Assembly (NCBI GenBank): GCA_014871385.1
Contig: CM026431.1
Coordinates: 2,302,464-2,366,463, forward strand
Direction: 5' to 3'
Length of the DNA: 64,000 bases
From: Ceratodon purpureus
Taxonomy: Eukaryota > Streptophyta > Bryopsida > Pseudoditrichales > Ditrichaceae
Part shown: piece after piece, positions 1-64,000 of the stretch
Layout: every line of letters starts with the position of its first letter
Numbering within the stretch: the stretch's first letter is position 1
Translations under genes and position numbers: made by a program
The notes under the pieces: model-generated
The model's input: only the letters and a program-made list of their open reading frames with translations
Database searches by the model: none
Told to the model about the DNA's origin: nothing

Positions 1-143
1 AATAATTCCTTTAAGGGAATTACCTTCTCCATTAAGGGATTTTAGTTTTGTCATATGTATTTTCAGTCTTTTAAATTCTCTACTGCAACCATCAACCTTT
101 GGATTGCCATGTCCAAAACCCTTCCTCCGCTACATTCTCTTGC

Positions 144-628
144 CTATGGACATCGACATGTGAAAATTTGCTTATATGCCCTATAAAGTTTTACCATATT
201 ATGTTTGAAATTCATCCACTTGGTTTCTAAGAATCTAGCAAGTTGGATAGGACTATTTTGTAATTTAGTCTCATTGAAATGGGTAGTGATGCCCTCAAAA
301 AGTGCCTTGTTGACAGTTGTTGTGTTGCCCATTTCCACACAAAGGTCTTGCAACACAACAAAAAAACCTATACACAAATCCCCCTCTTCAATTGTCATTC
401 CTTACCCTTCTTGCGTGTACAATTGTCATTTGGGTGTTAACAACGTTTATTGTGAAGAAAAAACTCGTTGCAAAAAGGGAGAATTTGCAATGATTGAAGG
501 TCTTTGATAAGACATAGGAGAGTAACAAGACTCTTCCCGCGCTTGTTGAGATGCAATATTGGCACCGTGATTACCAAAGCGCCATTAGCAAAGGCCGTCG
601 GCGTACCTATTGTAGGTATTCTTAACAA
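144..628 (-). pseudogene. possible remnant of a transposon-associated Myb/SANT-like protein
   Basis: The minus strand has two short open stretches (437-628 and 144-398) separated by stops. The downstream one contains the pattern ARFLETKW followed by KHNMVKLYRAYKQIF. This resembles the trihelix/Myb-like accessory protein of PIF/Harbinger elements, in which a conserved LETKW-type motif is followed by K-x-x-x-x-Y. The resemblance is from memory of the family style only. There is no continuous reading frame and no start context. It may equally be chance similarity in AT-rich DNA. Confidence 0.2.
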
Positions 629-3222
629 TTATAAAAAAAGTCCTCATTGGAGCCTATGTAACTACATTGAAATCATCATGTCCTTTGGAAGGTTGGATTA
701 TGTGGTTTCAAATTTATTGCGATGCCTCCGTCACTACAAAAAAAGTGGGTTTGATTCTACACTTCTTGAAATAAATGTTAAGTTCAAGGTTCGTTTTAAT
801 TGTAAATATTTTACTTGTCACACTTTTTCACATGTTTTCTTAAGATAACAAGGACTTTAAGGTCACAACATTTTTGAGCTTCACAAGAATTATTATTGCC
901 TTAAAAAGACTTTTTGACCACAATATATTGGAAAACTGCTTCGATTTGTTATAAATACTGTGGCTTTCAGTGTGGTGGTAATTTCAGTGTAGATTCTCTT
1001 GCTTTTGCTCGTTACACATGCAATTCTTAGACCTTTACTACCACTTTCTTCACTACCCATTTGACCAAAATAGAGGACTGACTACCAAATGTTTTCTGAA
1101 TAAGTTACTGTTTGGAACCCAAGCTGGAACAATGGATCGAAGAATGTATATCCTCCAAAGTTTATCCCAGAAACTTCCTGATTACCTTCCCTACCAAGGC
1201 TTCTGTTTCAAGACTTAGAGAGAATCTGAGGTAAATGCGAGAGTTATTTGTAAACTCAACAATTTTCAAACACACCAGGGTCTACGTGTTCATGTCTCAC
1301 CTTCTTCTTCATTTTAGTTGTCTTTACGATTGGAGCACAAATTTTCATAAGGTTAAAAATTTCACTTACTTTTTACCACCTTCTTTTAGTATCTATAGTC
1401 AAAATATTCTTTAATCAACCATGAGAGAAGCTTAGGAATTTAGATATTTTTTTGAATTGTTACATGTCGCATGATGAATGAAATCTTATGTATAAAAAGA
1501 TCTATATATATCATAGAAAAAATGATCATAGTAATAATAGATCAAACCATAAGGATGTAGTTTAAAATTCACAATCTACAACTTTGATTTATGCATCAAT
1601 TGCAAATGTTCTTTTCTAGTTATAGTTTATAATTTCGTACTATTAGAATTGATATCATCCAATTATATGTCAAAATATTAAGCAATTTAGTGTTTAATTT
1701 TGAGCCACTCTATGATCATTCTAATTATAGTTTTGATTTTACTTAATGTGTGTCATATCAATCCCTAAAGGACCCATTGTATTTTGGAAAACATAATGGC
1801 TCATTATTGTCATTTTAACCATTTTTTAAACTTTCACAAAAATTTAACCATATGATCTTAAAGATCATGGTATTACAAGAGTGCCAAATGATTTATTGTA
1901 TAATATAAAATGAAATAATAGAACAATCATTTGTTGTTTTGGCCTTGGCCTTCCAAGAAGAACATATTACATTGTGCTGGAAAAATTGATACTAGTATTC
2001 AGAACTAATATATATTGTTTCACATTGCGTTGCTAAGTTGTTTGTATTTATTGAATTCTTGTAACCATTGGCATGTTCAAGAATGGTTCTTGCTCTATGA
2101 TTTAAGGTTTACAAACAAAAAAATCTTGACTTTAGAGAACCTTCTTAATCTTATTTAAAAAAAAAAAAAAAACTAAAACTAAACCTTTTTCTTGAAGAGG
2201 TGTCATAGGAACAGTGCTCTGTGAAAACAATTTAGCCACATCCAGTACCGTGGGCATAATATGCTGTACTGAACAGAGCAAAAGAATGTGACTCTCTGGC
2301 TACCTCCTAGCAAAAACATAACAGACCTTTATAGGAAAAAATCCTCTCCTTTTTATTTTACACCTAGACCTATTTAATACTAGTTTTATAGTTCCATACT
2401 AATTTCTAAACACGTTACACAATATAGATATTTTGAAGACTTTGGAAGCACAGATGTCCAAAAGTGATAGGTAAATATAAATAGAAAATAGATCTATGTA
2501 GGTATGTCAAATATAATGCAACAATTTTTATGGCCAAATTGTCACAATATTATAAAAATTAATGATAATAAGTTGAATAAGATGATTCTTGATGACCTTT
2601 ATAAACAACAATAAAAATATGTATTATTCTCTTCAACTATTTGATGTATGGCGTATTTTAATCATCAATGAATTACCTTCATGCTTATATTTGTTTATTT
2701 TGTATAAAAAAATAGATTCCTCACTGTGAAATTGGATAATTAATATCCTATCCGAAACTTAGAATTAAACTTTTATAACATCAAAAATGCTATTCATGCA
2801 TTTCAACAATGAAAGTGTTTTTAAGCAACACCAAACATGCCACATCACAAAAGAAAAACAATAGACATACGGAATGTTACACAACAATCCTGTTATAGAA
2901 AAACACTACATTCAGTAGAATGGCAAGGGTAATTGTGCATAATGGCAGTTCAAAAAGCGTATTCACCATTGAATTGATGTACTCCATGTATTCCGAGTGT
3001 AACTTAGAAATAGCAGACTTATTCTGCCGCTCTCGCAAAGAAGTCGGATAAATTTCTGTGCATAGAAAGGTTGGCCTTACATTTGATAATGTTCCTCATC
3101 GAAGTGAAAAAAAATGTGATGTGATGTGATGTTATATTTTGTAATTACTAACCACCTAGTTTGATTGAACGTGTTGACTCAAATCAGTAACTAAGTCGAC
3201 ACGTGGAGTCTATAACCACCCT
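629..3222. other. AT-rich intergenic DNA, no gene seen
   Basis: The stretch is strongly AT-rich, with homopolymer runs such as the A-run near 2156-2171. No reading frame shows domain-like composition or splice-linked exons. A short TGTGATG tandem repeat occurs near 3117-3131. No RNA gene was recognised. Confidence 0.6.
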
Positions 3223-3357
3223 CATTCTTTAGACATGGTAAGCTCTTGGACCACAATAGGTCATACAAATAGCATTCATCACAAGGCCTATGCCCTTGTT
3301 ATGAATGCTTATTTTCATGAACCACCTTGATCCAGGAGCTTACCCTGCGTAAAGAAT
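3223..3357. repeat. foldback (hairpin) repeat, about 135 bp
   Basis: Two arms of about 64 bases are imperfect inverted copies: 3223-3286 begins CATTCTTTAGACATGGTAAG, and 3294-3357 reads on the other strand as TATTCTTTACGCAGGGTAAG. The inner ends are AGCATTCATCACAAGG and its partner CCTTGTTATGAATGCT, around a loop of about 8 bases. Arm lengths match closely and mismatches are scattered. This suits a foldback MITE or a young hairpin locus. No target-site duplication was identified. Confidence 0.65.
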
Positions 3358-4836
3358 AAGCTTACCCTACACCAAAATACACCAACACAATTGATTTTAG
3401 TAAGGTGTGAGTTGATGAATTTTTTAGTAGGTTGGACAGGTTTTTTCCTAGGCAGGCATGCACGTGACATCCATGTTGTCTGAGAAGTGGACCCCGGTGG
3501 ACCCCAATCACAGTTTCTAGATCACTGCAGCAACAAACAATAAGAGCCCAAATCGGAAGCCTACAACCATCGTCACGTCACTAGCGCAACTAGCAGGCCA
3601 TGAAGCTCATTTTCAAGCATCGATAGCCATCTCCGAACTCCGAAACGAATTCTTAAACTGCAGGTAGGCTGGTGCGTGCAAGCATGCCTCATCTGACCAG
3701 GCGTCGATCACATTAATCAATTTCATAACTGCTTCTAGACTGATGCGATCGAGACTCCGGAAGTCCTCGACGTTGAAACTGCGGCAACTCCGGGCCAGTC
3801 ACGTCTCGGAACGATCAATCGATCGCGACTATATCTACAGATATACTATAAAACCAGTTGTCTGAAACTCATCTAGATGACGACCACCACCGGGACCACA
3901 ACCGCGTTCGGTGTTAGAAATAAGTTGTTTGCGTCATCGAAGTAGCCAACGTGGTCTTGACCGGGTGAATATCTTCCGTCGTCATGGACCCAGCTGCATG
4001 CTTTATAAGGAAGCTGCAATTTAGTGTAACCTCACAGATGCAACACGGGAAGAGTTAGAACTTAGCACAGCAGCTGAGGTACGATCGACGTACTAGACAT
4101 GAGCTCTCTGCGATATGTACGGGTTATTAATTCGGTTGGTGCACTCATGAGCGAAGTTTTGCGTTGTCTGATCTAATTCTGATAAAGTGCTTCAAGAGCC
4201 TTGACTAATTCGGCCGAGGGCTGTGACCTGGTCGTACAGAATATGGTTGAATTAATAACGATCCGGGACTGACGTGGAGGAATTGAAGGACTGATATTGT
4301 ACTCGGAGCCTCAAGTTGCTTGTTGTTTTGTTAGAGGTTTTTAGAATTGGGGTCCACCGTTCAGGTTGTGAGCGACTTCGGAGACGTCGTAGACGAGGGT
4401 TAGTTTTTTGGTGGAGCTCTCGGGTGCGCTCATTTTGATGATCCGATGGAATTGGTGTGATTTGCTCGTAGGTTTGAGTTATGGCGGTGAATGGCTGTTT
4501 TAATCCGTATGTGAGGCGGTGTCCGGAGTCTTACTTCATGTGAGGAATTGACAGATTGTGACGCAGTATCAGACCATTTATGCAGCGCTATTGACGTCAG
4601 TGCACGGCCATGGATTGGAAGAGGACGTATAATTCTTTTTACCTTGTCTGAGGAAACATCCCAGCTAGCACTCGAGAATTGTCGTGTCGATGATCCTTGT
4701 TTGCTTGTCTTTTAAGGAATTGATGTTCAAGCTCCACAAGCGCGCACGCAGAACCGCTTCATAGTAGTCGATGTGAGGCTTCGCTACTTCAAGGGGTTAG
4801 CACCTTGAGAAGTCAACAATTAATTTTGGCACGAAG
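3358..4836 (+). promoter_or_regulatory. promoter and 5' leader of the LRR receptor kinase gene
   Basis: Base composition becomes more GC-rich from about 3450, as expected for a gene flank. Two TATA-like motifs lie on the plus strand: TATAAAA at 3847-3853 and TTTATAAG at about 4002-4009. Either would give a leader of roughly 800-960 bases before the ATG at 4837. That leader contains several upstream ATGs and could hold a leader intron, which I cannot place. The transcription start is inferred, not seen. Confidence 0.4.
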
Positions 4837-7800
4837 ATGGCGGGCGCCATGGCCTCGTTCTGGAGAAATGCGCTTGTGGTCCTGACGTTGCTATTTGCGT
4901 TGTCTGCTCCTGCGGGCGCTGTTACGAACCCAACTGATAGTAAGCCGCCGTCACCATTTCTAAGAACGCTAAATTTTTTCTCTTGTCAGTCGCCTTCACG
5001 GCAGGTTAGTTTTAGGTGGAGTTAGCTGAAGCGATTGTGTTTGTCTGAGTGTAGCTCTGGCGCTTCAAGCGTTTTACAAGACTTTGGAAGACCCGAGTGG
5101 CAACTTGAATAGCTGGACTGGGAGCGATCCTTGCAAAAATGCGTGGAGGGGGGTGGTTTGCACTGAACCTCAGGGACTTGGCAACGTCACGTTTGTCCAG
5201 GAATTGTGAGTATCTGCAAGGGCTGCTAGTTTTTTACTTGAATTGTTACTAGTCTTTCGTCAAACTACTGCGGCATGCAGCTGTTAGTGACGAAGTGGTG
5301 TGTCTTTTGTGTTTTGTGGTTTGTAGACGGCTTTTTAATCTCAACCTTGGGGGTACACTTGCACCAGAACTCGGCAACCTCTCCAAACTTTTGTATTTGT
5401 AAGTACACCGGCATGAACTTTTCTTAAGCATGGAGCCTCCGTAGCTCAGTGGTGTCTTTAGGCTCTTTTCCATTCAGTTTTTTTGGGTTTAAAATTGCTT
5501 GTGTGTTGGCTAAGAAGTTAATTTTTGCAATTTTTCTGCAGTGACGTGATGTGGAACCACATGACGGGGAGCATACCGTCTACTTTCGGAAAACTGACGA
5601 GCATGTATCTCTTGTAAGAAGAGTCCCGAAATTTTCCTTTTCTGCGAGACTTCTACTTTCAGTATTCTCTTCATTTTGCAGCACTTAAAATTGGTTCATT
5701 TTGCTGATGTCTGCATTTCGATCTTGCCAGGTTGCTGAATGGAAACCGGTTCACTGGCATCTTGCCCCCCGAGCTCGGCAATTTGTCAGGGCTCAACAGA
5801 ATCCAGATCGACCAGAACCAAATCTCGGGGCCTGTTCCACCGGAGTTTGTAGGCTTGACATCAATCCAACATCTGTAAGTACCTCATGCTAGAGTCTGTA
5901 GAAACCCTTGTGGTTTGATTTTCTGCAAATTCTCCCTCTCTTCCATCAAACATCAATTGACAACTTGATGCAAAGTTTTAACTTGGAGTTTTATCTGCAA
6001 AATGATTTTACAAAGTGTGCATTTGTTGGGTGACACAGGCACATGAACAACAACACATTGAACGGCAGCCTTCCAAAGGAGCTGGGCTCACTCCCAAATC
6101 TGGTCCACATGTAAGTCTACCTCGACACGAACTTGCAAGTTTCTTGGGCTGAGTTTGTAAAGAATTTCTATAGCCCTTTTTACGGATTTTCTTGCATTTA
6201 CATGTGTGCACTTTCGCAGACTGTTGGATAACAACAATCTAAGTGGATATTTGCCACCTGAAATTGGCAACGCCCCCCAGCTTCTCATCATGTAAGTGAG
6301 CCGAAACCCTGTTCGTTTAGGGCTACATATTTAACTGAGTACTGATACCTTGAAATCGGTTCGTCTTTTCAAAGGAACACTCTGTTCCATCAAAACTTCC
6401 TAAGTCTTGTTTGTGTAGAAGCTTTAGGAAGAGAGTACAAGTGAGTTTATGAATTTTTAGTCGAATCATGACTTGAAGCCTCTGAGCTGATTTTAGAAGA
6501 GCGTGGTGGATGTTGATTACAGCCAGCTTGATAACAACAAGTTCGCACCTGACGCCACGATTCCCTCATCATGGGGCAATAGGTCAACACTTCTGAAATT
6601 GTAAGTTTTCTCTCAATTAAGAATTCAAAAACGCTGCAAACACTCACAAGCTTGACCTATTTCACGATTTTTTAAAGTTTTGGAGTTCACCATTTCACTG
6701 CATTTGCAAACTATTCACATTATTGGTTCTGAAGTTGGAATGAGATGGTAACCCGGAAGGTGATCAAATTCTCGTTTTGCAGGAGCTTGCGGAACTGTGG
6801 GTTGGTTGGGAACATTCCAGATATCGGCGGCCTCACACAATTGGAAGTGTTGGACTTAAGTAACAACAATCTTACTGGCACTATCCCCAATAAAACTGCA
6901 TTCCCGGTGGAACTCACATACTTGTAAATCACTTCAACTCTCCACTTGCTCTGACTGCACACATTCTTGCATCGTATTGAAATGCACAGAAGTATATCAA
7001 GTGGTAGGATTATCAGTAGAACAAAATGTCAGGTTTTATTCACCACTCATGACACTCAGATGATGAATCTATGCAGAGATTTATCGAACAATCAGTTGAC
7101 TGGCCAGATTCCTGACTCGATTGGGAACCTCCAGAACATGTCGATGTTGTAAGTTTTCTTTCTCGATCATCGCATGTAACTGTAACGTCATAGATCAATC
7201 CAGGGGCTCCTTCTAATTTATTTTCTTTTCGAGCATTCTCTCTGTAGATGTAACAGTTCCAGGTTAGTGCATTTTTTATAGTTGAAACAAGCTAACTGCT
7301 CTTAACAGGTTGTTAAGGAACAACCAACTCAGTGGTCCCGTTCCAGCGAATCTGGGAGCTGGAGCAACTTGGCACGTGCAAACAGGACAAAAACTCATGT
7401 AAGAATTAACGATTGCAAATGACCGCCATCTTCTGAATCAAAAGATTGAATTGACTCTCATGTAAGAATTAAATGAGTGCAAATGATATACTTTTGAACA
7501 TCTTTCAAAATAGCAGATCTTCTTATCTGTACTTGTAGGTCATGTGCTCAAAGCGTGATATCTGGATCATGTGCAGAGACCTCCAAAACAACCAGCTCAC
7601 ATCCTTCAATGAATCCTTGGCAGCTTTGGAAAGCAACTCTACCACTCATGTTCGGTAAGTGGACCAGAAAACATTGTGGAAGTCTTATGATTTGCATCAC
7701 ATGTTGTCGATTATGTTGTTGAGTTAGTATGTTTTGTCGATTCCAATATAATGATAATCATGTCCTTTAGTACGTTGTGTTTTTTTTTTTTTCGTAAGAA

Positions 7801-10435
7801 GTGACCGTATTGTATCAATGCAGACATTTGTACAATTCAATTGAATTAGTCAGCGAAGTATATGATGTTCAGTATGTTGCTAAATACATATGTTGGTTAT
7901 GTTAGATTTTCGGGGAACCCAGCTATTTGCAATCCTAATACAGCCTTAACAAGCCAGAACCCGGTCTGCGTCCCCAACTACGACGTTCTGGCAAATCCAT
8001 ACGACGACAATGTGCCAGTTGAGATTCCACCCAACACATGCCAGACTTGCAAATATATCACGGTTGGTTACCGACTGAAGAGTCCGGGCTTTACTGTCTT
8101 TGATCTATACAACCAGCAATTTCTGGCCTATCTCTCAAGTGGGTTAAATCTGAGCCAAAGCCAAGTGGTGCTGCAAGACTACATGTGGCAGCAGGGGCCA
8201 CGGCTGAAAATGACCATACGACTTTACCCAGTTGGTAACAACACCTTCAACCAGTCGGAGTTCGATAGGCTGTACAACTCCTTCTCAGCTTGGAAGATTC
8301 CAGACAGTCCCGTGTTTGGACCTTACGAGCTTATTTCGTTCGATCCCCGGAGCCTTTCAGGTACCCACCTGCTGTCAGTACTCATTGTTATGTCAGGATG
8401 TGTTTGAAACGGGTTATTCAAAATCATGTCTTGAACTAGAGTTTAACCACAGCTCGTTAAGTCCAAGCTTCAGCATTGCACTTTTGTTATATACTAGATT
8501 AATCTAAATTATGTTTCTAAAGATTTCAAAAAACCAAAGATAAGTGAAAATGTATAATGTATATATTTGGTAGTAATGTAATGTGCTTCTCCTTGCATTC
8601 GCTTTTCGGAGCTCCAGTTTTTCACTTGCATCATGTGGTGATGGCGTAAATGTGGACCAGAACTTTGGTATTAGTGATGAGCCGTTACGTTGAATTAACA
8701 AGGTTCGGTTGGTGTTTGCTACAGCATATGAAACGAATTCAAAGGGAGGTCTGGCCAAAGGAGCGATTGCTGGCATCGTCATCGGAGCTGCTGTTTTTAC
8801 AATGGCAGTCACGGCCCTACTGTTGTTTCTGTTCTATCGACGTCGTCAAAACCTTCCACCTGCCCTCCGAGCTCAGATTGAGCGACGTAAGTTTTGCATT
8901 CACTCACTTACTTTCTTGTTTAAGATTAAATTTCATCTTAGATGATGTAGGTCGGCAATAGTTAATTGGAGTGTTTTGCTCATTCTGTGGTGAACTTAAT
9001 GTTTATGGTACAGTGAATAGAGCGAAGAGGAACCCAGCTTTGAAAGTGGCTGGTGTCAAAGCCTTCACATTTGAGGAGCTGGCACAGGCGACAGATAACT
9101 TCAGTGATGAGAAACAAATTGGCCAAGGTGGCTATGGCAAGGTGTACTTGGGCAACCTCATGGACGGCAAAAAGCAAGTGGCTATTAAGCGTGCTGAACA
9201 GGGATCACTTCAAGGCGCCCATGAGTTTTACACCGAGATTGAGCTTCTGTCTCGAGTGCATCATCGTAATCTCGTGATGCTTGAGGGTTACTGCGATGAC
9301 GAAGGCGAACAGGTGGGACACTTGTCATTGTTGCTAATTCGTTTTCTGCTAACTTATCTAGTTCTTCTAAAATATCATGTGTCTTCTGGTCATTCTGAGG
9401 TGGACGGACTGACTGAAAAACGTCTTTGCTGATTCTGCAGATGTTGGTGTACGAATATATGCCAGGGGGTACTCTCCGGGATCATTTGTCTAGTAAGTAT
9501 TACGTCCTCAGCAAATCTTCTCTTGGATTCAGATTAACACAGTGTGCAAGGAAATAGTTTGCTTATTGAGCTCTAAATCATGATGCTTCCCGTGCATTGC
9601 AGCACTATCAGGCCTACCGTTGGACTTCCCAACCCGCTTGCGAATTGCACTTGGCTCTGCACGTGGAATCCTCTACCTGCACACAGAAGCCAACCCGCCC
9701 ATCTTCCACCGAGATATCAAGGCCAGCAACATATTGCTGGATAACCGCAAGGTGGCCAAAGTGGCCGACTTCGGACTGTCACGCTTGGCACCAGTGCCCG
9801 ATGTCGAGGGTGCCATTCCGGGCCATGTCTCCACCGTTGTGAAAGGCACGCCAGGATACATGGATCCTGAGTATTTCCTGACTCACAAACTGACTGACAA
9901 AAGCGATGTGTACAGCTTCGGAGTGGTACTTTTGGAGCTCATCACCGGCATGCACGCCATCTCCAAGGGCAAGAACATCGTGCGAGAGGTAACCACTCCA
10001 CCTCACCATTTTCCCGTTTGCAAAAAATTCAATTTTCTCCAGAACTTCAGTCCACTGATGACATTATCTGGAACCTGATTGAATCATCAGGCACATCAAA
10101 GGTCGGTAGCGGGCCAGGGCATGTCCATGATCGACCCCCACATAGCACACTACCCTCCCGAGGCGTTGGAGTCGTTCATGGCGTTAGCCCTCAGCTGCTG
10201 CCGAGACATGCCCGAAGCAAGACCCACTATGGCTGAGGTGGTGCGAGACTTGGAGGAGCTGGGGCGCAGGAACGCAGAGATCTTCCCAGACGGGTACTCC
10301 ATGGACATAGCTTCTACTGCCAGTGGCAGAACCACCTCTCTTCCCACGAGCTACCCCTTCAGCACCCGTGACCGGAGCTCAGCCGACACCAGTGAGCTCC
10401 TGAGTGGCACCGTGATGCATGTGGCACCCAGGTGA
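4837..10435 (+). CDS. LRR receptor-like kinase, LRR-VIII-1 type (18 exons)
   Basis: Exons: 4837-4939, 5055-5205, 5327-5398, 5542-5613, 5731-5874, 6039-6110, 6220-6291, 6523-6600, 6783-6923, 7077-7148, 7309-7398, 7577-7654, 7906-8360, 8725-8886, 9014-9312, 9441-9492, 9603-9988, 10091-10435. They sum to 2844 nt, 947 residues, with every phase matching. Residues 1-28 are a signal peptide. [12 protein letters not shown] (59-70) is the LRR N-cap. About ten LRRs follow, many encoded by single 72-nt phase-2 exons. A juxtamembrane domain with CQTC follows, then one membrane span (about 546-571) and a kinase with GQGGYG (624-629), Lys646, HRD (Asp742) and DFG (Asp760). It is therefore a predicted active RD kinase at the plasma membrane. 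The order and the C-terminal end ...APR match the Arabidopsis At1g06840-like group of LRR-VIII-1, related to HPCA1. The ligand is unknown. An extra short exon between 8360 and 8725 is possible. ATG 4849 is an alternative in-frame start. Confidence 0.9.
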
Positions 10436-11221
10436 GAGCTAGAAACTAAATTATCCTCCAAAACACTTCAGACTATCATCGTCGAAAGAGACCATCCACG
10501 ATGGTTTTTATTTCGTTTGAAATACTATCGTTCTCTGTGATGGTGTTTGGTGATCGATGGCACCTTTGATAGAAGGATTTCGAAGCTTTGATCAGCTCCT
10601 GGAAATGATTCATATGAAGCACATTCGGCCGACATTGTTTCCGAGATAATTTTGAAGCAGTGTAGGACGTGTTTTGCCTCTTGAGGTGAGCATTTCGGTG
10701 ATGAAACATTTATGTAGCTACTAGTGTATACATTGTTTTTATAAGTTAGTGGAGTCAATTGAAGGTCTTAGTTTCAGTAGGAAGAAGTTGGCAATAGGCA
10801 GTGGAGGTGAGCAGAGTTAGGCAAGAGAGGAAGTTCATTTGTGGTGGTAAATGTTTATTAGGAGCTTGTGCTCAACGAACAATTCTTGTATTTCTAACGG
10901 GTGGGTTCAGAGTGACCATGTTGAATATTTTGAGATTTATCATTGGAAACTCAGAGTTGCAGATAGATAGATAGAAACACCAACCAATTGAATGGCCGGC
11001 GTGAATAAAGTGTCCGTTCGTAAGGCTACTGACCCAGTGCCCACAGGACAAGGGGACAGTGAGACAAAACTACTCTCCTCTATCGAGAATGGACGCTATA
11101 GTAACCAGAGAAAGAACAGAACAAGATTGAGTAGGGGAAAAAATGAAGAGGGGTCGGGAGGGGGCTGGGTAGGGTAGGGGTTGTGTTTGTATGCATAGAG
11201 ATGTATATGCGTAGAGAAATG
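10436..11221. other. 3' flank of the receptor kinase and intergenic DNA
   Basis: The 3' untranslated region of the kinase presumably occupies the first few hundred bases. No clear poly(A) signal was assigned. A purine-rich patch lies at about 11090-11180. No further gene seen. Confidence 0.5.
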
Positions 11222-11769
11222 TATATATAGAAACCAAGACAAAAAGTTGGGGTCCTAATAGTTTTTCACTATTTGAAGCTCTAATTTTGATAAAATTCAA
11301 AAACTAATCATATGCTCACAAAGCTAAGCGAGTGAAATAGAATATTCTAAAATTCAAGAGGATAAAAAAGATGAAGTAATAAGATAAAATGTGAAAATAA
11401 TAAATTACAGTAGTTTACAATTAATGTACTTTAAAAGTATATTGACAAGTTTGCAGTTGATATACCACCAATTACCATCAATGTATTCTCAATGTGTAAA
11501 TGCTTGCTTAAGTGTAGGACCTTTCAAGCCATAGAAACCAACTTATAGCCAAAAAAGTGTTGATGAGTACACCTACTCAATGAAATAGAAGGTGCAAAAT
11601 TTTCCCTAGATTGTAATTAAAGGCATAGTGGATCAACATGATATTTTTTAAGATTTTTATACCTTTGTCACCTTTACTCAACTTTCCAAGCATATAATTT
11701 ATTTCAAATTTGGTGAGAAATTGAATTTGTAGGAAATGTTTAAGTGAAGACTCCATCTTTTTGTCTTGG

Positions 11770-11830
<61 letters not shown>
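11222..11830. repeat. inverted-repeat-bounded element with microsatellite end (MITE-like)
   Basis: The motif ACCAAGACAAAAAG at 11233-11246 recurs inverted at 11757-11770, and similarity extends inward for about 24 bases with few mismatches. Outside the arms both sides run into TATATATAGA-type sequence. On the right this has expanded into a (CT)n-(AT)n microsatellite at about 11769-11829. The interior is AT-rich and noncoding. A nonautonomous DNA transposon with terminal inverted repeats is the best reading. No target-site duplication could be assigned because the flanks are microsatellites. Confidence 0.5.
11769..11829. repeat. compound (CT)n(AT)n microsatellite
   Basis: An uninterrupted CT dinucleotide run passes directly into an AT dinucleotide run. 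It sits at the outer edge of the inverted-repeat element that ends at 11770. Confidence 0.9.
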
Positions 11831-11832
<2 letters not shown>

Positions 11833-12189
11833 GTTTCTATAAAGAGTATATATAAAGGGGGATAGAGGGAGGGGGGTAGTTTATGAAGATATGTTGTTTT
11901 GGAAGAGTGTTTTATTCGAGGTCAGGTGTATATACTGCCACAGATGTTGTTTAGATCAGTACTCGAGTCAAGCTATTGGGAGAGCTCCACTAGCTGTGAG
12001 CTTTGATCTCATGAGAGTTGGTGTGGGACTGACGTCCAAGCTGGAGTTATAGTTGATAGTTAATTGAGTGACGATGAGCCTCTCCTGCACAGTGCACTCT
12101 TCGTGAAGGGTGCGTGATCCGTGACCGAACGAGTGTACTGGGAAGCCGAACGACTGATTGTTGAGCGATCTTTTTCGAACTCGTGTGTA

Positions 12190-12650
12190 GTCTCATTGGA
12201 GATCAATTCAGACGTGCCTGGTAAGCCTTCTGGCAATGCTGACATTGATGATAAATCCTCATGGCGATGTGCTGGGTTCGGTGTGTTTCAAGTCTGTCAA
12301 TGCCGATGAAGGTGATATGTCAATGCTGATGCATGTTGATGTACTGGCATGAGTCCGAAGTATTGGATGTGTGTCAATGCTGATGGGTCCGATGTGTGTC
12401 AATGGTGATAATCTGTTGATAATCCCTCGTGCCTGTGAATGTTTCGGGTCCGGTGTGTTCAAGTCTATCATTGAGCTGTGATGAGATGTCATGAAAGTCC
12501 GGACTGTAGCAAGATTGTTACTGCTTATTATTAATGGTAATGTCATGCTTGTCGATGTACCGGTCTAGTGTGTTTCAAGTTTGTCAGTGCTGAGAATGAT
12601 GATATGTCATGGATGTTGATGTACTGGGTACGGAGTGTTTCTAGAACAGG
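12190..12650. repeat. degenerate tandem repeats built on TGTCAATGCTGATG-like units
   Basis: Related phrases recur several times: TGTCAATGCTGATG, GTTGATGTACTGG, and GGTCCGGTGTGTTCAAGTCT with variants. Spacing is roughly 60-130 bases and periods are irregular. No conserved reading frame runs through the copies. It looks like an old, diverged minisatellite upstream of the GTPase pseudogene. Confidence 0.55.
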
Positions 12651-13055
12651 CCGACATTACACTACGTGCATAATTTTGAAAACTGAGAGTAAGTACTAGG
12701 CATGATTCGTATTTGATGTTATAAGCAAGTCTTGCTACGTCGATCACGATTGCAGTTTCTAGCTAGCAGCAGGTTTCTTGTCGATTCTTGGCGTGACGGT
12801 GTATGCCCGGTCGAATGTCGTACATAGTAAACAGACAGTAATAATGCGGTCGCGTGAGCTTGCGAGCATTCTCTGATGCCGAATATTGCGGGTCTATTAG
12901 GGAGGTGCCTTATTCCCAGATGATCTAAAACTCGGTCATATTTTGGGAGACGTAAGAATCTGTAGTTCTAAAGTTGTAAGTGCTCTATAGTGGGAGTTAA
13001 GGTGCTAGCGGGCTCGGCCGAAGCGTAGCCTCCCTTCTGAAGCGGCTTCAATTTT

Positions 13056-14130
13056 ATGGAGACAGTCCAGGAACCCCAAATTCCTACTTCGATCATGGAG
13101 ACAGTCCAAGAATCCCGAGTTCCCGCACAAAATGGCCCTCTAAACATCCTCCTGCTCGGGGCATCAGGAGTTGGCAAGTCAACATTCATCAACGCGCTTT
13201 GTAACTATCTCACTTCTCGTACTCTCGATGAAGCAGTTAAGGGGGAGCTCCAAAGTCTCATATACTGCGAATTCCAAGATTCAAACCGTGACAGCTTGGG
13301 TAATCTTGGGATCACAATCTTTTTCGTTTTCCAACGACAATCTTTTCTGTTTTCCAACGACAATCTTTGGGTACGCTTGGGAGCACTCTCCCTCTCCTTG
13401 AGAAAATGCTGAAGGACATCAAGGTCAATATCGACCTCAGGAGCACAAGTAGTATGTACTTCTTTGACAGCGAGGCTTTCAGATATCAAGCCATTTTGAA
13501 GGCTCAGGGCACTGGGGACAAAGTTGACGAAGAAGAATTCAGGGATTATGAAATGAGCTGGAACAAATCAGCAGAGGAGGCAGTGAGGCTGTTAGGTCAT
13601 ATTTCGACACTGGAGCCACACCACCTCAAAGGACACCTTATCTCTCAACCGCGTTAGAAGCTTGCTCGAATCAATTCAGCAACCATTGGGCTAATTGACG
13701 GCCAACATTCAGGACAACCTCCAGCAGATTAAGAGGACCAGAGAAGAAATAGAAAAGGACATGACGATGAACGCAGCTACTTCTGTAAATTGTAAATTGT
13801 GGAAACGTACCAGAAAACTGTGGCTGTCGCTCATCCGCAGATGGTTTGCACAGAGAAAAAGTGCGAAGGGAGTGTCTGCCATGCGAATTGCATTCCCACG
13901 AAGACGGCGTTGGGTACGTTCGAAAATTTGGAAGGAAACATCATGGGCAAGGTTTCTTAACTAGATTTAAGCTACGCCGGCTTAGTGAACCCTGAATTGA
14001 AATTGATTCGAAAACTTACTGGCTCCACAGATGACGCCGTGTTCTGCAAAGAACTTTCTTATGCTTCAGGGAAGTGTAAAGTCTGTAAGTGTCCCAATAG
14101 CAGACATATGCGTGTGTACACCAAGAGTAG
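13056..14130 (+). pseudogene. broken P-loop (AIG1-like) GTPase-type gene
   Basis: A Walker A motif, GASGVGKSTFINAL, is encoded at about 13158-13200 after a short N-terminus with a duplicated METVQE phrase. Downstream, family-like segments appear in changing frames: TLGSTLPLLEKMLKD at about 13370, then a YFFDSEAFRYQAILKA segment. Next comes KDTLSLNRVRSLLESIQQPL, whose frame runs into a TAA at about 13696 before TANIQDNLQQIKRTREEIE. The last parts are a Cys-rich piece (MVCTEKKCEG) and a C-terminal KCKVCKCPNSRHMRV. This order is that of large P-loop proteins annotated AIG1-like in non-seed plants and fungi. Most of the G domain between the P-loop and about 13300 is missing, and there are at least three frameshifts plus internal stops. 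It cannot make the full protein. Confidence 0.65.
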
Positions 14131-15455
14131 TACTCCTAATAACTTCTCATAGTCATGATAATCCGAAGTATTAAAAAAAAGGTGATAATTGGAGCCATTG
14201 TAGTTGAAGTGTAGTCTGAAACAAGTGCCTAACTTGCTATTTTGCACAGATTTTGCAGAGTTTCTGCACAGTTTGCTCGAGCTTTCAAATTTCGCTTACA
14301 AATGGTTAGAAATTTGTCTTCACAAGCTTACAAATGGTTAGAAATTGTGAGCATACTACAGCTATATTTGAACTAAAACAACAAAGTTAAATTCTTGAAG
14401 GGGGGCACTTTTAACAATTGTATGAACAAATAGATGTAAGGTGGAGTAAATGGATATCCAAGTTCCGCTATTAATATGTGCTAAAATTGCATGTTATCTA
14501 TTTTCATGAAACAATGGACACAATTCAATAATTTAAATAAATATTTACAATGATTGAAGAAGGCCTTTGGTCCTTTGACATTCTATTTGATTCATAATAT
14601 TTAAAACTACAAAGATTGTCCAATCTTTACAATGTGTTGGATAGATAAGGTATTTTTAACTACAAAAGTAAGTCTAGAATTAAACTCTATTTCAACAATT
14701 GTCACAAAAAATTGCCAAATAAATATTTGATTTAAGAATCCATCCAAAGTAAATTTGACACGTCCAATAACCGGTTCATTTTCAGAGAACCCTTCCACTG
14801 GAAATGTTTTTTTTGAAGGACATGTTAGGGACCTCGTGAAAAATCACCACTACCCCCGATGCAGACATGCATGGCAGGTGTTACCATTTCCTTGTGTAAG
14901 AAGAGCTCCAATCTTCATTCTGTATTGAACGGCAGGTGGTGCAAGGATTGATTGGTACAGGATTAATCCATTCCCCTCTGCCCACTCCTCGTTTCATTGT
15001 ATAACACATGTCAAAATTCTATTTCTTATGCCTTTCACAGATCACGCAGGGAACGCCATCCCCAATATGCAATTTTCTCATACAGAAGTGGAGGTACATT
15101 GAAAGGTTAAAAAATTTAACAAAATTCGCCTTGAATGCCTTGTCTTGTCAACTGTATTCAGAAAATATGAGTTTCCTCTTTCAATGTAATAACAGTGGCA
15201 CACTGTATACCGTGGAACAGATTTCTATAAAACAAGCATCTGCTAATGGGTAGCTATCTCAATCAATCACATGCTCATTGATCTGATCGAAATGCTGCCA
15301 AGTTTGCAGTATGCCAAGGGATTTGTCCTCTAACTGTGAAGATCATAAGATTTTACATGTAGAATAGCTAAGGTTTACTTAAGATTCCGACTGTGCACAT
15401 GATACAGATTTGCATGATGCAAGGGTTCACTTGCTTCTATCCCAAACAAACATAC
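14131..15455. other. intergenic DNA between the GTPase pseudogene and the RING gene
   Basis: AT-rich sequence with a short local duplication: TACAAATGGTTAGAAATT occurs near 14297 and again near 14328. The part nearest 15455 probably includes the 3' untranslated region of the minus-strand RING gene. No gene seen. Confidence 0.5.
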
Positions 15456-17442
15456 TCATCGAACTGTACGCTGCGGAGTATCAAGTTTTTCTGCGGCTTC
15501 ACGTTTCTGGGCCCGCTTCGCCCGACGGCCGGTGGCTTCCTTCGCAGGTGCCTTCTCCTTATTCTTCCCGGGGCGAAAAGTAGAAGAACCAGCTTCATCA
15601 GCTTGCGCAACTGCAGCTGCAAGGTGCTTAACGGCCACAGGCCGAGCTTCACGACGGCCAGCACGGACGTAGCCGTTGTCACCCCATCGACGGTTGCCGA
15701 TGCGAATATTGGGCTTGAGGTAGTAGTCGTCCAAGTCCTCCTCATCGTAGTAATCCTCAGGTTCCTCCGGCAAGGTAATCGCAGGCATGCCTTTGAACCA
15801 CGATGCCCTCATAAGGAGGCAGACGCTTTCCTCGACAAGGTAATCGTTGAGCCTGTACACACAAAACACGCGGATGATCAAATCCCATCTATGGATACTA
15901 ATAAGAATGTAGGAATCTATCGACTATACAAGATAGGAAACGCATAAAGTCGCAACTGCTCAAATTATTTGAGAGGGAAACTGCAATGATGCAGATATCA
16001 CTATTACTCCACTCCTCTTTCTCTTCCCAAAACGCGCACCGGAAATGCTCTACCAAACAGCACACCAGAAACGATCCAAGAAAAGCCTGCTCTGGTTCGC
16101 TTCCCGTTCGAGTTATGTAGCACCTTGAAAAGCTTAACTCCAAATCTGAACTCCTTCAAATTCCTCAACTCAACCGGACCTAAAGTCCAGTCCCAGTTGT
16201 ACTCACATCCACGCCCAAATTCGAGGAATTCCTACGAAGAGGATAACTTGGACGACTACTACTTCAAGTCCACAACCAAACCCGCTTCGGAACCAAACAA
16301 CTCTCCCTACAATCAAACTCGTCAACTGAACACAAACGATCGTCCTCCGATCCACTCAACAATCCAACAACACACTCTCGAACTGCTAATACTCAAACTT
16401 CAGAAATTGGCGAACGAGACAAGGAGTCCCCTCCAAGGCAAGCCAACGGCTCCGCATCGAACGACAACTGCGAACACACAATGAGTACAAGCCAAGGTCA
16501 CCCATCCACAAATATTGCACAACTAAAATATGGTAAACTTGAACAGAGTATAAGAACACACCTGCCATCCAGTGATCTGTACAGATATAACTCGGTGAAG
16601 GGCAGGCGGCACTGCGGGCACCAGGTGTTCTTCTGGTACAGCGCCCAACGTAGTATACAGGTAATGCTGCAACAATCACACGAACATGTAATCAAGGACC
16701 AAGTAAAACATCCTTGAGTTAAATTCATCACTATGAAGAAGTACAAGACAGCATTTGACATTACGATTATGAAACTTGAATGCCAAACTATGTTAACCCA
16801 TAAATACTTACCAGTATGAATGCTCACAGCCTTTGATCTGGCTTGTTTGTGCTAATTTAATCCTGTCCAAGCAAATAGCACACACGTCCGAATCGTAGAT
16901 ATGTCCAGTTCCGCCTTCCTGGCATCCCAACGAGGAAGAGGAACTTTACATACTTAACAATGAACTCAGCCCTCCAATTCAAAACATGGTCTATTCGAAA
17001 AACTTAATTTAGTGAAGACATTGCATTAGATGACAACAGAGCACAGACCATGAGATGTAGACATAGAACCAATAATTACGAATTGTAAATGCTCAGACAT
17101 CCTCACGTCAAACTGAGGTGTTCAAAGACTCACCAGAGCAGGGACGGACACAGACACAGATGACGCAATGCCGCAGGCTAGGTCCTTTGATTTCTCCTCA
17201 AAACCATGCTCAGGGTGGCCTTCTTCCGGGCATTCAACCTGGCAGGAGCTACCTCCAAGGACAGGATCAAAAGCAGCTGCATCGTTGGCTGCAGAACTTC
17301 CAACACCACTCTTCGCTACTTCCGCTGATACGAAGACCTCAACTGCCGCTGGCATGTGCACCTCAGAGACGCACGCTTCATCAAGGCATCCTTCGCCGCT
17401 GGGCATTGTAGCACTCAAGGCAGCGCTCCCACTCCCATCCAT
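15456..17442 (-). CDS. RING-HC finger protein, putative E3 ubiquitin ligase (4 exons)
   Basis: Exons on the minus strand: 17442-17134, 16918-16812, 16666-16562, 15852-15456. They join in phase to 305 residues. A complete C3HC4 RING is split over exons 2 and 3: Cys116, Cys119, Cys134, His136, Cys139, Cys142, Cys155, Cys158, with WCPQCRLPF at the end. The C-terminal region has LVEESVCLLMRASWF, an acidic EEDLDDYYLKP stretch, IGNRRWGDNGYVRAGR and a basic tail with TGRRAKRAQKREAAEK. This layout matches an uncharacterised plant RING/U-box superfamily group. Transfer of ubiquitin from an E2 to an unknown substrate is inferred from the RING. Exon 1 is rich in Ser, Ala and Glu and looks disordered. 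Intron 3 contains one copy of a ~590-bp repeat whose second copy abuts the start codon. Confidence 0.8.
15891..16478. repeat. ~590-bp direct repeat, copy 1 (inside RING intron 3)
   Basis: This stretch is nearly identical to 17441-18028 in the same orientation, from ATGGATACTAATAAGAATGT to CGAACAC. On the plus strand it carries a decayed copy of RING exon 4: EEDNLDDYYFK (about 16237-16269) resembles EEDLDDYYLK. A second collinear match (16421-16455 against 15563-15528) follows at nearly the same spacing. Relative to the RING gene it is therefore an antisense pseudo-copy of its own last exon. Confidence 0.85.
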
Positions 17443-18028
17443 GGATACTAATAAGAATGTAGGAATCTATCGACTATACAAGATAGGAAACGCATAAAGT
17501 CGCAACTGCTCAAATTATTTGAGAGGGAAACTGCAATGATGCAGATATCACTATTACTCCACTCCTCTTTCTCTTCCCAAAACGCGCACCGGAAATGCTC
17601 TACCAAACAGCACACCAGAAACGATCCAAGAAAAGCCTGCTCTGGTTTGCTTCCCGTTCGAGTTATGTAGCACCTTGAAAAGCTTAACTCCAAATCTGAA
17701 CTCCTTCAAATTCCTCAACTCAACCGGACCTAAAGTCCAGTCCCAGTTGTACTCACATCCACGCCCGAATTCGAGGAATTCCTACGAAGAGGATAACTTG
17801 GACGACTACTACTTCAAGTCCACAACCAAACCCGCTTCGGAACCAAACAACTCTCCCTACAATCAAACTCGTCAACTTAAACACAAACGATCGTCCTCCG
17901 ATCCACTCAACAATCCAACAACACACTCTCGAACTGCTAATACTCAAACTTCAGAAACTGGCGAACGAGACAAGGAGTCCCCTCCAAGGCAAGCCAACGG
18001 CTCCGCACCGAACGACAACCGCGAACAC
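17441..18028. repeat. ~590-bp direct repeat, copy 2 (5' flank of the RING gene)
   Basis: Near-identical partner of 15891-16478, with a few substitutions and a one-base indel near 17877. Its edge coincides with the RING start codon: the minus-strand ATG is 17442-17440. In this copy the repeat therefore serves as the 5' leader and proximal promoter region of the gene. High identity implies a recent duplication or gene conversion. Confidence 0.85.
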
Positions 18029-18093
18029 CGAACCCTGAACAGGCGATCCGAGCAACCACATCACCAAATTCCGCTTATGCAAATGTAGCGACG

Positions 18094-18526
18094 TCAACAT
18101 AGACGCATCGGTAAACCGAGATCTGTAATTACCGGTTCATGGATAGATACCCGGACGATACTACTCCATGAAATCAATCTCCGGGTATTGCCCAGAGCCA
18201 GATTCCTCGTCGTAAGCAAACGCTTGCGAACGAGATGGTTCGTTCGGTAGCACACGAGGCGTGGTTGTTGCTCCCCGAGCTCCTTGTGAAGAATGTCGAA
18301 CTCTGGCGTGTTGGTGACAGCTTGCCATCTCTTGCAGACCTGTTTACAGGCTTTGAGCTGGAATGTACACCAGCATGTCGTCGCCGAGCTGCCCCCATGG
18401 ATCCCCACTCAAGCTCTTCTCCTCCGAACTACCATTATCTGCCATTGATCTTCCCCTCGAGATTGTGCCTTCCAAGTGTTCACGGAACGGTCTCAGCACC
18501 CTAAGGTCATCCATGGAAGAACCCAT
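18094..18526 (-). pseudogene. F-box gene fragment, frameshifted
   Basis: Reading the minus strand, an N-terminal part (18526-18344) ends in GQLGDDMLVYIPAQSL and hits a stop. A one-base frame change continues as LKACKQVCKRWQAVTNTPEF (about 18355-18296) and then HKELGEQQPRLVCY, ending at 18094. DDMLVYI...VCKRWQ is the F-box core pattern, with about six residues of the usual helix 1-2 linker missing. The C-terminal kelch or other repeat domain is absent. The frameshift and truncation argue for a dead fragment. Use of another splice pattern cannot be fully excluded. Confidence 0.5.
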
Positions 18527-19873
18527 CGGTGAAAGCTCTGATCAGCAGAGATCACTGGCTCTCCCTCAAAATCCAGATTTGGGAATTCGAAAAAATAAAC
18601 AATGACAGATGATCGAACAAGCTAGGGTTTGCACCACATCGAAAGAGACTCTAACAAGCTAGGGTTCGCACCACATGAAACTCCACAACATGCAAAACCC
18701 TGAAACTCACTGCTGAACCACTAGTTATCTCTCTTCGCAGCTGCTATTGACGAAACACACACAAACAGACACTCCTTTCAGATTCCAAACTCTGATGTTT
18801 GCAAATTCAAAGCGAATTCTAGCAGAATCAAACACAGACCACCCAGCGACGCCGCAACTGGAATCCCGCCCTGATTAGATTCAAAACTGGAGGACAACCA
18901 ACCCTAAGCTTGCACGCTAAGTGAGCCTGAGCTTGAGCCTGCAAACCGACTCGGTCCGTTCGGGAGCAACTTCACTGAGTTGCTTGGATATGTTTATGCG
19001 TTGCATTTGCAGTCCACAGCGTCGCTCGTCGAGACTAGTGCAAACGAGCCTCCCTTGTCCACATACCCGGCATTGAGAACACGTCTACCCCTTACCCGAC
19101 GAACTACCCGGATACAAACCGATTCTCATCCCGGGCACGACAGTAAGTCCACCACGAATACTTTCCATTCCCTCTTTTTACATATTCTGATTAACCTCAA
19201 AGTTACATGTGCATGAATGGCACGGGTTTCCTTGCTCCACTGACCCTGAACTTCCACAATTAAGGTTGAGTGCTCTAAAACCACCAATTTAAGGTGATTC
19301 TGAAGTTCCTGGAAGTCGTATGTATGATCTGAAATTTTTGTATGATGGCGAAACAAGATTCAGGAAGATTGCAAAAATTTCAGAATTTAATACCAAAAAT
19401 GCAATTTACTACGACTTTTTAAACTGAAAAGTGTGCAAGACCTGAAAGCAATCAGTAGGGTCTTCTTGAAAACCACCGAGCGTGTATTACTTGTGGACTA
19501 GATGTGAACTTAAAACCGTGCAAAGGAGGAAGGAAAAACTGGGAAGTGTCGAAAAGTAAATTGCCAGGTGTGCGATGTGGCACTACCCACTCTCGTAGCC
19601 AAACCCGGTAAGGCAATGAGGGAAGCCCATGCGCTGGCAGACCTAAAGTCGTCCTGCTACTACTTTTGAACTGGCAGAGTCCCCACAGTGAGCTGTTAAC
19701 GCGCCCACCGACTTCTGCTTGCTGCGCGACCGTGAGCGTGAGGTTTCCCGCGTCGCCTTGGAGGCTTCCCACGCACTGCTTCTTGCCCATGCACATTTCC
19801 CGCGGAGTGCTCTTTGGAGCCGTTGGAAGTGTAGCCTCTCCCCCGCCAAGTTCTTGTTCGCAGCTTCTGGTGA
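18527..19873. other. intergenic DNA with paired telo-box-like motifs
   Basis: The phrase AACAAGCTAGGGTT(T/C)GCACCACAT occurs twice, at about 18617-18640 and 18652-18676. The first copy contains the telo-box core AAACCCTA on the minus strand. Such motifs are typical of plant 5' flanks, so this may be the old promoter or leader of the F-box gene. No coding exon was recognised up to the transposase stop at 19874. Confidence 0.4.
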
Positions 19874-22823
19874 TCATCTTCGATCTTCTTCATTCCTGCT
19901 TTGAGTCCAATTGTATGGGAAAGGATATCTTGGAGTCTCAAAGTGTGTGGGAAATTGTAGAGGGGGTAGCGTAGATTGTGGATGGACGTTAGAATGTGAG
20001 AATTGAGAGACAGTCGAAGAAGAGGGAAGAAAAAATTGACCAGGCATGTGATGGTGACTGAGAGGCGCTAATGGTAGTTGAGGTATGAAGGGTGTGCCGT
20101 TGTGTGCTTCTCCTGTGTTACCAATTCCCATGGTAGTCTGGCGTCCCTCCACGCTCTCCGTCGCCCTCCTTCTGCGAGCATCATGTCTTGAGGCTGCGAG
20201 ACGAGCCTTCTCTGACGCCTTCGCCAACCTCGCACTCTCCACCGCTTGAGCCCGGACTGCCTTCTCACGCTGTGCAAGCTCTTTTTCAGCAGCCTTTCGA
20301 GCCTGCTCTGCTGCTCGTTGTACAGCGCGTTCTTCCTTCTCCCGCTGTGCAGCTTCACGCTGAACTGCCTTCCGAGCCCTCTCCTCTTCCCTCTCTATTG
20401 CCTTTCTTTTTTTTTGATCCTCTCTTGCTTGTTTGGCTTCCTGCTTGTCTTTCTTATCTTTCTCTCTCTTGTCTTTTACTGCTGCGGCTGCCTCTACATA
20501 CTGTCTCGATGTAATGATAATGGACTTCGTAAACTCAATAATCGGATCCTTTCGCTTACCTGAAGTGCGCGTCGTGACGCTTGGTAGTTGCAGGAAACGC
20601 GTAATCGATTGTGGTTCTTCGATATCTGTGTCGAGGACTCCTATTTCTTCTTCAGGCGTCACCTCTGAACCATCATGTCCAACGAAAAAGTGAGAGGTTG
20701 TCGACGTTGGAGCCTCGGCAAAGTCGTCTTCCAGATCTGCGTCAGTCTGCTGCTCTATGCCGAAGTCAGATTCATTCGGACTGACATACTCTTCCTGGAG
20801 TTCTTCATGTACATGGAGATTTTCCAAACTCTCCCCGACTCTTACGCTGCCTATAATGTCATGGCTCTGAATGCCCTCATCCGTGGCAGACCCTGGGACC
20901 TGAGTGGCGCTTCGGAGAGATAAAGCTGAATCAACCACATGACATCAATAGATGAGCAGAGAGCCACAGACAAGCAGCATGCAAACAGTACATGTACAAA
21001 GGATTTTACCATGCGCAGGCTGGGGGAGAATGTCAACATACCTGCGACGGTAGCTGAGATTGAATCAGTCGATGCACGTTCTGTACCCTCCCCTGCAACC
21101 GGCAAGTGCTGCTGCAAGGAGCCATGGCTGCAGCCTGCGTCGGCAGTTTCGGTGTCTCCGGCAGATTGTAATGGTGAAACAGGTTCGTTCCCTTCCCCGG
21201 CTCCCTCAGTGTTTCTAAAAACTTCTGATGTGACAAACAGATGGTCCACTGCATTTTTGTTAAGTGGATAAATCCCTGCCTTTCTGAAACCGCTTTGTAT
21301 GTTTCTTTCTGTCAAGGCTTTTCGTAGAGATAGAGAAACCCATTGGGCTAAGATGTTTTTAGAGGCTGGAGTATCTAGATTTCTAGTCATCCAATAATCT
21401 CTGTAAAGGCAAAAGTGTTGCGTGAATGGTTTGAACACTGATAAGTCCAAGGGTTGCAGGGCATGGGAGGTATGAGATGGTAGCGTCAGTAAGTCTAACC
21501 CTATATCCATGGCTGCCTTAGCTACGTCCAGCGTCACGTGGCTGTTATGTCCATCGAGGATGAGGAGATGGCGATGATTTTCTGAAATGGTGTCAACTCT
21601 CCTAATGGATTCAACAAAGTGTGAAATCCAAGCACTAAACAGGTATGTGGTCATCCACGCACGAGGTTGCATAGCCATTGTAGCGCCGTCCTCGCAATGC
21701 TCTATGTAGTTGTGTCCAAATCGCTTTCCCCGAAAGATGTAGAAAGAAGGGATTGCTTTGCCTGCTGCATTTACACAGACTAACACAGATAACCATTCCC
21801 GTTGGTTTGGGACAATGGTGTGCACACGACGAGCTCCTGTTTTCGCAATGACCATGCCTCCTCCATTTCTCCCTACCATATGCAATGAAAATGTGAGTTT
21901 CAGTGTTTTAAACCATTATGTGTTTGTGGCTTAATTAGTCATTTGTTACAATTGAAACGAATGATTTTGAATAAGGAAAACATACCTGCTTGAGCACCTG
22001 ACTCATCGCAATTCCAAATGCGATGAGTTGGGTACTTGTGCATGCCATATAGTTCTTCTAAATTGCTGTACAGTGATGCCACATTTTCAGGACATAATGA
22101 TTTGGCCCTTGCCGTTTCCAGTGCTTGTGCAGCCCTTATACTCAGCTCTGGATGACGCCTCTTAAACCAACGCATCCAACCGCCCCCTGGTATACCATCT
22201 GTAAATGGAGTGCATCTAGTTTTGGTCATCTCATATACCTTCATTTTTAGAGCGGTTGGTGACAAACCGAAGCCAGCATCACACATTCGTATCAGGTACT
22301 GCACCAATTCGGATTCTTCTTCAGGAGTGAGGACACTCATCTTCCCCCTACGGCGGCTGCGAGTATGACCGTAACACCAGTCCCGAAAAGATGAATAAGG
22401 TATGTTGTTTCGCTGTGCAGCCAACCGCATAGACAAACCATTGTCTACAGCTGCCAACGCTGACCGTAGTTGCTCATCAGTCCAGTTCCCGTTTTTTTTG
22501 CTGCGCCTCTGTTGAGATGCAGGTCGTCTGCCACCCCTTGGACGTACGCAGTCCTCAGGCAGTTGCTGATCTGCGTCATGATTGTCCCCACTTGCAGTAC
22601 AGTCTGCTCTGTTTGGCACTGGTACACGGCGCAGCGACGCTCTACGAGGGGGCGCAGGAAGGTTAGTAAAAGTTTGAATACTATCACGTATCCTCGAGTG
22701 CCTGCCGCGTCGGAATGCATGGGCGTCAGTGGCATCTGCACGCAGGCGGCGGTGAGTTGTGTACCCAGCCGGTGCTGAATTCCTTCCGTCGGAGGGACCA
22801 AATTCCACCCCGGGTGTAAGCAT
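19874..22823 (-). CDS. pogo/Tigger-type transposase, DDE_1 superfamily (3 exons)
   Basis: Exons on the minus strand: 22823 (first ATG)-21986, 21872-21042, 20925-19874. All phases agree, giving about 906 residues. An N-terminal Arg-rich segment leads to a psq-type helix-turn-helix (NGNWTDEQLRSALAAVDNG, about 22440-22490) and a CENP-B-like second DNA-binding region ending FKRRHPELSIRAAQAL. The catalytic acids are Asp in NCDESGA (codon 22007-22005), Asp in ILDGHNSH (21555-21553) and Asp in LQPLDLSVF (21447-21445), a DD-35-D arrangement. The C-terminal exon adds an acidic region and a long Lys/Arg/Glu/Ala helix (about 20490-20150). Cut-and-paste transposition is the family role. The frame is intact, so it is either a young element or a domesticated gene. 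No matching terminal inverted repeats were found on both sides. The true 5' end may lie further upstream. Confidence 0.8.
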
Positions 22824-23550
22824 GGTAAAGTGGACCAAAAAAGTGCTTAACTATTTGTCAGTTTCAGTATTTTTGCAAAAATTGCACAAAAGTGACGGAA
22901 AGATGTAATTGAAGTCAAGTTTTTTTGCTAATATGGATTCTTAACTTGTTTTTCTACAACTTGGAAAAGTTTCGTGCAAAGTAGACACTTTAAAGTTATT
23001 GTATGAAGGCTTTAAATCCAAGCAAAGTGAATGCAGTCATTTGGAAAAGTGAACATAACGGTTTAGGGTTTTGTCCGAAATCACTTTTAATTTCGCAGTG
23101 CCCTCTGTATATTTAAGAGGTATTCTAAAATAGTCAATTCATATACTCATTAATTGGTTTAGCGTTCCAAAAGTACCGCAAGGATGTTATTTAAGAGGGT
23201 CACTTCCGCGGTACTTTTTGTCATTTTTTTTTCACCGAACATTGTTTTTTAAATTGAAAAAAACATCCTCTAAAGACAACACAGGGCACCAGATGAAGAA
23301 ATCAAGACTTTGGAAAAGTTCATTTTCATGATTTAGAACTAGTGGTCAAATTTAGTTTCAATTGAGGATGTTTTTTTTATGAAGATGTGTGTAAGATACC
23401 TTGCGACACCCTAAAAAGTGACTAAAATGCTCAAAAACTACACCAAAATGCTCAAAATCAGGTTTGAGCTTTAAAAAACAGCACACTTCCTATTCACTTG
23501 TTAGTGGTCACATGTTGCACTTTGTGGTCCACTTTATTGTGCTTACACCC
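22812..23550. mobile_element. 739-bp inverted-repeat-bounded element at the transposase 5' end
   Basis: The left end reads GGGTGTAAGCATGGTAAAGT and continues GGACCAAAAAAGTGC (22812-22846). The right end reads, on the other strand, GGGTGTAAGCACAATAAAGT then GGACCACAAAGTGC (23550-23517). The arms are about 35 bases with roughly five differences. The AT-rich interior also holds a smaller hairpin, AAAAGTACCGC at 23169-23179 against GCGGTACTTTT at 23208-23218. It has no coding capacity. It resembles a nonautonomous DNA transposon. No clear target-site duplication is visible because the flanks are C/G runs. Confidence 0.55.
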
Positions 23551-23791
23551 CCCCAGGTTGACGTCCAGCGTGAATATCCGGACAGTCCCGCCGCGCCCGG
23601 ACTACCTTGCTGCGGCGCTCATGCAGCAGATCCAGCGGCGTGTAGTCTACAGCTGCTGGACTGTTCTGGAACTCATCGGAGGAGGAAGAAGATCCATCTT
23701 CTCCAGACCAACCTTCACCGACTTCATCATCAAATTCGTCGATGTCGCTCCAGGCCGCAGGGCCGTCATCTCCGAGCTGGATTGGTGACAT
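23543..23791 (-). other. candidate acidic 5' exon of the transposase gene
   Basis: A minus-strand frame opens with ATG at 23791 and encodes about 80 residues. It starts MSPIQLGDDGPAAW and continues with acidic and serine-rich sequence (IDEFDDEVGEGW, GEDGSSSSSDEF). It ends at the inverted-repeat element, where GGGGTGTAAGC could supply a GT donor. An acceptor such as AATTCAG near 22779 would join it to the transposase body. This is inference: composition suits a regulatory N-terminus, but no family match was recognised. Confidence 0.25.
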
Positions 23792-25772
23792 GGTCGCTCA
23801 AGACCTGCAACGACACTCCGTCCGCCAATCGTTACAGTCAGAGACCGCCTCGGTAGCATCACTGTGTGAGACGCAGCTCTCATGATTCATGAAATGCATG
23901 ACATCGCAGAGTACTGACGAACAACGCATTCATGAATCGAAGCTACGGAGCATCTGAGCATGCAACACATACATCAATTGTGCAGAAAAAGGAACGTGAA
24001 GCGTTTCGAGTTTGGACTCACCAGCTGCCTCTTGGATGTCGATACTCAGTCGAGGCTAAAGTCAATCAACTAGTGTGTACAGAACAAGTCACTACCTTCA
24101 GGAACAAACTCGAAGTTCAATGCACCAGATCACATAGTCTATGAATTATAAGTTTATAACTACATTGCATGTACTGAGGCTGAAAATTCCTCTCTAAATC
24201 TCAATCACTGAAGGTCACCACTCTCTCATACTCAAGCGGCAATGTTGTAGAAGAAGAGACTGAATGTGAAAAGTTTTTTTGTGAATGTAATATAATCAGT
24301 GCACTGCGGTGCAACCGTCAGAATTAGTACGTGATTATGGGAATGGAGCCGTCATGTAATGGACCACGCCTTCTCACAGCAGCCGTCATATTTCATTTCT
24401 AAATCTGACAATACTAACTACCTAAAACCACCCACTTACTTACATGTACCTAATCACGGCATTGACTATGAATAACCCAAGTGCACGTCTTCAACACGCC
24501 TCTTCATGATCTCTAAATATAATCTTGTTACTTTATATTCTCGTATTAAGGCGCTCCCCATTTCCAGATCTCAACACTGGTGGACGCGGAAAAAATGTCA
24601 AGGTCATGAGCGGCTGCATGACTGGCCTATAGGTTGGTTTTGGGGGGCTGATCGGTTTTAGAGCAATCTACCTTAGTACCTCGTAACCCGCGATAGAGGC
24701 AACCTCTCGGGCCCGCCTCTTTCCAAACTCACCAATCACAGCACCGGCACCACTCCAGCACATGACCAGAAAAAAAGTTGGTCATGTATCCTCGTCAGAT
24801 GCCACAACTAGTGTTTTTTTTACTGTTTTTGAAAAAGTGCCAGGGTGGCGACATAATTTTTTTTAGAGACTGGAGATTTATCGACGCAAATTCTATCCAG
24901 GCAAAAAAAATCATTTATTTCTATAGAAACCACTGTAATTATAAAGAAAACCATGGAAAAGTTGGCGACAGTGAGTCACTGCGCAAGAAAAAGTTGGCAC
25001 CAAGTCTGACATGAAAACATACTATTTTCGCCTAAATCAGTAATGACTCAAATATTTTTCACCTTTAGGCGATTTTTCGCTTGTAAAAAAATCACTGGCC
25101 ACAACGTTTCCACTAGTGTATACTATATTAAAAATTGTTTTATATTTATATTTAAAAGACTTTGTTATTGTGTTTCTTATAAAGTTATTTAAATATCTTT
25201 GTACTAAGGGCCTTAAAAGGTAAAAATAAAAATAAAAATAATTAATTTTTGAAATTGGAGGAACCCAATTGCCCTCCTGTTGCTTCAAAGTGGACCATCC
25301 ATCCATGTTTGATAATTGATTGTTGTGGCAGTGTTTGTCATAAGCTGAATCCTTAATCTTATAAATATGACTACAAATCCTAGTCATTCAATTATATTGA
25401 CTCTCAAGATACATGTAAGTAAGTTTTACATAAATTTTTAATGTGATTATATAAAAGTAATATTTATTTATTTATTTAATGAAATACAATGTTTTTTCAA
25501 ATTTTATAATAATATGTAATCGTCATTGTATACCAATTGTGTTTCAACATGTCAAGAATTCATCAAAAGCATTGTCTATGTTTAAATTGTTATAATTGAG
25601 ATAAATTCATTCTTTATTTATTAATGCAGCCACTATTGGGTTGCCTTGTAGTCTATGAATAATCAATTTATACTAATGAAATAAAGATAAATGAGTATAT
25701 ATAATTCTTCAACTGTATACGCTTTTATTTCATCTTTTACAAAAATCAGTAAATACTTTAATAATTTTTCCC
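23792..25772. other. intergenic DNA, AT-rich from about 24.8 kb
   Basis: No gene recognised. A more GC-balanced patch at 24580-24760 carries no identifiable tRNA or protein motif. The last 50 bases include the putative poly(A) signal of the minus-strand gene that stops at 25773, AATAAA on the minus strand near 25725-25732. Confidence 0.5.
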
Positions 25773-26444
25773 CTAATCAATTACATCAAAAGTGGCTATA
25801 TTATCCAATGATGAATTACTTTGAAAATCAACAATCATTTTTGTAAATTTTCCAACAACTGGTTCCCATGCTTCAACGATCCGCTTGGCATTCATCTCAT
25901 TTGTGCATGGATCACATATCATCCACCACTTTCCAGCAAATACAATTTCTGGAAACAAAAATTGATGATCGAAGTGAAAGTGCAAAATGTTGTATTTGTC
26001 TGCCCAAGCAAAATTGTGACAAATTTCAGCTTGTGACTCTAGAACCATAGGTAGCACGTCCTGAAACTGAAGCTTATGGTTAAGTTGTTCCTCAACCAAC
26101 TTATAACAACATTTATGGCAAGTCAGCCCATATTGGTGTTGTTCCGAGACGCTCGCATCTAAAACCTTCTCCAGTCCATAGAACCAGTCATTTGTTGTAT
26201 TCGCGATTTGAAAGCATCCTTTTGCAGTGTCGTACTTGCCTAAACCAACAATGTCTCCAGTTTGAGTAATGCCTATAGAATGGTTGAGCCAATCTAGGCC
26301 TTGAAGGCTTGTGCAAATGAGATTGTCCACCTCTTCCATCCACCCATCTACGTCATAAGGAAAATTAGCATGGTGGACATCAGGTGCATAAGGAGGTCCT
26401 CCACATATGAAGCACATTTCATCCCATTTAGAAATGTTATTCAT
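25773..26444 (-). CDS. uncharacterised single-exon Cys-rich protein, 223 aa
   Basis: An uninterrupted frame runs from ATG 26444 to TGA 25773. No family was recognised with confidence. Visible features are three CxxC pairs, MCFICGGPPY (residues 10-19), YGLTCHKC and MICDPC, suggesting a zinc- or metal-binding fold. It also has a His/Trp-rich middle and a C-terminal MNAKRIVEAWEPVVGKF helix. There is no signal peptide or membrane span. On the minus strand a TATA box (CTATATAAAG, 26623-26614) lies about 170 bases upstream and an AATAAA about 45 bases downstream, so it looks like a complete transcription unit. The CxxC/GG start and the DP...RI..W ending remind me loosely of Cys-rich proteins in giant viruses and in their endogenous copies. 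That is only an impression. Confidence 0.55.
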   Translation of the reverse strand: MNNISKWDEMCFICGGPPYAPDVHHANFPYDVDGWMEEVDNLICTSLQGLDWLNHSIGITQTGDIVGLGKYDTAKGCFQIANTTNDWFYGLEKVLDASVSEQHQYGLTCHKCCYKLVEEQLNHKLQFQDVLPMVLESQAEICHNFAWADKYNILHFHFDHQFLFPEIVFAGKWWMICDPCTNEMNAKRIVEAWEPVVGKFTKMIVDFQSNSSLDNIATFDVID

Positions 26445-26613
26445 GTTGTTGTAATCTTTCCTTCAAGTCTGAGTAATTTTTATAATAGAAAATTGAATGT
26501 GAAATATGAATATTCGATTGAAATAAAAAATAATAAAAAATAGTAGATTTATCTTAATAATAAACAAGTGACTTTGTATATTTTCTTCAAATGGAGAATA
26601 AACCCCTTGAAAG

Positions 26614-26623
26614 CTTTATATAG
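26614..26623 (-). promoter_or_regulatory. TATA box of the 223-aa orphan gene
   Basis: The minus strand reads CTATATAAAG here. It is a good plant TATA consensus placed to give a leader of about 140 bases before ATG 26444. Confidence 0.5.
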
Positions 26624-26639
26624 CTAATAAAATCTTTTA

Positions 26640-28003
26640 CTTTTAAAAATTTCTTTTACCTTCCAAATTTTCTAGCAGACTTTTACTTTAAAAGCATCTA
26701 CTCAATTTTAGCCTCATCTCTTATCATATACCACTAATACAATGGCTTACATTAAATTCACTTGAGCCAGTAACAGTGATATACTAATGAGAAACATATC
26801 TGAAAGTAAAATAAAATTCCAAACTTGAATACTGTAAAAATACCTTTATAACCACTAGCACATACTTGAAAGAGGGTTTGTATTGCCCTGATTTAAAGAG
26901 GAGTAAGTTCTAAGCTCTTGGTTTTTGGTTCTCAATATTGAAAAAAATAATAAAAAGTAAAAGCTTATTATTAGGAACTTTAATTTCTCCTTTTCACTGA
27001 TGGAAATACAAAAAAATAAAAAATTGAGAACAAAGAGGCTAATGTGAATAGCAAATGAATTCCTTTGCCACTACCGTACGCCGTGGTCAGATTCGGACAG
27101 TGTTGTCTTGAAATCTAATTTCCACATGAGATTCTGAGAGGTCCACGTCATCATAAACCGATCATAAGATGCCATGTGGCACTTTTATGACAAAATGAAT
27201 TAATTTATGTCGAAACTGACCACGAGGTAGGGTAGTGTGAAAGCAAAAGAAGTAATTGCAACTCTATAAACATTATTGTCAAACACATGTGCAATCTCTC
27301 ATGCCGCTCCCAGTCTGAAAAGATGGCCTATTATCCAAGGAGATATTATACACCAAAAACTGGTTCAAACTTTAGCAGTCCTACAAACTAAAAACCTGGG
27401 TTCAAAGCGGATAACCTTGAAATGGGCTCCAGATACTTTACACACTTCAAGTCACAGGAACTTACAAGTTACAAAGTCTAGAAAGGAGTAAAAGTAGACT
27501 TCAAAATAAGGATATTTGATGAACAAAGATATTGAAGACTGCATAAGTCTCCAAAGTCTCCATTGCAGACATGTTTCATCTCCGAAAGCTCTTGCCCACC
27601 ACCTTTCGTAAAGCAGTCCATGAAACGCTCTCCGGGTGACAAGTCCAAGCGAAGCCCAGTTCGGTTGCAGTGCCTGGAGCCTTCCCTCGCCCTTCCATGC
27701 ACGGGGCGGCCCTCACCCCAGCTGCCTGCCCTCATCTCCACAGGCCAAGTCTCTCATGTCATCGGACCACCAACAACACCTCGGTGGTCATCTCTTCTCA
27801 TGTCGTACTACTGACTTGTGTGGAGAACATCGATCAAGTCATATATAGTGCTAACTTCTGTGGAGAAGAGTTTAATGGATTTCTATTACGAGGTGATCAG
27901 GAAATTAGATCATCGTTGATACCACTTTGAGCTTTGTTTGTCTGGAGGCTGCTAGTTGCAGTATCTTGTGTTGAGAGTTGATCAGAGCAGATTCTGTTTT
28001 ACG
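26640..28003 (+). other. intergenic DNA and promoter of the truncated kinase gene
   Basis: I searched 27.0-28.0 kb for leucine-rich repeats or a signal peptide in frame with the kinase gene at 28004 and saw none. A TATA-like CATATATAGTG at about 27840-27849 lies about 160 bases before its ATG. A GC-richer patch at 27590-27790 carries only Pro/Ser-rich frames without motifs. Confidence 0.5.
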
Positions 28004-29958
28004 ATGGTGGTGTGTATCATTTTGTATCTGTACTATGCTCATGCACATGAGCCTTTGAAGCTCAAGGCTCTGCAAGCTCAGAAACGCTGTAAGTGCGAAT
28101 TATGATTGTTTTTTGGTGGTTGGATCTGTTGATGTAGGTTGTGGAGTGTTTTCGAACTTTTGAGTTTTGAGGGCCGGTATGTGGCTGGTTGAGTGAGTGA
28201 GGTTTGGTTTTCAGTTTAATGGGAAGTTGGAGTCTTTCTGATATTGATTTGTGGCAGTGAATCGAGTGAAAGTTGTGAAGAGGATCAACTCAACATCGTT
28301 GAAATTAGCGAGGAAGATTAATCCAGTGTTGAAGGTTACTAGAGTGAAAGCTTTTACTTATGAAGAGCTCGCCGAAGCGACAGACAATTTCGTTGAGGAG
28401 AATCAGATTGGTCAAGGTGGCTATGGCACGGTGTACAAGGGCAAGCTCCAGGATGGAAAGCAAGTGGCGATTAAGCGTGGGTCGATCCAAGGAGCTCGGG
28501 AGTTTTACAACGAGATTGAGCTCTTATCTCGAGTGCACCATAAAAACATTGTGACGCTCGAGGGCTATTGCGATGAAGAGGATCAGCAGGTGGGTCATTT
28601 ACCAAATCTGTGATTAGATCTTATTTGAGCAGAGTATATAGTCATATTCTCTCATTTTGTGGTTTCACTCATTTCGATAGAGAATTAAGAATTGCGCTAT
28701 TATTTTTTTGCAATTTTTAAGATTTGGTCTTGTTCTACGGGATACATTTAGATCATGTGTTTTTGGGTGCGAGAACATTGCCATAACTAAGGAATGATGA
28801 TTCTGCAGATGTTGGTGTACGAGTATGTGCCAGGCGGTACACTTAGGGATCATTTGTTTGGTAAGTATCAATTCGATTGCAATTTTGTCTTAAGCACTAA
28901 TTAGTGATCCCGGGTACATTTTTGCAAAGATGCATCTCTAAACAATGTTTCTTCCTATGAATTGCAGCATCTTCAGGTGCACCTTTTGACTTCCCAACTC
29001 GCCTGCGAATCGCACTTGGGGCAGCAAGAGGAATCCTCTACCTGCACACAGAAGCCAACCCGCCCATATTCCATCGAGACATCAAGGCCAGCAACATATT
29101 GCTGGACAGTCGGAAGGTGGCCAAAGTGGCAGACTTCGGATTGTCATGCTTGGCACCAGTGGCTGATTTAGAGGGTGTCACTGCTGACCATGTCTCCACC
29201 GTTGTGAAAGGCACACCAGGGTACCTAGACCCCGAGTACTACATGACGCAGCAACTCACCGACAAGAGCGATGTGTACAGCTTTGGAGTCGTGATGCTGG
29301 AGCTTGTCACAGGCAGGAAAGCAATCACTGCAAACAAAAATCTTGTTCGAGAGGTAAATCATGTCTATAAAGCCCAAGTCTAGCTTTGGTAGACTCGGAA
29401 GTATCATATGTATTGGAGAGTTTATCATCAGCATCCTATGCATCTAAAGCATATAAATTAGAGCTGCCTCAAAGGAACCCGCCGTTTCTAGTTCAGACAA
29501 CAAAATATGCAACAGGAAAAAATAGATGTCAAAGTTTGCATGTAGGAGATGAAATGTGTTTGCTACTAGTTTTGGAAAATATACTTCAGTTTCTGATGTC
29601 TTTATCGTGGTTTGTGTGGATGAACCAACAGGCGTATAAGAAAGTTCAGGAGGGGCTCTTGCTATCGATGGTTGATCCCGACATAGCACAGTACGCAACG
29701 AAGGCGTTGGAATGGTTCATCGAATTAGCCTTGAGGTGTTGTGCAGAGACGCAAGAGGAGCGGCCTACAATGGGCGATGTAGTGAGTGATTTGGAGCAGT
29801 TGTGTCGGTCTCATGGCGTCTCTTTCTCCATGGAAATCTCCAAACCAATGTCACCTAGACTCCCTGCCAAAGTACACCACGGTGAAAGTCCTTCCAAAAC
29901 ATCGTGTGAGAGCAACGGTGGTGGAATCTGGAGTGAGTCTCAAGTGACTCCAAGGTGA
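28004..29958 (+). CDS. ectodomain-less LRR-VIII-1-type kinase (5 exons)
   Basis: Exons: 28004-28088, 28258-28589, 28809-28860, 28968-29353, 29632-29958. They total 1182 nt, 393 residues, all in phase. Splice sites and phases equal those of the last five exons of the receptor kinase at 4837-10435; exons 3 and 4 are the same length (52 and 386 nt). The first exon encodes only [15 protein letters not shown], a short hydrophobic start, and a juxtamembrane ending LQAQKR, which aligns with LRAQIER of the paralogue. The kinase domain has GQGGYG (80-85), Lys101, HRD (Asp194), DFG (Asp212) and [10 protein letters not shown], so it is predicted active. There is no signal peptide-LRR region. It may work as a membrane-tethered or soluble RLCK-like kinase, possibly with its paralogue or another receptor. 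The tail is Ser-rich. Confidence 0.85.
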
Positions 29959-30699
29959 TCAAGACACCATAATTAATTGGAGCTCTCAAATGGTGCATCA
30001 AGCTCAAGGTAAGGTATAAAATTATGTGTGTGCTCTATCTTGTATGGACCTCGCTGTGAGTGTATTCCTAAGATGGTTGTCATAACATGTGATGCGGAAG
30101 ATTTTATGTTACATTAAATTATAGTTGATATCATGTATATACTTATATATTTGCAGTAGTGGTTAGATTTGAGGAGGAATTCATACTTAGAGGTATTTTT
30201 TGTTTCAGTGGAGATCCATGTGGAATGGAATGGATAGTCACATGGAGTTTACAGCATTTAGAAGCGCTTCTCTTGCCTGCAACCTTTTAGTAGCGTTTAG
30301 AATAAACTTAGCTACTTTACAGAGTCTTGAAAGAGGCTTGTGTAGAAGCAAGCTTCTACAATGAAGAAGGTTCTTCAAATGCACCATACAATTTTTGGAT
30401 GACTTTTATACGTTTTGCTTCTGGAAGCATTGTTGAATTATTGCACGAAAGTCTCATTTCTACTTTTTAGAAATAGTGCAATTATAAGTGGTGTTAGTTT
30501 TAAACTACTTTGTAATTCTTTTTAAAGTAATTTGTAATTAGTTTGTTATTATTTTGAAATTATTTTAATACTAAATTTGTAATTACATGCAATTGATTTT
30601 GGATTATTGTGTCAAATTAATATACAAATTTGACTTTAGGCTGAATGGTAGATTCAAAGTTGAATTGTGATGGCTGTGTCTGCCAAAAGCATTACAAGG
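29959..30699. other. 3' flank of the kinase gene and AT-rich intergenic DNA
   Basis: Probable 3' untranslated sequence followed by AT-rich DNA. No gene seen. Confidence 0.5.
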
Positions 30700-31170
30700 T
30701 ATATTGCTCTGAGGTAGAAGGCCGTGAGAAGCTTTTAGTGCCGAACTTGGACTTGTTGTAGAAGTATGCGGGCAGAAGGAAGGTCCTCATTGAATTTGGG
30801 AAGATTAAGAAGAGCAATCATTACTTCCTCTCAACTTGCCAGCATGTGAAGAAGGAGCGCTTTTTCTTAGCGAATTAGAGTGGATTTGTGATCATGGTGC
30901 AGCAAGTTGTGGAAGGTGGGATATGAGAGAAGATGAAGAAGCTTGTGAAATTTAGGGTGCTCTTTTCGCTACTTAGTCACGGGCAACCAATGACAAACTT
31001 TGAAGTCTCACAACAATTACTACACCAATTAACTATTCTTAATATGCCTCGTAAACATTGGAGCACACATTGAAGATGGAAGATGGCTAACAACATGGCC
31101 TTAATGCTCTTTACTCAAATAAAGAAAACCATCGCTAAAGACAAGCTTCTAATGCTCTCTATTCACATAA
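30700..31170 (+). pseudogene. hAT-like transposase remnant
   Basis: With several frameshifts and stops, plus-strand phrases read KFRVLFSLLSHGQPMTNFE, then LNMPRKHWSTH, a stop, then WKMANNMALMLFTQIKKTIA. The succession HG-x-PM, HWS...GW-x-MA and a basic helix is what I recall for a repeated hAT-like (DUF4371-related) transposase family in bryophytes. Only the N-terminal part is present and no catalytic core is visible. Decay is advanced. Confidence 0.4.
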
Positions 31171-31178
31171 AAATCTAA

Positions 31179-31208
31179 GGTTTAGGGTTTAGGGTTCTAG
31201 GGTTCTAG
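31179..31208. repeat. interstitial telomere-like TTTAGGG tract
   Basis: GGTTTAGGGTTTAGGG is followed by two TTCTAGGG variants. This is plant telomere-type sequence, about four units, inside the chromosome. Confidence 0.8.
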
Positions 31209-32012
31209 GTCGATGCTAGAAAAGAAGCTTTCATTTCAAGCCTTTAGGATTTAGGATTTAGTCCTTTGTGTCCCAAAGCTCTCATTTTTGCAATCGTAAA
31301 GAAATTTCGACATAGAGGACTATTGAAGAACCATGATTAACCTTGCAACCCAACAATGTAATCCTAATGCAATCCACAAATACAACAAGAAACAAATATG
31401 CATAGAATTGAAAGACAAAAAACTGTAGCTATAGAACTCCCTAATCACAGCCAATTTGAATGTCGTAATTATTCGCGCACCACTTTCCCTCACGGCCTCT
31501 AAAGCTTAGCAAGGGGCTGTAACTCTAGCGAGCGCCGCCTTGCAACAAGGTGGAACTCGCTCCGAAAGAACCCAAAACAACCATTTTTATGAAGGTAGAT
31601 TTCGCAAATGAGTTTTTCAGGTAAGTTCGTGACGAATTTTTGCCAATTTATTTTTCGCTATGTACGTCGATAGTACGTTTGTTCATAAATAGTTCTAAAA
31701 AAGAAACGGAAATTTTAATGAAGGAACTACGAAAAAGATGATAACTTCATTTATGCAATATTTGTGTATTTTTAATCCATCTAAGTCTATTTAGTATTTT
31801 TTTTTGAACAAACAAAAATTATCATAAAACTTATATATTGGGAGACGATGTTTTTCCAAAAAAATCAAATATCCTGTCGTCCATCGCCTTTTTGCTGCAA
31901 AAAATAGGAAACAGAGATGGAGAGCGGATCCGATTAACGCTGATCATCGCATTAGGAAGCTGCCCCGGGACCTCCCCGCACCCGCGCCTCTCTCGCTCCA
32001 GGGACGCCTCGC
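31209..32012 (+). other. intergenic DNA and distal promoter of the GST gene
   Basis: AT-rich to about 31880, then GC-rich approaching the GST promoter. No coding feature seen. Confidence 0.5.
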
Positions 32013-32018
32013 TATAAA
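32013..32018 (+). promoter_or_regulatory. TATA box of the GST gene
   Basis: GCTATAAAGC lies 190 bases before the ATG in a GC-rich setting. A transcription start near 32045 would give a leader of about 160 bases. Confidence 0.65.
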
Positions 32019-32040
32019 GCCCAGGCTCAATCCGCTCTAG

Positions 32041-32121
32041 ATCTCATCACCATCTCCATCGCCATCACCATCACCACCATCTCCATCTCCATCACCATCA
32101 CCACCATCTCCATCTCCACAG
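32041..32121 (+). repeat. CATCAC/CATCTC repeat tract in the GST 5' leader
   Basis: About 80 bases are made almost entirely of CATCACC and CATCTC units on the plus strand. The tract lies just downstream of the TATA box, so it probably forms most of the 5' leader. It is purine-poor on the sense strand. Confidence 0.75.
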
Positions 32122-32206
32122 CCTTCACTAGAAATCTTGCACTACTACTCTTTCGATCGTCTTCCGGTGTATCATTCTAGTGTAATTCAGGAACAGGAGT
32201 GTCATC

Positions 32207-33191
32207 ATGTCGCTCATTGTGCATGGAGCCGGGTACTCGACCTGCACGCAGCGCATTCTCACCACCCTCTGTGAGCTCGATGTTGAGGACTGGAAGCTGG
32301 AGTTTGTGGATATGTTGAAGGGGGTCCACAAGAGCCCCGAGCATCTCGCAATGCAGGTGTGTGGTTGCTGGTGGGAGTCTTGTGTTAGATCTAGCAATGC
32401 ATGTTGGTTGGGTTTCGATTGAGTTTTGTGGTTGTTGTGAATTCTGTTCTGGTGTGGTCGGTGTGGAGTGATAGTGCATGTAATGGGAGATTGATCGGAA
32501 GAATTAGGGGTAGGGGTATCGGTCACAATATGGCATTCTGTTCTGATTGGATTTTTTCGATGTGCAGCCATTCGGACAGATTCCGGTGTTGAAGGACGGT
32601 GATCTTACGCTCTTTGGTAAGGCACATTATGTTCGGTGTGCTGTGTCGCTGTGTATTTTTTATCTAGCGTTGACATAGTTCAGCTGTGTTTTTTATTGTG
32701 CTTATGTTTATTGTGTTTTGCACAATGCAGAGTCACGAGCTGTCTCCAGGTATCTGGCTGAGAAGTTTGAGGGGCAGGGGACCGCGCTCTTGGGAAAGGA
32801 CTCGAAGGAGAGGGCGTTGGTGAACCAATGGTGGGAAGTGGAGTCCCAGAACTTCAACCCTCCTGCAGCCTCGATCGTGTACGAGGTTGTCTTCACATCT
32901 ATGTTCGGGCAGAAGTGCAATGATGAGGTGGTGGCACAGCAAGTGGCCAAGCTTGAGAAGGTATTGGACGTTTACGAGGCTCATCTTGCCAAGAGCAAGT
33001 ACTTGGCCGGTGACTCCTTCACGCTCGCAGATCTCTCCCACCTTCCCTATGCCCAGATGCTCAATACCGCCGCAGGCAAGGCCGAGCTCTTCACCTCCCG
33101 GCCCCATGTTAGCGCATGGTGGACGGACATCTCCTCTCGTCCCAGCTTCCAGAAGGTCCTCGGCATGAACGAGTTCACCAAGGGACAGTAA
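32207..33191 (+). CDS. glutathione S-transferase, phi class (3 exons)
   Basis: Exons 32207-32356, 32568-32616 and 32731-33191 join to 219 residues, the normal size and the usual three-exon structure of plant phi GSTs. The thioredoxin-like N-domain has GYSTCTQRIL with Ser11 as the probable catalytic residue that activates glutathione. It also has QPFGQIPVLKDGDLTLFESR, where cis-Pro and Glu-Ser bind the tripeptide. The all-helical C-domain contains NQWWEVESQNFNP, YLAGDSFTLADLSHLPY and WWTDISSRPSF. The predicted role is cytosolic conjugation or peroxidase activity on electrophiles and lipid peroxides. The start is supported by the N-terminal beta strand SLIVHG. A TATA box and a CATCAC-rich leader precede it. 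Confidence 0.93.
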
Positions 33192-35070
33192 AGGCATTAC
33201 AAGCAAATAACGGGTTCAGGAATTTGTGGTTAATTCAAATGATTTTTTGGTACAACGACCAATTGTTGTAAAGCGGAATGTGCATTTAATTCAAGTATAT
33301 TTTCTTTGATCAAGAGCGAAGTGTCAAGATTTGAAATTGGTCTGAGACAGGGCATTGTATATGAATGTTGAATATCCTTGCTACCGGTAATGTGAAGATC
33401 GGAAGCATGTGTGAGAACTGCTCATTTTGGTGATCTTTACGTTTCAGCTCTATTAGTTCATTTTGGCAACGTTACATTCTTCAGAGTTAGAATTTGAGCT
33501 TTAGTTAGTTTTGTAGTTTCATTGCATTTGGAGGAAGGTTCTGGCGTCGGTGGAAGGTTACAAGCCAGTGTTTCATGTGTGCCAGTGTCACTATGTGACA
33601 ACTGGGACGTATTTGTCAGAGTGAGGTTGGATCGGAGGCTCGAAAGTGATTCTACATCTATATCAGGCTTTCGAATCACTGCGATTGCCACATTTAGACT
33701 ACTGATTTGCACGAATATTGGACTAAATGACTAGTTTGCATGTAAAGTATGCGTGATCCTGCATAAATACCTCTGCTTTTTAACTTCACATGTTCAACTC
33801 ACGCTAGTACACCTTTGCCGTGAATAATATACGACACCTATGTGATTTCTTGGATACCGATTAACGACCAGTTCAGCCAGATTTTCACTTTCGATTGAAC
33901 CATCAGATTGAAAATCAATGCTCTTTTTCTACCGCTTCACTTGAGGCTATTTCCTACCGCTGTGACCATTCTTCCCGCACTTACATCGACAGGAATTACC
34001 CTGCAACTCCTCATCTACAGTGCCATGTAATATCCGCTGCAACAGTTCTGTATATACTGCAAATCACTATCCGACTGCATGCTTGACATCCCAATTCTAT
34101 CCTGCAGTGCAAATTTCGTCTTTCACATATGATATGAGACTGGATTTGAGTAAACAAACTCCAAATTCAACTGCAGGTGAAAATTTGTAATATACAGTGC
34201 GACGTAATCTGGAACTGATCTCCTTCTTTTGTGCTGCATAGGTGCAGTTTTACCAATCGAATAACGCCCTAAAATGCCAAACGAGAAATGAATGAACCAA
34301 CAAATCAAAAGACAATGACTTGACAAAATGAGCTCTGAAATCTCATCTAACTAGGATTTGAAAAAGATCTGCAAACAACCAGAGTGCCGTAAACCAAAAA
34401 CCAGGATTGAAACCGAGGACATACCAGGGCACCTTGAAATTGATACCCGACATCAAGCCGACACCCGGGAGCGTCGGAACTGGTGGATGAGAAACTAAAA
34501 CAGTCATCCGTCGTCACCACACCCCAGGACCATTCCACATGGAACACAGCTCACACTGGACCTCACACGTCACCTTCATATTTGTTCAGCTCTCCTTCCT
34601 CCGCGTCTGCATATTCATAACCGCCACTTCCCGTGCAACCATCATCGTATATCCTCTACAATATACGTACATACAATACTCCAATATCTACCAAACGCAC
34701 ACAGATATCGGTTTATGGAACAGTGACGGTTTTGGGTAACCTTCTTCCTCAAGAGTGAGTTAGTATCCAAGTCCGTTACTGCACCATAAACCACCATATG
34801 CGTTCATTTCAGAAAGCAAAATCTAGGCGATGGTTGTTCTGAGGAAAGTGAGGGGTTTAGGTGCTTCTCTCCGTTATTTAGATGCGTGTTGCCACAACCT
34901 AGTTGAGCAGAATGGGTAGAATTTGCATCTGTTTTGGTGAAGACGAGATTGATTGTACGTGAACTGGAGCTTGTTTGGATTTGTGGGCGGGTGTTGTTTT
35001 TGCCGAGAAGGTTTGAGGGTTAGTTTGGGTGGAATTTGAAGCCGGCACGATTGGGCAGCAGGCGAGCGCC
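33192..35070. other. GST 3' flank and glutaredoxin promoter region
   Basis: No coding feature recognised. The glutaredoxin leader is probably the GC-richer end from about 34800. No reliable TATA box was assigned. Confidence 0.45.
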
Positions 35071-36774
<1,704 letters not shown>

Positions 36775-39700
36775 ATATCGTTGCGTTTGCTGCAGAATAC
36801 ACCGGAGTTTCGACTCTCGACATTATATGTAGCGATTTTTCACTTCTAGTAAGGATTCTGCGGCTGTGTTAATCAGTCGCATATGCAGTTGTTCATAGAA
36901 CTTGTAGATTGATTTTAAGGAAAAAATCATCTGTTTCTTACTTCACGCGTCAAATTTTGTACGTTCAACCCGTGATTGGCACCTTTATTTCAAGAGTCCG
37001 ATTACTTGGTGAATATCACCTGTCTAGTCCTCTATCTAAAATTACGTCCAAGTTAATTTCAAGAAGAATGGTGCACCCCAGTCTGGATGCGGTGTACAGT
37101 TTCTTACATAGATTGTTGCACCCTAAAGCATGCACATGTGATTGCAATATTGTAGTCACATAATGCCACAAGAAAGGACTTTGTTAGCACGGACCTCCAG
37201 CATCTTAACCTGTTGCCCTGTCATACAACCCGAATGCAGTTGAGGGACTTTCTTGCAATCAAAAAGTGGTAAATACTAACCCAATCCTTGAAATCCAGAT
37301 TTTTCAGTAACTGCTGTTCGAGGTTTGGACTTATCTCCATATGCTGCCGATTCTACGGACGGGAAACGTCAAGTATGAAGTTTCTATCGCTCAAATGAAA
37401 GCTTCAGCCATGTATCATGCCGAAGAATTCCGCAAGCCAAACACAGAAGATCCAAGGTCTTGTATACTCCTCGACCACTTGGCGTGGTTCACTAAAATTA
37501 TGTAGAAAACTAGTGTGTAAAAAGAACATACTCTACCTTCAAGCCCACCTCCGGAGCTGCAATGCAGGTCCAAGCACCAGCTACAGCTAGTGCTCTCCCC
37601 CTCTCTTTTTTTAAAGCTATAAAGCAGTCTATTGTGATTCAAATGAAACTGGCCCCCACCTCTGCGAGATCCTTCTCCACTTCAACGCCTTACAACAGAG
37701 TACACAGCAGAAAATTTAGCAGCAGCGAGTGGTGAACACCTAAGGCAAGTAAACGCTAGCATTGATGTCTGTCAATTGTTATGACTGCTGCATGAAACCA
37801 GTGAAATTGCCAGGGAGTCAGCTAGACGATAAGAACTCAATACGACAGCCATGGCAGTGGTGGTGTTAACAGCTTCTTCCGCAGGAATACTTTGTTCCTG
37901 AGTAGTATATTTTTGGGACTGCAACAATTATTTTCTTTCCTATCCTGATGTCCAGAAAACCTGTGCTTTCATATTCTGTTTCTGAAAACGTGCTCTCTTG
38001 ATGTTCCAGGCATTTCACTGGATTGTCTGCAGACAGAAGGGCGACAAAAGGACTGGAGCAGCAACTGGTTAGGATAGGAACTGTAGTGAATATGGAATAA
38101 ATCGAAACAAATGCAGAACTACTTTAACGAGTTGATTGCAACTTCACGCCACTGAACAGTGGCAGCACACAAGTCAATGGAGCATCTGTTTTTCCGGCTG
38201 TTTAAACCACCTACACGTCGATGGAGGATTTCACCGACAACATGGAAAAAGGTGAAAACCATAGCTGAACCCATTTGCTCTTTTCCGGAAAGATTCGCAC
38301 GGCAACATATCAGCTTCTTGGTTTCTGTCGATGCAAACTGTTTGCATATCATGTTGCCTTTGCAAGTAGTATGTTACATAAACAGTGTACTTTCTCCTGA
38401 ATGAGTAGCTGCATAGTACTTGGGCTATATCTTAGGAGAAAGTATGGACAAGGACTGGGATCAAAAACGGTCGTCCCAGTACTGGATTAGTGGGCAGATT
38501 AGTGATAGGATGCTAAGTTTACAGGTTACACCTGAGCTCAACAATGTCCAGAGGTAGAGATGGTTCTGTCTTCCTTCGCACGCTTGTAACTCGTTTCCAG
38601 TGCAGAATTCAGAAGATCTCCTCCTGTGTTTATTTTGAGTCAAAGGGCAGCAGGATTCATGGCATTTTCTGTGAACATCTGAGTATATTGTATGTTTTCT
38701 TTCAGTTGTATGTGCTTTTCTTGCCTTCTACACATGTTTAGAATCCAATTTAGACTTCCGTTGGAGTCTTCAAGGGCCCTTTGAAAACCTCTCAATTAGA
38801 AATGGATTTCATGGAGTTCATGCATGAGGTCCAATTAAGTAACTTTGCTTCTTCAATTCTTGCACTTCTTGTTGTATCACTGTATGTATTTGATATAGTT
38901 TCTTTGATTTTCCATATTATGTAAGCCTATTATGAAGATTATTGTGGTATTCATTTTACTAAATCCAGGATATTGGTATAAAACATCATCTAGGTGGGTG
39001 GTTACCACTAGCCTATAGTCTACTCTAGCATGGCTAGTTCTAACCGTGCTAAAACCAAGAGTATTATAAATTACTCAAAATTTGTTCAAACTAGTTTGAC
39101 AAAGTAATAATCTTATAATCCTTATCATATTGTTTTCAAAAAAAATTCAAATTTTAATTTTAAAATTTAAAATTCTACCTTACTAGTGATATTGAAGGAA
39201 AAATGAGTTTTAAAATCTAGATGTTGTATTGTTTACATTTTGTTCAAATCTTACTCAAATATTTTTTGTGATATATGCATCTTTTACAACATAATGATGA
39301 CTTTCCAATGAGCCATTGTATTGAACTCTTTTCTACTTTAGGCTTGATAAATCTCAATTTAAGAATGTTTTAGTAAACTCAATCATAGAATCTTAAAACT
39401 AACTTAATATACTACTCACATACCGAAATTGGATTGTTGATTTTTCTTCATTTGTAAGATTGTAAAAATCAAAAAGGGCTAAATTTTTTCAACAACTATG
39501 GAACTTTTTTAAAAAAAAATTAAATACCTAAATCTAAAGAGAAAACAAGATTTTCAATGAAAAATTCTTCAAAAATCATAAATTCACTGAAATATTCACA
39601 CAATTAAGTTGCACTAAAATCTTGCTTCGCAAAAAAATCAAGATAAAAATATTAGTTTTTACTACTTTATCTAAGTTGTTTGAATTGTTTGACCAGATTA

Positions 39701-42700
39701 AGGTTTAAAAGGGCCTTAGGAGATTAAAGCTTATTAATACAACTTCAAAATCCTACATTAGTTTAAAAAAATTAATAATAATTAATCATATGTGTATTGC
39801 ATCTTGTGTTCCATAACATGTCCAAATTTGAATCAAGCATTCAAATTTTGGTTCTTTGAAAACCTCAAGACTACATATCTATATTGAAGGATACCCTATT
39901 ATATAGTAGAATTGTACATAAAGATTAGAAATTAGATGGCATGAACTAGAAATTTATTAAAATTGCTTTTAGACTCAAGACAAACAACAATTGTGCTATA
40001 TTAATGTTTCTACAATAAATGTTTTGCACTAATGGCTAGTTTAAGCAACAATATTGTGGATGTCAAATTAAGCAAATGTACTCTAGGTGACAAACAACCA
40101 AACCTGATGGCAATTTGCGGATAATTCTAATAAGATTTTTTTAAATAAGCCAAATAGAATATGAGTGTTGTCCACCTTGCTTACTCTAGCTTGTAAGATT
40201 ATTTCAAAGAATAAAAGAACATATTCAAAAATCATAGTATTTCATATAAAAAAAATTGAAGGCTATTTAAACTACTTTGATCTCAAGTTGGAAAAACCAC
40301 TAAAATCTTCCATATTGGACTTCTAAAGTTCAATTGCCATGTATGGAATTTCTTGGAGAACTTAGGCAAGTTCTTGTGATGTCAATTTCAAATGTAAACT
40401 CTATAATTACTTTGTAGATTTAAAAAAATTGTAAAGATTTTGGAAAAAGTGCTTCTTTTTGCGCTAAAATTTGAAAAAAAAATCATCGTGCCAAAGTAGT
40501 TTTCTCTATTCTTTAGGTGTTTCCAAATATTTTCCTATATGCCTCTTCTACTTCTAGGGTTTTTATATAAACACGTAACATAGTTGTCTTTTCAATTACA
40601 AACAAAAATCCTTTATATTGTAGAAAATTTCCATTTTAATAATTGTCAAAATTTTCTTCTTCTATTTGATAAGCTACACAAAAAATAATAGAAGGATAAA
40701 GCAAAAAAATTTAAGTTACTCAACAAGTAGGAAAAACCAATTTAAAAACAACTTCAAGAAAATTCAAGCAAAAAGGTCAATTTACAACTTATTATCAAAT
40801 TTCAAGAAAAAAAATGCTTTAAAAACAATTTCAAAATATTGATAATGATTGTAGTAAATCTAATTGTACATATATAAGTATCTATAAGTTATTTTTGTAT
40901 TGCCAATTCATACTAACGATAAATCAAACTTTTTATAATACATTCTAAAAATATTCATCCCCTTAACTTTAACAGATCAATGGATGAAATATTACTATTT
41001 CTTTCTATCTGTCATCCAAAATATAGTTGGTGTAACAGAAAGGAGCTGAATTCATTCCTCAATAAAGGCAACATCACAGCACATAGAAATATATCACCTT
41101 GCTGTAGACTTCATCATTTTTTTTATTCAAGGCAGGTTGAATCAACACAAAGAGTGCATTTGGGGTTGGTGTGTGTTTGTCCGGTCAATAACTTTGGAAA
41201 GAGTTTGATATACCTCACAAGTTATCACATTCCTTTGACACTTGTGTTCCCGATGTCATTTTCAGTTTTGATGAAGGATAATTAGTTGATAACATACATA
41301 ATTTTGTACACATGTTGCATATATAATAAATGGTGATAGTAGTTAGTTGGTGGAGATGATGTCTTTGTATTCATTTTGAAATTCCAAACTGAAATTCATT
41401 ATGAACTAGGCTATGAACAGAGAATTCTGCATTGGAATATAACACTTTCTTGGCGCAAAAGGAATTCACTTGATTTAGGTGAAAATTTGACACTTTATTA
41501 GAGTCAAGGTAACCTAATACGGTATCACACTTGGCAATGTACATGGATGCTTATGATATGCTAATGATGTCGCAAACTGTCGTAAAAGTCACAAAGTTTG
41601 TAAAAAGTTTTGTGACTGCTTTGGTTTATGAAGGAGCTGCCAAAATTCATAAAGCTTCGTATTTGAACAAGAATCCGAGACCTTTAGCACTTTCAAGCTA
41701 TAGCATGCTACAAACCGCGGCCAAAAAGCATTCCCCCTCCTTTTAACATGCTGCTGAAATTAGCGCATTGTTGCATGAGCTGGTGAATGCCAAGGTTTTC
41801 TCCTTGGCATTGCTCATTCTTGCTGGGTATTGGTGCTCTGAAGCTTTATTTTCCCTCAATTGTGGGAGTATCTAGGCTCACTTTGGCACTCTATAAAAAC
41901 TGTCTGTTTTTGTTTTTATTTTTATCCCATGAAGTTCTTCAACTTTTGTGATGGAGAATCGGGATGTCGGGTAGGTTCCTAAGATGCCAAGTTGAATGTG
42001 ATTTGGTGGAGAATTTTATCAATGTAAGGAATTGCAAGATCTTTGTGGGAGTATAATTTTTTTTCATTGGATCCGTAGAAAAAGAATTATGCTCCTCAAA
42101 GGCATTTTCTTTGGCAAGGGGTAGGTCTATCACAAAATTACTACACCCCATGACTACTTTTGAGATTCTTTCTACAAGTGATTATTATGATTGCTTTCAA
42201 GATTGTCAAAAATAGGCTTCTTTACAATGGAAAAATTCACTCTAGGGATTGTCATAGGTTTGCATCATTTTCAGCCAAACTCCGCAATCAGTTTGCTTTC
42301 TGTATTTGTTTTTTAATGCGCTTTTGAAAAAATAAGAATAAAAGCAAGTATTAGTTTTTCTAATGTAAGTTGCCTTCATGTTTCAAAATTGACCTCAAAA
42401 ATGATTTTGGATTTCTATAGATCAAAGCTCTTATAATGAAGAATTTCTAATGTATAGTATTGGATCCAACACAGACAATAGAGTAATGCCATATTCAAAT
42501 TTCTTATAGTAAATCCATTACCAACTTTCCATAAAACACACAACGTTCCAAAGTGAAATGAAAATTCTAGCATAATTTTTTTTTTAAAAGAGAAAAAATT
42601 TGAATTTGCAAATGATTTATGTCAATTTCTCAATGAATGAATAATGAATGCATTTAGTAATGTACTAATATTTAATATTTGAAATCCAACACTAAAACTA

Positions 42701-43847
42701 TAAATTGATCATTAAACATTATATTACCGAAATATTGGAGAGACTTAACCATATTGCAAGTTCCTTGACTATGTTTCACCAAAAAGCGCTCCAAAACTGC
42801 CATTTCCAATGTAAAAAGCATGAATGACTAAAAAATCAGTATTTTTTAATTTTAACCAAAAAATCTTCAATTATATTATTGTAGATGATGGCTCAATAAA
42901 TTTCATCATAATCGACCGTAGAGATTAGAAGATTATAGCAATTGAAATTTGAAAACAAACTTTTTGACACAATTTTTGACTAGATCAACACACTTTAACT
43001 TTTTTCCCTTAGGTTTTTTGCATTATGGATTTTGGGGTTTTGGTGCATGACAAAGAAGACTAAGTTAGCTAATTGTATAAAAAAAAATTACAAACAAAGA
43101 ACTAGTGTAGCATGTTGAAAACAATATTTTTAATGAGTTGAATGCAAAAGAATGCTAAAAATTATATTTCTTTCCTAGAAATTCCATTATTTCATAAAGT
43201 TCCAATCCAAACGGTCAAAGTAAAGATTGATGTCCATCATTTAAGTGAAAAAAAGAAAACTCTTAAAAAAACAAATATTCTGACTTTTATGAAGGAAATA
43301 AGAAGTTTTTTTAACACACTGCCCAAAACGGTGTGAAAACTTTGATATTTTGTGGAATGAACACTTTGTACTGAAAGAAGTTTTTTTTTGGGAAATCTCA
43401 AAGACGACAATATTAAGTATATACAGAAATAATTTCAAAGGTAACAAATGTATTTAGCATGGTTGCCCGAACTGCCCACCAAACAGAACATTTCACTTTG
43501 GATACTATAACTATTTTTTTAAATGTCTAATTGGGAAAAAATAAATAAACAAAATCCCTCAAAGTCCTTATCCCTCAAAGTCCTTATGCAAACATTCACA
43601 AAAAAGTTTCAAAATATCTTCATCTAAATTGAAGTCATAGATACATGCCCGAACTCTAAAATAGCCCCTAGTGGGCTATTTGTCCTTTATGGATTAAAGA
43701 AAGATATCTAGAAACAAGGAAAGAAGGAAAGAAGGAAAGCAAAAAAGAACAAAAGAAGGAAAGAAAGAAGAACTTAGTCCCTTTCAAAGGCATGCTTGAA
43801 TTAGATGTTTGTATGTAAAGTGCCTTCTATCACTGTCCACAAGACAG
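36775..43847. other. gene-poor AT-rich region
   Basis: The first few hundred bases are the glutaredoxin 3' flank. From 38.8 kb the sequence is very AT-rich with short unrelated frames. A segment at about 42050-42200 is related to 62970-63110 (shared GTTCCTC/GCTCCTC-AAG-CATTTT, ...CC-ACTTTTGAG, TTATTATTAT), marking a dispersed old repeat. An uninterrupted 71-residue frame at 41531-41746 has no motif. No gene called. Confidence 0.5.
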
Positions 43848-44301
43848 AGACCAGAATGACAATGTTGTTGCCATCGGAAAAGGTTGAAGAAACTGCCATT
43901 CGAGAAGGTGGAAGAACATGTAGAATACGACATACAAAGACAGACAAAAAAGATCAGATAAAACACATGTGAGGTCAAATACTAAAGAGCATGGGTCACC
44001 TCTACTAGATAAGGCTTGCGCCGCTATTGGCATCATTGTATAACAAGCACTGCAATGATCTTGTAAGACCAAGATGACAAGGTTGTTGCCATCCGAGAAT
44101 GTTGCCATCCGAGAAGGTTGAAGAAACTGCCATCCGAGAAGGTGGAAGAACCTGTAGAATACGACATACAAAAACAAACAAAAAAAATTAGATAAAACTG
44201 ATGTGAAGTCAAATATTGAAGAGCATGGATCACTTCCATCAGATGAGACTGGCGGCGCTATTGGCTTCATTATATAACAAGCACTGCAACGATCTTGTAA
44301 G
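43848..44301. repeat. two-unit tandem repeat, about 220 and 235 bp
   Basis: Unit 1 (about 43848-44066) and unit 2 (about 44067-44301) are diverged direct copies. Both contain GAAGAAACTGCCAT, AGAAGGTGGAAGAAC, TGTAGAATACGACATACAAA and TATAACAAGCACTGCAA. Unit 2 has an additional internal duplication of GTTGCCATCCGAGAA. The duplicated minus-strand frames are not under visible coding constraint. Confidence 0.8.
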
Positions 44302-47300
44302 CCAGCAACCTCGTACAATATTGATGTGCTAAATTATCTACTCAGCCAGTCAATTAGTTGCCGTCTGAGTAAATAATTGAGCATGGTTTATAATGTAGGA
44401 TATTATATTATATACCACATTGATAGCATTAACAAGACTATTGAATCTATTCATTCGCCAATAATAATACACAGGTCTATTAAATACTAAATCTAATATA
44501 TTCACTATAAATCTACTTAATTTGATAAATATACTATAGTACCATAGACAAATAACCACTTGTGAATCCTTAAAGGACAAATCTACATTTAGTATATTTG
44601 GGGAATAAATTTATGTCTCATTTTTTTTCTTCTAAAATGTTTAATTGTTATTAACAAATTATAATCAACTAAAGAAAAAAGTTGGAAAAATCAAGCCTGA
44701 GGGGCTTAGTTTGACAATTAAATATTAAAATTTCTTTAATTGTTTTTTGAAAAAAAATTGGTTCAAATTTTAAAAATTGAAGATATTGATGTGTGTTTTT
44801 CATTTTTGACAAAAAATCACTTTGAATTACATCAAAATGACTTTAAAAAATAGGAAACATCACCAAAAATAATCTACTATATTTTTTGTTTTTTGTCTTC
44901 ATACTTTTTCAATTTTTTAAATTTCCCTTTCAAGGATGACCTTACGAAACCCAGCTGTGGTACTATGGTATATAGCCTGGTATTGGATTCCCTACCTCTT
45001 TGTAAATGGTTGTTACAAATGCTTACCTACAAGTCCAAGCAGTCCTTGTATGACTCAAGAGTCAAGGCAATTGTTTCTACCAACCTCATCTGGATGCAAG
45101 ATTAATGCACAGGTCTTCCGCATTGCGGAGGGTTCTTTCATAAATTGGGAATACTGAATCAGGGTGCATGTGTATGTAAGAGGGGCTGTAAGTAGGCATT
45201 ATTCACTTGATAAATATTGTGATTACAAGATTGTATTAAGTACCATCATACTACTATTGATTAGTCATCAATGATTACAACCAATTGCAATTTGCTAACA
45301 TGGATTATGTCAATCTAAACTACTCTCTTCTGCCATCAGTGGAGCAAACAAGAATTTAGTGTCAACAAAATAAATAAATGTACTAATCTCACCTTTGAGG
45401 TCCACTCAAAGCCCAATTGCTCCTCATGTCAATTAATCCAGCTAACGTCCTCGTTTCCATCTTTTCTTTCTTCCCATTTTCTAAAATTAATAATATTTCA
45501 TAGTCAAAGGCATTGACTGTTTGCTATATGTAGAATTTTATAATATTTCATCTACCTTACAAGATTTACACAGCAAAAAGAAAAAAAGAATTCCGGTTCC
45601 TTTTGGCCTGTGTCTTTGTTTGTCTATGCCACATGTACTGTACAGAGCAAGATATAAAGGCACCCTGTAACAACAAGCTGCTGTAATATACTTTAACTTT
45701 GATTCATACACAATACAATCTTATGCTGATTTGTGGTAGGCTTGTAATTGCACTTAGTATTCATGTAACTTCATCTACCTCTACCATACGAAACCCAAAC
45801 AAGTAGTACTCCAAAAATGTGATGGAATGTCCGTTGATTTGCTTCCAAAATGAAATGAAATTTAGAGAAATTCTTTCCAGTAAGTGCAGTTATGAGCATC
45901 TCTTGTACCGCTGGGAATGAGGTTGCCTCCACCTCAGTAATCTAGTGAGCATTGAACTTATATGGAGAGATATATCATATTGCAGCTTAGAAATTATGCA
46001 TCCAGAGCTCTACTTGATTATAAAAAAAAGGGGATGAGCTGAGAGTGAGGAGGGGGTGGCCACTGAGCGGCGAGGGCCATAATGAGCTTTCTGGAGGGGC
46101 TTAATTACAGCAACATAATTAACATCGATCAAGTCGAGTGCTGGCAGCATTATGAGGGGCTGCAGGAGGAGTATCGTAACGTGCACAGCAACGTCAGTTC
46201 TCACACTTGGGCTGCTGCAGCAGCAACCACTGTGGCAGGCCATGCCATAGCTGCAGCGATGGTGGGTACTTGGGCACTTGAGTGCAGCTTTGAATTAACA
46301 ATACAATTGTTGCAGTCGCGGCAGGCTACTATGCCCTCCCCCACTAGCCCTGCAGAGGCGTCATAAACTTCACCGTCTACTTGACGCCCATCTCAAGATT
46401 ACTTGTGGTACTTGCACGCGGCTGCCTAGCCCCCCTAGCACGTGAATGCATCAACACACTTAAATAGTCTTACACCTTGGATTTGGCTCCTTTCAACGTC
46501 ACGTCATGCGCCAGATTCATCCGCATTCAAGATCCTCAATTATTGACGCACTTGTGTCTCACTAGCTGCAACAGAAGCCTTTGCTCGTTAAGCTCGGTGA
46601 TCAGGCCTTGGTAGTACGCTTAAGTCGACGTCTAAGCGGGTGATTAGCGGTTTTCTAAGCAGGATTTAGGCAGTCAAAGCTTGCTTAGGAAGAGAGGTGG
46701 AGGGCAGGGGCCACATGCTTAGGGAGCTTGGCAGGAGATGGATTTCGATCGAAGAGAGTGAGTTTATATGAAATGGGATGGCAGGGGTTAGCATGAGCAA
46801 AATGGTCTTCGGTCTGACAGCAGGCACGACAAAGGCAGTGAGTCGCGGTGACACTAGTCGTAAGAGAATTCTTGCGTACCAATGACCAGCTGGGGCCTGA
46901 CTCAAAGTGCACTGTAGCAAATATTGTGGCAGAAGAATCTTAGATTCAGGTAAACAATTGGCATGGTTGGCACCCACAACCTGTTCATCCGTCGATCAAG
47001 CGCCACTGACACCAATGCTTGGAAGTTCCAACCTATTATTTACAACAATGCTGCCTGACCCACCCAGGTTTCAGGCGGCACTGTCCTAACAAGCTGCTAA
47101 CTGTGCCGAGGATCGCTGCTGCCCTGTCATGAGGCTGCTGCTCTAAACATTCGGGAGCGAAAAGCACACCTTTCGCCGCGAGATATTCGCGTCGGTGAAC
47201 AGCAGGAGAATGAACCCAGTGCTCCCACATTGATGGGGTCTAGATGCAGACACTCACAAGTATTCATGAATAATTTTTTGTACCCTCAAAAGCAACGACG

Positions 47301-49081
47301 CAGACTTGGGCCCCACGAATTCCTTGTACACTGTTGATCGGGCCTGCCTGGCTGTGCAAATCAGTACTGCTGCTGATGAACTTGATCGGTGTGTACAAAA
47401 GGTAAGACTATTCAACGCAACAGACATCCCTTCGTGTTGAAGAAACCACACTGGGAGCACCAGCACTAGCATGTGTGACGGTGACCATGGAACCATAACT
47501 AAGTACTTGACACTTTAGTAGATTCGACCTGAACAAATCTGTGCAAACCAACACTTATCATAGCCGTCTGTACTAGTGTTAATGGTTTCTGCAGAAGCAG
47601 CACCAGCACCTACTCCTAATCTTGAAAATCACAAGGACCCTTTACTGAGTGCATTCAGGTACTGGCATAGCAGGATTACAAATCCTAATCAGGTAATTAG
47701 GCATATATAATGCAGACAGAGAAAAGAATTAAAACAGTACATTCATAATCATTTGAAAACGTTGACAAGGGGGTTATTTGATCCGGTAGACAAAATTTCA
47801 GTGAGGAGATTTATAAATATGTGCACACGCTCAAGGCTGGGAAAGTCCACATGATGATACATCCAATGTGCACCAGCAATGAGGGCGAGCAAGTGGAAAA
47901 CTCAACACTGGGGGCCCTGCCTCTACACAAAAGAGGACAGGGCGGTGATAAAAAGAGTCTGCATGCTTAGAAATCAGTCTGGTCCAAAAGCAGTCATATG
48001 AGTACAGATGAGGAGCTAAGTGACTCGGCCGGGGGAGTCGGATCCAAGGTGGTGATCACAACTTGCGCACGAACTTAGGTGAAGCATCACCAAGCCACGA
48101 GGTCCAACTGCGGTTGACGTCCACTCCAATAAGATCTGAGCTGGAAATCTGCCACTTCGGGGAGAAGGAGGATGGGTGTCATGATATGTCATAAACATCA
48201 ACAACAACAACCCGACTGCCGGCTGAGATAGAGGAGTGGGAAGAAGCTGCCTGCAGATAGAAAAGACACGATGAACTAATGGCACGGCGCAGAAGTGGGA
48301 AGGGTGAGTGCAAGCAGCACTTGCACAGGTATGTGCTCAAAATTTGGGTCAAAGGACCCAGCTCAGGCCGCTTCGGCTGATTAGTTGGGAGGACATAACC
48401 CAATCCAGTCCAACCTAATCCAGCCAAAGGTGTTAATGCAGCGTGGCAACCAAGGTTGTAATATTCTCCCTGGAATAACAAGGTTGCCGCTGCACGACGG
48501 TGGTAATTGATCATCTGGGACTCTCAAAGAACTCGTCCCTACCACATGAGATCTCATGATAATCAGGTATTCGGAGGGGGGAAGGAAGTAGAAGATGAAG
48601 CCGCAAAATACTTCGGCCACTCACTCACTGCCTGTCTGTCTGTCTGTAACTCTGTCTGTCGGTCGGCAGGTAGGCTTCACCGACGACCTCTCTCAAGAAA
48701 CTCGCAGCTCTGAAGACTCATCCAGATCCTGCAGGCCCAACATGATGGTGAATACATCGTTGCAATGCAGCAACTTTATCTCATCCACACATCCTACCCC
48801 AACCCCTTCCCTTCCCATGACCTTTCAATAATACAACTCAAACTCAGCAAAAACTGCCCTTTGCCTGCGCAGAAGTTGTGGGGATTCATCTCATTCTGCT
48901 CTTATTTAGCTATTAATTACTGCCGATGCTTCTATCAATGAACTAAAAGGATCAAACTCCTACTCAACGGACGACCTAAATCTCGCATTAATCTTCGCAT
49001 TTACACCTCTGTTTGTTTGAATTTTACGAACGTACTATCCCTCGGCATAAATGCTAACATATCGATCTCAGACGGGGGGGA
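44302..49081. other. intergenic DNA downstream of the GRF gene
   Basis: AT-rich to about 46.0 kb, then GC-balanced. The part from about 48.0 kb to 49081 is likely GRF 3' untranslated sequence, perhaps spliced, but no signals are decisive. A 94-residue Ala-rich frame at 46082-46366 has an ATG but no recognisable motif. No gene called with confidence. Confidence 0.4.
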
Positions 49082-52000
49082 CTACACGATAATCTGAGCT
49101 GGCCCAGAGGGCGCAGGGATGGGCTCGGAAGGAGCGGCAGCCGCAGCAGCAGCTGGGTCGCTGGCAGGCAACGCGCCGCGCGGGCTGCTGGCGCTACTAG
49201 TGCTAGTGCTAGAATCAGAATGTGACGCAAAAGTGGACTTGTGGAGGACGTCGACGGGGGAGGCGACACTGTGGCCAGGGGATTGGGACGACGACGACGA
49301 CGACTTCTTGTGATGGTGGTCGAGCCATTCATCTGAGAGAAGGTTGAGACCTGATCCATTCGCACCACCAGTCTGAGTAGTGACATTACCCGACTGCAGA
49401 ACTTCGGCCAGAGGCCCACCAACAGAGGTGGGTTCCCATGAAATGGGATCCCATGCACGGTCCTGGTCATGATCATGGTGGCTATGGTGAGGAACATCAA
49501 CCCCAACCCCGGAAACGCCACCCCCGACGCCGAGGCCCATGTCAGATGTATCATCACCCGCCCTGGACATGGAGAGCTTCAAGGGTGAGAGAGATAACTT
49601 GCCTCGGGATGGGCTGCCGCCGCTGCTCTGCGAGTTGAAGTCCCCAGATGATGGCGCGGTCGTCATGTTGGGGATGGAGATCGATAGCTGCGTGTTGTTG
49701 CTCGTGTGGTTGCTCTGCCGGGTCCCCGTAGTGTTGTTGCCAGCGTTGCTGGTGGCACGGTCTGAGTCCTCCACGTCCGACCCCCAAGCCAGTGCGCTCG
49801 GGTCCGCGCGCGAGCGAGGCCAGTCGTCGAAGAAATGCCGCAGCGGCTGTCCCTCGCTGGACTCACGCCCTCCGCCCACGCTGCCGGTCGTCTCCACTCC
49901 ACCGTAACCATTGCTCAGGAATGAGTGCTGCTGCTGCGACGCCGCCATGGCCGCCAGATTCACCTGGCTCGTCTCCGGCATCAGCCCGAAGTCCTGCCCC
50001 AGCAGGCCACCCATCTGAGGGCTCGTGTAGCTCAGGAGGGAGCTCCCTCCGCTCCCCTTGGGCTGCTGCTGCGGGGTGGGTGTCACTTTAGACGACGTCA
50101 TCGTCTGCCATGACTTGTTCATTGTAGTATTCAATCGCGAGAGATTGCTCAACGACTGCGCTTCCTGGCTCAACCCACGCGTGCTGCCCGAGGCTTCAGA
50201 AAACAGAATCTGCTCCGGGTTCATCCCCATCTCAGACTTTACCGTCATGCCATTCATGTACCTAAACCATCCAAATTCATCAGTACATGATTGTAAACAC
50301 ATTGTCTCGTAACCGACAGACATGAGCATATGCACCTCACATTGCATACATCTTCCGGCAAAAATTAGGTAACGCATAAAAATCTAGCCAATTAATGAAG
50401 GAAGGTTATGAACGTGGAAGAGTGATGGCAGCCATGGGAGTCTCATGTGCGCACATGAGAGATAATGTGCGAAGGTCAATACAAGGACCAAGGCAAGGTT
50501 CGGGTCACGTGAGAGTACCGATAGTCTTTGCTGGTCAATCCCGAGTTGCCCGTAGCGGAGGATAGGCCCGGGAGCTGGAACTGGCCGGAGGAGGCCGCCG
50601 GGGAGGAGCCTCCGGAGAGGCCTCCGGAGCCACCAGGGCTGTTGTAACCCATGCCGCTGCCGCTAAGGTTGGTGGTGGATTGCGAGTTGCCGGACAGGAT
50701 GGACGGCCGCAGGTTGCTGTGCGTCAAGCTGGAGCCCGGAGTGGGCGTGGAGGTGCGGGAGGCCCCGACAGCGATCGCGGGTTGAGGGCCTGACGAGGTC
50801 GCAGAGCCGGACTGGGAGGCGGACGACGTCTGGCCTTCCGCGGGTCTGCGGGAGCGGTGGCGTCCACGGTGCATGTGACGCTCGCAGTACTTCTGATCCG
50901 GGACCACGTCGCGCGCGCATCGCCACTTCTTCCCGTCGGTTCGGCGGCAACGGCCTGGCTCTGGGTCGGTATTGTTGGCCACGCCCAAGTGAAACGTACC
51001 CCAACCAACTGAAAAAACGAAACCGAACCATCATCAGAAACCTAATGTAAACATGAAAACCAAAACTGTAAATGTTATGTGACTCAATTACGAGTGGACG
51101 TCGTTGTGAATTAGCCTGCATTGTTAAGAAAAGGGTGCGGTTAGAGGCTCACGGTTGTGATGGCTGGTGATCCCGTTCATAGATGCGACGCTCTTGCGAA
51201 TAGGATTCAAGAGCTCATTGGGGACGTTGACGCCTGCCATCATGTACTTAAAGATGAGTGCCTGGTGCTCCAACTCCGCCCACTGGCTAGTGGTGAAGGG
51301 AGCACGCGCGCCGCTGACGGGATTGTGTACAGATTGACCCATGGGGTTCATGCTTTCCCTTCCCATGGAGAGACCGCCGCCTGCACATCCACACACCCAC
51401 ACCGAGTGGCGACTCGACGTCAGAAGCCTGATCACTGAACATTTCTAGCATTAACGCCACTGCACTCTAAGGTACTGCTGAAGACTAAGATACCCAAGGG
51501 ACAGTGGCCAAATACTCAGATGCTCTGGACTAAGGATGCTTGCAGAAACTACTCGATCAAACAGTGGCATTAAAGGAAGTGTGGGAAAACTAGCACTCTA
51601 CGAACTTCCTGAACCAGTGCGAGACTAGAGCCTAGACACTGGTCGCCACATCACGTAATGCATGTCGATACTGTTTGAAACTGAAGATGCCCAACGCGCC
51701 GACCACGATGAGTGACACACTTAACAACCTGGACTTTAAACCACCAACTTCAGTCGGCAAAGACAATGTCATAATATTCAGCACAACGACCGATCACGAG
51801 CACTGAAAGGTGGCTGAGGAATCATCACGAGCACTTCCTGACCCAATCTAAGCAGTTACGCGGGCGCTGATTGTGACTCTTAACTTAAGCGTAAGGCGGT
51901 CTCAGTTAAGCAAAGTGAAGATTACCCGAAGGCTTATAGTGGTAAGCAGAAGACTGCAGGTGATGGTAGGAGAGGGGTCCTCGACCGCCGCCTTGAGCTC

Positions 52001-52364
52001 CGGAGTAAGCAGAGGCCGAAACCAGGGAATCTTGTCTGAGGAGCCGGGCGTCGGATACCACATTACCGTGGTCGTTGCCCAGGAGCGAGCCATCGCTAGC
52101 GCACGAGTTCGTCGGGGAGCAGCCCAGCCTGCCGTCGCTCACCATGCTGCTGCTGAGCACCATTGTCCCACTGGGGCTGCCGTTCATGTGCATCTTGAGG
52201 TCGGACTGGCGATGGAACGAGTCCGTGCGCGCCATCTTCAAGGGGCCGCCGCCGCGCCTGTCCTCCAAGTCCATCTCCGACGCTGATCTGCACTGCTTCA
52301 GGCCAAGGTGGTTGTTGGGCGACAGCGACCCTGGAGAGTTGGGTGAGCTCATAGTTTGGTGCAT
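49082..52364 (-). CDS. Growth-Regulating Factor transcription factor, QLQ + WRC (4 exons)
   Basis: Exons on the minus strand: 52364-51926, 51380-51153, 51008-50519, 50261-49082. They join in phase to 778 residues, larger than most angiosperm GRFs. The start has an in-frame TAG four codons upstream. Exon 1 is Ser/Gly-rich and disordered. The QLQ domain (residues 173-210) has [19 protein letters not shown] and binds GIF co-activators. The WRC domain (237-279) has [15 protein letters not shown] with Cys243, Cys253, Cys264 and His267, the zinc-binding C3H, plus a basic RGRHRSRR nuclear signal. The C-terminus carries family motifs [19 protein letters not shown] and GPLAEVLQ. The donor at 50518 (GTACTC) was chosen because it restores DYRYMNGM. 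It is a nuclear activator of cell proliferation genes. Confidence 0.9.
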
Positions 52365-54110
52365 TGACGGTAACTAGCGCGGTAACTCCGTTACAGCTTC
52401 TCGTTCACCCCACCACCAAACCCAACGTCGACACTAGCGAACTCTTCTGCCCAAATCCAAGTCTGCTGCTGCTTCTTCGTAGCCCTGTGGTGGTCGCCAC
52501 AGAGCTGAGGGAGAAGTCCATTGGGCGCCCCAGAAATGCCCGCCTTGGAAGCTCACCCTGGTGAAGATTACGGTACAACTCAGACCAGCTCCTGATCCAG
52601 AACTTTCCTTTTCCCCAATCTCCCCAGCTCAGAGCCTCTCAACGATCTCACTTCCACGCCCAACTCGGTCGATGCTGTTACACTACTGTCTCCTAACCTG
52701 TCAGTGCAGTCGCCAACTGGTGGTCTGGTCCTCCCAGCTTCACCCCTTACGTAGCTCAGCTGCCCTGCAATCCCCGTCAAAGAGCACACACAAGACAGGC
52801 TGCACCATGTAACAGTAGATGCTCGGCGACAACCCAGTGCCAAACGCTTCACTGATTCACCAGCCCAAAGCTAACCAACTTCCAGTCCCCCAAGCAAACC
52901 ACACCTCTCGCCAAAACTCCCCACTCCCAGAGCATCCACCAAACTAACACACCTGCACCCACTTACGCCACTTTCAAAACCCTTGCTTGTATTCTCCCCC
53001 ACCTAGACAAACACTCCCACTGTTAGCTAGCTCAGAGAGGGATAGCCGGCCACTCGATGCTCAATACAGCAACTACACACAAAACCAAACTCCAACTTCT
53101 CCTCCCTCTCCACTCTCACGAGCTCAACAACAGACGCACTCACTCACTCTACTACTCGACATGACACTGATATTCCTCGGGCCCAGCCCCAGTTGAGCTC
53201 CAATATCCGCCTAGCAACTAACTGTGGGCGCTTCCCGTGTCAATCATCAACGCTAGATCATGCTCATCATAATCGGGTCTCCTCTTTCTACCTCTCAACT
53301 CACACTAGTTTAGTATGAGCACCTGGGCCCCAACGTCCCACCCTCTACCTAGACTAGTGTTAGCGACACTACTACTACTACAACAAGATGCTGTCTCTCT
53401 CTCTCTCTCTCTCCTCCTAGTCTTCCACTAAGTTAAGTGTATCCAGTTTTAAGGAAGAGAGCATCACAACACAGACAAGGAGTGAGACTAACCTACGTGA
53501 AGACTTTGGGGAAAGACTGTTGCTGGTTTGTCTGTCAAGACCAGCCCAGACAGTGCGGAACAAGTGCTTGGGCGTGCCCCACCTCTCCTTGCTTCCCTCC
53601 CTCCCTTCGACTTACAACAACTTCTTTCTGCTTTCTAGATATGCCCAGGCCCAGGCCCAGACCCACAGTGGAGGTGGAGGAGGTGCTGGTTCAGGTTCTC
53701 AGCAATGAGAGCAGGCCGCCTTCATCTCCCCATTGTGCCTTCCTGCCTGCCTGCCTGCCTGCTGCCAAGAGAGCATTCGGCATTCCCCAGCCGTCTCTGC
53801 CGCTCCGCCCTTCCCTCAGCTGCCAGTGTAAGAAAAGGCATTTTCCCCTTGGACGGGCCCCCCCTCCCCCACTTTGTAGAGGCCCCCCTCCCCCTCCCCC
53901 TCCCCCCCTCCCCGGCCCTGCCCCTGCCCCCTCCCTCCACAACCGACACATCTACACCATACGTAGATACTCCTCGTGTATTCTCGTGTGTCCCTCTACT
54001 CTACTCCCCCCTTTTCACTCCCCTTGTACCCTCCTGTCTATTTGCTTTTTTTTTACTCCCCCAGTACAATTATTCTTACTCACTCACTCACTCACTCACT
54101 CCCAGGTTTA
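52365..54110 (-). promoter_or_regulatory. long pyrimidine-rich 5' leader and promoter region of the GRF gene
   Basis: About 1.7 kb upstream of the GRF start is C/T-rich on the plus strand, so G/A-rich on the sense strand. It has several microsatellites: (CT)n at 53394-53413, CCTG units at 53741-53763 and (TCAC)n at 54078-54101. Long plus-strand frames here, rich in Pro, Leu and Ser, are composition artefacts. No TATA box was assigned. Long GA-rich leaders are common for developmental regulators in plants. Confidence 0.45.
53855..53939 (-). other. G-rich tract with quadruplex potential
   Basis: On the GRF sense strand this stretch holds successive runs of five or more G separated by single A, C or CA. 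It exceeds the minimal pattern of four G3 runs with short loops. It lies in the GRF leader or promoter. Confidence 0.6.
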
Positions 54111-54159
54111 CTGTAATGTCATTTCTTTTCTCTTTGGCGTTTCTTTTGGGGTTGGGAGC

Positions 54160-54300
54160 TTTGGAAGTAGTGGTTTTTTTCTTCTTTTTATTATTTTATT
54201 ATTTTATTTTTATGAGTCAAATGGTGAAAATTTCATTGCAAGAAGAGAACAATACACTGCCGCAGAACCAAGTAAGGGGAACCTGGTTGGCAAAAAAATT
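54160..54300 (-). mobile_element. LINE-type 3' tail, minus orientation
   Basis: On the minus strand: GTGTATTGTTCTC, TTGCAATGAAATTTT, CACCATTTGACTC, then an A-rich tail with AATAAAATAATAAAA. The CACCATTTGACTC-plus-poly(A) end recurs at 54948-54996 and 60940-60990. Target-site duplication not clear. Confidence 0.5.
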
Positions 54301-54930
54301 TAATAGTGAGTTTTTTTTGTTTTTGGAAGCGAACAGGAAGTTCAATGTAAAAACTAGATTATAAGCCCTCATTGGGACGGACCCAGGGCAGGGGAAAGTT
54401 AGGAGAGAATTGGACGTAGTGGGTTTTGAGGTACGGGGTATTTTGTATGTAGGATGGATGGGTTGAGGGGGTGATCAGTTGGTTTTGGTTTTCCGGTTCG
54501 CGGGGAGGATTTGGTTTTGGAGGAAAGTTGGGGGCTGGCACATGTGAGCAACTGTATTAATATTGTAGCCCACAATTAAATCTTTGGTAGGTTTGCTTTG
54601 ATGTAATATATAGTCCACAAGGTACCGTCATCTGTAGATGCCATGTTTATGGTAGGGGGTGTAACTTAGGATGCACCATTAGAAATGTGCCCAAGTACTG
54701 TTTGAAAAACGGAATGATTACAAGGGGAAAATGAGTGATGCCAATTGGTATTGAAGAAAGCGTGCATTTACATATGGAAAGAGCAGCTGCAACTAAGTTG
54801 CTGGGCACCACCTCCTAGATGTGGTTTATATCAGTAGTTTGTGTACGGGTGTTTGGATATTTCCCATTTGTGTGTAACTTGGTCTGTGATGCAACAAATT
54901 TGCTTTTTCTCTCTTACAGAGATTTCAGTC

Positions 54931-55013
54931 AAAAAAATCAGAAGCTTTTTCTTCATTTCAATGGAAGTTCACCATTTGACTCAAAAAAAAAATTTTAAAA
55001 AAATCAGAAGCTT
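54931..55013 (+). mobile_element. 49-bp LINE tail with target-site duplication
   Basis: AAAAAAATCAGAAGCTT at 54931-54947 is repeated exactly at 54997-55013. Between them lie 49 bases ending CACCATTTGACTC and an A-rich tail with an internal TTTT. This is the signature of a severely 5'-truncated, reverse-transcribed insertion. Some of the A residues could belong to the tail; the unambiguous duplication is ATCAGAAGCTT. Confidence 0.75.
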
Positions 55014-58000
55014 AGATGAAAATGGAAATGAAATTCTTACTGAGCTCCTGAAAGATGTTCCTGGGCATTAACTTCTCATTTCATGGGTTTTTAGTCATAC
55101 ACAAAGTTTTAACGGCTGTGAGTTGATTTTTCAGTTGATGTTTTGAAGCCAACCAGCAATAAAGTTCTGAAGCTCTGACATTATGCAAGTATGTTTGTTC
55201 AAGGGGCTATAATTTAGCATTGAAATTTTTTATTTTATACCTTAAACTTTCTTTTTTCTTTCAAAATTTTATATGTCTCTTTCAAATGTTATGTTTATTA
55301 AGCATAAATCATAATTGTGTATTAAGAAGAAGTCATAATATTATACAATTTGTCACAGAATTATTTTTGAACAAAAGTAGTCAATAGCCAAACCTACAAG
55401 GGATGGGAATTTGTGTCTAGAGTAATTAAACCACCATATAGGAAAATATGGTATGTCCCAAAGAATCATAGGAAATTGAGTCAATATTAAATAAATAAAA
55501 ATAGCTTTGGAAATGATAGTAAATTCCTTGGTTCATGTTGTTGATGCCTAATGTCTGATACATTTTTCGTGTTTTTAAACAATTCAAAGACAACCGTGTT
55601 CCTTAACTTAATTGTTAAGGTAAAACTACTTTGGGTCACATAACCTTTTTGTAGTGGTATAGTGGAAGTATAACCATATTTTCATATAATCATTACCTTC
55701 TCAAAAACGGTCAATGCGCTTTATTTCTATTTAGTACAAGTTGTCAAATAATGTGAAAATCAATAGACACTGTTCACTTTGAATACACTTTAATCATAAA
55801 CAACAAGTTTTTATTTTATTTTATTTTTTATAGTGATGCATAATCTACAATTTGAAAAAAATTATCTTAATCTTTCAAAGAGTATGGATCATAACATAGT
55901 TAAAATAACATTGGATTTTTAGTTTGATGGATTTTCAAAAACTATGAATTTCTCCAAGTAATGTAACCAACACTAAGTAGAACAGAAGGTGTAACATGTA
56001 CTGTGAATTCAGTAATTGGACTATGAAATTTTGTGGAATATGGTTTGATAACTCCTTATATATGCGACAATCTACAAATACACAACATGTCTAGTCTTAA
56101 ATAAATACTGTAGTTAAAGTGTTGTATTTTGGCAAATGTAAATAAGTAAATAACATAGGACAATGTTTTTGAAGGTTATTCTTAAAAGTGATGTAGTTCA
56201 TTGGGTTACCACTATTTTAATTTTTGAGAACAAAAAATAATTTGCACAGTTCCCAGTGAATTCCATTGTGCTGTTAAATATGAAAATTTTGTGTCTTTGA
56301 ACATGTCTACATGGTTGATTACAACATGGTAAAATATCTGAGAAAATATCAATTTTAATAACTATAGACACAGTGAATAATTGACATTTTCACATCAAAG
56401 AGGCTAACGATGTACTTCCTGGCATTTCCCATATATCAATCAATCGTGAATATGCAGAAATTGATTAATTTGTGCATTAGAGATCTGTAAATTTATTAAG
56501 ATGCTAGATTTTTCATTCAAGAGTTATTCTTTTTTCAAATAATTATTTGATGTTGAAGATTAACAACAGAACGCCTTGTAGATTCAAGCTTGACATTCAC
56601 ATTCATTTTATTTTTTCCTAACTATCAGACAAACCTCCAAAGTTACGTTTTTAGTGGACAACTGTATGTGTTCATTATATGTGATAGGTTTTTAAGAGTT
56701 TTGGTACAACATTGATGTTATTGTAAAAATATATGTGTTTCAACAAGAAGTTCATATAGTATGCTAAAATGTACTAATTAAAAAAATTGAAAAAATTAAA
56801 ATCACAGGCACAAATCCGAATGAAGAACATCATAGTGGGCCGAAATCATACATGTACCTAAACTTTTTAAAAGAAGATAAAAATTTGGAAATGGAATGAA
56901 AACTAGATGTTCCAAGCTTCATTAATAAGTTAGCTTGAATGCATCAAAGACCATAGTGATGCCATCAAACATGCGAAGAACTTCAAAAAGCTCTACACAG
57001 TGATCCATTTATTATCATTGTTTTGGGACTCAGTACCACATATAAAATCCAAAACAACCATATTTGACTAGATGGATGTAGGCTCAAAAAGATTACCCAA
57101 GACCACCAAGACCCATTCACGAAAAATGATTGATTGAAAAATTCCCTCAAGCATGTTGAAATGAGCAGGGAATGGCATGAATTCGATTGAAGGAGCCACC
57201 TGAAGATACCGCGGTGTATTCCTGTTGCCTACAGTAGCGAGCATAACCTTGGAGATATTTGAACTCTCCACCAATAAAAATCTGTTCGAAAGCCCAAATG
57301 TACCCGAGTAGCAGCCGCTAGTTGCATCATAACCACAAAATTAGAGTGACTTTGCGCATATCTTTTGCCATCTTTACTTTCAAAAGAAAGCGTTGGGTGT
57401 GCGCTTTAAAGTGAGTTTCAGTAAGTTATATCACATCGAGCAGGCCAGCTTCTGCTCCTGGCAAGGCTGTACCTCCTTTGACTGGTTTTGTGTTTGTAGA
57501 CTTTTTATCCACATCATAATTCTAAGCTGAAAGGCTGAATGGGCTTGACAAGACGTTGATAATTTCACCAAGCCAGTTGTGACCCCATTGAATGTATTAG
57601 CCGGTGATTATCCAGTTCTGAAAGATCAGAGAACGATGGTAAGTAGCCTGAGTTTTGTCGGTCCAGCTCTTTTGGTTAAAGGCAGTTCCATCAGCATGGA
57701 GAGTAACCCTGCATCTTGTAAGTACCTTAGTTATGGTGAGATTACCGTTTATCCCACGGAATTACCATGGGAGTTGCAAAATGTACAGCTAAAGTATAAA
57801 TGCTACAGCTTCAGAAGAATGTGAATTTTTTTTCAGTATACCAAAACTATCACAATTGCACATGACATATTCAATTGTAACTACTGTATAGGAGGCTAGC
57901 TAAAAATAATTATTAAAAAATCAAAAGAAGAAAAAATTTAAAGTAAAAATACAATTGAGATTAGCCATGTGAGTCATGTATATATTAACACTGAGGGTAC

Positions 58001-58683
58001 TGACATTACTACTTGGCTATGTTGTACAAATATGCATATTTCATAACATTTGTGTCCTCATATGGTGAAAGTTAATTGTGCTCCGAGTTAACTCCTAAGC
58101 TAAGAACGTCAAAGGATTATTTTCATTTTTCTCATTTTTGAGATTCAAATTTGAATGAAATTTACTTAGTTGAATACCAACTCTAGTTTAATTTCTAAAG
58201 TGGAACTTAACCCAATCCAAGATGGCTAACATTTTAGTTCAAGAGGGTCTGGTTGTTTTACTTCATATAATTTGGGTCATCTCGTGACAATGCAAGGCTA
58301 TTTTGGAATACATCAATTAACTTGTTATGGTTTGTTTAACCAATGCACATTTGAAATTATTTTGAACACATCTGAAAGCTGTTTGATTAGAGAAGATTTA
58401 GGAGTAGCATCTCAACTTCAAAGTGTCAGCTGCCAATTTTCATAATCAAATTTGAATGTTAAAAAATTCTTTTGAATGAAAATCTTGAAAACACAACCCA
58501 CAAATTTTAAATATTTTATGAAAAATCATACAAAATTATAATTTTTTAATTTTTTTAATGTTTAAAGTTTAAAACTAAAATATAGGTGATAGCAAAAATT
58601 AATCTAACCAAATAGATTTTATCTATAAATCACAATCTACAAGTTCATACGCGCATGAAATTAAAATTATTCATCCTACTGAT
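55014..58683. other. AT-rich intergenic DNA, no gene seen
   Basis: Low-complexity AT-rich sequence with short random frames. Nothing supports a gene or RNA. Confidence 0.55.
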
Positions 58684-59595
58684 AATGAATTGTGGATTCA
58701 CCGAAGATGACCTTTGCCCAATGCCTATTTGGTCATGCTGTAAGATTCAGACGCAGAGGATTTTTGAAGTTATGGTCTTGGGTGGGAGGGGTGGGGTTAC
58801 GGACAATTTGGAGAAGATGTAAGAGCCAAGTGTTTGAGGGTGCAAAATGGAGGTCTACTCAAGTCCGGCAATTCATTTGGAAATCAATGTTGGATTATGG
58901 AAGGATTGACTAGAGACGCACCCTGAAAGCAATTAATAGAGTACAATCACAAGCACAAATTCAGAGTACACTTATAGCATTTGACTCGAAATGGCAAAAT
59001 AGACATATATTTGGTCACAAAACAGGTCTTTCAGTCAGATGGAAACTAATATCTCCAGGTGGTATATTTCCTAACTGGTTGTGATGTTTCTTCTCATTAC
59101 ATGTTCAGAAGTCAGAAGTTTGTCATCGCCCTGGAAACTAATCACTCCAGGTGGTATAATTCCTAACTGGTTGTGATGTTTCCTCTCATTACATGTTCAG
59201 AAGTCAGAAGTTTGTCGTCGCCCTGGAAACTAATCCCTCCAGGTGGTATAATTCCTAACTGGTTGTGATGTTTCTTCTCATTACATGTTCAGAAGTCAGA
59301 AGTTTGTCGTCGCCCTGGAAACTAATCCCTTCAGGTGGTATAATTCCTAACTGGTTGTGATGTTTCCTCTCATTACATGTTCAGAAGTCAGAAGTTTGTC
59401 GTCGCCCTGGAAACTAATCACTCCAGGTGGTATAATTCCTAACTAGTTGTGATGTTTCCTCTCATTACATCGTTGAGAAGTCAGAAGTTTGTCGTCGCCC
59501 TGGACATTTGTCCGATGAGGGTTGTACTTTAAATTCTTTGCAATGAAATTTGTTCATTTGCTCCCAAAAAAATTTTAAAAAATGAATTGTGGATT
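58684..59595 (+). mobile_element. 5'-truncated LINE-like retrotransposon with 15-bp target-site duplication
   Basis: AATGAATTGTGGATT occurs exactly at 58684-58698 and 59581-59595, flanking an 882-bp insert. The insert ends CATTTGCTCCC followed by an A-rich tail (AAAAAAATTTTAAAA), as expected for target-primed reverse transcription. Its 5' part has an open frame (about 58692-58913) with RQFIWKSMLDYGRID and, after a stop, further coding-like text. This may be the end of the element's protein, but the domain is not recognised. The 3' part is a five-copy 92-bp tandem array. Confidence 0.75.
59041..59500 (+). repeat. tandem array, 5 x 92 bp
   Basis: Copies start at 59041, 59133, 59225, 59317 and 59409, each beginning GGAAACTAAT and containing GGTGGTATAATTCCTAACTG, TCTCATTACATGTTCAGAAG and TTTGTCGTCGCCCT. 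Copies differ by a few substitutions; the last has a small insertion near 59470. The period is not a multiple of three, so it is not a coding repeat. Confidence 0.95.
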
Positions 59596-61672
59596 AGTTA
59601 CTACAATAAATTTTTGTTGTTGGTCGAAGTTATAACTAACACACAAATAACAATAGCTTATAATGAATATGTGATACAGACGCAGACAATACTGAATCTG
59701 TCAATTATGATTTTCTTTCAGTAGGTTGCTAGGAGGTTGGATGAAATATAATCAATTAAAGAGTGCCCAATTTTTTCAGAAACTCTTGAACCTATTTGAC
59801 CAAAAAAGTAAATTTACACTGAAGCAGTGTCTAAAATCACAAAAGATAAAAAACAAAAAATAAAATTAATACACACATTGTAAAATCTTTTTCCTTACCA
59901 TTTTCATTATTTAAAAAATAATATTTAACAAAAAATAAATAAATGTAGAGTGTCACGACTCACGACCCAATGTCACGACCCCTATGTCACAAAATCCGTC
60001 ATGTTTTCATCCAATCCTTCCATCCATCAATCATCATCCAATATATCATTTTCATCCATTTTCATTCATTTGCATGTTTTGTTGACTATTTTCATCTATA
60101 CACAATTTTTTCAATTTCTTTCAATCAACATTCTTTGCAGCAGGGTCCATGTTTCTTGATCATGTGTTTTTTTTAGTTTTGTGTTGCATTGCAGCACAGG
60201 TTTTTGCTAGTACTTAAAATGCCCAATTTTATCATATTATCTTCCAATTGCCTAACTATTACATTTGATGTAAATAATTATTGGCCGTCGGTGCTGTTGG
60301 GAAGCTAGTGTATGTAGATATGCATTGTGTTTGGGTGCATTAATAAATCAAAGCCAATGCACCTGTTCATTATTCAAGTTGTCATTGTTTCAATCTCTCC
60401 ACGTCTAGACAGCAACCCGAAACTGGTTGACAGTGTTCAATAATCAAGTTCAGTTTTGAGAGAAAATATCTCTGTCATTCATTCTCAATTCTTTGCACAG
60501 TAGCTTAGCTGCATGTGATAAAAATCTTATGTGAAAGGGAGCGAACTCAAGTTTTTTGTACCGGCCTGAAGGAAGGGCTGTTTCATAGAAGGAATGAGAC
60601 CATCCAGTTGGAGTGTCATGCGAAGTCATGCCATGTTTGTTTCCGAAATCTAAGAAGTTAGAACAGATTATTGACAGCTGAAGGTCATTTGCATCAATCA
60701 ATTTACTTGTGGAACAAAGTTCAATTTCATTTTCTTATCCAACCAAATGAAAATCTGAAGTATACATTTAACCCCAAAAACCCGGCCTGCAAGTGGGCTT
60801 TTTGAGAATTTGGGTTGGTGCTTGTGATGTCAATTTTGAGCAACTTTTTGTATTTCTTTTTGAAGATTGGAAATTGCATGTGCTTCATGGAAACATAATT
60901 TTATTTATATATTTATTTTATTTTTAAAATTTAAATTTTTTGAGTCAAATGGTGATAATTCCATCGCAAATAATAAAATACACCCCATCACAAAACAGAG
61001 CCCGTAATCCTTTTTCACACATGAGATTTGGAGAAAAAATCATGCTCTTTTAAGTAGCTTTTCCTTTGAGGTCAAACAACTTATTGCAAAAGTTTTATCT
61101 CAAGAGGAGCCTAAGTTTTCTCACTATGCCGGGTAGGAGGCCAAAACATCTTTCTACTTTCGTACTATTAAGAGATAGCAATTAGGGGTTTGTTTTTTCT
61201 TTTCTATTGATTTTTTTCTTCATGAAAGGACAATAATCTTTGTATTGATCATTTGGATTAAAATTTTATAAAAAATTGAATTCACATAAATAAAATAAAA
61301 TGTATAAAATATATTTTCAGACCTCCTTCCTTCATAAGTTTTTTTTTGAAAATTTTACACACTTCTATTACATCTAATGTTTGGCACACATGGACCTTGT
61401 GATATGGACTGTATTGTTTGAAGATTGTTAGCTTTGCACGATGCTAGAATGTCACTTTAAAAGGGAACAAAGTGTGTTGATCTTGTAATGCAAGATTCCA
61501 AGTGAACATTTTTCTTCATGCATTACTCTGATATCTCATATCAAGATACTAGAATCTAAAATGAAAAATTGATCTTTTGTTTCCATTTTGTGCTAGACTA
61601 GATATGGTACATTGGAAGTGTTTTTGGAAGAACATAGTCATGGTTCTTGGGGCTTAAGTAGAATTCACTACA
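59596..61672. other. AT-rich intergenic DNA with one LINE tail
   Basis: The only recognised element is a minus-strand LINE tail at about 60930-61000: minus strand TATTTTATTATTTGC, GATGGAATTATCACC, CATTTGACTC, then poly(A). Short frames near 59950 and 60450-60701 lack motifs. Confidence 0.5.
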
Positions 61673-61744
61673 CGTCCCTTATCTTTTTTTCTTTTTTTCT
61701 TTTTGACACAAACGAGAACTTTATTTACTCGTCCCTTATCTTTT
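61673..61744 (-). mobile_element. 42-bp retroposon tail with 15-bp target-site duplication
   Basis: CGTCCCTTATCTTTT is found at 61673-61687 and again at 61730-61744. The 42 bases between read, on the minus strand, AGTAAATAAAGTTCTCGTTT, GTGTC and then an A/G tail. That is a 3' end with a poly(A)-type tail flanked by a duplication, so this is another very short truncated insertion in reverse orientation. Confidence 0.75.
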
Positions 61745-62216
61745 ACTTCCATATTTACAGTTTGACCTGTGTAGTATTGTAGACAAAAACAACATTAGTA
61801 AAGATAACTGATAAAAGACCGGGAAATTATTCCAGGAAATATTTTTCTCAAAGGTAAACAATACAGATTTTGAGGAATTCTCGTCATGATGAGATATGTT
61901 TTTAGAACAAGTTAATTACTCGACACAAAGATGTCAATCCTTGGGTTCACCCGTGGTACACATTTCTTGTTTCTTTTGGATGCTGTTCGGAAGGCCGATT
62001 GATATTCAAGTAGTCTGTACCAGGAACTGGAATACTTGTCATGCCATTGCCCATGCACCAAGAATTCCAAGTCAAGGCGGGAGGACAAGCTAATCAGATC
62101 CATGTACTCGGCGCATCAAGTGATTTTGAGATCATAAGCCCATCTCATGTTCTTGGACCGATGATGTCATCTATTCTGAAGTGCACATGTTTGGATAGAC
62201 TCAGCTCTGGGCCTCT
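61745..62216. other. intergenic DNA, nothing recognised
   Basis: Short frames at 61896-62229 have no motif or splice-linked partner. Confidence 0.4.
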
Positions 62217-62513
62217 TCACGACCCATGAGCGCTCATCTCTATTTTCACTTTTTTTATCAAGAGAATTTCACCTTCAGTGTTGTAATAGTGTATATTTCC
62301 TTCAATTCCAGTGTTTGTTTTTGAGAAGTCCAACAAGGTTTTGGAGGAATAAAACCCCACTTCACATGAAGAATCTTTAAGTCTTTTGATGTACCAACCG
62401 CATTGATCCAATTCATCCCAAATTATAGAATAAGTATGCAAATCTATGTGATTCCATTCACTTCTATGTGTATGGTAAAATGGCGTATGACCGCCACAAT
62501 AAGGATTCAACAA
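62217..62513 (-). CDS. possible partial orphan coding segment
   Basis: The minus strand is open for about 98 codons with protein-like composition: CGGHTPFYHTHRSEWNHIDL, then WDELDQCGWYIKRLKDSS and GNIHYYNTEGEILLIKKVKI, ending at TGA 62217. No ATG opens it; the frame begins with TTG. It may be the last exon or a fragment of a gene. No family recognised and no acceptor site confirmed. Confidence 0.25.
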   Translation of the reverse strand: MLNPYCGGHTPFYHTHRSEWNHIDLHTYSIIWDELDQCGWYIKRLKDSSCEVGFYSSKTLLDFSKTNTGIEGNIHYYNTEGEILLIKKVKIEMSAHGS

Positions 62514-62765
62514 TATTAGGTATGTAGTTGTATTTTGTAACTATTTTTCAGTGATAAAACTTATGATTTAAAGAAGACACGAGGTGGAATCATAATTTTC
62601 GGACATGATATGAATTAGTTATAGAATTTAAAAGGGTGACGCCACTAATATCCCATGATTGCCACTAGGGTATTCATAGATTGGGGCCGTTCACAAATAG
62701 GGTATTCATAGATGGGGATCGCCACTTCTGAGGATGGCGGTCATAGAAAAGTGGCGGTCATAGGC
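62483..62765. repeat. scattered ATGACCGCCA inverted motifs and a short tandem duplication
   Basis: TATGACCGCCA at about 62484-62494 faces TGGCGGTCATA at about 62733 and 62752. AGGGTATTCATAGAT occurs twice (about 62668 and 62699). It could be the ends of a small decayed DNA transposon. The boundaries are not clear. Confidence 0.3.
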
Positions 62766-63402
62766 CAGTTTACCATATTGTTCCAAAAAGTTTCTACAAT
62801 CCATTCTCTTGGATTGCGATTTTATAAAACATATTGTCACTTAGAGGACTATTGTTTGCAATTGGTCTTTTTGAAACTTATGACATGTTCTTGTAATGTC
62901 AAGTTTAAATGTTTTTTCCTAAAATCAATTCTCCATACATGGAATTACAAAAGCTCTTTGGGAACATGATTTCATTTTTTCATTAAGTCTTAGAAAAAAT
63001 TATGTTCCTCTAAGTCATTTTTTTCTTCACTAAGGACAACTCCAACATCTCCGTTGAACCCATATACCACCTTTGAGGGTTCTTACAATAATTATTATTA
63101 TATCTTATAATTGTTTGAGATTTTTCATCTTACTACACAACATCTAAAATCTATATAGAAACAACTTTTTTTTTAGATATACAAAGGGGAAAACATTATA
63201 TTACCACAAAGATGGTACCTTTTAAATTTCCAAAATACAATCTCAAAAATCACGATCAAAATTGCTATCATGGTAGGCTACATAAATTTCCTAAAATCTA
63301 TTTTGAGACCGAAATAATTTGAAGGCTTCAAAATAAATATAAGTATTTGGAATCTGAGACCTACTGTGCATTGTTTTACTTTTATGATTGCTTTAGGATT
63401 AA

Positions 63403-63819
63403 GAGCATCCGCACCCTGCCGCGCCAAGAGTGGCCGCGAGCAGCTGTTGGGGGCCCAAGTAGTTGAAACAGTCCCACCGGCACTCACGCAACTCCCCGCA
63501 AGCTCACAAGCCCGTGAAATATCGCTGCGGGCTCGCCAGTTTCAGGTACTCGCCACCTCTGTTGCGAGCTTCTTTTCCGGAGAGATTTCGTCCTAATTTG
63601 GACTTGTCGGATCTGCAGAGCCAGGTCATTGGCCACATCACTGCCGACCTTCGCCATCCAGCTCATCCTGTCCATGATCGGCTTGTCGCATCTGGAGCCG
63701 TCAGTAAAAACTCTGCGTAGTGGTGGGGCAGCAGAAATTTTGTGAGCCGCGCAGGCCTTTAGTGGCCCTGAAAACGGCCTTTTGCGTGTCCCGCACCCAG
63801 GGTAGGGGTGCGGATGCTT
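63403..63819. mobile_element. Harbinger-like MITE, 417 bp, TAA target-site duplication
   Basis: The ends are GAGCATCCGCACCC (63403-63416) and, inverted, AAGCATCCGCACCC (63819-63806), flanked by TAA on both sides (63400-63402 and 63820-63822). A 3-bp TAA/TTA duplication with a GAGCATC-type end is what is known for PIF/Harbinger elements. The interior is GC-rich, unlike the AT-rich surroundings, and has no transposase. Frames inside it look like composition artefacts. Confidence 0.7.
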
Positions 63820-63822
63820 TAA

Positions 63823-64000
63823 GTGGTTGGTAATAAGTTTTTCTAACCGAGTTGGTAAATACTCAAAAGGCTTTGCGCTTCTTTCCTTCAATGGTTAACC
63901 CCTAAAGGTTCTGGAAATCCAAAATGGCTCTCAGCTGTTTCGGGCAGCCTAGATGAAGGGGTTAAAAGTAATATTTTTGCCTAAGAATTTTACTGGATGC
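63823..64000. other. flank after the MITE, nothing recognised
   Basis: Short unremarkable sequence to the window edge. Confidence 0.4.

Follow-up and report, generated by a model that had tools for sequence, protein, structure and literature searches.

How do a coding segment and an antisense copy of it within the same gene come to change together, and is mutation or selection responsible? A RING gene of Ceratodon purpureus raises this question, its last exon having relatives on the opposite strand both in the preceding intron and upstream of the start codon. We followed the locus in a stretch of 64,000 nucleotides, here called the window, and in its paralogs.

The RING gene, its repeats and the inverted core

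The minus-strand RING gene named in the preliminary description is borne out by an open frame, by its splice sites and by a zf-RING_2 match in the gene product (Pfam, 1.4e-8). Its exons, with borders counted by hand, lie at 17134-17442, 16812-16918, 16562-16666, and 15456-15852. The two near-identical direct repeats claimed for this region were likewise recovered, with 588 of 596 alignment columns identical (98.7%) and 8 differences, one of them a gap. The features are as follows.

15456-17442, minus strand: RING gene of four exons from start codon to stop, with a spliced frame of 918 nt, GT-AG borders, Pfam zf-RING_2, and three paralogous loci
15853-16561, minus strand: intron 3, 709 nt, containing repeat A
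15883-16478: repeat A, in intron 3
17433-18028: repeat B, upstream region and leader through the start codon and the next 7 bases
15711-15749, minus strand: 39-nt core in exon 4, coding for YDEEDLDDYYLKP, variable among paralogs
16234-16272, plus strand: inverted core copy in repeat A of intron 3, separated from the exon arm by 484 nt
17784-17822, plus strand: inverted core copy in the upstream/leader region (repeat B)
15528-15563, minus strand: possible second inverted island in exon 4, weak, against 16421-16455

The relative of exon 4 proposed for the opposite strand of both repeats is clearly present. Positions 15710-15758 of exon 4 match the inverted stretches 16223-16272 and 17773-17822 at 43 of 50 positions, with blastn E-values of 4e-9 when a 3.3-kb query was run on the window and 9e-8 when the window was compared with itself, and the local score of 63 compares with at most 29 in 1000 dinucleotide shuffles. 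The claim of a collinear copy of exon 4 holds for this core of about 50 bp, whereas collinearity of the flanks is not firm, the 3' island being weak and the 5' side giving nothing. Similarity 5' of the core does not exceed chance (126, 498, and 744 of 1000 shuffles equally good), and the flanks show no similarity at the protein level (179 and 434 of 1000 shuffles). The 3' island, 15528-15563 against 16421-16455, is equalled by 3, 17, or 123 of 1000 shuffles, depending on the scoring scheme, when paralog consensus sequences are used. For the window alone, 23, 14, 29, and 4 of 500 shuffles are equally good in local alignments and 81, 166, 146, and 6 of 500 in global alignments. An old copy of the whole of exon 4 was rejected, just this one weak island lying outside the core. 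The ends of the 39-base core used below were set by similarity, but were picked after the alignment was viewed. A copy had also been placed at the start codon; repeat B does reach the start codon, but its inverted core lies 342-380 bp upstream.

Repeats A and B were also considered as LTRs and rejected, as terminal TG/CA and a target duplication are absent by eye and gene exons lie between them. The plus strand of the repeats carries open frames of 162 and 163 codons that are unusual for the composition (reached by 8 and 9 of 1000 shuffles). A plus-strand coding gene was rejected, there being no Pfam match up to E 0.1 and stops in the intron cores of two of the paralogs introduced below, P1 and P2.

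Elsewhere, the window includes a Pogo/Tc5-like DNA transposon (19261-24675) with HTH_psq, HTH_Tnp_Tc5, and DDE_1 matches within 20851-22850 on the minus strand; its inverted ends of 22 bp, at 19261-19282 and 24654-24675, agree at 20 of 22 positions. There is a tandem array at 59040-59504 with a 92-bp unit in five copies (96% matches), and inverted similarities link 54947-55001 with 60921-60978 (83%) and 54184-54249 with 54947-55010 (79%). A match to the WRC domain, which is plant-specific, was also seen.

Four loci and their history

The search covered one assembly of 362 Mb in 151 contigs, and match counts are lower bounds. The repeat has at least 13 matches, all reported ones falling in four loci, and the protein, for which 129 of 147 candidates were scored, has at least 14, again in these loci.

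Window: contig C11
P1: C10:7891k
P2: C10:7931k, on the opposite strand to P1 and about 38 kb away
P3: C10:3376k

Exon 4 of P1-P3 is 95-96% identical to that of the window. P1 and P3 encode full-length proteins, and dN/dS among the window, P1, and P3 is 0.3 to 0.5 (0.034/0.066, 0.034/0.103, and 0.036/0.122). In P2, exons 2 and 3 are missing and with them the RING, and exon 1 joins exon 4 out of frame.

The inverted core is found in intron 3 of all four loci and upstream in three of them. A version of repeat B lies upstream at every locus, with that of P3 lacking the core and other parts. In the P3 leader, 82 nt stand in place of the inverted core, a stretch matched nowhere else when the genome was searched, and about 330 nt are without counterpart in the other loci. 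The distal part of the repeat (bases 1-336; 66-336 in P2) is present, with the core, in intron 3 of all four loci, and the arrangement is therefore older than the four loci. A clean insertion of 596 bp into a 108-nt intron was rejected on the same observation.

The rest of intron 3 in P1-P3 is a different sequence of about 200 nt, which in the window is replaced by leader bases 337-596, including the first ten coding bases; the start codon ATG within the repeat A copy now reads ATA. The corresponding positions 15883-16141 have no counterpart in intron 3 of P1-P3 and match the leader. In the tree, the A and B copies of the window group together (0.991), as do the A copies of P1 and P2 (0.955), while the P3 B copy is badly aligned and sits on a long branch. 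Judged from the sequences, repeat A of the window is best read as recently overwritten by B, which would account for the near-identity of the two; this event would have had one end inside the shared sequence and the other beyond it. Its direction rests on positions 15883-16141 and the tree because fixed differences are uninformative, consisting of one base (C/G, at a gap column of the window) and gap columns only when A of P1-P3 is compared with B of P1-P2.

An outgroup copy on C7 was considered and dropped. The 107-bp match there (L030 4887-4993) corresponds to just a piece of the intron-3 tail of P1-P3, at 86% identity, and tblastn with the protein found no convincing RING gene in the surrounding 9.9 kb.

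Joint changes in exon 4 and intron 3

The exon-4 and intron-3 cores of one locus have derived bases in common. The data are four related loci of one genome, P1 and P2 being close relatives; the majority state was taken as ancestral, without an outgroup, and changes were put on branches by hand. Within the 39-nt core, six derived changes on five branches are common to both arms of one locus: two on the P1/P2 branch (15 to C and 18 to A) and one each in P1 (17 to G), P2 (8 to A), P3 (23 to T), and the window (17 to G). Unshared changes of the exon are at 5, 11, 30, and 36 (window), 5 and 14 (P1), 15 (P2), and 11 (P3), and those of the intron at 12 (window), 31 and 32 (P1/P2), and 11 (P3). The P1 exon departs from the majority state at 14, 15, 17, and 18, four of five adjacent bases, which resembles a cluster from a single event, but two of these are assigned to the older P1/P2 branch. 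Three site models give mean numbers of shared changes of 0.26, 0.59, and 0.85, and six were reached in 0 of 100000, 0 of 50000, and 0 of 50000 draws, respectively, the last model permitting change only where sites were seen to change. The copy had been called decayed, which suits the flanks and not the core, since the latter has partly changed jointly with exon 4.

Identity between the exon and intron cores of the same locus is 34 of 39 in the window, 35 in P1, 36 in P2, and 38 in P3. For each of the four exons, the best match is the intron of its own locus; among the intron columns there is one exception, window A matching the P3 exon at 35 of 39. Of the 24 possible assignments, pairing each exon with the intron of its own locus gives the best sum both for identity (143, next 139) and for duplex energy (-242.6, next -231.4 kcal/mol), where 1/24 is the lowest p possible with four loci. 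The leader core matches its own exon at 34 of 39 positions in the window (whose A and B cores do not differ), 32 in P1, and 36 in P2. It is without the changes common to exon and intron in P1 and P2, but is weak as a control, P1 having just two leader-specific changes and P2 none.

The same four rows were then recounted with the arms treated as a stem. Across the loci, the imperfect inverted arms form 34-38 Watson-Crick pairs of 39 in cis, and pairing is complete at exon positions 15-29, the middle of the core, in every locus but P2, where one pair is missing. Five of the 39 pairs are changed on both sides (reached by 42 of 500 shuffles), as are 7 of 156 cells (1 of 500). For paired columns, covariation scores 0.150 (1 of 500 shuffles), compared with 0.000-0.079 in slid controls, and the number of further pair types is reached by 424 of 500 shuffles. 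Departures from pairing comprise 12 unpaired cells versus 1 G-U among the 156. One doubly changed pair is a swap between G-C and C-G separating the window and P1 from P2 and P3, for which there is no route via a G-U step. Folding supports the double-stranded stem that had been predicted for intron 3 with exon 4, both in the window (z -5.65, 0 of 20 shuffles) and in P3 (z -9.16, 0 of 100), as do the paired changes over four loci.

The exon core is variable at 10 of 39 positions versus 19 of 360 elsewhere in exon 4 (p 1.3e-4). Among the window, P1, and P3, it also exceeds noncoding DNA of the leader, introns 1-2, and the 3'UTR (9/39 versus 62/902, one-sided p 0.0016). The intron core is fast as well (8/39 versus 19/257, p 0.015), and the leader core, which lies at a greater distance, is not (4/39 versus 20/295, p 0.50). 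Between P1 and P2 alone, the exon core differs at 5 of 39 positions versus 0 of 108 and 3 of 252 on its two sides, and their intron core alone is not fast (2/39 versus 9/257).

Template switching, a selected stem, or chance

The explanation we favor, at roughly even odds (about 0.5), is that template switching between the inverted arms made them alike and thereby mutated the coding segment. The order of events would begin, before the four loci, with some 50 bp of exon 4 being copied in inverted orientation into a sequence located both upstream and in intron 3. During replication or repair, a nascent strand would fold back, the arms would anneal, and synthesis would proceed for some bases on the wrong arm, leaving the arms alike again, as in quasi-palindrome correction. 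Such events would write into the coding arm, so that the acidic protein segment evolves faster than the rest.

Copying is favored because both arms are fast and the coding arm is faster than noncoding DNA, because of the swap between G-C and C-G, and because departures from pairing are mostly mismatches. It is also favored by the behavior of the long direct copies: A and B, although homogenised in the window, are not so in P1 and P2, where they share 336 bp in direct order and P1_A groups with P2_A, and plain homology-driven conversion therefore does not predict the pattern. Against copying, the spacer of 409-484 nt is long, PMC8604942 having considered spacers of at most 70 bp; the arms are not fully alike, given the 12 unpaired cells; and the P2 leader equals the P2 intron in exon identity (36/39 each). 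The weakness of the leader as a control, the P1/P2 intron core that is not fast, the shuffle results for doubly changed pairs and for further pair types, and the use of majority states as ancestral also count against it.

More tentatively, the intron copy may be a standing inverted template, drifting as noncoding DNA while short tracts of it are recopied into exon 4 and diversify the coding segment; we would put this below the general case of switching. Core position 17 has the same base in the window exon, A, and B. That the C-to-G change of the window is also present in leader B, the putative source of A, fits a flow from B to A to the exon and hints at it. The P1/P2 intron copies carry two stop-forming bases that the exon does not have, and selection could have kept this stop codon out.

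The main rival, doubtful and clearly behind template switching, is a functional pre-mRNA stem that acts in intron-3 splicing or yields small RNAs against its own message, with selection keeping the arms paired by compensatory changes. The strong predicted stem and the five positions with paired changes agree with this, as does the best pairing in the middle of the core. In the window, 21 nt of the antisense arm would also pair with exon 4 at all but one base. Yet the unshared changes mostly break pairs, with hardly any passing to G-U, and P2, despite its lost exons and broken frame, retains 36 of 39 pairs and has a joint change of its own, which may postdate these losses. Pairing alone also leaves the faster change of the coding arm than of noncoding DNA unexplained, and a known RNA family was rejected in the absence of any Rfam match within 14-20 kb up to E 0.5. 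Template switching in DNA, without any function of the stem, is the more likely source of the co-changes.

Unlikely, in our view, is shared ancestry with ordinary conversion among paralogs, in which a loose acidic linker changes at hot sites and the agreement of exon and intron is a by-product or chance. Acidic linkers often vary, the sites are few and the four loci related, and position 17 changed from C to G in the window and also in P1. However, even the null restricted to sites seen to change did not produce six shared changes, the number of cells changed on both sides is rarely matched by shuffles, and the leader core is not fast. A young or proto-MIRNA born by inverted duplication of its own target is improbable: an inverted gene piece lies inside the gene, near-perfect in P3 (38/39 pairs), but the arm sits within the target gene itself, the same Rfam search gave nothing, and a MIRNA foldback is compact, with a limit of about 300 nt, which the spacer alone exceeds.

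If template switching is the true account, an intron can contain a template in reverse order by which the mutation rate of one coding segment is raised and shaped over about half a kilobase. Joint changes of the arms would then imitate the covariation usually taken as proof of a functional RNA stem, which would make the locus a test case for mutation versus selection; the question is testable because a single genome carries four loci, of which one seems to be broken.

A search of open-access papers found no fitting precedent for intron-exon inverted copies, and we compared the locus with four related systems. MIRNA genes can be born by inverted duplication of target genes. The present case resembles these in that part of a gene exists as an inverted copy and can pair with the message, and it differs in that the copy lies in the intron and upstream region of the gene itself, the loop is long, and any small RNA is putative.

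Template switching between inverted-repeat arms has been described in the coding DNA of yeast genes, where the arms are perfect, 7-16 bp long, and at most 70 bp apart, the limit of that search (PMC8604942). As there, arms become alike, the coding changes are partly nonsynonymous, and events recur in related lineages; here, however, the arms are imperfect and of 40-50 bp, one intronic and one exonic, lie 409-484 nt apart and thus beyond that short-spacer range, and are known from four loci. Template switching is also described as creating and maintaining RNA stems, mainly in rRNA genes and with small loops (PMC8794818). Several compensatory stem changes and an origin by reverse-complement copy are common to both cases, whereas the present gene codes for a protein and is without known RNA function. 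Finally, widely spaced inverted repeats fold back in single-stranded DNA (PMC10164571), which suggests that neither distance nor divergence need block annealing in such DNA; that system differs in that the arms are Alu repeats in a yeast mutant and the outcome is gross rearrangement.
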